Below are positions 1 to 48,809 of a stretch of 48,809 bases of DNA, one piece after another. Under the pieces are notes generated by a model. It searched no databases and was not told the origin of the DNA. It was given only the letters and a program-made list of their open reading frames with translations. Source of the stretch: Acetobacteraceae bacterium (lineage in GTDB: Bacteria; Pseudomonadota; Alphaproteobacteria; Acetobacterales; Acetobacteraceae); contig DAHWFB010000111.1 in NCBI GenBank assembly GCA_027326105.1, positions 1 to 48,809 on the forward strand. Direction: 5' to 3'. Each line of letters begins with the position of its first letter. Position 1 is the first letter of the stretch. Position numbers and translations under genes: made by a program.

Positions 1-398
1 GGGTGGTGCTCGGCCGCCTCGCCAGCATCATCGCCGCCCGCCTGCGCGGCAAGCACAAGCCGACCTTCACCCCCCACGTCGATTGCGGGGACCATGTGGT
101 GGTGGTCAACGCCGACAAGGTGCGGCTGACCGGCAACAAGCTCGACCAGGCGGTGTTCTACTACCACACCGGCTACGCCGGCGGCATCAAGGGCCGCACC
201 ATGCGCCAGCGCCTCGGCAGCGCCCACCCGGAGCGGGTGATCGAGAAGGCGGTGGAACGGATGATCACCCGCGGGCCGCTGATGCGCCGGCAGATGACCC
301 ACCTGCACGTCTATGCCGGGGCGAACCACCCCCACGCCGGCCAGACCCCGCGCGCGCTCGACGTCGGCGCGATGAACCCCAAGAACCGGAGGGGCTGA
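1..398 (+). CDS. rplM: 50S ribosomal protein L13, 5' truncated by window edge
   Basis: ORF translation [46 protein letters not shown]...[15 protein letters not shown] is L13; followed by rpsI as usual. Confidence 0.97.
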
Positions 399-886
399 TG
401 TCCCAGACCCGTACCCTCGCCGATCTCAAGGACCTCGCCGCGGTCGCGGCGCCCCCCGCCGCGGAGGCTGCGGTCTCGCGCGAGCCCAAGCGCGACGCTC
501 TCGGCCGCTCCTACGCCACGGGGCGGCGCAAGAACGCGGTGGCGCGGGTGTGGATCCGCCCCGGCAAGGGCGAAATCCTGGTCAACGGCAAGCGGGCGGC
601 GGCCTATTTCGCCCGCCCGGTGCTGCGCATGCTGATCACCCAGCCGTTCCTGGTCGCCGACCGCTACAACCAGTTCGACGTGTTCTCCACCGTCGCCGGC
701 GGCGGGCTCTCCGGCCAGGCCGGGGCGCTGCGCCACGGCATCAGCCGGGCGCTGACCCACTACGAGCCCGACCTGCGCGGCATCCTCAAGAAGGCGGGCT
801 TCCTCACCCGCGACCCGCGCGTGGTGGAGCGCAAGAAATACGGCAAGGCCAAGGCGCGGCGGAGCTTCCAGTTCTCCAAGCGCTGA
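398..886 (+). CDS. rpsI: 30S ribosomal protein S9
   Basis: [26 protein letters not shown]...[20 protein letters not shown] overlaps rplM stop (TGATG). Confidence 0.97.
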
Positions 887-966
887 GTTTCGCGCGCCAC
901 CCTTGACGCCGGCCCGGTGGGCGTTCCAGCCTGCCGGGCCGTCTGCGCGCAAAAGGGGCCCCCGAC

Positions 967-1488
967 ATGAGCGAACTCCTGGTGATCGCCTTTTCCTCCG
1001 AAGAGGAGGCCGACGCGGTGCGCGCCAAGCTGCTCGACATGCAGAAATCCTACCTCGTCGATCTCGAGGACGCGGTGGTCGCGGTCAAGACCAAGTCCGG
1101 CCACGTCAAGCTCAGCCAACTGTTCCACCCCACCACCGCGGCGGCGCTTTCGGGCGGGTTCTGGGGCATGCTGATCGGCGCGCTGTTCCTCAACCCGGTG
1201 CTCGGCGCCGCGGTCGGTGCGGCGGGCGGTGCGCTCGCCGGGGCGCTCACCGATGTCGGCATCAATGATGCGTTCATGCGCGACGTCGCCGGCGTGATCG
1301 GTCCCGGCCAGGCCGCGCTCTTCGTGCTGGTGCGCAAGATGACCACCGACAAGGTGCTGGAGAAGCTTTCCGGTGTCGGCGGCACCGTGCTGCGCACCTC
1401 GCTCGATCATTCCAAGGAGCAGGCGCTGCGCGACGCTCTCCAGGGCGTGCTCGGCCGCGCCGGGGAGCCCTCCGCACCGCCGGCTTGA
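967..1488 (+). CDS. DUF1269-type membrane protein with Gly-rich hydrophobic segment
   Basis: MSELLVIAFSSEEEADAVRAKLLDMQKSYLVDLEDAVVAVK... typical of DUF1269 family. Confidence 0.85.
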   Translation: MSELLVIAFSSEEEADAVRAKLLDMQKSYLVDLEDAVVAVKTKSGHVKLSQLFHPTTAAALSGGFWGMLIGALFLNPVLGAAVGAAGGALAGALTDVGINDAFMRDVAGVIGPGQAALFVLVRKMTTDKVLEKLSGVGGTVLRTSLDHSKEQALRDALQGVLGRAGEPSAPPA

Positions 1489-1573
1489 CGCCACCGGCCC
1501 GCCGGCGCGAAGACTGCCGCGCCTGCACCGACGGCCCGCGCCGCGGTTCACAAACGTTTTCGGGGGAAACGCC

Positions 1574-2476
1574 ATGAGCCTCGTCTTGGAGCAGGGACGG
1601 CTGCGCCTGGAACTCGCGCCCGAGGCCGGCGGGTCGATCGCCCGCTTCGACTGGCTCGGCGAGGGGGGTGCGGTGGCGCTGATGCGCCCGGCGACCGCGG
1701 CCGGCCTCGCCGCGCGCGATCCGCTCACCATGGGGTCCTTTCCGCTGGTGCCCTGGTCGGGGCGGATCATCGGCTCGCGCCTGGCGAGCCCTGCGGGGCC
1801 GCGCGTGCTGGCGCTCAACCATCCCGGATTCACCATGCCGATCCATGGGCTGGGCTGGATCACCCCGTGGGAGGTGGTGGCGGCCGGCGCGTCCGCGGCC
1901 CGGCTCGCGCTCGGCAGCGGGCCGCTGCCGACCTGGCCCTACGCCTGGCAGGCGCAACAGGAGTTTCGCCTGGAGGGGGACGCGCTGACGGTGGAGATGA
2001 CGCTGACCAATGAAGGCCCCGAGCCGATGCCGGCGGGGCTGGGCCAGCACCCCTATTTCCCGCGCACGCCGCAGTGCCGGGTCCGTGCCGCCTTGGCGGG
2101 CATCTGGGAGGTCGATCGTGCCAGCATGGCGCCGACGGTGTACGCGCCGGTCGATCCCGCGCGGCTGCCCTTCGCGCGGGGAGCCCTGGTCGCCGACCTC
2201 GATCTCGACAACGGATTTTCCGGCTGGGCGCGCACCGCCGAGATCTCCTGGCCGGAGCATGGGCTTGCGCTCGAGATCACCGGCTCGGAGCCGCTTTCCC
2301 ATGTCATCGTCTATACCCCGCCGCCCGAGCCCTATTTCTGCTTCGAGCCGGTGAGCCAGGTGCCCGATGCCTTCAGCCTCGCCGCCGCCGGCCAGGCGGA
2401 TACCGGCGCGCGGGTGCTGGCGCCGGGCGAGCGTTTCACCGTCGAGATGCGCTTCGCGGCCCGGCGCGCCGGCTGA
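1574..2476 (+). CDS. aldose 1-epimerase family protein
   Basis: GSFPLVPWSGRI, LNHPGFTMPIHGLGW, GLGQHPYFPRT motifs of the galactose mutarotase family. Confidence 0.9.
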   Translation: MSLVLEQGRLRLELAPEAGGSIARFDWLGEGGAVALMRPATAAGLAARDPLTMGSFPLVPWSGRIIGSRLASPAGPRVLALNHPGFTMPIHGLGWITPWEVVAAGASAARLALGSGPLPTWPYAWQAQQEFRLEGDALTVEMTLTNEGPEPMPAGLGQHPYFPRTPQCRVRAALAGIWEVDRASMAPTVYAPVDPARLPFARGALVADLDLDNGFSGWARTAEISWPEHGLALEITGSEPLSHVIVYTPPPEPYFCFEPVSQVPDAFSLAAAGQADTGARVLAPGERFTVEMRFAARRAG

Positions 2477-2502
2477 TCCGGCCACCATCGAAAGGAGCTT
2501 GC

Positions 2503-3267
2503 ATGAGCGATTTCGCGATCTATCCCAGCCTGAACGGGCGCGCGGTCCTGGTTTCCGGTGGCGCGAGCGGCATCGGGGCCGGGATCGTCGAGCATTTCGT
2601 GGCCCAGGGCAGCCGCGTCGCCTTCCTCGATCTTGACGCCGCGGCGGGGGCGGCGCTGGCCGAGAAGCTGGCCGCGAGCGGCCCGCGCCCGTTGTTCCTG
2701 CCCTGCGATCTGCGCGATGTCGGCGCGCTGCGGGCGGCGGTGGCGGCCGCGGCGGCGGCGCACGGGCCGGCGCGGGTGCTGGTCAACAACGCCGCGCGCG
2801 ATGACCGCCACGAGGTCGCCGACGTCACCCCCGAATATTGGGACGAGCGGGTGGCGACCAACCTGCGCCACCAGTTCTTCCTCGCCCAGGCGGTGGCGCC
2901 GGGGATGGCGGCGGCAGGGGGTGGGTCGATCGTCAATTTCGGCTCGATCTCCTGGCATCTCGCGCAGCCGCGCATGACCATCTACGAGAGCTGCAAGGCG
3001 GCGGTGGAGGGGCTGACGAGGGCGCTGGCCCGCGACCTCGGGCCGCAGAAGATCCGCGCCAACTGCGTCATTCCCGGCTGGATCATGACCGAGCGGCAGG
3101 TGGCGCTGTGGCTGACGGCGGAGGCGGAGCGGCAGTTGATGGTCGATCAGTGCCTGAAGGAGAAGCTCTATCCGGCGGATGTCGCACGCATGGTGCTGTG
3201 GCTCGCGGCGGAGGACAGCCGCCTGGTCAGCGCGCAGAACTTCATCGTGGACGGCGGCTGGGCATAA
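2503..3267 (+). CDS. SDR family oxidoreductase
   Basis: GGASGIGAGI nucleotide motif, VNNAARDDR, YESCKAAV active site, C-terminal NFIVDGGWA. Confidence 0.92.
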   Translation: MSDFAIYPSLNGRAVLVSGGASGIGAGIVEHFVAQGSRVAFLDLDAAAGAALAEKLAASGPRPLFLPCDLRDVGALRAAVAAAAAAHGPARVLVNNAARDDRHEVADVTPEYWDERVATNLRHQFFLAQAVAPGMAAAGGGSIVNFGSISWHLAQPRMTIYESCKAAVEGLTRALARDLGPQKIRANCVIPGWIMTERQVALWLTAEAERQLMVDQCLKEKLYPADVARMVLWLAAEDSRLVSAQNFIVDGGWA

Positions 3268-3280
3268 GGCCGGGGGTTCG

Positions 3281-3325
3281 GGGGCCGGCGGCCCCGACGG
3301 GGTCCAGGGGCGGAGCCCCTGGACC
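3281..3325. repeat. two adjacent perfect hairpins between convergent genes
   Basis: GGGGCC-GGC-GGCCCC (3281-3295) and GGTCCAGGGGC-GGA-GCCCCTGGACC (3301-3325). Confidence 0.8.
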
Positions 3326-3339
3326 GGCCAGGAACAACG

Positions 3340-4434
3340 TCAGGCTTTGGGCAGATGCACCGCGAGGCTGCCGGCGCAGGGGGTGCCGTGCAGGGCGGCA
3401 TCGACGCAGATTTTCACCGTCGCGTGGGGTCCGCTGTCGGTGAAGTCCGCGAAGAAACTGTCGGGCAGCTTGGGGAAGACGGTGGTGCCGACCTTGACGG
3501 TCTTTTCGGTGACGTAGGGGAAGGGGATGGAAATATCCTTCCTGGGGTAGGTCTTCTGCAGCACCTGGCGGGCGAGTTCGAGGGCGACGAGGACCAGGTA
3601 GGGGGGCTGGCCGATGGAGATCCCCTGGATCTTGTGACCCATGTAGCCGACCATGAACTTGCGGAAGCCGTTCTCCGCCTCGCCAGCGGTGGGGGGCAGC
3701 GGGCGGCCGGCCTTGAGGAAGGCCTTCAGCACGCCGTCCGTGCCGCCCTGGCACCAGATGCCGTCGATCTTGGGCAGGCTGGGCAGCAGGGAAGCGGTGT
3801 TGCGCTCCGCGGTCGAGGAGTCCCACATCCCGGTGTAGCGGTTGACCACCTTGATGCCGGGGTTGGCGGCCCAGACACTCTCCGCGCCTTTGTTGCGCTG
3901 CTGGTCGACGAAGGTGCCGGCGACGCCGGTGACCATGATGACGTTGCCCTTGCCGCCCATGTGCTTGACCAGCCACTCCGCGAGCGTCTTGCCGAAGACG
4001 AACTGGTCGGTGTTGACCTTGAGCGCCGAGGGGGCGGTGACGACGTTGTCATAGGAGACGACGAGGATGCCGCGGTCGGTCGCCTGCTTGATGATGCCGT
4101 TGAGGCCGGTGGGCGACGCGGCGTCGATCACGATGGCGTCGACCCGCTGGGCGATCAGGTTCGCCATCTGCTGGGACTGCTTGGAGACGTCGTTGCCGGA
4201 GTTGAAGTAGCTGCCCTCGACCTGGGACTTGTAGGGTTCCATCTGCAACGCGGCCTTGAAGAGATTCTCCATCTCGATGCGCCACTTGTTGCCGATGAAG
4301 GAGTTCGAGAGCGCAATTTTGAGCTGCTTGCCCGCGGCCTCGGCCGGAAGGGCGCCGGCCTCTGCCAGCCCGACGCCGGCGAGTCCGGCTGCGGTGGAGC
4401 CGAGAATCCGCCGCCTTGTCCATTCCATGGTCAT
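3340..4434 (-). CDS. periplasmic sugar-binding protein (ABC-type), Tat-like signal
   Basis: MTMEWTRRRILGSTAAGLAGVGLAEAGALPAEAAGKQLKIALSNSFIGNKWRIEME...; start at 4434 preceded by GAGGGAGGAAATC RBS. Confidence 0.85.
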   Translation of the reverse strand: MTMEWTRRRILGSTAAGLAGVGLAEAGALPAEAAGKQLKIALSNSFIGNKWRIEMENLFKAALQMEPYKSQVEGSYFNSGNDVSKQSQQMANLIAQRVDAIVIDAASPTGLNGIIKQATDRGILVVSYDNVVTAPSALKVNTDQFVFGKTLAEWLVKHMGGKGNVIMVTGVAGTFVDQQRNKGAESVWAANPGIKVVNRYTGMWDSSTAERNTASLLPSLPKIDGIWCQGGTDGVLKAFLKAGRPLPPTAGEAENGFRKFMVGYMGHKIQGISIGQPPYLVLVALELARQVLQKTYPRKDISIPFPYVTEKTVKVGTTVFPKLPDSFFADFTDSGPHATVKICVDAALHGTPCAGSLAVHLPKA

Positions 4435-4552
4435 GATTTCCTCCCTCTGGCTCGGGCTTTCCGCCCGATCGGGGCGGATCATGCCATGGCCGCGGGCAGG
4501 CGGTCCAGAACGGGGCGCAAAAAATCCGATCAATATACGCTGGCAGCGGCTC

Positions 4553-7500
4553 TCAATCTCCGAGCGCGCCCATGCCCTTGGCCAGCCGCGGAACCCGGGC
4601 CGCGCGGGCGGGGGCGAAGCGGGCTCGCATCTGGTCGAGGGCGAGATAGACCACCGGGGTGGTGAGCAGCGTCAGCGCCTGGCTGACCGCGAGCCCGCCG
4701 ACGATGGCGAGCCCGAGCGGGCGGCGCAATTCGTGTCCCGCGCCGCCGAGCAGGATGAGCGGCACGCCGCCGAGCATCGCCGCCATCGTCGTCATCATGA
4801 TCGGGCGGAAGCGCAGCAGACAGGCCTCGCGGATCGCCTCGTGCGGCGAGAGCCCGCGCGTGCGTTCGGCGGTGATGGCGAAATCCACCATCATGATCCC
4901 GTTCTTCTTGACGATGCCGATGAGCAGGATGATGCCGATCAGCCCGATGATGGTGAAATCGGTTCCGACCGCCATCAGCGTCAGCAGCGCGCCCAGCCCC
5001 GCGGACGGCAGGGTGGAGAGAATGGTAAGCGGAAGCAGGAAGCTTTCGTAGAGCATGCCGAGGATGATGTACACTGCGACGAGTGCGGCGGCGATCAGGA
5101 GCGGCTCGCTCGCCAGCGATTGCTGGAAGGCCTGCGCGGCACCCTGGAAGGAGCCTTGCAGCGTCACCGGCGTGCCGAGCGCGGCCATCGCGCGGTTGAT
5201 CTCGCCCACCGCCTGGCCGAGTGCGGCGCCGCGCGCGAGGTTGAAGGAAAGCGTGACCGCGGGGAACTGGCCCTGGTGGCTGATCGAGATCGGCGCCACC
5301 GGCAGCGTGGAGAGCGTCACCACGGAGGACAGCGGCACCGCGCCGGCGCTGCCGGCGACGTAGAGATCGCCGAGCGTCGCGAGCCGCTGGGCGAAGCGCG
5401 GCGCGACTTCGAGGATCACGTGGTAGGAATTGACCTGGGTGAAATATTGCGCGACCTGGCGCTGGCCGAACGCATCATAGAGCACGGCGTCGATCGCGGC
5501 CGGAGTGACCCCGAGCCGCGCCGCCTGCTGACGGTCGATGGTGAGCGCGGCGGTGAGGCCGGCCATCTGCTGGTCGGTCGCGACGTCGCGCAGGGAGGGC
5601 AGTTTCTGGAACGCGGCGAGCACCCGCGGCGCCCAGCGGTAGAGTTCGGCGAGATCGGGGTCCTCCAGCGTGTACTGGTACTGAGTGCGCGCGACGCGGG
5701 CGCCGATGGTCAGATCCTGCGCCGACTGCATGAACACGGAGACCCCGCGCAGGGCGGCGAGCTTCGGCCGTAGCCGCGCGATCACCGCGGGCGCCGAGGC
5801 GCGTCCGCTGGCGAAGGGTTTGAGCGTGATGAACAGCCGCCCGGTGTTGTTGCTCTGCCCGGCGATGCCGCCGCCGAGGCTCGAGGAGAGATGCGCGACT
5901 GCGGGGTCGGCGAGCACGATGCGCATCACCTTCAACTGCCGCGCGGCCATGCGCTGGAACGAGACGTCCTGCCCGCCTTGCGCGATGGCGATGATCAGCC
6001 CGGTATCCTCGGCGGGAAAGAACCCCTTGGGGATGGCGAGAAAGACGCCGATGGAGGCAGCGACGGTGGCGAAGAACAGCAGCAGCGTGATGCGGGAGTG
6101 GTGCAGAGCGAGATCGAGCAGGCGGCGGTAGCCGCCGAGCAGGGCCGCGAAGAAGCGCTCGAAGAGATTGAACAAGGCGCCGTGGCGCGCGCCGTGGCGG
6201 CGCAGGAAGCGCGCGCCGAGCATCGGAGTCAGCGTCAGCGAGACCGCGGCCGAGACCAGCACCGCCATGCTCAGCGTCACCGCGAACTCGCGGAAGAGCC
6301 GGCCGACGATCCCGCCCATCAACAGGATCGGGATGAAGACCGCGATGAGCGAGGCGCTGATCGAGACGATGGTGAAGCCGATCTCCGCCGAGCCCTGGCG
6401 GGCGGCGGCGAGCGGGGTCATGCCCTGCTCGACGTGGCGGTGGATGTTCTCGAGCATGACGATGGCATCGTCCACCACGAAGCCCACCGAAACCGTCAGC
6501 GCCATCAGCGAGAGATTGTCGAGGCTGTAGCCGAGCGCATCCATCGCGGCGAAAGTGCCGGCCAGCGCCACCGGCACGGTGAGTGCGGGGATGAGCGTCG
6601 CCCATAGGCTGCGCAGGAAGACCAGGATCACCATCACCACGAGCGCGATCGAGAGCAGCAGCGAGAACTGCACTTCCGCGATCGAGGCGCGGATCACCAC
6701 CGTGCGGTCGGAGACGATGCGCAGATGGATCGCCGGCGGAATCGCTGCCTGCAGGCTGGGCAGCGCCTGCTTGATCGCATCGACCGTCGCGATCACGTTG
6801 GCGCCCGGCTGGCGGTGGACGATGAGCAGCACCGCCCGCTTCGCATCCTGCCAGGCGGCGAGCTGGCGGTTCTCCGGCCCCACCATCGCGCGCCCGATGT
6901 CGCGGATGCGGATCGGCGCACCGTTGCGCCAGGCGAGGATCTGGTTGTCGTACTGGCGGGCGCGGGTGAGCTGGTCGTTGGCGGTGACGGCGTAGCTGCG
7001 CCGGGCGGTGTCGATCGTGCCCTTGGGCGCATCGACGCTGGCGTTGACCAGCATCGTGCGCACGTCCTCGAGCGTGAGGCCCATCGCCGCCAGCCGCGCC
7101 GGATCGACCTCGATGCGGATGGCCGGCTTCTGCTGGCCGCCGATATCGACCGAGCCGACGCCAGGAAACTGCGAGATGTGCTGGGCGAGGATATTGTCTG
7201 CATAGTCGGAGACGGCGGTGAGCGGCAGGGCGCGGGAGGTGAGCGCCATGATCAGGATCGGCACGTCCGCCGGGTTCTGCTTGTTGTAGGAGGGGGGTGC
7301 GGGAAGATCCTTGGGCAACTGCCCGGCGGCGGCATTGATTCCGGCGGCGATGTCCTGGGCCGCGGCGTCGATGCTGCGACCGAGGACGAACTGCACCGTG
7401 ACCTGGGTGGAGCCGAGCACGCTGACCGAACTCATCTGGTCGACGCCGGAAATCTGGGCGAACTGTCGCTCGAGCGGTGCCGCGACGGTCGCCGCCATGG

Positions 7501-7672
7501 TCTCGGCGGAGGCCCCGGGCAGCTTCGCGTTCACCACGATGGTGGGGAAATCGACCTGCGGCAGGGCGGCGACGGGCAGCAGCGGATAGGCGGCGATGCC
7601 GGCGAGGATCACCGCCAGCATCAGCAGGGTGGTGGCGACCGGGCGGGCGATGAAGGGGGCGGAGATGTTCAC
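4553..7672 (-). CDS. RND efflux transporter permease (MdtB/MdtC-like)
   Basis: 1039 aa; MNISAPFIARPVATTLLMLAVILAGIAAYPLLPVAALPQVDFPTI...; RND motifs throughout. Confidence 0.95.
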   Translation of the reverse strand: MNISAPFIARPVATTLLMLAVILAGIAAYPLLPVAALPQVDFPTIVVNAKLPGASAETMAATVAAPLERQFAQISGVDQMSSVSVLGSTQVTVQFVLGRSIDAAAQDIAAGINAAAGQLPKDLPAPPSYNKQNPADVPILIMALTSRALPLTAVSDYADNILAQHISQFPGVGSVDIGGQQKPAIRIEVDPARLAAMGLTLEDVRTMLVNASVDAPKGTIDTARRSYAVTANDQLTRARQYDNQILAWRNGAPIRIRDIGRAMVGPENRQLAAWQDAKRAVLLIVHRQPGANVIATVDAIKQALPSLQAAIPPAIHLRIVSDRTVVIRASIAEVQFSLLLSIALVVMVILVFLRSLWATLIPALTVPVALAGTFAAMDALGYSLDNLSLMALTVSVGFVVDDAIVMLENIHRHVEQGMTPLAAARQGSAEIGFTIVSISASLIAVFIPILLMGGIVGRLFREFAVTLSMAVLVSAAVSLTLTPMLGARFLRRHGARHGALFNLFERFFAALLGGYRRLLDLALHHSRITLLLFFATVAASIGVFLAIPKGFFPAEDTGLIIAIAQGGQDVSFQRMAARQLKVMRIVLADPAVAHLSSSLGGGIAGQSNNTGRLFITLKPFASGRASAPAVIARLRPKLAALRGVSVFMQSAQDLTIGARVARTQYQYTLEDPDLAELYRWAPRVLAAFQKLPSLRDVATDQQMAGLTAALTIDRQQAARLGVTPAAIDAVLYDAFGQRQVAQYFTQVNSYHVILEVAPRFAQRLATLGDLYVAGSAGAVPLSSVVTLSTLPVAPISISHQGQFPAVTLSFNLARGAALGQAVGEINRAMAALGTPVTLQGSFQGAAQAFQQSLASEPLLIAAALVAVYIILGMLYESFLLPLTILSTLPSAGLGALLTLMAVGTDFTIIGLIGIILLIGIVKKNGIMMVDFAITAERTRGLSPHEAIREACLLRFRPIMMTTMAAMLGGVPLILLGGAGHELRRPLGLAIVGGLAVSQALTLLTTPVVYLALDQMRARFAPARAARVPRLAKGMGALGD

Positions 7673-8811
7673 GCCTTCCCCGCCCCCGCTTCCACCCGTA
7701 CCGCGACCCCGTCCGCGAGCCGCGAGGCGCCCGAGACCACCACCCGCGCGCCGGCCGCGAGGCCCTTGCGCACCTCGGCCAGCCCGCCATCCTCCACACC
7801 GACTGTGACCGCCTGGCGCGCCACCTTGCCGTCGGCGCCGATGACATAGACGAAGAGCCCGTCCGGCCCGTGCTGGAGGGCGGCCTCGGGCACCGCGAGG
7901 ACGGCGTGCAGGCGGCGCAGCAGCAACCGGCCGGTCACCAGTTGGCCGGGCCAGAGCCGGTCGGCCGGATTGGGGAAGCTCGCCTTCAGCCGGAAGGTGC
8001 CGGTGGCGGAGTCGATCGTGTTGTCGATGGTCACCAGCCGGCCGCGGTCGAGGGTGGCCCCGCCGCCCGCTGGCAGCGCATCCACGGCGAGCCTGCCCAC
8101 CCGCATCGCCGCGATCACCGCGGGCAGATCCTGCTGGGGCAGAGAGAACACCAGCGCGATGGGATGGATCTCGGCGATGGTGACGATCGGCGCGGCGCCG
8201 CTCGCGGTCACCAGGTTGCCGGGATCGAGCAGGCGCAGCCCAAGGCGACCGGAGATCGGCGCGGTGATGCGGGTGAAGGAGAGGTTCAGGAGCGCTGCCT
8301 CGATGTTGGCGCGGTCGGCGGCGATCTGCGCGGTCAACTGCGCGATCAGAGAGCGCTGGGTATCGACCTGCTGGCGCGAGGCGAAGCTTCGGGCGGCGAG
8401 CGAGCGGAAGCGCGCGAGGTCGCGCTCGGCGTTGGCGCGCTGGGCGGCGTCCTGGGCACGCTTGGCGAGCGCTGCGTCGAGTGCCGCCTGGAAGGGGCGG
8501 GGGTCGATTTCGGCGAGCAGCGCGCCTTTTTTGACCTCCGCCCCTTCACGGAACAGGACCCGGGTGAGCATGCCGCCGACCTGGGCGCGCACCTGCACGG
8601 TGCGCGTCGCCTGCACGGTGCCGAGGCCTTGCAGCGTGACCCGCAGATCCCGGGGTGCGACGACCGCCGCGCGCACCGGCACGGGTGTGGGCGCGGCGGC
8701 CGGGGCGGCGCGGGCACCGGGGGGCAGGACGAGGAGGATGGCGAGAAAGAGCGACCGGCCTGCGATGTGGCACAGCTTCGCCGTTTCCCCGTGGAGCCGG
8801 ATCGATCCCAT
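7669..8811 (-). CDS. RND efflux periplasmic adaptor (membrane fusion protein, MdtA-like)
   Basis: RAQVGGMLTRVLFREGAEVKKGALLAEIDPRPFQAALDAA; overlaps permease by 4 nt. Confidence 0.94.
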   Translation of the reverse strand: MGSIRLHGETAKLCHIAGRSLFLAILLVLPPGARAAPAAAPTPVPVRAAVVAPRDLRVTLQGLGTVQATRTVQVRAQVGGMLTRVLFREGAEVKKGALLAEIDPRPFQAALDAALAKRAQDAAQRANAERDLARFRSLAARSFASRQQVDTQRSLIAQLTAQIAADRANIEAALLNLSFTRITAPISGRLGLRLLDPGNLVTASGAAPIVTIAEIHPIALVFSLPQQDLPAVIAAMRVGRLAVDALPAGGGATLDRGRLVTIDNTIDSATGTFRLKASFPNPADRLWPGQLVTGRLLLRRLHAVLAVPEAALQHGPDGLFVYVIGADGKVARQAVTVGVEDGGLAEVRKGLAAGARVVVSGASRLADGVAVRVEAGAGKA

Positions 8812-8893
8812 GCGGGCATCCTAAGGCGCGCGCGCCCGCTCCGCCATGCGGCAAGTGTGTCGAACTGTTGCCCTGGTGCGGGTTGCCGCAAGC

Positions 8894-8921
8894 GGGAAGA
8901 TCGGCCCAAGCCGATCTTCCC
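8894..8921. repeat. perfect 11-bp stem-loop, intergenic
   Basis: GGGAAGATCGG-CCCAAG-CCGATCTTCCC. Confidence 0.8.
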
Positions 8922-9099
8922 TGCGAGTGGCCTCGCTTCCCTGTCCCTAAACTTGGCTATCTGGCGGTGCTGGCGGATTTGCTCCGTCCAGGAGCCGCAC
9001 TGTGGCGAAAAAATGTCGCGAAGGCAAGGTGGAGATTTCGGATTTGTTCAATATTTCGAAGGGAAACGCCGTCTGCCGATCGTGGCGGGGCAGAGGCTC

Positions 9100-9921
9100 T
9101 CAGCGGGTGCGCCGCATTCCGCTCGTGCGAGCAATGGGTGCGCGTCGATACGCCGCCAGCCCCTTGCCCGGGGACGCCACTCCGGCCACCTGCGGGAGGC
9201 GGATGATGCGCGGCGGTGGCTGCAGACTGGGGATGATGAGCGGGCCGAGCGCGGTCCGGAAGGGCGGGAGGATGGTGCCTGGCGCCACCGAGGCCGCGGG
9301 CAGGCCGGCCGGCGGTGCCAGCCCGGCCAGCCGCCGATCCATCGGCCAGGCCGCCATCACCTTGGCCTCGTAGGAGGCGCCGAGGGCCGGGGTCATGGAA
9401 TGGTAGGCCGCCGCCGCGGCTGGCCAGCTGCCCAGACGGTCATGCAGCCGGCGCAGGAAGCCCGCGGCATAGTTCGCGTTGGCGACCGGGTCGAAGGCCA
9501 CGGCAAGCGAGGGGAAGGCGTGCGGGTGGTGACGCAGATCGACCTGCAGGCAGCCGACGTCGATGGTGTGCACGCCGGCCGCCTGCAACTGCGCCACGGC
9601 AGCGACCGCCGCCGGTTTGTTCACGAAGAAGTGACCCTGGCCGCGGGCATCGATCGTCCAGGGCCAGGGGCTGATGCGCCCGTTCACCGGGTCCCGCCGC
9701 CCGGTCTCCACGTCGGCGATGGCGGCGAGCAGTTGCGGAGGGATTCCATAAGCGACCTCGGCCGCCGCGATGGCGCTGCGGCAGAGTTGCCCCACCGCCG
9801 TGATCGGGCTGCCGGCGGCGAAGCCGAGGGCGAGCGCCGCCCGCGCCGAGGTGCCGGCCGCGGGGGCGAGGGCGCCGGCAACCGCAAAGGCGAGGGCCAG
9901 GGTTCGGCCGGAGACCCGCAT
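9100..9921 (-). CDS. lytic transglycosylase (SLT domain) with signal peptide
   Basis: AAEVAYGIPPQLLAAIADVETGRRD...CLQVDLRHHPHAFPS...NANYAAGFLRRL...AAAAYHS. Confidence 0.85.
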   Translation of the reverse strand: MRVSGRTLALAFAVAGALAPAAGTSARAALALGFAAGSPITAVGQLCRSAIAAAEVAYGIPPQLLAAIADVETGRRDPVNGRISPWPWTIDARGQGHFFVNKPAAVAAVAQLQAAGVHTIDVGCLQVDLRHHPHAFPSLAVAFDPVANANYAAGFLRRLHDRLGSWPAAAAAYHSMTPALGASYEAKVMAAWPMDRRLAGLAPPAGLPAASVAPGTILPPFRTALGPLIIPSLQPPPRIIRLPQVAGVASPGKGLAAYRRAPIARTSGMRRTR

Positions 9922-10029
9922 GCGGCGGTTGTCGCAGGGAATCGTTAGCCAATTCTTGCCGGCAACGACCCGCGGTGGGGTGGCGCCCGTTTTATGCGGG
10001 GTTCACGATGCTGCGCTGCAAAAAAGGTC

Positions 10030-10058
10030 TTGCCAGACGGTGGGCGAGTCCCTATCTT
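10030..10058 (+). promoter_or_regulatory. sigma70-like promoter for the candidate sRNA
   Basis: -35 TTGCCA (10030-10035), 17-bp spacer, -10 TATCTT (10053-10058). Confidence 0.6.
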
Positions 10059-10064
10059 GTGCAT

Positions 10065-10149
10065 CGCAGCAAGGGAGCACAGCTTCCTTCCTGCTTCTTG
10101 GACGTTTCCTCCCTAAACTTGGCGGTGCCTCTGGCACCGCCTTTTTTTT
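10065..10149 (+). ncRNA. candidate trans-acting sRNA, suhB/MmgR (alpha-r8)-like
   Basis: Promoter 7 nt upstream; 5' hairpin AAGGGAGC-ACA-GCTTCCTT (10071-10089); unpaired TTTCCTCCCT (10105-10114); intrinsic terminator with T8; lies on plus strand between two minus-strand genes. Confidence 0.65.
10121..10149 (+). terminator. rho-independent terminator
   Basis: GGCGGTGCC-TCT-GGCACCGCC followed by TTTTTTTT. Confidence 0.93.
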
Positions 10150-10183
10150 GCGCCGCGGTCGCGCGTCCAACGCGAGCGCGCGC

Positions 10184-11053
10184 TCAATCCAGGCCGAGCA
10201 GCCTGGGGGCGGCGCCGGCCAGCGCTCTCGCCACCTCTCCGATCCGCGCCGCAACGCCGTCGAAACCGGGCAACTTCTCGATCCGCCGCTCATCCATATA
10301 GAGGCTGCGGGCGATTTCCAGTTGCAGCACATGCACGCCCCCCTGCGGCCGCCCGTAGGCGCGGGTGATGTAGCCGCCGGCGTAGGGGTCGTTGCGGCGG
10401 ACCGCGAAGCCCGCCGCCCCCGCCAGCCGCTCGGCCGCCGCGGTGATGGTGCGGGCGCAGGAAGTGCCATGGAGGTCGCCGAGCACCACCTCCGCCCCGC
10501 TGCCGGTTCCGTCCGCCGGCATGGAGTGGCAATCGAGCACGAGACAGGCACCGAAACGCTCGAGCCGCTCCCCGATCAGCGCGGCGAGAGCGGCATGGAA
10601 GGGCCGCCAGCACGAGCGCAGCCGCGCCTCCGCCTCGGCGTAGCGAAGCTTGCGCCGGTAGATCGGCTGGCCCGAGGCGACCACCCGGGCGATGGTGCCG
10701 AGCCCGGCGGCCACCCGGGGGCTCGCGGTGTTGGCGTGGGCGGGGAGCGCGTCCTCGAACATCGCAGGGTCGAGTTCGAACGGCTCACGGTTGGCGTCGC
10801 ACCAGGCGCGCGGAAAATGGGCGCGGAGCATCGCCGCCCCGGCGGCGGGCGCGGCGGCGAAGAGTTCGTCCACGAACCCGTCCTCGCTCAGGCGCAGGCT
10901 GTGCGCATCGAGCGCCGCGGCGGCCAGGAACTCGGGCGGATAGGCCCGGCCCGAATGGGCGGACACGAGCACCACCGCTCCCTCCGGCTCGGCTGCCGGC
11001 AGGACCGAGAAAGGCGCCGCGGCCGCCGCCACCGGCACGAAATCGAAGCTCAT
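10184..11053 (-). CDS. N-formylglutamate amidohydrolase family protein
   Basis: VLVSAHSGRAYPPEF...LVLDCHSMP...GGYITRAYGRPQGGVHVLQLEIARSLYMDE. Confidence 0.92.
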   Translation of the reverse strand: MSFDFVPVAAAAAPFSVLPAAEPEGAVVLVSAHSGRAYPPEFLAAAALDAHSLRLSEDGFVDELFAAAPAAGAAMLRAHFPRAWCDANREPFELDPAMFEDALPAHANTASPRVAAGLGTIARVVASGQPIYRRKLRYAEAEARLRSCWRPFHAALAALIGERLERFGACLVLDCHSMPADGTGSGAEVVLGDLHGTSCARTITAAAERLAGAAGFAVRRNDPYAGGYITRAYGRPQGGVHVLQLEIARSLYMDERRIEKLPGFDGVAARIGEVARALAGAAPRLLGLD

Positions 11054-11146
11054 GACCCATTCAAGCGGACCTTCCGCGATCTGTCACGATCTCCCGCCGC
11101 CGCCCTTGCCGCGCCCGTGTGCCGGCGCTAGAAGCGCCGCCATCGT

Positions 11147-11221
11147 GGGCGCGTAGCTCAGCGGGAGAGCACCACCTTGACACGGTGGGGGTCAGAGGTT
11201 CGATCCCTCTCGCGCCCACCA
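11147..11221 (+). tRNA. tRNA-Val (anticodon GAC), CCA encoded
   Basis: GGGCGCG acceptor pairs with CGCGCCC; GTAGCTCAGCGGGAGAGC D-arm; CACCTTGACACGGTG anticodon arm; GGTTCGATCC T-arm; ACCA 3' end. Confidence 0.97.
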
Positions 11222-11296
11222 GCGGCGGAGCGCAGCGCGGGTCAGGCTGGCCCGGTCCCTTCCATCCCCCCCGACACGGCAAACCAAGGACTCTCC

Positions 11297-11938
11297 ATGA
11301 CCATCGAACTTGGGCAGATCGCCCCCGACTTCGAGCAGGACAGCACCATCGGCCGCCTCCGCTTCCACGAGTGGCTGGGCGTAAGCTGGGGGGTGCTGTT
11401 CAGCCATCCCAAGGATTTCACCCCGGTCTGCACCACCGAGCTCGCGACCGTCGCCCGCCTCAAGCCGGAGTGGGACCGTCGCGGGGTGAAGGTGCTCGGG
11501 CTCTCCGTCGATCCCGCCGACAGCCACCGCGACTGGGCCAAGGATATCGAAGAGACCCAGGGCCAGGCGCTGAACTTTCCCGTTCTCGCCGACGCCGACC
11601 GCAGGGTCGCCAATCTCTACGGCATGGTCCATCCCGAGGCCGACCCGGCGGTGACGGTGCGCAGCGTCTTCGTCATCGATCCCGCCAAGAAGGTGCGCCT
11701 GATCATGACCTATCCGCCGAGCCTCGGGCGCAATTTCGACGAGATCCTGCGCGCCGTGGATGGGCTGCAAACCGCCGACCGCTTCAAGGTCGCGACCCCG
11801 GCCAACTGGCGCCCGGGTGAGGCGGCGATCATCGCCCCCAGCCTGTCGGACGAGGAGGCCAGGCTGCGCTTTCCCCAGGGATGGCGGGCGCTGCGCCCCT
11901 ATCTGCGGATGGTCGATCTCGACCGCCCGGCGGGCTGA
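11297..11938 (+). CDS. peroxiredoxin (1-Cys / Prdx6-like)
   Basis: LFSHPKDFTPVCTTELATVARLKPEWDRRGVKVLGLSVD. Confidence 0.93.
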   Translation: MTIELGQIAPDFEQDSTIGRLRFHEWLGVSWGVLFSHPKDFTPVCTTELATVARLKPEWDRRGVKVLGLSVDPADSHRDWAKDIEETQGQALNFPVLADADRRVANLYGMVHPEADPAVTVRSVFVIDPAKKVRLIMTYPPSLGRNFDEILRAVDGLQTADRFKVATPANWRPGEAAIIAPSLSDEEARLRFPQGWRALRPYLRMVDLDRPAG

Positions 11939-11966
11939 CCCGCGGCGGGCCGGCGCCGGGCGGGGC

Positions 11967-12000
11967 CAGGTCAGGTCAGGTCAGGTAAGGTCAGGTCAGG
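11967..12000. repeat. AGGTC pentanucleotide tandem repeat, about 6-7 units, one variant unit
   Basis: CCAGGTCAGGTCAGGTCAGGTAAGGTCAGGTCAGG. Confidence 0.9.
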
Positions 12001-12005
12001 GACGA

Positions 12006-12023
12006 GTGTCATTGAAGCTTCAT
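12006..12023 (+). promoter_or_regulatory. weak candidate Pho box upstream of pstB
   Basis: GTGTCAT-TGAA-GCTTCAT compared with CTGTCAT-N4-CTGTCAT; first half good, second half degenerate; 11-bp periodicity continues with TCATYGAA units. Confidence 0.3.
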
Positions 12024-12141
12024 CGAACCGACAAGTTTCGGTGGCCGATGGCGGCTATTGTGACAGTGTGACAAGGCGGCCGGGGCGGGCGAGGACGATG
12101 ATGGTCGGGGCAGGGCGGCGGGGCTGCGGCTGGGACGGATC

Positions 12142-12966
12142 ATGGACAGCATGAGCACGGCGGACAGCATCAGCACGGCGCTCGCCGCGCCTGCGCCGGC
12201 CGATGCGCGCCTTCCGGCGCGGCTTTCGTTGCGCGCGCTGGATTTCTTCTACGGCGCCACCCACGCGCTCAAGGGCATCAGCTTCGACATCCCCGATCGC
12301 CAGGCGACCGGGCTGATCGGGCCCTCGGGTTGCGGAAAATCGACCGTGCTGCGGGTGCTGAACCGGATGTATGATCTCTATCCCGGCCAGCGCGCGACCG
12401 GCGAGGTGCTGCTCGATGGCGAGAACATTCTCGCGCCGGGAACCGACCGGATGCGGTTGCGCTCGCGCGTCGGCATGGTGTTCCAGCGCCCGACCCCGTT
12501 CCCGATGTCGATCTACGACAACATCGCCTTCGGGGTGAAGCTGCACGAGCGGCTCGGGCGCGCCGCTCTCGAAGAACGGGTGGAGTGGTCGCTCTCCAAG
12601 GCCGCGCTGTGGGAGGAAGTGAAGGACCGGTTGCGCAGCCCGGCGCAGGGACTTTCGGGCGGCCAGCAGCAGCGGTTGTGCATCGCCCGCTCGATCGCTG
12701 TGCGCCCCGAGGTCATCCTGCTCGACGAGGCGACGAGCGCGCTCGACCCGATCAGTGCGCTGCGCATCGAGGAGCTGGTGGACGAACTCAAGCGCGAATT
12801 CACCATCGTGATGGTAACCCACAACATGCAGCAGGCGGCGCGCTGCACCGACCAGGTGGCTTTTCTCTACATGGGCGAGCTGGTGGAGTTCGGTCCGGCG
12901 GCGCAGATCTTCACTGCCCCGCGCGAGAGGCGCACCCAGGAATACATCACCGGCCGCTTCGGCTGA
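12142..12966 (+). CDS. pstB: phosphate ABC transporter ATP-binding protein
   Basis: GPSGCGKST Walker [44 protein letters not shown]-terminus typical of PstB. Confidence 0.95.
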
Positions 12967-12979
12967 ACGGGAGGGCGCG

Positions 12980-13693
12980 ATGGCGGAGACCAGCGAGCAC
13001 ATCGTGAAAAGCTTCGAACAGGAGCTCGCTCGCCTGCGTTCGATGCTCGCCACCATGGGCGGCATCGTGGAGAACGAACTCGCACTCGCCGCGCGGGCGA
13101 TCTTCGCCCACGATCTTGCCGCGGCCGATCTCGCGGTCGCCGAGGACCGCAAGGTCGATGCGCTCGAGCGCGAGATCGAGGCCTTCGCGATCCGCGTTCT
13201 GGCGCTGCGCCAGCCGCTCGCCGCCGATCTGCGCGCCGTCGTCGCGGCGCTCAAGATGACCGTCGATATCGAACGGATCGGCGACTACGCGGCCAACGTC
13301 GCCAAGCGCAGCCATGTGCTCGCCGAGGCCGGCCTGCCCCAGGCGATGGGCGGGCTCGCGCATCTGGCGCGCCTGGTGCAGGAGAATCTCAAGCGCGTCA
13401 TCGATGCGGTGGGGGAGAGCGATATCGCCAAGGCGACCGAGGTCTGGCGCTCGGACCAGATGATCGATACCGTCTACAACGGGATCTTCCGTGAACTCGT
13501 CACCTATATGATGGAGGATCCGCGCAACATTACCGCCGCCACGCATCTCCTGTTCATCGCCAAGAACCTCGAGCGCATCGGCGATCATGCCACCAATATC
13601 GCCGAGATCGCTTTCTACGCGGTGACCGGCGAGAGCCTGCCCGATACCCGCCCGAAGGGTGACTCCTCGGCATTCGCCGTGGTTCGTCCGTGA
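12980..13693 (+). CDS. phoU: phosphate signalling complex protein PhoU
   Basis: HIVKSFEQELARLRSMLATMGG...DIERIGDYAANVAKR...NLERIGDHATNIAEI. Confidence 0.96.
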   Translation: MAETSEHIVKSFEQELARLRSMLATMGGIVENELALAARAIFAHDLAAADLAVAEDRKVDALEREIEAFAIRVLALRQPLAADLRAVVAALKMTVDIERIGDYAANVAKRSHVLAEAGLPQAMGGLAHLARLVQENLKRVIDAVGESDIAKATEVWRSDQMIDTVYNGIFRELVTYMMEDPRNITAATHLLFIAKNLERIGDHATNIAEIAFYAVTGESLPDTRPKGDSSAFAVVRP

Positions 13694-14442
13694 GTGTTGC
13701 CGCCCACCGCAAAGGAGCCGCCGCCGTGCCCGAGGGAGTTTCCAGCCTGTTGCGGCCGCTCGTGCTCGTCGTCGAGGACGAGGCCGCGATCTCCACCATG
13801 CTGCGCTACAATCTCGAAAAGCAGGGGTTTCGTGTCGCCGAGGCGGGAGATGGCGAGGCGGCGCTGCGCATGGTCGGTGAATCTCCGCCCGATCTCGTGC
13901 TGCTCGACTGGATGCTGCCGGCGCTTTCCGGTATCGAGGTCTGCCGCCAGTTGCGCCGTCGTCCGGCGACGCACCATCTGCCGATCATCATGCTCACTGC
14001 CCGCGCCGAGGACCAGGACGCGGTGCGCGGGCTCAACACCGGCGCCGACGATTATGTCACCAAGCCGTTCGCGGTCGAGGCGCTGATCGCGCGCATCCAC
14101 GCGCTGCTGCGCCGCTCGCAGACGGTGAGTGCGGGCGGGCCGTTGCAGTTCCATGGCCTCGTGCTCGACGTCGCGGCTCACCGTGTCAGCCGCAACGGCC
14201 GCGCCATCCATCTCGGCCCCACCGAATTCCGTCTGCTCGAATTCTTCCTCCAGCATCCTCGCCGGGTTTTCTCGCGGGAGGAGTTGCTCGACGCGGTCTG
14301 GGGGCGCGAGATCCATGTCGAGCCGCGCACCGTCGATGTCCACATCCGCCGGCTGCGCAAGGCGATCAACGGCGAGGGTGAGCCCGACGTCGTGCGCACG
14401 GTGCGCGCGGCAGGCTACGCGCTCGACGAGGAACATTCCTGA
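13690..14442 (+). CDS. phoB: phosphate regulon response regulator PhoB
   Basis: Receiver domain (VVEDEAAISTML..DLVLLDWMLP..YVTKPF) plus winged helix (LGPTEFRLLEFFLQHPRRVFSREELLDAVWG); overlaps phoU stop. Confidence 0.93.
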   Translation: MSVAAHRKGAAAVPEGVSSLLRPLVLVVEDEAAISTMLRYNLEKQGFRVAEAGDGEAALRMVGESPPDLVLLDWMLPALSGIEVCRQLRRRPATHHLPIIMLTARAEDQDAVRGLNTGADDYVTKPFAVEALIARIHALLRRSQTVSAGGPLQFHGLVLDVAAHRVSRNGRAIHLGPTEFRLLEFFLQHPRRVFSREELLDAVWGREIHVEPRTVDVHIRRLRKAINGEGEPDVVRTVRAAGYALDEEHS

Positions 14443-14469
14443 GCGCGACGCCGCGCTGTTCACCCGGGT

Positions 14470-14805
14470 TCAAATCCGCCAGCCGCGTCCGCGCGCCTCA
14501 CGGGAGGTGCGCCGGATCACCTGCACGAGCAGGGTGAGGGTGGCGGCGAGCAGGGTCGCGGAGAGCAGTGGCAGCGCGACCTCGGTGAGGGTGCCTGCCA
14601 GGTGCATCATGTTGCGGAAGACGACGGTGAGGATCAGCAGGCCGGCGCCGAGGCAGGCGGCACCGACGCCGAGCAGGAACGCGGGCTCCTGCGCGACGCC
14701 ACCCTTCCGGCGCCGCCCGGTCTGCCCCTCGACCCGGATCCAGGCGGCGGCGAGCCCGAGAAAGGCGGTGGCGAGAAACCCGAGCTTGGCGGCGAGCCCT
14801 ACCAT
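14470..14805 (-). CDS. small hypothetical membrane protein
   Basis: 111 aa with several hydrophobic segments; co-directional with COQ9/def. Confidence 0.6.
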   Translation of the reverse strand: MVGLAAKLGFLATAFLGLAAAWIRVEGQTGRRRKGGVAQEPAFLLGVGAACLGAGLLILTVVFRNMMHLAGTLTEVALPLLSATLLAATLTLLVQVIRRTSREARGRGWRI

Positions 14806-14808
14806 CGC

Positions 14809-15444
14809 TCAGCCGGGGCGAAAGCGCGCCGGCCGAACCCTCTCCATCGCGCCGGCGAGCTTGCCGCGCAGCTTGCCGATCCGCCCGATGCCGGCGAGGC
14901 GGCGGTCGAGGAAGGCGAGCGTCGCCTCGTCCTCCGCGCTGCTGTCGCGCAGCCAGTAGAGGAGGGTCGCGGTCCACACCGCGGCGAGGATCGCGCGCTT
15001 GGTGTACCAGGAGAAATCTGCCGAACGGTCGCCCGCCGCGTGCCAGATGGCGTCCACGGTGGCGCCGGTGATGCGCAGCGCGGCGGGGGCATTGGCAGGC
15101 AGTGCCAGCACCGCGAGCGCGCGCCGCACCGCTTCCTTGTAGGGGCGGTTGCGGGCGAGCCGCAGCGCGATCACCGCTCGCACCCGCCGGGTCAGCCCGA
15201 GCCCCGCGAGATCGGCCGCGGCGGTGTCCTCGGCCATCCGCCGGTCGGCCCAGGCGGCGTAGGCGGCGACCATTTCGGTGGCACCGCGGGGGAAAAGCCC
15301 CGCCGCATCATGCGGATCGGCGCCGCGATCGGCGAGCGCGTGGCGCAGGGCGCGGCGCGTCCAGCCGTCGAAGGGCACATGGACCAGGAGCGCCTCGATC
15401 AGCGCCGCCTGCTCGCCCGGCCCCGGGTCTTCCGCCACGCTCAT
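14809..15444 (-). CDS. COQ9 family protein (ubiquinone biosynthesis)
   Basis: [21 protein letters not shown]...[41 protein letters not shown] is diagnostic of COQ9. Confidence 0.93.
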
Positions 15445-15989
15445 GCCCGCGCCACCGGGGGCGCGGCGGCCGCCTCCGCCAGTTCCTCGACGAAGCCGAA
15501 GCGGGAGAGATCGGTCATGCGCATGGGGTAGAGGATCCCGTCCAGATGGTCGTTCTCGTGCTGTACCACGACGGCGTGGAAGCCGGACGCGGTGCGCGAG
15601 ACCGGGGTGCCGGTCTCGTCGACCCCCGCATAGTGCACCCGGGCGTGGCGCGGCACCACCCCGCGCAGCCCGGGGATGGAAAGGCAGCCCTCCCAGCCCG
15701 CCGCGGTCTCCTCGCCGAGGGGCGTGAGCACCGGGTTGATCAGCGCGCCCGCCGCCAGTTCCCCGTCCTCCCCGCCGGCCCCGGCGCGTGCGGGGGGAAT
15801 GCGGAAGACGAAGAGGCGCAAGGGCACGTGCACCTGGGGCGCGGCGAGCCCCACGCCCTTGGCGTCGATCATGGTCTCGATCATGTCGGCGACCAGCCGG
15901 CGGATTTCGGGGGCGGCGGGGTCCGCCACCGGATCGGCCCGGCGGAGCAGCACCGGGTGGCCCATGCGGGCGATCTTGAGCAGCGCCAT
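15441..15989 (-). CDS. def: peptide deformylase
   Basis: [26 protein letters not shown] motifs; ATGA-type overlap with COQ9 gene. Confidence 0.95.
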
Positions 15990-16136
15990 GGCGCGAAAAT
16001 AGGGAGAGAAAAGGGCTTTGGCGAGAGCGTGGGCACGTGCTATATCGCCGGCCTCCCGGGATTCGGAGGCGGATCCGGGGGCGGAATGCGCGCCCCGCTA
16101 TCGGCGCGCTGGTGCCATTGCGGAGAGGCAAGCCCG

Positions 16137-16340
16137 GTGCAGGTTCTGGTTCGCGACAACAACGTCGATCAGGCGCTCAAGGCGCTCAAGAAGAAGATGC
16201 AGCGTGAAGGCATCTTCCGCGAAATGAAACTCCGCCGCCACTACGAGAAACCCTCCGAACGCCGCGCCCGCGAGGCCGCCGAGGCCGTCCGCCGCGCCCG
16301 CAAGCTCGAGCGCAAGCGGATCGAGCGCGAAGGCTTCTGA
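16137..16340 (+). CDS. rpsU: 30S ribosomal protein S21 (GTG start)
   Basis: [46 protein letters not shown]. Confidence 0.95.
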
Positions 16341-16451
16341 CCGCTCTCTGCCGCCCGCTCTCATGGCCGCCCGCGCTTCTGCCGCGTTCGGCCGGCACCC
16401 TCTTTTGGCCGTCCGCTTGGCGCCTCACGGCTCGATGGATGCCCGGTCGGT

Positions 16452-18263
<1,812 letters not shown>

Positions 18264-18274
18264 AGGAACAAGCA

Positions 18275-19615
18275 ATGAAGAGACTCACCCGCCTGCGGGC
18301 GTGCGGCCTTTGGAGCACCGCTCTGGCGGCCGGCGCCGCCGTCCTGTTCGCCCATCCTGCGCTGGCGGCGAGCCCGCCGCCCAAACTCAGCCCGGGTGAT
18401 ACCGCCTGGATGCTAACCAGCACCGCGCTGGTGCTGATGATGACCATTCCCGGCCTCGCCCTGTTCTACGCCGGCATGGTGCGCAAGAAGAACGTGTTGG
18501 CGACCATCATGCAGTCCTTCGCCATCACCTGCCTGGTCACGCTGACCTGGTGGTTCGCGGGCTACAGCCTCGCTTTCACCGACGGTGTCGGCGCCTTCAA
18601 GCCCTATATCGGCGATCTCTCGCGCTTCCTGCTCAACGGGATGGGCGCGACCTACGACAAGGCCGGGTTCGAGCTGGCGCCGACCATCCCCGAGTCCGTC
18701 TACATGATGTTCCAGATGACGTTCGCCATCATCACTCCGGCGCTGATCTGCGGTTCCTTCGCCGACCGCATGAAATTCAGCTCGATGTGCGTGTTCATGG
18801 TCGCCTGGTCGCTGCTCATCTACAGCCCGATCGCGCACTGGGTGTGGAGCGCGACGGGCTGGGAAGGAGCGCTCGGGGTCGAGGACTATGCCGGCGGCAC
18901 CGTCGTGCACATCAACGCCGGCATCGCGGGTCTGATGTCCGCTCTCGTGCTCGGCAAGCGCGTGGGCTACGGCTCGGAGAACATGTCGCCCTACAACGTC
19001 GCCTATGCGGTGATCGGCGCCGCGCTCTTGTGGGTAGGCTGGTTCGGGTTCAACGCCGGTTCCGCCGTCACTTCCGGCCCGCGCGCCGGCATGGCGATGA
19101 CGGTGACGCAGATCGCCACCGCCGCCGCCGCGATGGGCTGGATGTTCGCGGAGTGGATCACCAAGGGCAAGCCCTCGGTGCTCGGCATCGCCTCGGGTGC
19201 GGTCGCCGGCCTCGTTGCCATCACCCCGGCCTCGGGCTTCGTGCTGCCGACACCTTCGGTGATCATCGGCCTCGTCGCCGGTGTGCTGTGCTACTTCTCC
19301 TCGACTTCGATGAAGCACGCCTTCGGCTACGACGACAGCCTCGATACCTTCGGCGTCCACTGCATCGGCGGCATCATCGGGGCGCTGCTGACCGGTGTCT
19401 TCGCCTACAAGGGCTTCGTCTCCGCGCCCCAGCTTCCCGGCGGGATGGCGCAGTTCGGGCACCAGGTGATCGGGGTGCTGACGGCGCTGATCTACTCCGG
19501 GCTCGGCTCGCTGATCATCCTCAAGGTCATCGATGCCACCATGGGGTTGCGGGTCAACTCCGAGGAGGAGCGCGAGGGTCTCGACATCGCGCTGCACGGC
19601 GAACAGCTCGGCTGA
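18275..19615 (+). CDS. amtB: ammonium transporter AmtB
   Basis: DTAWMLTSTALVLMMTIPGLALFYAGMVRKKNVL...DYAGGTVVHINAGIAGL...FGVHCIGGIIGALLTGVFA. Confidence 0.97.
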   Translation: MKRLTRLRACGLWSTALAAGAAVLFAHPALAASPPPKLSPGDTAWMLTSTALVLMMTIPGLALFYAGMVRKKNVLATIMQSFAITCLVTLTWWFAGYSLAFTDGVGAFKPYIGDLSRFLLNGMGATYDKAGFELAPTIPESVYMMFQMTFAIITPALICGSFADRMKFSSMCVFMVAWSLLIYSPIAHWVWSATGWEGALGVEDYAGGTVVHINAGIAGLMSALVLGKRVGYGSENMSPYNVAYAVIGAALLWVGWFGFNAGSAVTSGPRAGMAMTVTQIATAAAAMGWMFAEWITKGKPSVLGIASGAVAGLVAITPASGFVLPTPSVIIGLVAGVLCYFSSTSMKHAFGYDDSLDTFGVHCIGGIIGALLTGVFAYKGFVSAPQLPGGMAQFGHQVIGVLTALIYSGLGSLIILKVIDATMGLRVNSEEEREGLDIALHGEQLG

Positions 19616-19636
19616 GCCCGCGCTGCGGACACCCAA

Positions 19637-19671
19637 GGGGCGCGCCCGGCCGGGGCGCGCCCCGCATTTTT
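19637..19671 (+). terminator. intrinsic terminator after amtB
   Basis: GGGGCGCGCC-CGGCCGG-GGCGCGCCCC then GCATTTTT. Confidence 0.8.
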
Positions 19672-19768
19672 GGCGGGAGGCAAACTCCAGGTTCCCAGAA
19701 TCAGCCGGTTCGGAGTAGGATTTGAACCGGGACGACAAGCCCGCGCCCGCCCGCGCCAAGGAACCTGC

Positions 19769-22177
19769 ATGCACGTCGCTGCCGAAGCCCGCTCTCTCGC
19801 CTCTCCCGCCATCCGCCAGCTTGTGCTGCGCCGGCTGGCCGGGCTGGGCGGCATCCTGCTCGGTTTCGCCGGTATCGCGCTGCTGCTGGCGCTGTTCAGC
19901 TACCATCCGGCGGACCCGTCGCTCGACACCGCCTCCGGGGGTGCGGCCGCCAATCTCGCTGGTCCGGCGGGCGCGGTGGTGGCCGATCTGCTGTTGCAGG
20001 GGTTCGGTGCCGCTGCGGTGCTGCCGGCGGTGGCGTTGCTCGCCTGGGCGTGGCGGGTGGCGGCGCGGGGCGGGGTTGCCCGGCCGTTGTGGCGCGTCGC
20101 GGCCTTGCTGCTGGCCGTTCCGCTAGCCGCCGCGGCATTCTCGGTAGCGCCGTTCGGCGGTCTCGCCTGGCCGGTCCCTGCCGGCGCGGGCGGAGTGGTG
20201 GGGGCCATGCTCGGGCCGCCCTGGCGGGGGTTCCTCGGCGGCCTCGCGGGTCCGGTCGGGGCGCTCGCCGCGACCGGTTTGCTGGCGCTCGTGGCCGTCG
20301 CGCTCGGCTTCTTCGCGCTCGCCCTCTCGCCCCGGGAGTGGCGCGCCGCGGGGCGGGGAACGGTCGCCATCGCGCGCGGGGCGGCCCGCCGTGGCGGCGG
20401 ATTGCTCGGCCGCCTCGCGCCGTTGTTCGCTCTGTTGCGCCGACCGCCGCGTTCCCGTCCGCCGCCGGCGCCGGGCTGGCGCGAGCCTTCCGATGATGAC
20501 ATTCCCGAATTCCTCGTGCGCGGCCGCCGGGGCCCCGCCGAGGGGCCGATCGAGCAACCCCCGATCGGCGGAGTGGCCCCGCCGGCGGCCCCGCGCCCCG
20601 CGCGCGCCGTGCCGCGCGGTCTCAAGCCCGCCGCCGCCGCCCGCCAGGAGAGTCTCGGCCTGGCCGAACCGGGCTGGCGGACCCCGCCGCTCGCACTCCT
20701 GCGCCCGGCGCCGGCGCGCCAGACCAGCGGCCCTTCGGCCGACGCGCTCGCCGCCAACGCAAGGCTGCTGGAGACCGTGCTCGGCGACTACGGGGTGCAG
20801 GGCCGGATCGTTGCCATCCACCCCGGTCCGGTGGTGACGCTGTATGAACTCGAACCCGCGCCGGGGATACGTTCGGCCCGGGTCATCGGGCTCGCCGACG
20901 ACGTCGCGCGTTCGCTCTCGGTGGTGGCGGTGCGCATCGCGACCGTTCCCGGGCGCAACGTGCTCGGTATCGAAGTGCCCAACGCGCGGCGCGAAACGGT
21001 GTTCCTCTCCGAGTTGCTGGGCAGCGAGGCGTGGGCGGCCAACCAGGCCCGGCTCGCGCTCGCGCTCGGCAAGGATATCGGCGGCGCGCCGGTGATGGCC
21101 GATCTCGCGCGGATGCCGCATCTGCTCATCGCCGGCACCACCGGCTCGGGCAAGTCGGTCGGCGTCAACGCCATGATCCTCTCGCTGCTCTTCCGCCTCT
21201 CGCCCGACGAGTGCCGGCTGATCCTGATCGACCCCAAGATGCTCGAGCTTTCGGTCTATGACGGCATTCCCCACCTGATGGCCCCGGTGGTGACCGAGCC
21301 GGCCAAGGCGGTGACCGCGCTGAAATGGACCGTGCGCGAGATGGAGCGGCGCTATCGCGCGATGAGTCAGCTCGGCGTGCGCAACATCGGCGGCTACAAC
21401 GACCGGGTGGCGGACGCGCGCGCCAAGGGCGAGGTGGTGACCCGCCGGGTGCAGACCGGCTTCGATTCCGAGACCGGGCGGCCGCTGTTCGAGGACCAGC
21501 CACTCGCGCTCGCGCCCCTGCCGCTGTTGGTCGTCGTCATCGACGAGATGGCCGATCTGATGATGGTCGCGGGCAAGGAGATCGAGGCCGCGGTGCAGCG
21601 GCTGGCGCAGATGGCGCGCGCCGCCGGCATCCACGTCATCATGGCGACGCAGCGGCCCTCGGTCGATGTCATCACCGGCACCATCAAGGCGAATTTCCCC
21701 ACCCGCATCAGCTTCCAGGTGATCAGCAAGTTCGACAGCCGCACCATCCTCGGCGAGCAGGGCTCCGAACAGCTGCTCGGCCAGGGCGACATGCTCTACA
21801 TGGTGGGTGGCGGGCGCATCACCCGGGTCCATGGCCCGTTCGTGTCCGACGGCGAGGTGGAGGAGGTGGTGGCCTGGCTGCGCGAACGGGGCGAGCCCGC
21901 CTACGTCGAGGAGGTGACCGAGCCGGTGGACGAGGAGGACATGCCGCCGATGCCCGGCCTCGCCGGCGCCGGGGACGGCGAGAAGGGCCTCTACGACCAG
22001 GCGGTGGCGCTGGTCGCGCGCGAGGGCAAGGCCTCGACCTCCTTCGTCCAGCGCCATCTCCAGATCGGCTACAACCGCGCCGCCAAGCTGATCGAGCAGA
22101 TGGAGAAGCAGGGCATCGTCGGGCCGGCCAACCATGTCGGCAAGCGCGAGGTGCTGATCCGCCACGGCGAGGAGTGA
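19769..22177 (+). CDS. ftsK: DNA translocase FtsK (4TM)
   Basis: LLIAGTTGSGKSVGVNAMI; ILIDPKMLELSVYDGIPHLM; MATQRPSVDVITGTIKANFPTRISFQV; C-terminal gamma winged helix. Confidence 0.96.
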   Translation: MHVAAEARSLASPAIRQLVLRRLAGLGGILLGFAGIALLLALFSYHPADPSLDTASGGAAANLAGPAGAVVADLLLQGFGAAAVLPAVALLAWAWRVAARGGVARPLWRVAALLLAVPLAAAAFSVAPFGGLAWPVPAGAGGVVGAMLGPPWRGFLGGLAGPVGALAATGLLALVAVALGFFALALSPREWRAAGRGTVAIARGAARRGGGLLGRLAPLFALLRRPPRSRPPPAPGWREPSDDDIPEFLVRGRRGPAEGPIEQPPIGGVAPPAAPRPARAVPRGLKPAAAARQESLGLAEPGWRTPPLALLRPAPARQTSGPSADALAANARLLETVLGDYGVQGRIVAIHPGPVVTLYELEPAPGIRSARVIGLADDVARSLSVVAVRIATVPGRNVLGIEVPNARRETVFLSELLGSEAWAANQARLALALGKDIGGAPVMADLARMPHLLIAGTTGSGKSVGVNAMILSLLFRLSPDECRLILIDPKMLELSVYDGIPHLMAPVVTEPAKAVTALKWTVREMERRYRAMSQLGVRNIGGYNDRVADARAKGEVVTRRVQTGFDSETGRPLFEDQPLALAPLPLLVVVIDEMADLMMVAGKEIEAAVQRLAQMARAAGIHVIMATQRPSVDVITGTIKANFPTRISFQVISKFDSRTILGEQGSEQLLGQGDMLYMVGGGRITRVHGPFVSDGEVEEVVAWLRERGEPAYVEEVTEPVDEEDMPPMPGLAGAGDGEKGLYDQAVALVAREGKASTSFVQRHLQIGYNRAAKLIEQMEKQGIVGPANHVGKREVLIRHGEE

Positions 22178-22248
22178 TGCGCGCTTGCGGGCGCGGTGGT
22201 AGCGGTGTCTGCTCGGCGTCCGGTTCCCGACCAAGGGGGGAAATTCGC

Positions 22249-22803
22249 ATGCGTGCTCTCTTGCTGGCTGCAGCACTCACCCTGCCCGCGCGCTCCGCCC
22301 TGGCGGGCGGCTTCACCCTGACCAGTTCCAGCTTCGCCGACGGCGCCACCATGCCGATGGCGCTGGTGCTGCGCGGCCACGGCTGCAGCGGTGGCGATCA
22401 CTCGCCCGCGCTCGCCTGGTCGGGCGCGCCGGCGGGGACGAAGAGTTTCGCCATCACCCTGTTCGATCCGGATGGGCGGGCGGGCGCCGGCTGGTGGCAC
22501 TGGACGGTGTTCGACATCCCTCCCGGCGTGAACGGTCTCCGCGCGGACGCCGGAGCGCCCGGCTCGCCGGCGCTGCCCGCTGGCGCGGTCGAGGGACGGA
22601 CGAGTTTCGGGTTTTCCCACTACGGCGGCCCGTGCCCGCCACCCGGTGACCCCCCGCATCATTACCGGATCACCCTCTATGCGCTGAGGGTGGCGAAACC
22701 GCCGTTCGATGCCCACGTGTCCGGGCCGCTGCTGACGCAGTATCTGCGCTCCCACACCCTGGCGACGGCGCGTATCGTCGGGCGCTACGGCCGCCCCAAG
22801 TGA
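22249..22803 (+). CDS. YbhB/YbcL family (PEBP-like) protein with signal peptide
   Basis: FTLTSSSFADGATMP...CSGGDHSPALAWSGAPAGTKSFAITLFDPDG...WWHWTVFDIPPG. Confidence 0.92.
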   Translation: MRALLLAAALTLPARSALAGGFTLTSSSFADGATMPMALVLRGHGCSGGDHSPALAWSGAPAGTKSFAITLFDPDGRAGAGWWHWTVFDIPPGVNGLRADAGAPGSPALPAGAVEGRTSFGFSHYGGPCPPPGDPPHHYRITLYALRVAKPPFDAHVSGPLLTQYLRSHTLATARIVGRYGRPK

Positions 22804-22833
22804 GCCGCGGTTCCCGCCGGGGAGCGTGACGCG

Positions 22834-24900
22834 GTGGCGGCGGGGCGGCTGAATCAAGGGGCGTTCGGCGCGGCGTCAGACCTCGCGCTGCCGCCGCGGC
22901 TGCTTGATCTGCGCGCGATCAGCATCGCCGAAGGTCTGCGCGCCGGGATTTCGGTCTCGGTTCTCGCAGTAGCGAGCGTGGTGCTCGGGCGGCCGCTGCT
23001 GATGGAGGCGGCGCTGGGCGCGTTTCTCGCCTGTATCTGCGATGCCGGCGGTCCGCTGGCGCGAAGGCTGCCGCCGCTCCTGCTCCTCGCAGCACTCGGG
23101 GCCGCGGTGGTGGCCGGGTTCGGGCTGCTGCGGGCCGCGCCCGCCTATGTCATCCTGCCCGCTGCCGCGCTTGCCCTGTTCGCCGGCGGCCTGGCGCGCG
23201 GGTGGGGACAGCGCGGGTTGCTGATCGGCAACCAGATCGCGGTGCTGGTCATTTTCGCGCTCGATGCGCCGCTGCCCGATGTCCGCGTCGCCGCCACACT
23301 GGCCGGCTGGTTCGCTTTCGGGGTGCTGTGGGTAGCGCTGTTGACGCCGCTGTTCTGGCCGATCCAGCCGTTCGAACCGGCGCGCCGGGCGGTGGGTGCG
23401 GCGTGGCGACAGGTCGGGTTCCTGGTGCGCGATCTGTGCGCCCTGCTCGCGGCGCCGGAGCAGCGCGAGACACTCTGGGAGCGACACGCCCGGCGGGAAC
23501 GGCGGGCGGTGCGGGCGGTGATCGAGCGCGCGCGGGCGGTGGTGCGGGAGACGCTTTCGGTGCGCGGGGCCAACAGCCGGCGCGCCGGGCAGGCGCTGTT
23601 GCGGCTGGAGACCGCCGACCAGATCTTCGGTGCCCTGATCGCGCTCGGCGACCTCCTCGAGCAGGACCACGCGCTCGCCGCCGACCCCGCGCCCCGGCGC
23701 TTCCTGCGCCGGCTCGCACCGCTCCTGGGTGCGATCGGAGCGATGATCGAACGGGGCAGCGGGCGGGAGGTGGCGCGGCTGGCCCGCGCCGTGGAGGCCT
23801 TAGCGGCGAGCCCGACCAGCGCCGCCTGGGCGCCGGTGGCGCTGAACATCCTGCAACGGCTGCGCGTCGCGCTCACCGTCAGTGCGCCGGCGACCGCTGA
23901 TCCGGGGGGCGAGATGGGGCTCGGCGCCCGCCTGCTTGCCCCGCTCGGCGAGGCGATGGACCCGCGGTCCGGCACCTTTCGTCACGCCGCGCGGCTGGCC
24001 GTCGCCGGCACGCTCGGCATTGCCGTCACGCTGATGCGCAGCGATCCTTACCAGCACTGGCTGACCATCAGCATCGTCGTCACCCTCCAGCCCAACTTCG
24101 CCACCACCTGGCTGCGCGCGCTCGAGCGTCTGGCGGGGACGGTGCTGGGGGCGGCGATCGGGGCGCTGATCGCGTTTCTGTGCCCAGGACCACTCGCCTT
24201 CGCCTGGGCGCTGCTTCCCGTTACCGCGACGGCGCTTGCCCTGCGGGGGGTGAATTTCGGCCTCTTCATCGCGGCGCTGACGCCGGCGATCGTGCTGCTG
24301 GTCGAAATCGGTGCGCATGGGGCGGGGGAGTTCGGGGTGGTCTTCGCCCGCGTCGGCTACACGCTGGTGGGGGGCGCGCTGGCGGTGGCGGCGGGGCTCC
24401 TGCTGTGGCCGGGCAGGGAGGAAGGGGCATCGCGGCGGCTGCTCACCGCGGCGGTGGCGGCGCACGGGCGCTTCGCGAGCGCCGCACTCGCTGCCTGTCT
24501 CGGCGAAGGGAGCGTCGCGGCGGCGGACGACGCGCGCCGGGCGGCCGGCCTCGCCTCCAACGCGCTCGAGGGCGGGCTCGCTCGTGCCCTGTTGGAGCCC
24601 GGCAGGGTGGAGCGGCGGGCGGTCGATCGCGCCCTGGTGGTGGATGCCGCCTTGCGCCGCTTCGCCGCCCGCATCGCCGCCCTGCAATTGGACCGCGCCG
24701 GCCTGCGGGCCCTCGGCCCGGCGCTCGGACCGTGGCGGGAATGGATCGGGGTTGCGATGGCGGGGCTGGCCGCCGAGCCGCCGCAGCCGCCGCCGCCGGC
24801 ACCACCGGCACTGCCCGGCCACGTGGGCGAGGGGTTCGCGCGCCTCGCCCGGCAGGTCGATCTCGTCGCCGGGGCGCTGGGGCGTGCCGCTGAGGCCTAG
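22834..24900 (+). CDS. FUSC family (aromatic acid exporter-like) inner membrane protein
   Basis: 688 aa; two hydrophobic domains, second with YQHWLTISIVVTLQPNFATTWLRALERLAGTVLGAAIGA. Confidence 0.88.
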   Translation: MAAGRLNQGAFGAASDLALPPRLLDLRAISIAEGLRAGISVSVLAVASVVLGRPLLMEAALGAFLACICDAGGPLARRLPPLLLLAALGAAVVAGFGLLRAAPAYVILPAAALALFAGGLARGWGQRGLLIGNQIAVLVIFALDAPLPDVRVAATLAGWFAFGVLWVALLTPLFWPIQPFEPARRAVGAAWRQVGFLVRDLCALLAAPEQRETLWERHARRERRAVRAVIERARAVVRETLSVRGANSRRAGQALLRLETADQIFGALIALGDLLEQDHALAADPAPRRFLRRLAPLLGAIGAMIERGSGREVARLARAVEALAASPTSAAWAPVALNILQRLRVALTVSAPATADPGGEMGLGARLLAPLGEAMDPRSGTFRHAARLAVAGTLGIAVTLMRSDPYQHWLTISIVVTLQPNFATTWLRALERLAGTVLGAAIGALIAFLCPGPLAFAWALLPVTATALALRGVNFGLFIAALTPAIVLLVEIGAHGAGEFGVVFARVGYTLVGGALAVAAGLLLWPGREEGASRRLLTAAVAAHGRFASAALAACLGEGSVAAADDARRAAGLASNALEGGLARALLEPGRVERRAVDRALVVDAALRRFAARIAALQLDRAGLRALGPALGPWREWIGVAMAGLAAEPPQPPPPAPPALPGHVGEGFARLARQVDLVAGALGRAAEA

Positions 24901-26024
24901 TCGTTGGCGGGATAGCGCGCCATCAAGCGCTTGTGCTCGCGCCACAGCCGGAAAACGCGCCAGATCGAGGTCGGGCGGAAGCCGCGGGCCCGGTTGGCGG
25001 CGCCGATTTCGAAGGCCATGCGGTAGTGGGCGAATTGCGCGGCGTAGGCATCCACCAGGCTGGTCTCGGCGTCCCAGATGTGGGTCGCCTCGGAGCCGGC
25101 GCCGTTGATTTCGATGATGGTGAAGCCCTGGCCGCGGCGGAGCTCGGCGGTGGAGCGGTAGCGCACGTCGAAGCGGCCGAAATGGAACTCGGGAATGGTG
25201 CGGGCGATGGCGTCGAGCGTCTCCGTGAGCGCGGGAGTGATGAGATCGGTGCCATTGCGGAAGATCGAGCCGCGGCAATGGTTGCCGACGAAGGAAAGGG
25301 CGACCCGCTCGCCCGCCGCCGGGACCCGGTGCCGCGCTTCGCCCAGCCGGGGCAGGTAGAAATGGGGCACGCGGCGGGCGCGCGGGTCGGCCAGCACCAA
25401 CGCGCGCAGGCTGCTTCTGCCGTCCCCCACCACTTCGGGGGAGAATTTCAGGGTGATCGAGGTGATGCGCCCGCGCGTTTCGTCGGGGCGGCGGACGTAG
25501 AAGAGGCCGGCCTCGCCGGGGTCGGGGACGAAGCGCTGCAGCACCACCGTCTGGCCGCGCGGGAATTCCGCGAGGTAGCGGGCGAGAGCGGCACCGTCGC
25601 GCAGCACCCGCACGCCGGCGCCGTTGCAGCCGAGATCGGGCTTCGCGATGAGGGGGTAGGACAGGCCGGCGGTGACGAGGCGGGCTTCGGCGCGCGCGGC
25701 CTCCCCCGCGTCCGCCGCCGGGCCGAGCGGAAAGGTGAGATAGGGCGCGATCCAGCCGCGCGCGGTGGGGCCGACCTGGTCGAGCACCTCGGACTTCGAC
25801 TCGCCGCAGAGCCCGCCGGCGGTGATGCGCGGATTGGCCGCGGTCAGCGTGCCGAGGCCGCGATGGCGCAGGCCGAGGCCGATCCATTGCAGGGCGACCG
25901 GAAGATAGAACAGTCCGCTCGGCCAGAATTCGAACAGCGAGACCGGGCGCGGCGGGCGGCGGCGATGGAGCCGGCGCCAGAGCAAGGCCGCCAATCCGGT
26001 GGCCGGCGAGGGGGCGTCGCTCAT
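24897..26024 (-). CDS. ATP-grasp protein, D-Ala-D-Ala-ligase/cyanophycin-synthetase-like
   Basis: PLIAKPDLGCNGAGVRVL; KFSPEVVGDGRSSLRALVLAD; FTIIEINGAGSEATHIWD; start 26024 within DedA gene overlap. Confidence 0.8.
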   Translation of the reverse strand: MSDAPSPATGLAALLWRRLHRRRPPRPVSLFEFWPSGLFYLPVALQWIGLGLRHRGLGTLTAANPRITAGGLCGESKSEVLDQVGPTARGWIAPYLTFPLGPAADAGEAARAEARLVTAGLSYPLIAKPDLGCNGAGVRVLRDGAALARYLAEFPRGQTVVLQRFVPDPGEAGLFYVRRPDETRGRITSITLKFSPEVVGDGRSSLRALVLADPRARRVPHFYLPRLGEARHRVPAAGERVALSFVGNHCRGSIFRNGTDLITPALTETLDAIARTIPEFHFGRFDVRYRSTAELRRGQGFTIIEINGAGSEATHIWDAETSLVDAYAAQFAHYRMAFEIGAANRARGFRPTSIWRVFRLWREHKRLMARYPAND

Positions 26025-26689
26025 GGTGTGCCGGCGCGGCCGGCGGAGAAGAGCTTGCGTGCCGCGAGCCGGCCCAGCGCGAGCAGGGCGAGGCAGAGGA
26101 ACAGCACGCCGGCCCAGCGCCAGGCGCCGAGCCAGGCGAGCAGCGCGTCCCCGAGCCAGAGCGAGAGCGCGAAGAGGCTCGAGGTCCAGGCCAGCGTCGC
26201 GCCCGCGGTGGCCAGGGTGAAGACGCGGAAGGGGGCGCGCAGGAAGCCGCAGGCGGTATAGGTGGGAAGCCGCATGCCGGGCAGGAAGCGGCTCGCCACC
26301 ACGACACGGGCGGTGCGCGGATGCAGCCACGCGGCGCCAAGGTCGCGCCGGCGGCGGGGGACCAGCCGGTCGATTCCGGGAACCAGGGCGGAGAGCCTGC
26401 CGAGACCGTAGAGCCCGATATCGCCGAGCACGATGCCGCCGACCAGCGCCGCGAGCGCCACCGGCAGCGCGATGCCGCCCGACTGCACCTCGAGCGCGGT
26501 CAGCACCGTCGCCGCGTCCTCGAGCACGAAGGTGCCGGCGACGATGGCGAGCGCCTGGAGGGCGGGATGCTGCAGCGAAGCGGCGAGCAGGGCGGCGAGT
26601 GCGGCGATGGCGGGCGACTCCTCGGCGGGATTGCGGCGGCTTTGCGGCAGACCCTCCGCCAACCACCATATCCGCTCTGCTCCCGTCAA
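26021..26689 (-). CDS. DedA family membrane protein
   Basis: VAGTFVLEDAATVLTALEVQSG...LVGGIVLGDIGLYGLGRL...VVASRFLPGMRLPTYTACGFL. Confidence 0.87.
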   Translation of the reverse strand: MTGAERIWWLAEGLPQSRRNPAEESPAIAALAALLAASLQHPALQALAIVAGTFVLEDAATVLTALEVQSGGIALPVALAALVGGIVLGDIGLYGLGRLSALVPGIDRLVPRRRRDLGAAWLHPRTARVVVASRFLPGMRLPTYTACGFLRAPFRVFTLATAGATLAWTSSLFALSLWLGDALLAWLGAWRWAGVLFLCLALLALGRLAARKLFSAGRAGTP

Positions 26690-26769
26690 TAGCGGCCTCC
26701 CTGCCGAGCAGGCTCGCCGTTACCCGGCCGGGGTGTTCGGCAGGAACACGCGCGTGGTAGGGACGGCAG

Positions 26770-27999
26770 ATGGTGCTGGCGCCTCCCTTCGGCGAAATCG
26801 CCGCCGTGCTGATTTTTCTGCTGACCTATGTCGCGGTGGCGATCGGGCGGATGCCCGGGGTGGGGCTCGATCGCGCCGGCTCCGCCTTTCTCGGTGCCTG
26901 CCTGATGGTCGCGGTCGGTGTGCTGCCGCTCTCCCAGGCGATTCTCGCGATCGACTTCAACACCGTGGCACTGCTGCTCGGGATGATGATCCTGGTCGCC
27001 AACCTGCGGCTGGCCGGCTTTTTCGGGCTGGTGACCGAGTTCGCGGTGCGCCGGGCGCACCACCCGCTGGTGCTGCTCGCGGTGGTAGTGCTGGTATCGG
27101 GGCTGCTCTCGGCGTTCCTGGTCAACGACACCGTCTGCCTGGTGCTGACGCCGCTGGTGCTCGATCTCGTGCTCCGGCTCAAGCGCGCGCCGGTGCCCTA
27201 CATGCTGGCGGTGGCGATGGCCTCCAACATCGGCTCGGCGGCGACCATCACCGGCAACCCGCAGAACATCATCATCGGCAGTCTTTCGGGGATTCCCTAC
27301 GGCGCCTTCGCCGCCGCCCTGGCGCCGGCCGCGGCGATCGGGCTCGGTCTGACCGTTGTGCTGATCGCGCTGGTCTGGCGGGAGGAATTCTTCACCCGCA
27401 CGCGGCTGGTGGCGCCGCCGGCGCGCCGGGTGCGGCCGAACCGGCCGACCATTTTCAAGGCGCTGGCGGTCAGCGGGCTGCTGATCGCCGCCTTCTTCGC
27501 CGGGGTGGCGCCGGCCAAGGCGGCGCTGATCGCGGGCGCGGTGCTGCTCGCCACGCGCCGGATCAAGAGCGAGAAGATCTATGCCGAGATCGACTGGACG
27601 CTGCTCCTGATGTTTGCCGGCCTCTTCGTGGTGGTGGCCGGGCTGGACCGGGCGGTGCTCGGTCCGCGGGTGCTGGCCGCCGCCCGAGGCCTGCAACTAG
27701 GCGTGCCCGCGGTGCTCGCCTTTGCCACCGCGGCGCTTTCGAACCTGGTCAGCAACGTGCCGGCGGTGCTGGTGCTGAAGCCGTTCGTGGCCGATCTCGC
27801 CGATCCCCGCCGGGCCTGGCTGCTGGTCGCCATGGCGGCGACATTCGCCGGCAATTTCACCCTGCTCGGCTCGGTCGCCAACCTCATCGTCGCCAAGCGG
27901 GCGCAGGCCCGGGGGGTGGCGATCGGGTTCCGCGCCTATTTCCTGGTCGGTGCACCGCTCACCCTGCTCACCCTGCTGGCCGGGCTGTCGCTGCTGTGA
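26770..27999 (+). CDS. SLC13/ArsB-NhaD superfamily anion transporter
   Basis: FLVNDTVCLVLTPLVLDL; ASNIGSAATITGNPQNIIIG; GNFTLLGSVANLIVAKRA. Confidence 0.9.
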   Translation: MVLAPPFGEIAAVLIFLLTYVAVAIGRMPGVGLDRAGSAFLGACLMVAVGVLPLSQAILAIDFNTVALLLGMMILVANLRLAGFFGLVTEFAVRRAHHPLVLLAVVVLVSGLLSAFLVNDTVCLVLTPLVLDLVLRLKRAPVPYMLAVAMASNIGSAATITGNPQNIIIGSLSGIPYGAFAAALAPAAAIGLGLTVVLIALVWREEFFTRTRLVAPPARRVRPNRPTIFKALAVSGLLIAAFFAGVAPAKAALIAGAVLLATRRIKSEKIYAEIDWTLLLMFAGLFVVVAGLDRAVLGPRVLAAARGLQLGVPAVLAFATAALSNLVSNVPAVLVLKPFVADLADPRRAWLLVAMAATFAGNFTLLGSVANLIVAKRAQARGVAIGFRAYFLVGAPLTLLTLLAGLSLL

Positions 28000-28011
28000 A
28001 TTCGCCGCGTG

Positions 28012-28428
28012 TCACTCCTCGCGGAAGGCGTCGGCGATGCGGCGGATGCGCCCGGCGCGGTCGACGAGGAGGACATCGAAGCGCACCCCGGCCGCACCCC
28101 AGGCCGGGTGCTCGGCGAGCAGGAGTTCGGCGGCGGCGCGCAGGCGGGCGCGCTGGCGCGGGCCGAGGGCCGCGGCGGCTTCGGCGAGATCGCGGCGGGA
28201 CTTGACCTCGACGATGGCGAGCAGGCCGCGGCGCTCGGCGACGAGGTCGATCTCGCCGGCCGCGGTGCGCAGGCGGCGGGCGTGGATCTGCCAGCCATCG
28301 GCGAGCAGCGCGGCTTCGGCCGCCGCCTCTGCCCGCCTGCCCGCCGCCACGGCGAGGGCGCCACGGCGCTGCCGCGCCGGGGTCATCGCCGCGGGCCCCG
28401 CGCCGCCGCCGGCGGGTCTTGGCCGCAT
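28012..28428 (-). CDS. YraN family (UPF0102) nuclease-like protein
   Basis: GRRAEAAAEAALLADGWQIHARRLRTAAGEIDLVAERRGLLAIVEVKSRR. Confidence 0.9.
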   Translation of the reverse strand: MRPRPAGGGAGPAAMTPARQRRGALAVAAGRRAEAAAEAALLADGWQIHARRLRTAAGEIDLVAERRGLLAIVEVKSRRDLAEAAAALGPRQRARLRAAAELLLAEHPAWGAAGVRFDVLLVDRAGRIRRIADAFREE

Positions 28429-28473
28429 CCCGGCACCGGTCTAGCTTCCCGGCAATCGCCAGGGAGGCTCCAG

Positions 28474-29247
28474 GTGCCGCGACTCGCCGCCAATCTTTCC
28501 ATGATGTTCACCGAGGTGCCCTTTCTCGACCGTTTCGCGCAAGCGGGGGCGGCCGGGTTCGAGGCGGTGGAATATTTGTTTCCCTACGAGTACCCGGCGA
28601 CGGAGATCCGCGCCCGGCTCGACCGGCACGGGCTGCGCCAAGTGCTGTTCAACGCCCCGCCGGGGGACTGGAGCCGGGGCGAGCGCGGCATCGCCTGCCT
28701 GCCCGGACGGGAGGCGGAGTTCCGCGAGGGCGTCGCCCGCGCGCTCGACTATGCCGCCGCGCTCTCCTGCCCGCTGCTGCATGTGATGGCGGGGATCGCG
28801 CCCCCCGGCGTCGCGCCCGACACGCTCACCGCACGCTATGGCGCCAACCTCGCCTGGGCGGTGGAGCGGGCGCGGGGCAGCGGGATCCGTATCGTGCTCG
28901 AGCCGATCAACCGACGCGACATGCCGGGCTACTTCCTCCACCGGCTCGACCAGGCGGTGGCGCTGATCGCGGCGGTGGGCGAGGCCGGATTGCAGTTCGA
29001 TATCTACCATTGCCAGGTGAGCGAAGGCGATCTCACCCGGCGGCTGGAGACACATTTCCCGCACATTGCCCACATCCAGATCGCCGATGTGCCCGATCGC
29101 CACGAGCCCGGCACCGGCGAGATCGGCTGGAAGACGATCTTCGGTCGTATCGATGCCCTCGGCTACGCGGGCTACGTCGGCTGCGAATACCGGCCGGCGG
29201 GCGAGACGGTGGCGGGGCTGGCGTGGCGCCAAAAGTACGGCGTGTAG
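28474..29247 (+). CDS. hyi: hydroxypyruvate isomerase family protein (GTG start)
   Basis: PRLAANLSMMFTEVPFLDRFAQAGAAGFEAVEYLFPYEYP...VLEPINRRDMPGYFL..QFDIYHCQVSEGDL. Confidence 0.9.
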   Translation: MPRLAANLSMMFTEVPFLDRFAQAGAAGFEAVEYLFPYEYPATEIRARLDRHGLRQVLFNAPPGDWSRGERGIACLPGREAEFREGVARALDYAAALSCPLLHVMAGIAPPGVAPDTLTARYGANLAWAVERARGSGIRIVLEPINRRDMPGYFLHRLDQAVALIAAVGEAGLQFDIYHCQVSEGDLTRRLETHFPHIAHIQIADVPDRHEPGTGEIGWKTIFGRIDALGYAGYVGCEYRPAGETVAGLAWRQKYGV

Positions 29248-29268
29248 TGCATGGCGAGATGCGCGCAT

Positions 29269-29372
29269 TTCGCGGAATCGTGGGATTCGCTTCTCTTTTG
29301 GGGAGGGTGTCGCGGACATCTCTCTACCTGGTGGTGGGCAGATCGGCGTAAACAAAGGTTGAATTCCGCGAA
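29269..29372. promoter_or_regulatory. operator-like inverted repeats upstream of XRE regulator
   Basis: TTCGCGGAAT (29269-29278) and its exact inverse ATTCCGCGAA (29363-29372); local palindrome GAATC-GTGG-GATTC (29275-29288). Confidence 0.5.
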
Positions 29373-29458
29373 GAAACGCGCCACACTGCGTTTCGGCGGA
29401 CATTTCTCAAAACACCACCACCACGGTCACGCCATGCGACTGGGAGACTGAACAAGCC

Positions 29459-30343
29459 ATGCGGTTCACCGAGATCGGGCAGCAGCTGCGCGCCTTCCGC
29501 CTGGAATCCGGTTTGCGAGCCGAGGAGATCGCCGCCCGCCTCGGGGTCTCCCGTGCCGCCCTCTATCGCTACGAGAAGGGCGAGGTCATCAAGCTCGACA
29601 CCATCCAGCGGCTCGCGGAACTGCTCAAGATCTCGCCGCTCTCGCTGCTCGGGATCGGCGTGGAATACTACAACCGGCTCTCGGGATTCCTCGAGCGTAC
29701 CCGCCAGATCGAGGAGACGGCGGATCAGATCCTCCAGCTTACCGGCGCGCTTTGCTACCTCACCTCGAGCGAGGGGCTCGATGCGTTTCTCGCCGAAGCG
29801 CACGCCGAAATCCTCGAGCAGGTCGGCGTCGACCGGGCGACGCTCAAGACCACCATCGACCAGGTTCAGTCCCTCCTGGGAGCGCGCAAGCGGGCCTATA
29901 CCATGCGCCGTCCCGGGATCATCGCGATGATCCCGGCGGACGCCATCTCCCGCTTCGTCAGCGCCGGCGTGGCGGGCGGGCTGCCGCTTTCGGAGCGGCT
30001 GCGCCGGCGGGCGCGCGAGGTCGCGGTGAGCGAAATGGCGCTGATCGCGACGCTGATGGAAACCGAGCCGATGGGGCTGCAGTTCGGGCTGCTCACCGGA
30101 GGCGAGCCCAACGGCGCGTTCGAGATCATCCGCACCCGGGACCGGGCGAGCCTTTCGGTCAACCCGTTCCGGGTCGACTCCCATCCTGCCGTCTCCGCCG
30201 GGGTGGCGATGGTCACCGCGGCGGACGAGGCGATCGTGGTGCATCAGAGGGTGGCCGAGATCAATTGGCGGGATGCGGTCAAGGGCACGGCGGCGGCGGC
30301 ACGGGTGCGCCAGATCATCGGGGCGGTTCCGGCCGCCGGCTGA
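29459..30343 (+). CDS. XRE family transcriptional regulator with long C-terminal domain
   Basis: N-terminal HTH: IGQQLRAFRLESGLRAEEIAARLGVSRAALYRYEKGEVIKLDTIQRLAELL. Confidence 0.9.
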   Translation: MRFTEIGQQLRAFRLESGLRAEEIAARLGVSRAALYRYEKGEVIKLDTIQRLAELLKISPLSLLGIGVEYYNRLSGFLERTRQIEETADQILQLTGALCYLTSSEGLDAFLAEAHAEILEQVGVDRATLKTTIDQVQSLLGARKRAYTMRRPGIIAMIPADAISRFVSAGVAGGLPLSERLRRRAREVAVSEMALIATLMETEPMGLQFGLLTGGEPNGAFEIIRTRDRASLSVNPFRVDSHPAVSAGVAMVTAADEAIVVHQRVAEINWRDAVKGTAAAARVRQIIGAVPAAG

Positions 30344-30380
30344 GTCCATCGCGCGCCCGGCGGGCTTCCGCCTGCCGGCT

Positions 30381-31928
30381 TCAGGAGCGGGCCGGCGCCG
30401 CCCTGCGCTGCCAGCCGCCCCCGAGCGCCTTGTAGAGCGCGACCAGGTCGGTCGAGACGGTGGCGGTGCTGCTCGATAGCGCCTGTTCGGCGGCGAGCAG
30501 ATTGCGCTCCGCGTCCAGCACCTCGATGTAGCTCGCGATGCCCTGGGCGTAGCGCGCCTGGGCGAGGCCGAGCGCGGTGTGGTCCTGGGTGACCGCCTCG
30601 GCGAGGTGGGCGCGGCGGCGCTGCTCGTCCCGGTAGGCGGTGAGCGCGTCATCGACCTCGGTGAGGGCGGTCAGCACCGACTTCTCAAAGTTCACCGCCG
30701 CTTCCTTGGCCTGGAGGCGGGTCAGGCGCAACTGGGCGCGCAGCTTGCCGCCTTCGAAGATCGGCAGGGTCAGGCTGGGCCCGATCGCCCACTGGTTGGC
30801 GGCGAGGTCGAAGATGTTGTGGAACTGCACCGCCTGCAGCCCCGCGCTCGCGGAAAGGCTGACATCGGGCAACAGATCGGCGGTGGCGACGCCGATGTTG
30901 GCGGTGGCGGCGTGCAGCCGGGCCTCGGCGGCGCGGATGTCGGGCCGGCGGCGAAGCAACTGCGCCGGGAGCCCCACCGGCACCGCCGGCGGCGGAGGCG
31001 GCACTGGGCGAGCGGTGGCGAGCAGCGTGTCCAGCGCCCCCGGAGGCTCGCCGAGCAGGAGGCCGAGCGCGTTGATCTGCCGGGCCTCGCTCTGTTCGAG
31101 CGGGGGAATCTGGGCCTCGACGGTGGCCACCTCGGCGGCGGCGTTGGCGACGTCGAGCGCCGTCGAAAGCCCGCCGGAGGCGAGATCCTGGGTCAGCTTG
31201 CGCAACCGCTCGGCGGTAGCGAGGTTGCGCCGGGTGATGGCGAGCGTGCGCTCGGTGCCGCGCAACGCGATGTAGTCGCGCGCGACCTCGGCCATCACCG
31301 CGACCATCACGCCGCGCCGGTCGTAGGCGGCAGCGCTGGTGTCCGCCCGTGCCGCCTCTACCGCGCGCCGGGTCTTGCCCCACAGGTCGAGTTCCCAGAT
31401 GGTGTCGAACCCGCCCTGGAAGATGTCGAAGGCGCCGAGATGGCTGCTCGGCGCACCGCCCGCGCCGCCCTGGCTGCCCGCGCCGGAGGCGACACCCCCC
31501 GCTCCGGCGCCGGACGCGGTAGAGGCGGCCGAGGGGTTGCCGAGCGCGGTGAAGACGCCCTTGTTGCTCGGCTGTTCGCGCGTGTAGGAGGCGTTAGCGC
31601 CAAGGCTCGGGAAGCGCGCCGCCCCGGCGATCCCTTCCTGGGCACGGGATTCGGCCACCCGTAGTGCCGCGACCCGCAGATCGAGATTCTGGCTCGCCGC
31701 GCGGACTTCGAGCCGGCTCAGGATCGGATCGTGGAACAGCCGCCACCAGCGGACCGCCGGCCGCGCCGCCACCGGGCGGCTCGGCACGCCGCCCGCGGGC
31801 TTGCCGGCGAGGAAGGAGGCGGGCACCGCGGCGTGGGGCGGGTGATAGTTCGGGCCGACCGTGCAGCCGCCCGCCAGAGCGGCGAGCAGCAGGGCGAGGC
31901 CGGGCGGGAGAACGCGATCAATGGCCAC
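30381..31928 (-). CDS. NodT-type efflux outer membrane lipoprotein
   Basis: LAGGCTVGPNYHPP lipobox; LRRRPDIRAAEARLHAATANIGVATADLLP. Confidence 0.95.
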   Translation of the reverse strand: MAIDRVLPPGLALLLAALAGGCTVGPNYHPPHAAVPASFLAGKPAGGVPSRPVAARPAVRWWRLFHDPILSRLEVRAASQNLDLRVAALRVAESRAQEGIAGAARFPSLGANASYTREQPSNKGVFTALGNPSAASTASGAGAGGVASGAGSQGGAGGAPSSHLGAFDIFQGGFDTIWELDLWGKTRRAVEAARADTSAAAYDRRGVMVAVMAEVARDYIALRGTERTLAITRRNLATAERLRKLTQDLASGGLSTALDVANAAAEVATVEAQIPPLEQSEARQINALGLLLGEPPGALDTLLATARPVPPPPPAVPVGLPAQLLRRRPDIRAAEARLHAATANIGVATADLLPDVSLSASAGLQAVQFHNIFDLAANQWAIGPSLTLPIFEGGKLRAQLRLTRLQAKEAAVNFEKSVLTALTEVDDALTAYRDEQRRRAHLAEAVTQDHTALGLAQARYAQGIASYIEVLDAERNLLAAEQALSSSTATVSTDLVALYKALGGGWQRRAAPARS

Positions 31929-33432
31929 GGGCCACCGCTCCTTTCGGGACGTTGCGCAGGAAGATCGCCAGCGGAGCGAGCGCGAAGCAGATCACCGCGA
32001 GCAGGTGGAAGACGTCGAGATAGCTCATCAGTTCGGCTTGTGTTTGCACCGTCTGCGCCCATTGCAGCAAGCTCTGATGGCCGAGATTCGTCGCGGCGGT
32101 GATATGCTCGGCGAGCCGGGCCTGGTGGAACTGCGCGCGCTCGGCGAGCATGGTGGTGGCGAAGGAGACGCCCGCGCTGCCGCCGAGGTTGCGCATCAGG
32201 TTGATGATCGCGGAAGCCTCGTTGCTCTTGTCCGCCGGCATGCCGACGTAGGACGCTGCCGAGATCGGGATGAACAGGAAGGGAAGTGCCACCACCTGAT
32301 AGACGCGGGCGAGAGCGATGTCCTGGAAACTCACCGAAAGATCGAGATGGGATTCGTGCAGCAGCGCGAAGCCGGAGACGATGAGGGCGACGAAGATGAT
32401 CCATTTCGGCTGGATCAGCCGCCCCGTCACCATTCCCGAGATCGGCATCAGGAACAGGGTGACGATCCCGGCGAAGCCGAGCGCCTTGCCCGCGGTCATC
32501 GCGTCGTAGCCCATCAATTGCTGGGTGAACTGGGGCAGCAGCTGGGTCGTGCTGATCAGCATGAAGCCGATCGCGAACATCACCACGTTGGAGATGGCGA
32601 AGGCGCGCAGCTTCAAGAGCCGCAGATTGACCGCCGGCACCGGATGGGCGAGCTCCCAGAACACCAGTGTGGTCAACGAAAGCGCCGAGACGGCAGCGAA
32701 GAAGACGATGAAGGAGGAGGAGAAGCCGTCGTCGCGGCTGAACTTGTCGAACACCACCTGTAGCGTGCCGAAGCCCACTGCGACCAGCGCGAAGCCGACA
32801 TAATCGACGCGGAACCCCTCGGCGAGCAGGCGCTTGCGCTCGGTGATCAGCGCCGGGGGCTCGGTGACGAAGGCCGAGGTGAGGGCGAGCGAGACGATGC
32901 CCACCGGCAGGTTGATCAGAAACACCCAGTGCCAGGAGAGCGCGTCGGTGAGATAGCCGCCGAGTACCGGCCCGATCGCCGGCGCGAGCACCACGGTGAC
33001 GCCGTAGAGCGCGAACACCTGCGCGCGCATGCGCACCGGGAAGGTGTCGGTGAGAATGGATTGTTCGGTCGGGGCGAGTCCGCCGCCGCCGATGCCCTGC
33101 AGCACCCGGGCGACGATCATGAAGGAAAGGCTGGTCGCCATGCTGCACAATACCGAGCTGGCCGTGAACAGCGCGACGCAGATCATGTAGAAGCGCTTGC
33201 GGCCGAGCACGTTGGACAGCCAGCCCGATACCGGCAGCACGATGGCGTTGGATACGAGATAGCTGGTGAGGATCCAGGTGCTCTCATCGAGGCTGATGGC
33301 GAGGCCGCCGGCGATGTGACGGAGGGCCACGTTGGCGATGGTGGTGTCGAGCACTTCCATGAAGGTCGCGATCGAGACGATGACCGCGATCAGCCATGGG
33401 CTGCGCTCGCCCGCCGCCGAGCGGGGCAGCAT
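31918..33432 (-). CDS. DHA2 family MFS multidrug transporter (EmrB-type)
   Basis: IATFMEVLDTTIANVALRHIAGGLAISLDESTWILTSYLVSNAIVLPVSGWL; exact start could be slightly upstream. Confidence 0.95.
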   Translation of the reverse strand: MLPRSAAGERSPWLIAVIVSIATFMEVLDTTIANVALRHIAGGLAISLDESTWILTSYLVSNAIVLPVSGWLSNVLGRKRFYMICVALFTASSVLCSMATSLSFMIVARVLQGIGGGGLAPTEQSILTDTFPVRMRAQVFALYGVTVVLAPAIGPVLGGYLTDALSWHWVFLINLPVGIVSLALTSAFVTEPPALITERKRLLAEGFRVDYVGFALVAVGFGTLQVVFDKFSRDDGFSSSFIVFFAAVSALSLTTLVFWELAHPVPAVNLRLLKLRAFAISNVVMFAIGFMLISTTQLLPQFTQQLMGYDAMTAGKALGFAGIVTLFLMPISGMVTGRLIQPKWIIFVALIVSGFALLHESHLDLSVSFQDIALARVYQVVALPFLFIPISAASYVGMPADKSNEASAIINLMRNLGGSAGVSFATTMLAERAQFHQARLAEHITAATNLGHQSLLQWAQTVQTQAELMSYLDVFHLLAVICFALAPLAIFLRNVPKGAVARGH

Positions 33433-33479
33433 CGCGGGCGAGAACTCGGCACTGGCGGCGGACAACGGGTGGCGCTCGC

Positions 33480-34586
33480 TCAGTGCAGTTGCACGCTCGG
33501 CTCGACCGACATGCCGGGAGCGAGGCGAAGTTTTGCCACCGCCGGGTCGGTGAAGACGATCTTCACCGGCAGGCGTTGCACCACCTTCACATAATTGCCG
33601 GTCGCGTTCTCCACCGGGATGACGCTGAAGGCCGCCCCGGTGCCGCGCTGGAAACTCTCCACCCGGGCGGCGAAGGTCCGGCCCGGAAACGCGTCGATGC
33701 GCACGCGCACCGGCTGGCCGGGGTGCAGGCGGGAGAGTTCGGTCTCCTTGAAGTTGGCCACCACCCACATCCGGTCGGAGACGATCGACATCAGCGGCGC
33801 GCCGGGCTTGACGTAGTTGCCGGTCTGGACACTGCGGGCGGTGACCCGGCCGGCCACGGGGGCGCGGATGGTGGCGTAGGACAGATCGAGTTTGGCCTTC
33901 GCCACCGCGACATCGGCGGTGCGCAGCGCCGCCCGGGCGCCGAGGATCTGGGCGGCGGCGGCCTTGAGGTCGGCGTTGGCCGCGTTGACCGCCTGGGTCG
34001 CGGCGGCGACACGCGCCTCGGCCGAGCGGAAGGCGGCGAGCGCATTGTCGAGCTGCTGGCGGGTGATGGCGCGGGGGTTGATGCGGCGGTAGCGATCATA
34101 GGTCTGCCGCGCCTGGAAGAGATCGGCCTCGGCGACGGTGACGTTGGCCCGTGCCTGGTCGCGCGCGGCCAGGCGCAACCCCTGCCGGGCGCGGGCCTCC
34201 TCGAGTCCGGCCTCGGCATTGGCGCGGGCGGCGCGGGCCTGGTCGAGCGCCACCCGGTAGAGGCTGGGGTCGATCTCGGCCAGCATCTGGCCCGCCGCCA
34301 CGTGCTCGTTGTCGTGGACCAGAAGCGTCTCGACCCGGCCGGCGATCTGGGGAGCGATGGTGTGGATATTGGCGGCGATGGTGGCGTCGTCCGTCCAGAC
34401 GACGTTGTGCCAGCGCCACCAGTACCACGCCCCGCCGCCGGCAAGAGCGGCGAGCAGCAGCACGGGCAGCGCCAGGCGCAATCCCCCCCGGCGCGGCGGT
34501 GGGGCCGCCGGCGGGGCAGCCGGTGGACGGTCCATGGTTTCGACCGATGCGCGCCGGTCGGCGCCGCTGAGATCCCCGTCCATCAT
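33480..34586 (-). CDS. HlyD family secretion protein (EmrA-type)
   Basis: WTDDATIAANIHTIAPQIAGRVETLLVHDNEHVAAGQMLAEIDPSLYRVALDQA. Confidence 0.95.
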   Translation of the reverse strand: MMDGDLSGADRRASVETMDRPPAAPPAAPPPRRGGLRLALPVLLLAALAGGGAWYWWRWHNVVWTDDATIAANIHTIAPQIAGRVETLLVHDNEHVAAGQMLAEIDPSLYRVALDQARAARANAEAGLEEARARQGLRLAARDQARANVTVAEADLFQARQTYDRYRRINPRAITRQQLDNALAAFRSAEARVAAATQAVNAANADLKAAAAQILGARAALRTADVAVAKAKLDLSYATIRAPVAGRVTARSVQTGNYVKPGAPLMSIVSDRMWVVANFKETELSRLHPGQPVRVRIDAFPGRTFAARVESFQRGTGAAFSVIPVENATGNYVKVVQRLPVKIVFTDPAVAKLRLAPGMSVEPSVQLH

Positions 34587-34658
34587 CTCCCCCCGATCCC
34601 GCGCGGACGGCGCGAGCCAGTGCTGAACCGCCGTGCCCGGAGAGCGCGTCTAGAAATG

Positions 34659-34680
34659 ACCGATCGGTTCGGTTCGGTCC
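34659..34680. promoter_or_regulatory. candidate TetR operator in emrA/tetR divergent region
   Basis: Perfect palindrome ACCGATCGGT (34659-34668) followed by TCGGTTCGGTCC. Confidence 0.55.
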
Positions 34681-34741
34681 TTGCAAGGTGGCGCAATCTT
34701 GCCCATTGTCAAGCCGACAGAGAAGAGGGCATTGGCAACCG

Positions 34742-35404
34742 ATGGGCGAGATGCCCGATGCGGAGTCGCTTTCCCCGGAGCGGCGCGCGCGTATCCTCGA
34801 AGGTGCCGCCCTGGTCTTCGCCCGCGACGGGTACGAGGGCGCGAGCATGGCGGGCATCGCCCGCGAGGCCGCGGTCTCCAAGGGCACGCTGTACAATTAC
34901 TATCCCGGCAAGTCGGCGCTGTTCGGCGCCCATATCGAGCGCTGTGCGCGCGCCAATCTCGAGCGCATCTTCGACTTCCCCGCCGAGGAAACCGATCCGG
35001 CCGCGGTGCTGCGGCGCATCGGGCGCGCCATGGTGACGATGTTCCTGTCGCCGCCGGCGCGCGATCTCTATCGCGTCGTCACCGCCGAGGCGACCAAATT
35101 CCCGGAGATGGCGCGCACCTTCTTCGCCGCCGGCCCCGAACAAGGGGTGCGGCGGCTCGCGGCCTGGCTCGCGGGCGAGAGCGGTGCCGGGCGGCTCGCG
35201 GTCGGGGATGCGGAATTCGCCGCCGAGCAGTTTCTCGCCCTCTGCCAGACCCGGCTCGCGTTGCGCTATCGTCTCTTCCTCATCGAGCGCCCCGCCGAGG
35301 CCGAGATCGAGCGAGTGATCGAGGGGGCGATCGCCATGTTCCTGGATCATTACGCACCGCCGCCGCGCGCAGCGGCGCCGCAGGAGGCAGAAAGAGATGG
35401 CTGA
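34742..35404 (+). CDS. TetR/AcrR family regulator
   Basis: RARILEGAALVFARDGYEGASMAGIAREAAVSKGTLYNYYPGKSALF. Confidence 0.93.
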   Translation: MGEMPDAESLSPERRARILEGAALVFARDGYEGASMAGIAREAAVSKGTLYNYYPGKSALFGAHIERCARANLERIFDFPAEETDPAAVLRRIGRAMVTMFLSPPARDLYRVVTAEATKFPEMARTFFAAGPEQGVRRLAAWLAGESGAGRLAVGDAEFAAEQFLALCQTRLALRYRLFLIERPAEAEIERVIEGAIAMFLDHYAPPPRAAAPQEAERDG

Positions 35405-36854
35405 GAGCAAGCACGCGGAGAGCGGGACTGCCGGCGCGGACCCGGCGCTCGCCGCCATCCTGGGCAGGATCGACGCCGGGCTGCCGGCGGCGCGCGGGCG
35501 CCTGTTCGAGTTCCTGCGCATCCCTTCGATCAGCGCCGACCCCGCCTACCGCGCCGAGTGCCGCCGCGCCGCCGAGTTCGCCCGTGCCCTGCTCGAAGAG
35601 ATGGGGTTCGCCGCGGCGCTCGCCGAGACCGCGGGCCAGCCGGCGGTGATCGCGCACCATCCCGGGCCCGGGCCCGGGCCGGCGGCGCCGCGGGTGCTGT
35701 TCTACGGGCACTACGACGTCCAGCCGGCCGACCCGGTCGCGCTCTGGAGCGGTCCGCCCTTCGAGCCCCGGCTGGTGGAGGGTCCGCGCGGGCCCCGCAT
35801 CGTCGCCCGCGGGGCGGTGGACGACAAGGGCCAGGTGATGGGCTTCCTCGAAGCCTGCCGCGCCACGCTGGCGCAAGGGGAGGGGCTTCCGGTCGCGCTC
35901 ACCGTCCTGCTCGAAGGCGAGGAGGAGTGCGGCAGCCCCAGCCTCGAGGCACTGCTCGCCGAGCGCCGCGAGGAACTCGCCGCCGACTTCGCCCTGATCA
36001 GCGATACCAACTTGTGGAGAGCCGACATCCCGGCGCTGACCACCCGGCTGCGCGGGCTGGTCTATCTGCAGATCGACCTCGACGGCCCCTCGCGTGATCT
36101 CCACTCGGGGCTGTTCGGCGGCGCGGTGGTCAACCCGCTCCAGGCGCTCACGCGCATTCTCGGCGCGCTGCACGATGCGGCGGGGCGGGTGGCGATTCCC
36201 GGCTTCTACGACGGCGTGCGGGAGATCTCCGCCGAGGAGGCGGCGATCTGGCGCGGCCTGCCGTTCTCGGAGAGTGCGTTCCTCGCCGAGATCGGGCTTG
36301 CCGCCCCGGCCCCGGGCGAGGCGGGGCGCAGCACGCTCGAACGGCTGTGGGCGCGGCCGACCGCTGAAATCAACGGCATCTGGGGAGGCTATACCGGCGC
36401 CGGCGCAAAGACCGTGATCCCGGCGAGCGCGCACGCGAAACTGTCCTTCCGTCTGGTGCCGGACCAGGATCCGGAGGCGGTGATCGCCGGTCTCGAAGCC
36501 TTCGTCGCCGCCCGTCTGCCGCCCGGGGCGCGGGTGCACTGGCAGCGCTTCGGCGCCTCGCCGGGGATCGCGGTCGCGACCGACCGCCCCTGGCTGGCCG
36601 CGACGCGCCGGGTGCTGGCCGAAGAATTCGGGCGCGAGGCGGTGCTGATCGGCAGCGGCGGGTCGATCCCGGTGGTCGAGGCGCTGCGCCGCCACCTCGG
36701 GCTCGAGACCCTGCTGATGGGCTTCGGGCTCGACGACGACCGCATCCACAGTCCCGACGAGAAGTTCGAACAGGCCTGCTTCCACCACGCCATGCGCGCC
36801 CATGCCCGCCTGCTGCATGCGCTCGGGCAGGGGCCGGCCGGCGGGCAACGGTGA
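35397..36854 (+). CDS. M20 family metallopeptidase (dipeptidase)
   Basis: VLFYGHYDVQPADPVALWSGPPFEP; GRGAVDDKGQ-like RGAVDDKGQVMG; EGEEECGSPSL; GGSIPVVEAL. Confidence 0.93.
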   Translation: MAESKHAESGTAGADPALAAILGRIDAGLPAARGRLFEFLRIPSISADPAYRAECRRAAEFARALLEEMGFAAALAETAGQPAVIAHHPGPGPGPAAPRVLFYGHYDVQPADPVALWSGPPFEPRLVEGPRGPRIVARGAVDDKGQVMGFLEACRATLAQGEGLPVALTVLLEGEEECGSPSLEALLAERREELAADFALISDTNLWRADIPALTTRLRGLVYLQIDLDGPSRDLHSGLFGGAVVNPLQALTRILGALHDAAGRVAIPGFYDGVREISAEEAAIWRGLPFSESAFLAEIGLAAPAPGEAGRSTLERLWARPTAEINGIWGGYTGAGAKTVIPASAHAKLSFRLVPDQDPEAVIAGLEAFVAARLPPGARVHWQRFGASPGIAVATDRPWLAATRRVLAEEFGREAVLIGSGGSIPVVEALRRHLGLETLLMGFGLDDDRIHSPDEKFEQACFHHAMRAHARLLHALGQGPAGGQR

Positions 36855-37582
36855 TGAGTCTCACCGCCGCCGATCTCCTTTCCGCCCCCGCGATCACCGT
36901 CACCCCCGAAACCCCGCTGATCGGGGCGGTCCGGCAGATGCTCGACCGGCGGATGAGCGGGCTCCTGGTGGTGAACGCCGAGGGGGCTCCGGTGGGGATG
37001 CTCACCGAGGGGGATCTGCTCCGGCGGGCCGAACTCGGCACCGAACATCGCCACCGCTGGCTCGCCGACCTGTTCGCCCCGCGCTGGAAGGAGGCCGCGC
37101 GCTTCCTGCGCGAGCGCAGCCCGAAGGTCGCCGACGTGATGACGGCGGAGGTGTTCGCCGTCGCGCCCGAGACCGCGCTCTCCGAGATCGTGGCGCTGAT
37201 GGAGAAGCGCGGGGTCAAGCGGGTGCCGGTGCTGGCGGGTGGGCGCGTGGTCGGAATCGTCAGCCGCGCCGACATCCTGCGCGTCCTCCTCGCCCGCCTC
37301 GCCGAGGCGACGGAGGCGAGCCCCGGGGACGCCGCGCTGGCCCAGCGGCTCGCCGCCGCGATGCGGGCGCAGTCCTGGGTGCCGCTGGAACGGGTACGCG
37401 GGAACGTGCGCGACGGCGTGGTCGATCTCCTCGGCGAGATCGACGACGAGCGGCTGCGCGAGCCGCTCCTGGTGCTGGCCCGCTCGGTGCCGGGGGTGAA
37501 GGCGGTCGAGGATCACCTGATGCTGGTGGAGGTCTATACCGGAACCCCGATCGGCAGCGCTCCCGAGGGGCCGCACGGCTGA
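36851..37582 (+). CDS. CBS-domain pair protein with C-terminal BON-like domain
   Basis: Two CBS repeats (AITVTPETPLIGAVRQMLDRRMSGLLVV.. / VFAVAPETALSEIVALMEKRGVKRVPVL..) then VRGNVRDGVVDLLGEIDDERLREPLLVLARSVPGVKAVEDHL. Confidence 0.88.
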   Translation: MMSLTAADLLSAPAITVTPETPLIGAVRQMLDRRMSGLLVVNAEGAPVGMLTEGDLLRRAELGTEHRHRWLADLFAPRWKEAARFLRERSPKVADVMTAEVFAVAPETALSEIVALMEKRGVKRVPVLAGGRVVGIVSRADILRVLLARLAEATEASPGDAALAQRLAAAMRAQSWVPLERVRGNVRDGVVDLLGEIDDERLREPLLVLARSVPGVKAVEDHLMLVEVYTGTPIGSAPEGPHG

Positions 37583-37660
37583 CCGTTCCGCCGCGCCGCC
37601 TTGCCGGGCGCCGCGCTTCGGGCGAAGATCGGACCAATCATCCGATCCGGGGAGAGAACG

Positions 37661-38581
37661 ATGAATCTCGGCGCCGAACACGTCGCCTACGACCAGCGCA
37701 TGAAGCGGTACATCCTGATGAACGCGGCGCTCGAACGCATCGCCACCGGCTGCCGCTGGGCGGAGGGGCCGGTGTGGTTCGGCGACGGGCGGTTCCTGTT
37801 GTGGAGCGACATTCCCAACAACCGCATGATGCGCTGGCAGGAGAGCGGCGAGGTCTCGGTCTTCCGCCAGCCCGCGGGCTATTCCAACGGCAACACCCGC
37901 GACCGGGTGGGCCGGCTGGTGACCTGCGAGCATGGCGGCAGGCGGGTGGTGCGCACCGAGCACAACGGGCGGATCACCGTGCTCGCCGCCCAGGTCGAGG
38001 GCAAGCGGCTGAATTCGCCCAACGACGTGGTGGTGAAGTCGGACGGCAGCGTCTGGTTCTCCGACCCCGACTATGGCATCGGCGGCGACTATGAGGGCTA
38101 TCGCGCCGAGTCCGAGATCGGCGCCTGCCGGGTCTACCGCGTCGATCCCGGCTCGGGCGCGGTCGAGGTGGTGGCCGACGACTACGAGCGGCCCAACGGG
38201 CTGGCCTTCAGCCCCGACGAATCCCTGCTCTACATCGCCGACACCGGCTTCACCCACCGGGAGGGCGGGCCGCACCATATCCGCGTCCATCCGGTGATCG
38301 ACGGGCGCAAGCTGGGGCCCGGCAAACCGTTCGCGACGGTCGAGCCCGGCTTCGCCGACGGGTTGCGGGTGGACGAGGAGGGCAATGTCTGGACCAGTTG
38401 CGGCAGCGGCAACGGCATCCTGGTGATCGCACCCGATGGCACCCACCTCGGCAAGATCCGCATCCCCGAGATGGTGAGCAATCTCGTGTTCGGCGGCGAA
38501 CGCAAGAACCGGCTGTTCATCACCGCCACCACCTCGGTCTATGCGCTCTATGTCGGGGTGCGGGGCGCGCAGCAGCCCTGA
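37661..38581 (+). CDS. SMP-30/gluconolactonase family protein
   Basis: CRWAEGPVWFGDGRFLLWSDIPNNRMMRW; LNSPNDVVVKSDGSVWFSDPDYGI; RPNGLAFSPDESLLYIADT. Confidence 0.93.
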   Translation: MNLGAEHVAYDQRMKRYILMNAALERIATGCRWAEGPVWFGDGRFLLWSDIPNNRMMRWQESGEVSVFRQPAGYSNGNTRDRVGRLVTCEHGGRRVVRTEHNGRITVLAAQVEGKRLNSPNDVVVKSDGSVWFSDPDYGIGGDYEGYRAESEIGACRVYRVDPGSGAVEVVADDYERPNGLAFSPDESLLYIADTGFTHREGGPHHIRVHPVIDGRKLGPGKPFATVEPGFADGLRVDEEGNVWTSCGSGNGILVIAPDGTHLGKIRIPEMVSNLVFGGERKNRLFITATTSVYALYVGVRGAQQP

Positions 38582-38604
38582 AGCGGGGCGTCCGCCCGTC
38601 GGTC

Positions 38605-38649
38605 CGCGGTCAAGAAGGCCGCGGTCAAGAAGGCCGCGGTCAGGAAGGG
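38605..38649. repeat. 15-bp tandem repeat, 3 units
   Basis: CGCGGTCAAGAAGGC x2 then CGCGGTCAGGAAGGG. Confidence 0.85.
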
Positions 38650-39035
38650 CCGGCGCCAGCGCCGAGCCGGGCCTGCGGCCGGACGGCGGACAGACCGGCC
38701 GACAGGCCAGCCGTGCAGTCCCGGGTGGGGCGACCCGGAGCGGCGAGCGCGGAGGCGGTCGCCACCCGTTCGTTGCCGGCGGCGTCGCGGTAGAGGATGA
38801 GGGTCATCCGGCAGGAGGCGGTGCGATAGAGCCAGACCTCGGCGGGCCCGTCGATGCGGGTGAGGCGGGGCGGGCCTAGTCTGCCCAGCACCGAGCCGGC
38901 CGTGGCCCCGAGCAGCTTCGATGCCCCGACGCCCTGGTTCGTCGCCCCCGCGCGGGCCCCGGGGGAAGACGCGGCGGGCGGTGTCGCCGCGCAGCCGCCC
39001 AACCCCATCGCCAAGCCGAGCAATGCCCAGCGCAT
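38640..39035 (-). CDS. hypothetical lipoprotein
   Basis: MRWALLGLAMGLGGCAATPP lipobox; GRLGPPRLTRIDGPAEVWLYRTASCRMTLILYRD. Confidence 0.7.
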   Translation of the reverse strand: MRWALLGLAMGLGGCAATPPAASSPGARAGATNQGVGASKLLGATAGSVLGRLGPPRLTRIDGPAEVWLYRTASCRMTLILYRDAAGNERVATASALAAPGRPTRDCTAGLSAGLSAVRPQARLGAGAGPS

Positions 39036-39187
39036 CAACGCCCCCGCTCGCCCCGGCGCCGAATCGGCGCGGGCGGGAGCAGCGTGTGGCCGCAGGGCAT
39101 AACGAACGGTTAAGCGGACAGGGTCCACGGCGCGACACCGACGCAACGGGGAAGGCGGCAGGCGGAAGGCGGCGGGCGGCGCCCGGA

Positions 39188-39829
39188 TCAGTTCACCGTT
39201 TCGGGCGCGCGGGCGGGCTCGGTGATCATTTCGATCCGCCCGGTGATCTGCCCGCCGTCCTCGACGGTGAGGCGGCGGCAGCGGGCGGTGCCGAGCACCC
39301 GGCCGGTGGCGCGGACGATCAGGTTGGCGCGGGCGGTCAAGGTGCCGTCGATGGTGCCGGCGATTTCCGCTTCCTCCACCTCCACCTCGCCCTTGAAGAC
39401 CCCGCCCGGGGCGATGGCGAGTTCGGCGGCGTGGATCATGCTCGCTTCCACGGTGCCTTCGACAACCAGGCGCTCGGCGTCCTGGACCGTGCCCTGGACG
39501 CTGATGCCGCGCCCGACCACGAGGGTGCGGCGCTCTCCCGGCTCGCGCAGCGGGCCGCGGCCGGGGATCACGGTGGGGCGGGGCGGAACGCCCGGACCGG
39601 TGGGGAGGGCCTGGGTCTGGGTGGCGGGCGGGCGGGTGGTCATGGCGGGCGCCTCCTTGGGCGTGGGCTGACGGAAGGGGGGCACGCCGAGGCCGCTGTC
39701 CACGGCCGGGGCGGTGGTCCGGCCGGCGGCGTCCGTCTCGCCGCGAGGGCGCTGGCCGGCGGTGACAGACGGCGGCAGAGCCGCGGGTTCGGCGGATGAG
39801 GTCTCTTCGATTCGGCGTCGCTTGAACAC
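39188..39829 (-). CDS. bactofilin (polymer-forming cytoskeletal family)
   Basis: GRGISVQGTVQDAERLVVEGTVEASMIHAAELAIAPGGVFKGEVEVEEAEIAGTIDGTLTARANLIVRATGRVLG; GTG start at 39829. Confidence 0.88.
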   Translation of the reverse strand: MFKRRRIEETSSAEPAALPPSVTAGQRPRGETDAAGRTTAPAVDSGLGVPPFRQPTPKEAPAMTTRPPATQTQALPTGPGVPPRPTVIPGRGPLREPGERRTLVVGRGISVQGTVQDAERLVVEGTVEASMIHAAELAIAPGGVFKGEVEVEEAEIAGTIDGTLTARANLIVRATGRVLGTARCRRLTVEDGGQITGRIEMITEPARAPETVN

Positions 39830-40009
39830 GGTACTGAATACTCCTGCAGCGAGAGGGGGTGGCCTATCATGGCACTCCCCGCCGCGACAACAGGCGGGGG
39901 GAGGTTTTCCCCAGGAATCGCCCTCGGCCGGTTTGCCGCCGGAGGGGGCGGGTGCTACTGGCCGCGGACTTCGGGGACCAGCCCGGGGGAAATGGCGGAG
40001 GAGAAAGTG

Positions 40010-41011
40010 ATGGCGGCAGCCGAGGGGCTGGAGATTCTCGCGATCGGCAACGCCATCGTCGACGTGGTGGCGCGCGCCGGGGAGGATTTTCTCGCGCACC
40101 ACGGGATGCGCAAGGGAACCATGCGGCTGATCGAGACCGGGGAGGCCGAGCGCCTCTACGCGGCGATGCCGCCGGGCCAGGAATCCTCCGGTGGCTCGGC
40201 CGCCAATACCGCGGCGGTGGCGGCGCTGGCCGGCGCCCGGGCGGGCTTTGTCGGCAAGGTCGCCAGCGACCAGCTCGGGGCGGTCTTCGCCCATGACATC
40301 CGCGCCGCCGGCGTGCGCTTCACCACCCTGCCACTGGTGGGGGGCGTGCCCACCGCGCGCAGCCTCATCCTGGTGACGCCGGACGGGCAGCGCACCATGA
40401 ACACCTACCTCGGCGCCGCCGTCGCCTTCAGCGAGGAGGACCTCGACCCGGCCGAGATCGCCGCCGCCGGCGTGCTTTATCTCGAAGGCTATCTGTTCGA
40501 CCCTCCCGCCGCGCAGCAGGCATTCCGCCGCGCCGCAGCGATCGCCCGGCGGGCCGGAAGGAGGGTGGCGCTTTCGCTGTCCGACCCGTTCTGCGTCGAG
40601 CGCCACCGGCCCGCCTTCCTCGAACTGATCCGCGACGGAGTGGACATCCTCTTCGCCAACGAGGCCGAGGTGTGCAGCCTGTTCGAAACCGGGCATTTCG
40701 AGATCGCGGCGGCGGCGGCGCGCCAGGCGGCTCCGCTCATCGCCCTCACCCGCAGCGAGCGTGGCAGCGTGGTGCTGGCCGGCGTCGAGAGCATCGTGGT
40801 CCCGCCCGAACCGACCATTGTGGTCGATACCACCGGGGCGGGGGACGCGTACGCCGCGGGCTTTCTCGCCGCGCTGGCCGCCGGGCGCGGCCTCGCCTCC
40901 GCCGGGCGCATGGGGAGCATCGCGGCGGCGGCAGCGATCGCTCAGCTCGGGGCGCGCCCGCACACCGACCTCCGTCTCCGTCTCACGGCGCTGGAGGAGG
41001 CCGGAGGCTGA
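40010..41011 (+). CDS. PfkB family sugar/adenosine kinase
   Basis: EILAIGNAIVDVVAR; SSGGSAANTAAVAALAGARAGFVGKVASDQLG; VVDTTGAGDAYAAGFLAAL. Confidence 0.94.
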   Translation: MAAAEGLEILAIGNAIVDVVARAGEDFLAHHGMRKGTMRLIETGEAERLYAAMPPGQESSGGSAANTAAVAALAGARAGFVGKVASDQLGAVFAHDIRAAGVRFTTLPLVGGVPTARSLILVTPDGQRTMNTYLGAAVAFSEEDLDPAEIAAAGVLYLEGYLFDPPAAQQAFRRAAAIARRAGRRVALSLSDPFCVERHRPAFLELIRDGVDILFANEAEVCSLFETGHFEIAAAAARQAAPLIALTRSERGSVVLAGVESIVVPPEPTIVVDTTGAGDAYAAGFLAALAAGRGLASAGRMGSIAAAAAIAQLGARPHTDLRLRLTALEEAGG

Positions 41012-41018
41012 CGCAAGC

Positions 41019-41372
41019 TCACCCGCCGATCACCATCCAGTAGCCGCCGCGCCGGCGGCAGGCGGTGCCGCTGGTCTCGGTCACGCCGGTGGCGGAGCGC
41101 ACGCGGGCGCGAAAACGGCGGCAGAAATGGCCGGAGGCGTCGCGCCAGGTCGCGACCGGCATGAAGGAGCCGCGCAGCCCGCGGGCGGGGTCGGCCCAGC
41201 CGGCGCGGGCGCCGCTGGGCAGGCGTTCGAGCGCGAACTGCAAGGCGATCTGCTGCTGGCGGCCGCCGTAGGCCGGTGGCGGCGCCGCGGCGAACCCTCC
41301 CGCCGCGTCTCCCCCCGCCGCGCAGCCGGCGAGCAGCAGGGCGAGCAGGCCGGCGACAAGCCTAGCTCTGGC
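41019..41372 (-). CDS. lipoprotein with RT0821/Lpp0805-type surface-antigen-like domain; start uncertain
   Basis: LVAGLLALLLAGCAAGG lipobox; ...MPVATWRDASGHFCRRFRARVRSATGVTETSGTACRRRGGYWMVIGG; open frame extends to GTG at 41507 but no ATG/GTG/TTG just upstream of the lipobox, so the 41372 bound is approximate. Confidence 0.65.
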   Translation of the reverse strand, partial: ARARLVAGLLALLLAGCAAGGDAAGGFAAAPPPAYGGRQQQIALQFALERLPSGARAGWADPARGLRGSFMPVATWRDASGHFCRRFRARVRSATGVTETSGTACRRRGGYWMVIGG

Positions 41373-42018
41373 GCAGTGCCGGAGGCGGGTCGGAGCCGGG
41401 GACGATGTAGTAGCGCACCCGCCAGCTTCCGTCCGGAAAGTGGCAGGCGAAGCCGAGCCGCAGCGAGCGGACCTGGCCGGAGAGGGTGATCGTTTCGCGG
41501 AACTCACGGCAGAACTGTCCTTCCCGGTTCTTGAAGGTGCGTAGCGGTTCGATGGTGGTCACCGCGCCGGTCGCAGCGTCGCGCCAGGCGGCGAGGCGGC
41601 CGCTCGGCTCCGTGGTCAGGGCGCGCTGGCGCAGGGAGGCGATCTCGGCGTGCTCGGAGCGTTCGTCGCGCGCCTGGCGCGCGGCCGAGAGGGCGGCGAT
41701 GCGCAAACCGCCGAACACGCCGGCTCCGGTCGAAAGCACCACCAGCACGACCGCCGCGGCCATGCGCAGGAACGGGCGTGCGCTGAGCGGGCGGTGCACC
41801 CGCGCGGGCGGTGGGATCATGGCCAGCAGCGCAGGCGGCACCGGCTCGCTCACGATCGGGCCGTAGGCCTGGCCGAGCGCCCAGGCGGTCTCGCGCAGGA
41901 TGCGGACCCGCTCGGCGAGGTCGGGGTCGCGGGCCACGGCGGCGGCGACGGCGGGCGCCTCCGCGGGGTCGAGTTCGCCATCGACGAAGGCGGCGAGGGT
42001 GGTGTCATCGATGCTCAT
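41362..42018 (-). CDS. anti-sigma-factor-like membrane protein with C-terminal surface-antigen-like domain
   Basis: N-term MSIDDTTLAAFVDGELDPAEAPAVAAAVARDPDLAERV; single TM MAAAVVLVVLSTGAGVFGGLRIAAL; C-term LRTFKNREGQFCREFRETITLSGQVRSLRLGFACHFPDGSWRVRYYIV; ATGA overlap with sigma gene. Confidence 0.85.
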   Translation of the reverse strand: MSIDDTTLAAFVDGELDPAEAPAVAAAVARDPDLAERVRILRETAWALGQAYGPIVSEPVPPALLAMIPPPARVHRPLSARPFLRMAAAVVLVVLSTGAGVFGGLRIAALSAARQARDERSEHAEIASLRQRALTTEPSGRLAAWRDAATGAVTTIEPLRTFKNREGQFCREFRETITLSGQVRSLRLGFACHFPDGSWRVRYYIVPGSDPPPALRQS

Positions 42019-42578
42019 GGGGCACATCCAGCATTGCCGGCCGTATCCGGGGCCGGCGGTTCACCAGCGGCAGCCACGCCCGCGAGCCGGCGCAGCGCCA
42101 TCCGTCCGCGGGAGAGGCGGCTCATGATGGTGCCGACCGGAACCTCGAGCAGGGCTGCCGCTTCGGCGTAGGAGAATTGCTCGATCGTCACCAGGACGAT
42201 GACCTCGCGCTGTTCGGGGGGCAGCGCCCGCATCGCCCGGTCCACCTCGGCGAGGCTGAGCCGATCGACCGCGTGCGCCTCGCCGCCGTCGGTCTCGGCC
42301 CGCATGCCGGAGTGGCGGGTCTCGTTGGCGTGGACGAGGCGCACGCGCAACGCCCGCAGCCGGTCGATCCACACGGTCCGGGCGATGCGGAACAGCCAGG
42401 GCTCCATGGCGGTATCGCGGTGCCATTGCCCGATGTGGCGCAGCGCCCGCTCACAGACCGCCTGGGCGAGATCGTCCGCCTCGTCGGCCCGGCCGACGAG
42501 GCCGCGGCAGAAGCGGCGCAGCCGGGGCAGGGCGGCGATCAGCCGGTCGCGGGTCTCGGCGTCGAGGGCGGCGCTCAT
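42015..42578 (-). CDS. ECF-type RNA polymerase sigma factor
   Basis: RLRRFCRGLVGRADEADDLAQAVCERAL; region 4 ALPPEQREVIVLVTIEQFSYAEAAALLEVPVGTIMSRLSRGR. Confidence 0.94.
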   Translation of the reverse strand: MSAALDAETRDRLIAALPRLRRFCRGLVGRADEADDLAQAVCERALRHIGQWHRDTAMEPWLFRIARTVWIDRLRALRVRLVHANETRHSGMRAETDGGEAHAVDRLSLAEVDRAMRALPPEQREVIVLVTIEQFSYAEAAALLEVPVGTIMSRLSRGRMALRRLAGVAAAGEPPAPDTAGNAGCAP

Positions 42579-42698
42579 GCCCTCAAAACGGGTGGGCGGG
42601 GAAGGCTATTCCAGGGGGCGTGCGAAATTTCTGACCAAGCGGGAAGCGGAGGGCGGCCACCGATGCGCCCTCTGCCCGCCGGGCCGCCAGACCGCGCT

Positions 42699-42902
42699 TC
42701 AGGCGCCCTGGCGCAGCGGTGCGTCCGAGCAGCGGAAGCGGCTGAGCCGATAGCCGGGATGATCGCGCAGGAAGCTGCTCGCGGTGCGCTGGGCTTCGAC
42801 CATGCACCCCATCATCCCGAGCGGCCGGGCGAAGAACGGCCGCTGGCGAATGCACAGGTTGGGCGATTGGGAAAGACAGAACACCAGGATCATATGGACC
42901 AT
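42699..42902 (-). CDS. small conserved-looking hypothetical protein (about 67 aa)
   Basis: MVHMILVFCLSQSPNLCIRQRPFFARPLGMMGCMVEAQRTASSFLRDHPGYRLSRFRCSDAPLRQGA; ordinary codon usage, 4 Cys; start may be 42893. Confidence 0.6.
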   Translation of the reverse strand: MVHMILVFCLSQSPNLCIRQRPFFARPLGMMGCMVEAQRTASSFLRDHPGYRLSRFRCSDAPLRQGA

Positions 42903-43000
42903 GCCGAGGCTCCCTTGGGCGCGGGAGAGACTGGGAGGCCGGTGATCGAGGACCCAGTGTCTCCGGGCGGAGAAGAGTTGCGGGACCGTGACCCAACTGG

Positions 43001-43068
43001 CGGCACCATCTTCCGTGGTGCCGGTAAAGAATATGCGAACCCGGAACATGGGCACAACACTTTTGTGC
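43001..43068. repeat. two intergenic inverted repeats
   Basis: CGGCACCA-TCTTCCG-TGGTGCCG (43001-43023) and GCACAA-CACTT-TTGTGC (43052-43068). Confidence 0.75.
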
Positions 43069-43128
43069 GGCGCAGCAAGCGGCGGATCGGTCTGTGTCCC
43101 GCCGGCCACAGGGGGGAAGGGACGGCGC

Positions 43129-44508
43129 TCAAAGCCGCAGATGCGCCTGGGCCTTGCGGCGGAACGCGCTGGCGTCCTCCGGGCGGCGCAGATGGGCGGC
43201 GAGGCGGCTGAGCAGATCGGCCCCATCGCGGGCGGCCTGGGCCTCGCGCCGCACCAGAACGGCGGCGATCGGGCCGATATAGGGAGCGAGCAGAGCGGCG
43301 AGCGCCTGGAGGGTTTCGGCCGAGGGCGGCGCGGCAGAGGCGATCCGCGCCGCCGCCGGGGCGGGGATGTCCCCGGTCGGCGGGCCGCGGCCGGCGTCGG
43401 GCGTGGGTTCGACGCGGCTGGCGTGGGCGCGCTGGAAGCGGATGCGCTCCGGCCCTGGCGGGACGTGGCGGGAAAGCCGCTCCACCAGGGTTTCGAGCCC
43501 CGACGTGCTGGCGGTGGCGAGGGCCTCGCGCACCAGGATGGTGGCGATCGGGCCGACGTGGCGGGCGAGGTCGGCTTCCAGCCTCTGGCGCTCGGCCTCG
43601 GTCACCGTTGCCACGGCGACCGCCGGGGGAGCGGTCGTGCCCAGGACCACCGTATCCGCCGAACCCGGGGTGGCGCGTGCCGCCATGGCGGCGCGCAGGC
43701 TGGCGGCGAAGGCGGCCGCGGTGGGGAAGCGGCGCGCCGGATCCTTGGTCAGCGCCTGCCGCAGCACCGGCAGGATCGCCTGGCCGCCGCCGGCGGCGAC
43801 GGGGGCGAGATCGGCCGGCTCCGGTCCGGTCAGCCGCAGCACCGTCTCGCTCAGGTTGCGTCCGGCGAAGGGCGGGCGGCCGGCGGACATCTCGTAGAGG
43901 ATGGCGGCGACCGCGAAGAGGTCGGCGCGCTGGTCCACCGTCGGCCCCACCACCTGCTCGGGCGCCATGTAGCTCGGCGTGCCGACGATCGCCCCGGTTT
44001 CGGTCATCGCGCCGCGGTCGAGCCGCGCGACCCCGAAATCGGTGATCTTCGCGCGGCCCGCGGGGGTGACGATGATGTTGGCGGGCTTGATGTCGCGGTG
44101 GGTGATGCCGAGCGCATGCGCCGCCGCGAGCCCGTCCAGGATCTGGAGGATGATGTCGATGCGGTCGAAGGTCAGCAGCAGGCCGGGCTCGACGAGCAGG
44201 CGCTGGAGGGTGTGGCCTTCCACCAGTTCCATGACCAGGTAGGGCGTGCCCTCGTCCTCGGCGAAGTCGAACAGCGCCACGATCGCGGGATGGGTGCAGC
44301 GGCCGGCGGCCTGGGCCTCGGTGCGGAAGCGGAGCAGATAGTCGTCCCGCGTCGCGGGGTCGAGCGCCTCGGTGCGCACCAGCTTGATCGCCACTTCGCG
44401 CGCGATGCGCGGATCGTGGGCGCGATAGACGGTCCCGATCGCCCCCTGGCCGAGGATGGCGAGCGGCCGGTAGCGGCCGATGCGAGCGGGCAGGGCGGGT
44501 TCGGTCAT
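43129..44508 (-). CDS. eukaryotic-like Ser/Thr protein kinase with duplicated C-terminal domain
   Basis: LGQGAIGTVYRAHDP, VAIKLVR, THRDIKPANIIV, DFGVARL, GTPSYMAPEQV; two C-terminal H/Y-[VI]GPIAxxLVR repeats. Confidence 0.95.
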   Translation of the reverse strand: MTEPALPARIGRYRPLAILGQGAIGTVYRAHDPRIAREVAIKLVRTEALDPATRDDYLLRFRTEAQAAGRCTHPAIVALFDFAEDEGTPYLVMELVEGHTLQRLLVEPGLLLTFDRIDIILQILDGLAAAHALGITHRDIKPANIIVTPAGRAKITDFGVARLDRGAMTETGAIVGTPSYMAPEQVVGPTVDQRADLFAVAAILYEMSAGRPPFAGRNLSETVLRLTGPEPADLAPVAAGGGQAILPVLRQALTKDPARRFPTAAAFAASLRAAMAARATPGSADTVVLGTTAPPAVAVATVTEAERQRLEADLARHVGPIATILVREALATASTSGLETLVERLSRHVPPGPERIRFQRAHASRVEPTPDAGRGPPTGDIPAPAAARIASAAPPSAETLQALAALLAPYIGPIAAVLVRREAQAARDGADLLSRLAAHLRRPEDASAFRRKAQAHLRL

Positions 44509-44531
44509 CGCGCCCGGGGCGGGTCAGCGCC

Positions 44532-45404
44532 TCAGCGCTGGAGCAGTTGCAAGGCGCTGTCGAGGCTGCGCCGCATGCGGTTGAAGGAGACCGAAAGCGA
44601 GGCGATCTCGTCGCGGCCCTTCTTCTCGTATTCCTCCACATCGGCCTGGCCGAGGCTCACCGCCTCCGCGATCCGCGCCATCCGCACCGCCGGGCGGATG
44701 ACGATGTAGTGCAGCAGCACGTTGAGGATCGCCATGATGACCAGGAAGACGCCGGCGAGCAGGCCCATGAAGGTGATCAGCCGCGACTGCGCCCGCGCCA
44801 TGGCGAGCGCGAGCGGCACCGAAACCACCTGGGCGCCGATGATCTGGTGGAGCTTCCAGCCGAAGCCGTTGTTGGAGCCGTAGCGGGCGATCTGGGAGGC
44901 CGGCGCGGCGGCGGGCGTGCTGTGGCACAGCAGGCACTGGGGATCGTCGATGCGGATGGGGCGGGCGAGCAGCAGGGCGCGGCCGGTGGGGGCGTTGCGC
45001 TCGCTCACGATCTCGCGGAGCTTGGCGTCGTTACGGAAGGCGATGATCAGGTCGGACTGCCAACTGGTCGCACGATCGTCCGGGTTGGTGGGGTTGAGAG
45101 CGGGCTCGCGATAGATGAAGTCGGGAAACTTCTTCTGCACGCCCTTGAAGGTGGTCTGGGCAGCGAAGGAGGGGACGAACGCGCGCAGGAACTTGCCCTT
45201 GTTCTGGAAGCCGATCAGCGGTTCGATCTCGCGGGTGGTATAGTCGCGCACCGCGTTGGCCGCGGTCATCATGATGCGCGCCTGCTGCACCACGGCGTCC
45301 CGCGCGTCGCGGATGAGGAAGTAGCGCAGCACGCCGCCGGCGAGCGCGAATCCCACCAGGAAGGCCGCGACCATGGCCAGGTTGAATTTCGCCCGCAGTC
45401 CCAT
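44532..45404 (-). CDS. membrane sensor: Tll0287-like (DUF3365) c-haem domain plus HAMP
   Basis: N-term TM; PDFIYREPALNPTNPDDRATSWQ; CLLCHST haem c motif; second TM; HAMP IRPAVRMARIAEAVSLGQADVEEYEKKGRDEIASLSVSFNRMRRSL; no catalytic domain. Confidence 0.88.
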   Translation of the reverse strand: MGLRAKFNLAMVAAFLVGFALAGGVLRYFLIRDARDAVVQQARIMMTAANAVRDYTTREIEPLIGFQNKGKFLRAFVPSFAAQTTFKGVQKKFPDFIYREPALNPTNPDDRATSWQSDLIIAFRNDAKLREIVSERNAPTGRALLLARPIRIDDPQCLLCHSTPAAAPASQIARYGSNNGFGWKLHQIIGAQVVSVPLALAMARAQSRLITFMGLLAGVFLVIMAILNVLLHYIVIRPAVRMARIAEAVSLGQADVEEYEKKGRDEIASLSVSFNRMRRSLDSALQLLQR

Positions 45405-45487
45405 GCCACCCCCCGAGACCGATGGCCGAGCATACCGGTGAACCCGGTGCTGCGCCACCCGGTGCCTCGCTCTGGCTGGTGCCGCGC

Positions 45488-46051
45488 TCAGAAGAGCGAC
45501 TCGACCTCCCAGGCCTCCCCCGGGAGTGCCGGCGGCCGGCAATGGATCGGGCGGCCATTGCCGGTGCGCACCGTGGGAGGCAGGCCCATCTCGGCGCGCA
45601 GGGCGCGAAACAGCGAGCCGTGGGCGACCACCAGCACCAGGCCCGGCGCGCCGAGCGCCACGGCGAGCGCGGCGGTCGCGCGCTGGCGCAGCGTGGCGAA
45701 GCTCTCCGCCCCTTCCGGAGTGGCGCGGCCGGCCACCCACTCCTCGAACCAGGGGCCCATCGGCCGCCCTTCCATCACCCCGAAGGCGACTTCGCGCAGG
45801 TCGGGCAGGATGCGGGGGGTGATGCCGGTGCGGGCGGCGACGGCCGCCGCGGTGGCCCGCGCGCGGGCCAGCGGGGAGACCGCGATCGCCTTGATTCCCT
45901 TCTCCGCGAGCGCCTCGGCGGCTTCCCGCGCCTGGGCGCGGCCGGTGTCGTTGAGCGGGATGTCCACCGCCCCCTGGGCCAGATTGCCCGCATTCCAGTC
46001 GGTCTGGCCGTGGCGGAGATACCAGAACGGGAGGGCGGGGAAGGGGGTCAC
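45488..46051 (-). CDS. histidine phosphatase family protein
   Basis: FWYLRHGQTDWNAGNLAQGAVDIPLNDTGRAQA. Confidence 0.94.
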   Translation of the reverse strand: MTPFPALPFWYLRHGQTDWNAGNLAQGAVDIPLNDTGRAQAREAAEALAEKGIKAIAVSPLARARATAAAVAARTGITPRILPDLREVAFGVMEGRPMGPWFEEWVAGRATPEGAESFATLRQRATAALAVALGAPGLVLVVAHGSLFRALRAEMGLPPTVRTGNGRPIHCRPPALPGEAWEVESLF

Positions 46052-46058
46052 GGCGGGC

Positions 46059-46991
46059 TCAGTCGAACAGCGAGCTGACGGAGGATTCGTCGCTGATCCG
46101 CCGCATCGCCTCGGCGAGCAGCGGGGCGATGCTGACCTGGCGGACGTTCTGGGCGAGGCGGACCGCCTCGGTGGCGAGGATCGAGTCGGTCACCGTCATC
46201 ATCTCGATCGGGCTCGCCGCGATGCGGGCGACGGCGCCGCCCGACAGCACCCCGTGGGTGACATAGACCGAGGCCGAGCTGGCCCGATGCTCCAGCAGCG
46301 CGGCGGCGGCGTTGCACAGCGTGCCACCGGAATCGACGATGTCATCGACCAGGATGCAGTCCCGCCCCTCGACCTCGCCGATCACGTTCACCACCTCCGA
46401 GCTTCCCGCCCGCTCGCGCCGCTTGTCGATGATGGCGAGATCGCAGTCGAGCCGCTTGGCGATGGCCCGTGCCCGCACCACCCCGCCGACATCGGGCGAG
46501 ACGATCATCACGTCGCGGTTGCTGTAGCGCTCGCCGATGTCGCGGGTGAACAGGGGGGCGGCGAAGAGATTGTCGACCGGGATGTCGAAAAAGCCCTGGA
46601 TCTGGCCGGCGTGCAGATCCATCGTCAGCACCCGGTTGGCGCCCGCCTCGGTGATCAGATTGGCGACCAGCTTCGCGCTGATCGGCGTGCGCGGGCCGGA
46701 TTTGCGGTCCTGGCGGGCGTAGCCGAAATAGGGGATCACCGCCGTCGTCCGCCGCGCCGAACCGCGGCGCAGCGCATCGAGGGTGATCAGCAGTTCCATC
46801 AGATTGTCGTTGGTCGGGTAGGAGGTGGACTGGACGACGAAGACATCCTCCCCGCGCACGTTTTCCTGGATTTCGACGAAGATCTCCATGTCGGCGAAGC
46901 GGCGGATGGAGGCGCGGGTCAGCGGCAGGTTCAGCACCGCGGCCACCGCTTCCGCGAGCGGGCGGTTGCTGTTGCAGGCGACGATCTTCAT
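46059..46991 (-). CDS. prs: ribose-phosphate pyrophosphokinase
   Basis: [73 protein letters not shown]. Confidence 0.97.
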
Positions 46992-47056
46992 GCGGTCCTG
47001 TCTCGGCGGCTATGGGGCGGGCGGCGCGTTCTAGCAATGGTCCGATGACATGTCCA

Positions 47057-47132
47057 TGAACCCCCACACCCTGAACCCCCACGCCCTGAGCTGCGGCACC
47101 CGGAACTGCGTCGCCCAGAACTGCGTCGCCCG
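47057..47132. repeat. two adjacent 15-bp tandem duplications
   Basis: TGAACCCCCACRCCC x2 (47057-47086) and GAACTGCGTCGCCCR x2 (47103-47132). Confidence 0.85.
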
Positions 47133-47151
47133 GAGCGAGGCCGGGCGGACA

Positions 47152-48027
47152 TCAGCGCGGAAGCCCGGCGGCGCGGTCGATCACCACCTTGATCGCGGCC
47201 GCCGCCTGCTCGGCCGCGACGACCGCCACGTCGCCCCAGAAGCGATCGACGGTGCCGGGCGGAAGATCGTGCAATTGCACCACCTTGCCTTGCAGGTGGC
47301 CGGCCGCGTCGAGGACCGTCCAGGCGATCTCCACGCGCTCCTGCCCGGCCGGGGCGGGGCCGAAGCGAACGGTTCCTTTTACCGTGAAATCAGCATTCTT
47401 GGAGGAGTTCTGAACGTTCTCCCCCAGCCTCGGCAGGTCGGCGCGCATTTCCCGCGTCAGCGCCGCGTCGCCGTCGCCCGGGGCGCCGGTGACGGCCGCG
47501 ACGACGATGCGGGCGGGCCGGTTGACGAGGCTCTGCGGGTTGCTCTCCTCCTCGGCGAGGCGGATCCGGCGCAGCAGGGCGGTGAGCGCGGGCGCGGTCG
47601 CCGCCGCCTCGGCTGCGAACGCGCCCGGCTCCGCTCCGGTCCAGGCGGCGGCGGAAATCGCCGGGCCGTCGATCCCCCCCTGCGGCTTGCCGGCGGGATC
47701 GACCACGGTGAAGTGGGGAATGAGGTGGGCGTCGCCCCAATGGGGGGTGAAATCGAGCCGCCAGTCGCCGCGCGCCGGCGCCGCGGCCACCGCGGGGACC
47801 CCGGTGCCGACCAGGGCCTTGGCGAGCGCGGCCGAAAACGCCGCCTCGGCGGCGGGCGAAAGGCCGGAACTGTCGGGCAGCGGCGGCACCGCGAGCCGGG
47901 CCGGCGGCGGGCGTTCCAGCTTGCGCCCGACGGCGCCGACATGGCCCTCGAACGGCCGGGGCAGCCTGCCGCACCCGGCGAGCCCCGCCACCACCAGCAG
48001 CGCGGGCAGGGCGCGCCGCGCGTTCAC
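47152..48027 (-). CDS. hypothetical lipoprotein (GTG start)
   Basis: VNARRALPALLVVAGLAGCGRLPRPFEGHVG lipobox; overlaps pgeF stop. Confidence 0.8.
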   Translation of the reverse strand: MNARRALPALLVVAGLAGCGRLPRPFEGHVGAVGRKLERPPPARLAVPPLPDSSGLSPAAEAAFSAALAKALVGTGVPAVAAAPARGDWRLDFTPHWGDAHLIPHFTVVDPAGKPQGGIDGPAISAAAWTGAEPGAFAAEAAATAPALTALLRRIRLAEEESNPQSLVNRPARIVVAAVTGAPGDGDAALTREMRADLPRLGENVQNSSKNADFTVKGTVRFGPAPAGQERVEIAWTVLDAAGHLQGKVVQLHDLPPGTVDRFWGDVAVVAAEQAAAAIKVVIDRAAGLPR

Positions 48028-48785
48028 GGCAGCCGGACCACGGAAAGTTGATGCCCGATCGGCCCGCCGCCGGCCAGCGTGCGGCGGCGGTGGCTGAAGA
48101 AGCGGGTCTCGAGGGCGGCGGTATCGGCGGGCAGCACCGCGACCCGCCGTACCCCCGCCGCCGCCAGGCGGGCGGCGCAGTAGAAGCCGAGGTCGAACTG
48201 CCAGCGCCCGCTCCGGCCGGGGTTGAGGAAGCGCGCGAGCGCCGGGGTGGCGGCGACGACCGCTTCGTGCACCTCCGGCCCGACCTCGTAGGAATCGGCC
48301 CCGATGCAGGGGCCGACGGCGGCGGCGATCCCGGCGCGGGTCGCGCCGAGCGCCTCCATCGCGGCCAGTGTCGCCTCCAGCACGCCGCCGACCGCGCCGC
48401 GCCAGCCGGCGTGCGCGGCCCCCACCACCCCGGCGGCGAGATCGGCGAACAGCACCGGCGCGCAATCGGCGGTGACGATGCCGAGGCCGATCCCCGGCCG
48501 ATCGGTCACCATCGCGTCCGCCGCCGGCCCGGCGCCCGCCGGCCACGGCGCCCGCACGGTGACGACCGCGATGCCATGGACCTGGGTGAGCCCGACCAGC
48601 GCCTCCGGGGCCAGCGCCAGCGCGCCCGCCGCCCGGGCGCGGTTTTCCGCCACCGCCGCCGGATCGTCCGCCCCGGAGAGCGAACAATTGAGGCTGGCGT
48701 AGGGGCCGCGCGAGACCCCGCCTTCGCGGGTGAAGAACCCGTGCGGGGCGGCGAGCGCGGCGGCGGCGAGCGGGCGCGGGGTCAT
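48024..48785 (-). CDS. pgeF: YfiH/PgeF family (polyphenol oxidase/laccase domain) protein
   Basis: HGFFTREGGVSRGPYASLNCSLSGADD; LTQVHG; TADCAPVLFAD; VGAAHAGWRGAVGGVL; AAVGPCIGADSYEVG. Confidence 0.95.
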   Translation of the reverse strand: MTPRPLAAAALAAPHGFFTREGGVSRGPYASLNCSLSGADDPAAVAENRARAAGALALAPEALVGLTQVHGIAVVTVRAPWPAGAGPAADAMVTDRPGIGLGIVTADCAPVLFADLAAGVVGAAHAGWRGAVGGVLEATLAAMEALGATRAGIAAAVGPCIGADSYEVGPEVHEAVVAATPALARFLNPGRSGRWQFDLGFYCAARLAAAGVRRVAVLPADTAALETRFFSHRRRTLAGGGPIGHQLSVVRLP

Positions 48786-48809
48786 GGGGTGAATCCCGGC
48801 GGTTCGGGG

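Follow-up and report, generated by a model that had tools for sequence, protein, structure and literature searches.

The 17kDa_Anti_2 domain (PF16998) is familiar chiefly from rickettsiae, as an antigen and a diagnostic marker. The classical 17-kDa surface antigens of the RT0821/Lpp0805 type are glycine-zipper lipoproteins. An arrangement of sigma factor, anti-sigma factor and divergent protease is already known in ECF26, for which the promoter consensus is GGAATA/GT (PMC6180224). In S. meliloti, overexpression of the ECF26 sigma factor RpoE6 induces the protease SMa0142; the C-terminus of the anti-sigma factor has been described only as somewhat like RsiW, the mechanism of ECF26 activation is still hypothetical and no role for RpoE6 could be defined (PMC6180224).

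The window analyzed here is a stretch of 48,809 nucleotides from an Acetobacteraceae bacterium (GCA_027326105.1, contig DAHWFB010000111.1), whose genome assembly is 82% complete. Genes for a sigma factor, an anti-sigma factor and a lipoprotein follow each other on the minus strand, at the positions assigned to them in the preliminary description of this DNA, and the anti-sigma and sigma genes overlap by 13 bp. The features are as follows.

42587–42612, minus strand: ECF26-type promoter, GGAATA-N16-CGTT, 8 bp ahead of the start codon of the sigma gene (pattern match)
42015–42578, minus strand: ECF sigma factor, 187 aa (Sigma70_r2, 50.8 bits; Sigma70_r4_2, 61.5 bits)
41362–42027, minus strand: membrane anti-sigma factor, 221 aa (PF16998 match, alignment, AF2 model)
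41818–42006, minus strand: cytoplasmic helices of the anti-sigma factor, aa 8–70 (AF2 model)
41404–41622, minus strand: periplasmic 17kDa_Anti_2 domain of the anti-sigma factor, about aa 136–208, five strands (Pfam, alignment, AF2 model)
41019–41363 (open frame 41019–41507), minus strand: lipoprotein with lipobox LLAGC (PF16998 match, lipobox, alignment)
41037–41234, minus strand: 17kDa_Anti_2 domain of the lipoprotein (PF16998 and domain profile)

The locus and its relatives resemble RpoE6–EcfR6–SMa0142 in having a homologous sigma factor, the same promoter type, a target adjoining the operon and an anti-sigma factor with a 17-kDa domain, which is weak in the S. meliloti protein; the S. meliloti target, however, is a divergent subtilase and not a tagged repeat protein. 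With RpoE–RseA–RseB the locus shares a membrane anti-sigma factor with one membrane helix and an operon-encoded periplasmic partner, but it differs in the families of the periplasmic domain and of the partner, and no RseB-like fold was found. The domain of the 17-kDa surface antigens is present above the curated cut-off in both window proteins; unlike in the classical antigens, it makes up the periplasmic end of the protein, which is an anti-sigma factor in one case and a plain lipoprotein in the other.

The sigma factor is 43% identical to S. meliloti RpoE6, and this identity and the promoter, rather than a group model, tie it to the ECF26 type. A further feature of ECF26 is also present, in that the downstream anti-sigma factor consists of a cytoplasmic domain, a membrane helix and a periplasmic domain. 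The promoter scores 22.5 bits (best shuffle, 14.0) and agrees with the published ECF26 consensus. In 43 of 101 homologous loci, the motif GGAAN-N14/18-CGT[TC], mostly in the form GGAATA-N15/16-CGTT, lies 5' of the sigma gene, as compared with a mean of 5.3 and a maximum of 11 in 200 shuffles. The window's genome contains eight promoter matches, several of them without a convincing gene behind them, versus none in a reversed control. One of the eight, of the ECF26 type, precedes a UDP-glucose 6-dehydrogenase-like gene by 92 bp (L157, G000:C26:15777).

An AlphaFold model of the anti-sigma factor, built on an alignment of 35 anti-sigma factors including that of the window, has a mean pLDDT of 85.9. 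It consists of N-terminal helices (residues 8–70), a weak linker, a long helix (90–139) containing the membrane span, and a periplasmic domain of five strands (146–208) with pLDDT of about 92–98. Cys173, Arg174, Cys195 and Trp202 are invariant in all 35 aligned proteins. As Cys173 and Cys195 sit on neighboring strands of a hairpin (172–182 and 185–196) in the model, a single disulfide between them is likely. The N-terminus is zf-HC2-like in 32 of the 35 relatives (E up to 0.1), and the profile of the 35 proteins matches the N-terminus of RseA (1or7_C, E 0.016); the Pfam family RseA_N matches 3 of the 35 relatives and gave no match in the window protein. For the periplasmic domain, no significant likeness was found among solved structures. 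In the window's family, loci L142–L155 have a similar sigma factor and anti-sigma N-terminus with different periplasmic domains, several of the GGRLL type.

The preliminary description had claimed that the anti-sigma C-terminus and the adjacent lipoprotein share one domain, which it recognized as the RT0821/Lpp0805 type. The profile search places both in that single family: they score 29.7 and 34.7 bits, respectively, against PF16998 (gathering cut-off, 26.6 bits), and are the only two matches in the whole-genome search. The residue pattern it had proposed fits as well, since the invariant columns in a profile grown from four domains (the window and locus L004) include C38–R39, G57, C60 and W67. 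This profile had no matches in reversed ORFs. PF16998 is absent from 14 well-known control genomes, and at E up to 0.1 it is found in 33 of 35 related anti-sigma factors and all 11 lipoproteins. When iterated more loosely, the domain profile drifted to Rhodanobacter and Sphingopyxis anti-sigma factors; the strict profile was used, and weak 17-kDa-like anti-sigma factors were readmitted only on account of a tail and a subtilase (see below).

Of 398 genomes in the window's family, a single one clearly has the fused 17-kDa anti-sigma factor, and the domain stands alone in many lipoproteins. In a tree of the 17-kDa domain, the anti-sigma, downstream-lipoprotein and standalone forms fall mostly into separate clusters, which argues against a recent duplication within the operon; the tree spans 67 columns and is weakly resolved with long branches, and a recent tandem duplication is unsupported by it. 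The 17-kDa domains of L036, from a genome assigned to the same class as the window, and L075, from a MAG named Anaerolineae, are nearly identical, probably due to misbinning or misnaming.

Near its signal peptide (RLVAGLLALLLAGC), the lipoprotein frame lacks any ATG, GTG or TTG codon. Its sole in-frame start is GTG 41507, within the anti-sigma gene, with no other in 41364–41507. The third-position G+C of 0.93 still marks the frame as coding, and a non-standard start, an assembly error or early decay may account for the missing start codon. The trio of sigma factor, fused anti-sigma factor and 17-kDa lipoprotein also occurs in about a dozen other loci, a co-occurrence that the preliminary description had asked for. 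In these 12 loci (L034, L066, L067, L069–L072, L077, L081 of Caenispirillum salinarum AK4, L082, L110, and L141), the product of the gene 3' of the fused anti-sigma gene is about 300 aa long, ends in the 17-kDa domain and, in most cases, has a visible lipobox. The model of this long lipoprotein (pLDDT 88, pTM 0.81) has a YmcC/GfcB-like N-terminal domain (2in5, E 3.4e-4, TM-score 0.59 on the target); the window lipoprotein is a short form that lacks it. An RseB-like N-terminal domain was considered and rejected, as RseB and LolA fall outside the top 50 folds.

The loci related to the window fall into two branches according to the partner gene. In the first, the partners are products of divergent genes, namely secreted repeat proteins with a high content of G, D, S and E, many of which end in a conserved C-terminal tag, LSxxEExxxIxxGW. 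A divergent copy of the promoter, searched for with a profile trained on sigma promoters, is present in 17 of 19 repeat-protein loci, each with a score reached in no more than 1 of 60 shuffles. Three of the secreted repeat proteins have an intein-like Hint domain between the signal peptide and the repeats, at the following positions of their own loci.

1046–2923, minus strand: Hint-domain repeat protein of L063, from Motiliproteus sediminis
1069–2142, minus strand: Hint-domain repeat protein of L064 (PF13403)
1734–2816, minus strand: Hint-domain repeat protein of L084

In the window's genome, the tagged repeat protein is encoded on another contig (C68, 8416–8946); it is a secreted Gly/Asp-rich protein of 176 aa that ends in the tag VGPDLSPAQERSEIAGGWK. 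It is the only tag match in this genome (E 2.6e-11), its own tag being among the 11 rows of the profile. One of the eight ECF26-type promoter matches lies 50 bp before the gene, and its regulation rests on this match because the gene and the operon are on different contigs. At E<1e-7, the tag is found in 6 of 387 genomes of the class, 5 of them among the 8 genomes with a full-length fused anti-sigma factor (p 5e-9). All five gave a row to the tag profile, and they therefore show where the tag is located, not an independent rediscovery. The informative part of the survey is the absence of the tag from 378 of 379 class genomes without the fused anti-sigma factor. In the sixth tag genome (G404), which is outside the profile, there is a tagged protein with remnants of a Hint domain, followed directly by a 17-kDa gene.

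In the second branch, the partner is a secreted subtilase (PF00082), often with an N-terminal acidic repeat and encoded divergently to the sigma gene, and the anti-sigma factor itself ends in a tail bearing the tag. When the tag profile was trained on repeat proteins only, nearly all the best further matches were anti-sigma C-termini (L076, 4e-5; L080, 1e-3), although several are not significant alone. Loci L037, L062, L079, L106 and L115, with a same-strand subtilase, have neither the anti-sigma tail nor a recognized tag. In L112, L117, L130, L136 and L137 (Sphingopyxis) and in L103, L122 and L133, the sigma and subtilase promoters overlap as a near-palindrome, GGAAGAAACGA...TCGTTTCTTCC, so that one site may fire both ways. 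Judged by sequence, the S. meliloti RpoE6–EcfR6–SMa0142 system fits this branch: EcfR6 has a 17-kDa-like domain (E 5e-7) and a tail without the final GW of the tag, and SMa0142 is a divergent subtilase (E 2e-110).

Domain and partner go together. Among the matches listed, a subtilase or tagged partner accompanies 17-kDa-like anti-sigma factors in 52 of the 53 loci that are covered by enough sequence, as opposed to 2 of 14 loci in which the anti-sigma factor has another periplasmic domain (p 2e-10). These two exceptions appear on inspection to be 17-kDa cases that were overlooked, since L119 is cut by a contig end and L121 has the motif. The extra 17-kDa gene, in turn, is present in 15 of 16 tag loci and almost never seen in the branch of S. 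meliloti (1 of 45 subtilase loci, among the matches listed; p 4e-12). Part of the loci came from a search with an anti-sigma query, and the Fisher tests overstate independence because the loci are related.

The best explanation, which we favor tentatively, is that the ECF26-type operon is devoted to one exported, tagged product for which the 17-kDa domain is the periplasmic sensor. The architecture apart from binding, with the sigma factor driving its own operon and the partner gene, is highly probable. In the window's organism, the sigma factor would transcribe its own operon and the gene for the tagged Gly/Asp-rich protein on C68. The N-terminal helices of the anti-sigma factor would hold the sigma factor, and its single membrane helix would carry the periplasmic 17-kDa sensor domain, probably pinned by one disulfide. 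This domain would report on the export of the tagged product: binding or loss of the tag would change the exposure of the anti-sigma factor to proteolysis, thereby freeing the sigma factor, and the 17-kDa domain of the lipoprotein would bind the same tag as a receiver or competitor to set the feedback. In one branch the domain and the tag belong to two different proteins, and in the other a single chain carries both; by a Rosetta-stone argument, the two may bind one another. It is possible, if rather doubtful, that the 17-kDa domain is the receptor of LSxxEExxxIxxGW, in which case the switch would sense that its own product is exported, and the tag would be presented either by this product or by a tethered mimic within the anti-sigma factor. 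What the sequences themselves show is the domain common to both proteins, the operon with its promoter, the co-regulated partner gene and the co-occurrence; we infer that the tag acts as ligand, which way the signal runs, that proteolysis frees the sigma factor and what the lipoprotein does.

A somewhat unlikely alternative is an envelope stress switch of the RseA/RseB kind, in which the lipoprotein binds the anti-sigma factor via their like domains and shields it from proteolysis, trouble at the outer membrane draws the lipoprotein off, and the tagged protein is only one output. The presence of the same domain in the products of adjacent genes is consistent with this, as are the two-domain lipoproteins, with a lipoprotein-like beta domain beside the 17-kDa domain, and the precedent of RseB, a product of the rpoE operon that attaches to RseA at the latter's periplasmic domain (PMC8103513). 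Nevertheless, the fold of the extra domain is closest to YmcC/GfcB, not RseB or LolA, and among the matches listed the extra 17-kDa gene tracks the tagged protein, not the anti-sigma factor as such.

Binding of a small ligand or an envelope polymer, e.g., a polysaccharide, by the 17-kDa domain is unlikely. The anti-sigma factor and lipoprotein would then compete for it, and the repeat protein and UDP-glucose dehydrogenase would be outputs that build an extracellular layer. The YmcC/GfcB-like domain, the standalone 17-kDa lipoproteins and the promoter before the dehydrogenase-like gene point in this direction; the link to that gene is a single promoter match, and the 17-kDa domain matches no solved structure significantly. 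We know of no ligand for this domain. Neutral reuse, in which each protein recruited the domain as a widespread, stable building block of the periplasm and the two neither touch nor share a ligand, is improbable: the separate clusters in the tree and the unrelated periplasmic domains of other anti-sigma factors in the family would suit it, but among the matches listed the type of domain and the partner gene are coupled in nearly every case, and extra 17-kDa genes keep to tag loci.

Returning to the sensor of an exported, tagged product, the preliminary description had proposed that the anti-sigma periplasmic part senses the state of the envelope, competing with or binding the paralogous lipoprotein. 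The shared family and the co-occurrence of the trio hold, but the input and output of the switch look more specific than that, and the data point to a product made from the same type of promoter, either a secreted repeat protein with the C-terminal tag or a subtilase. The literature searched, which excluded the ECF reclassification paper, held no account of the tag or of PF16998 in an anti-sigma factor, and the PF16998 sensor, paired lipoprotein, tagged repeat protein and tag were not found as parts of such a system in Pfam, NCBIfam or that literature. By tying together a sensor domain, a target and a conserved tag, the locus names a candidate ligand for ECF26 activation and, if this is true, would give the 17kDa_Anti_2 domain a function.
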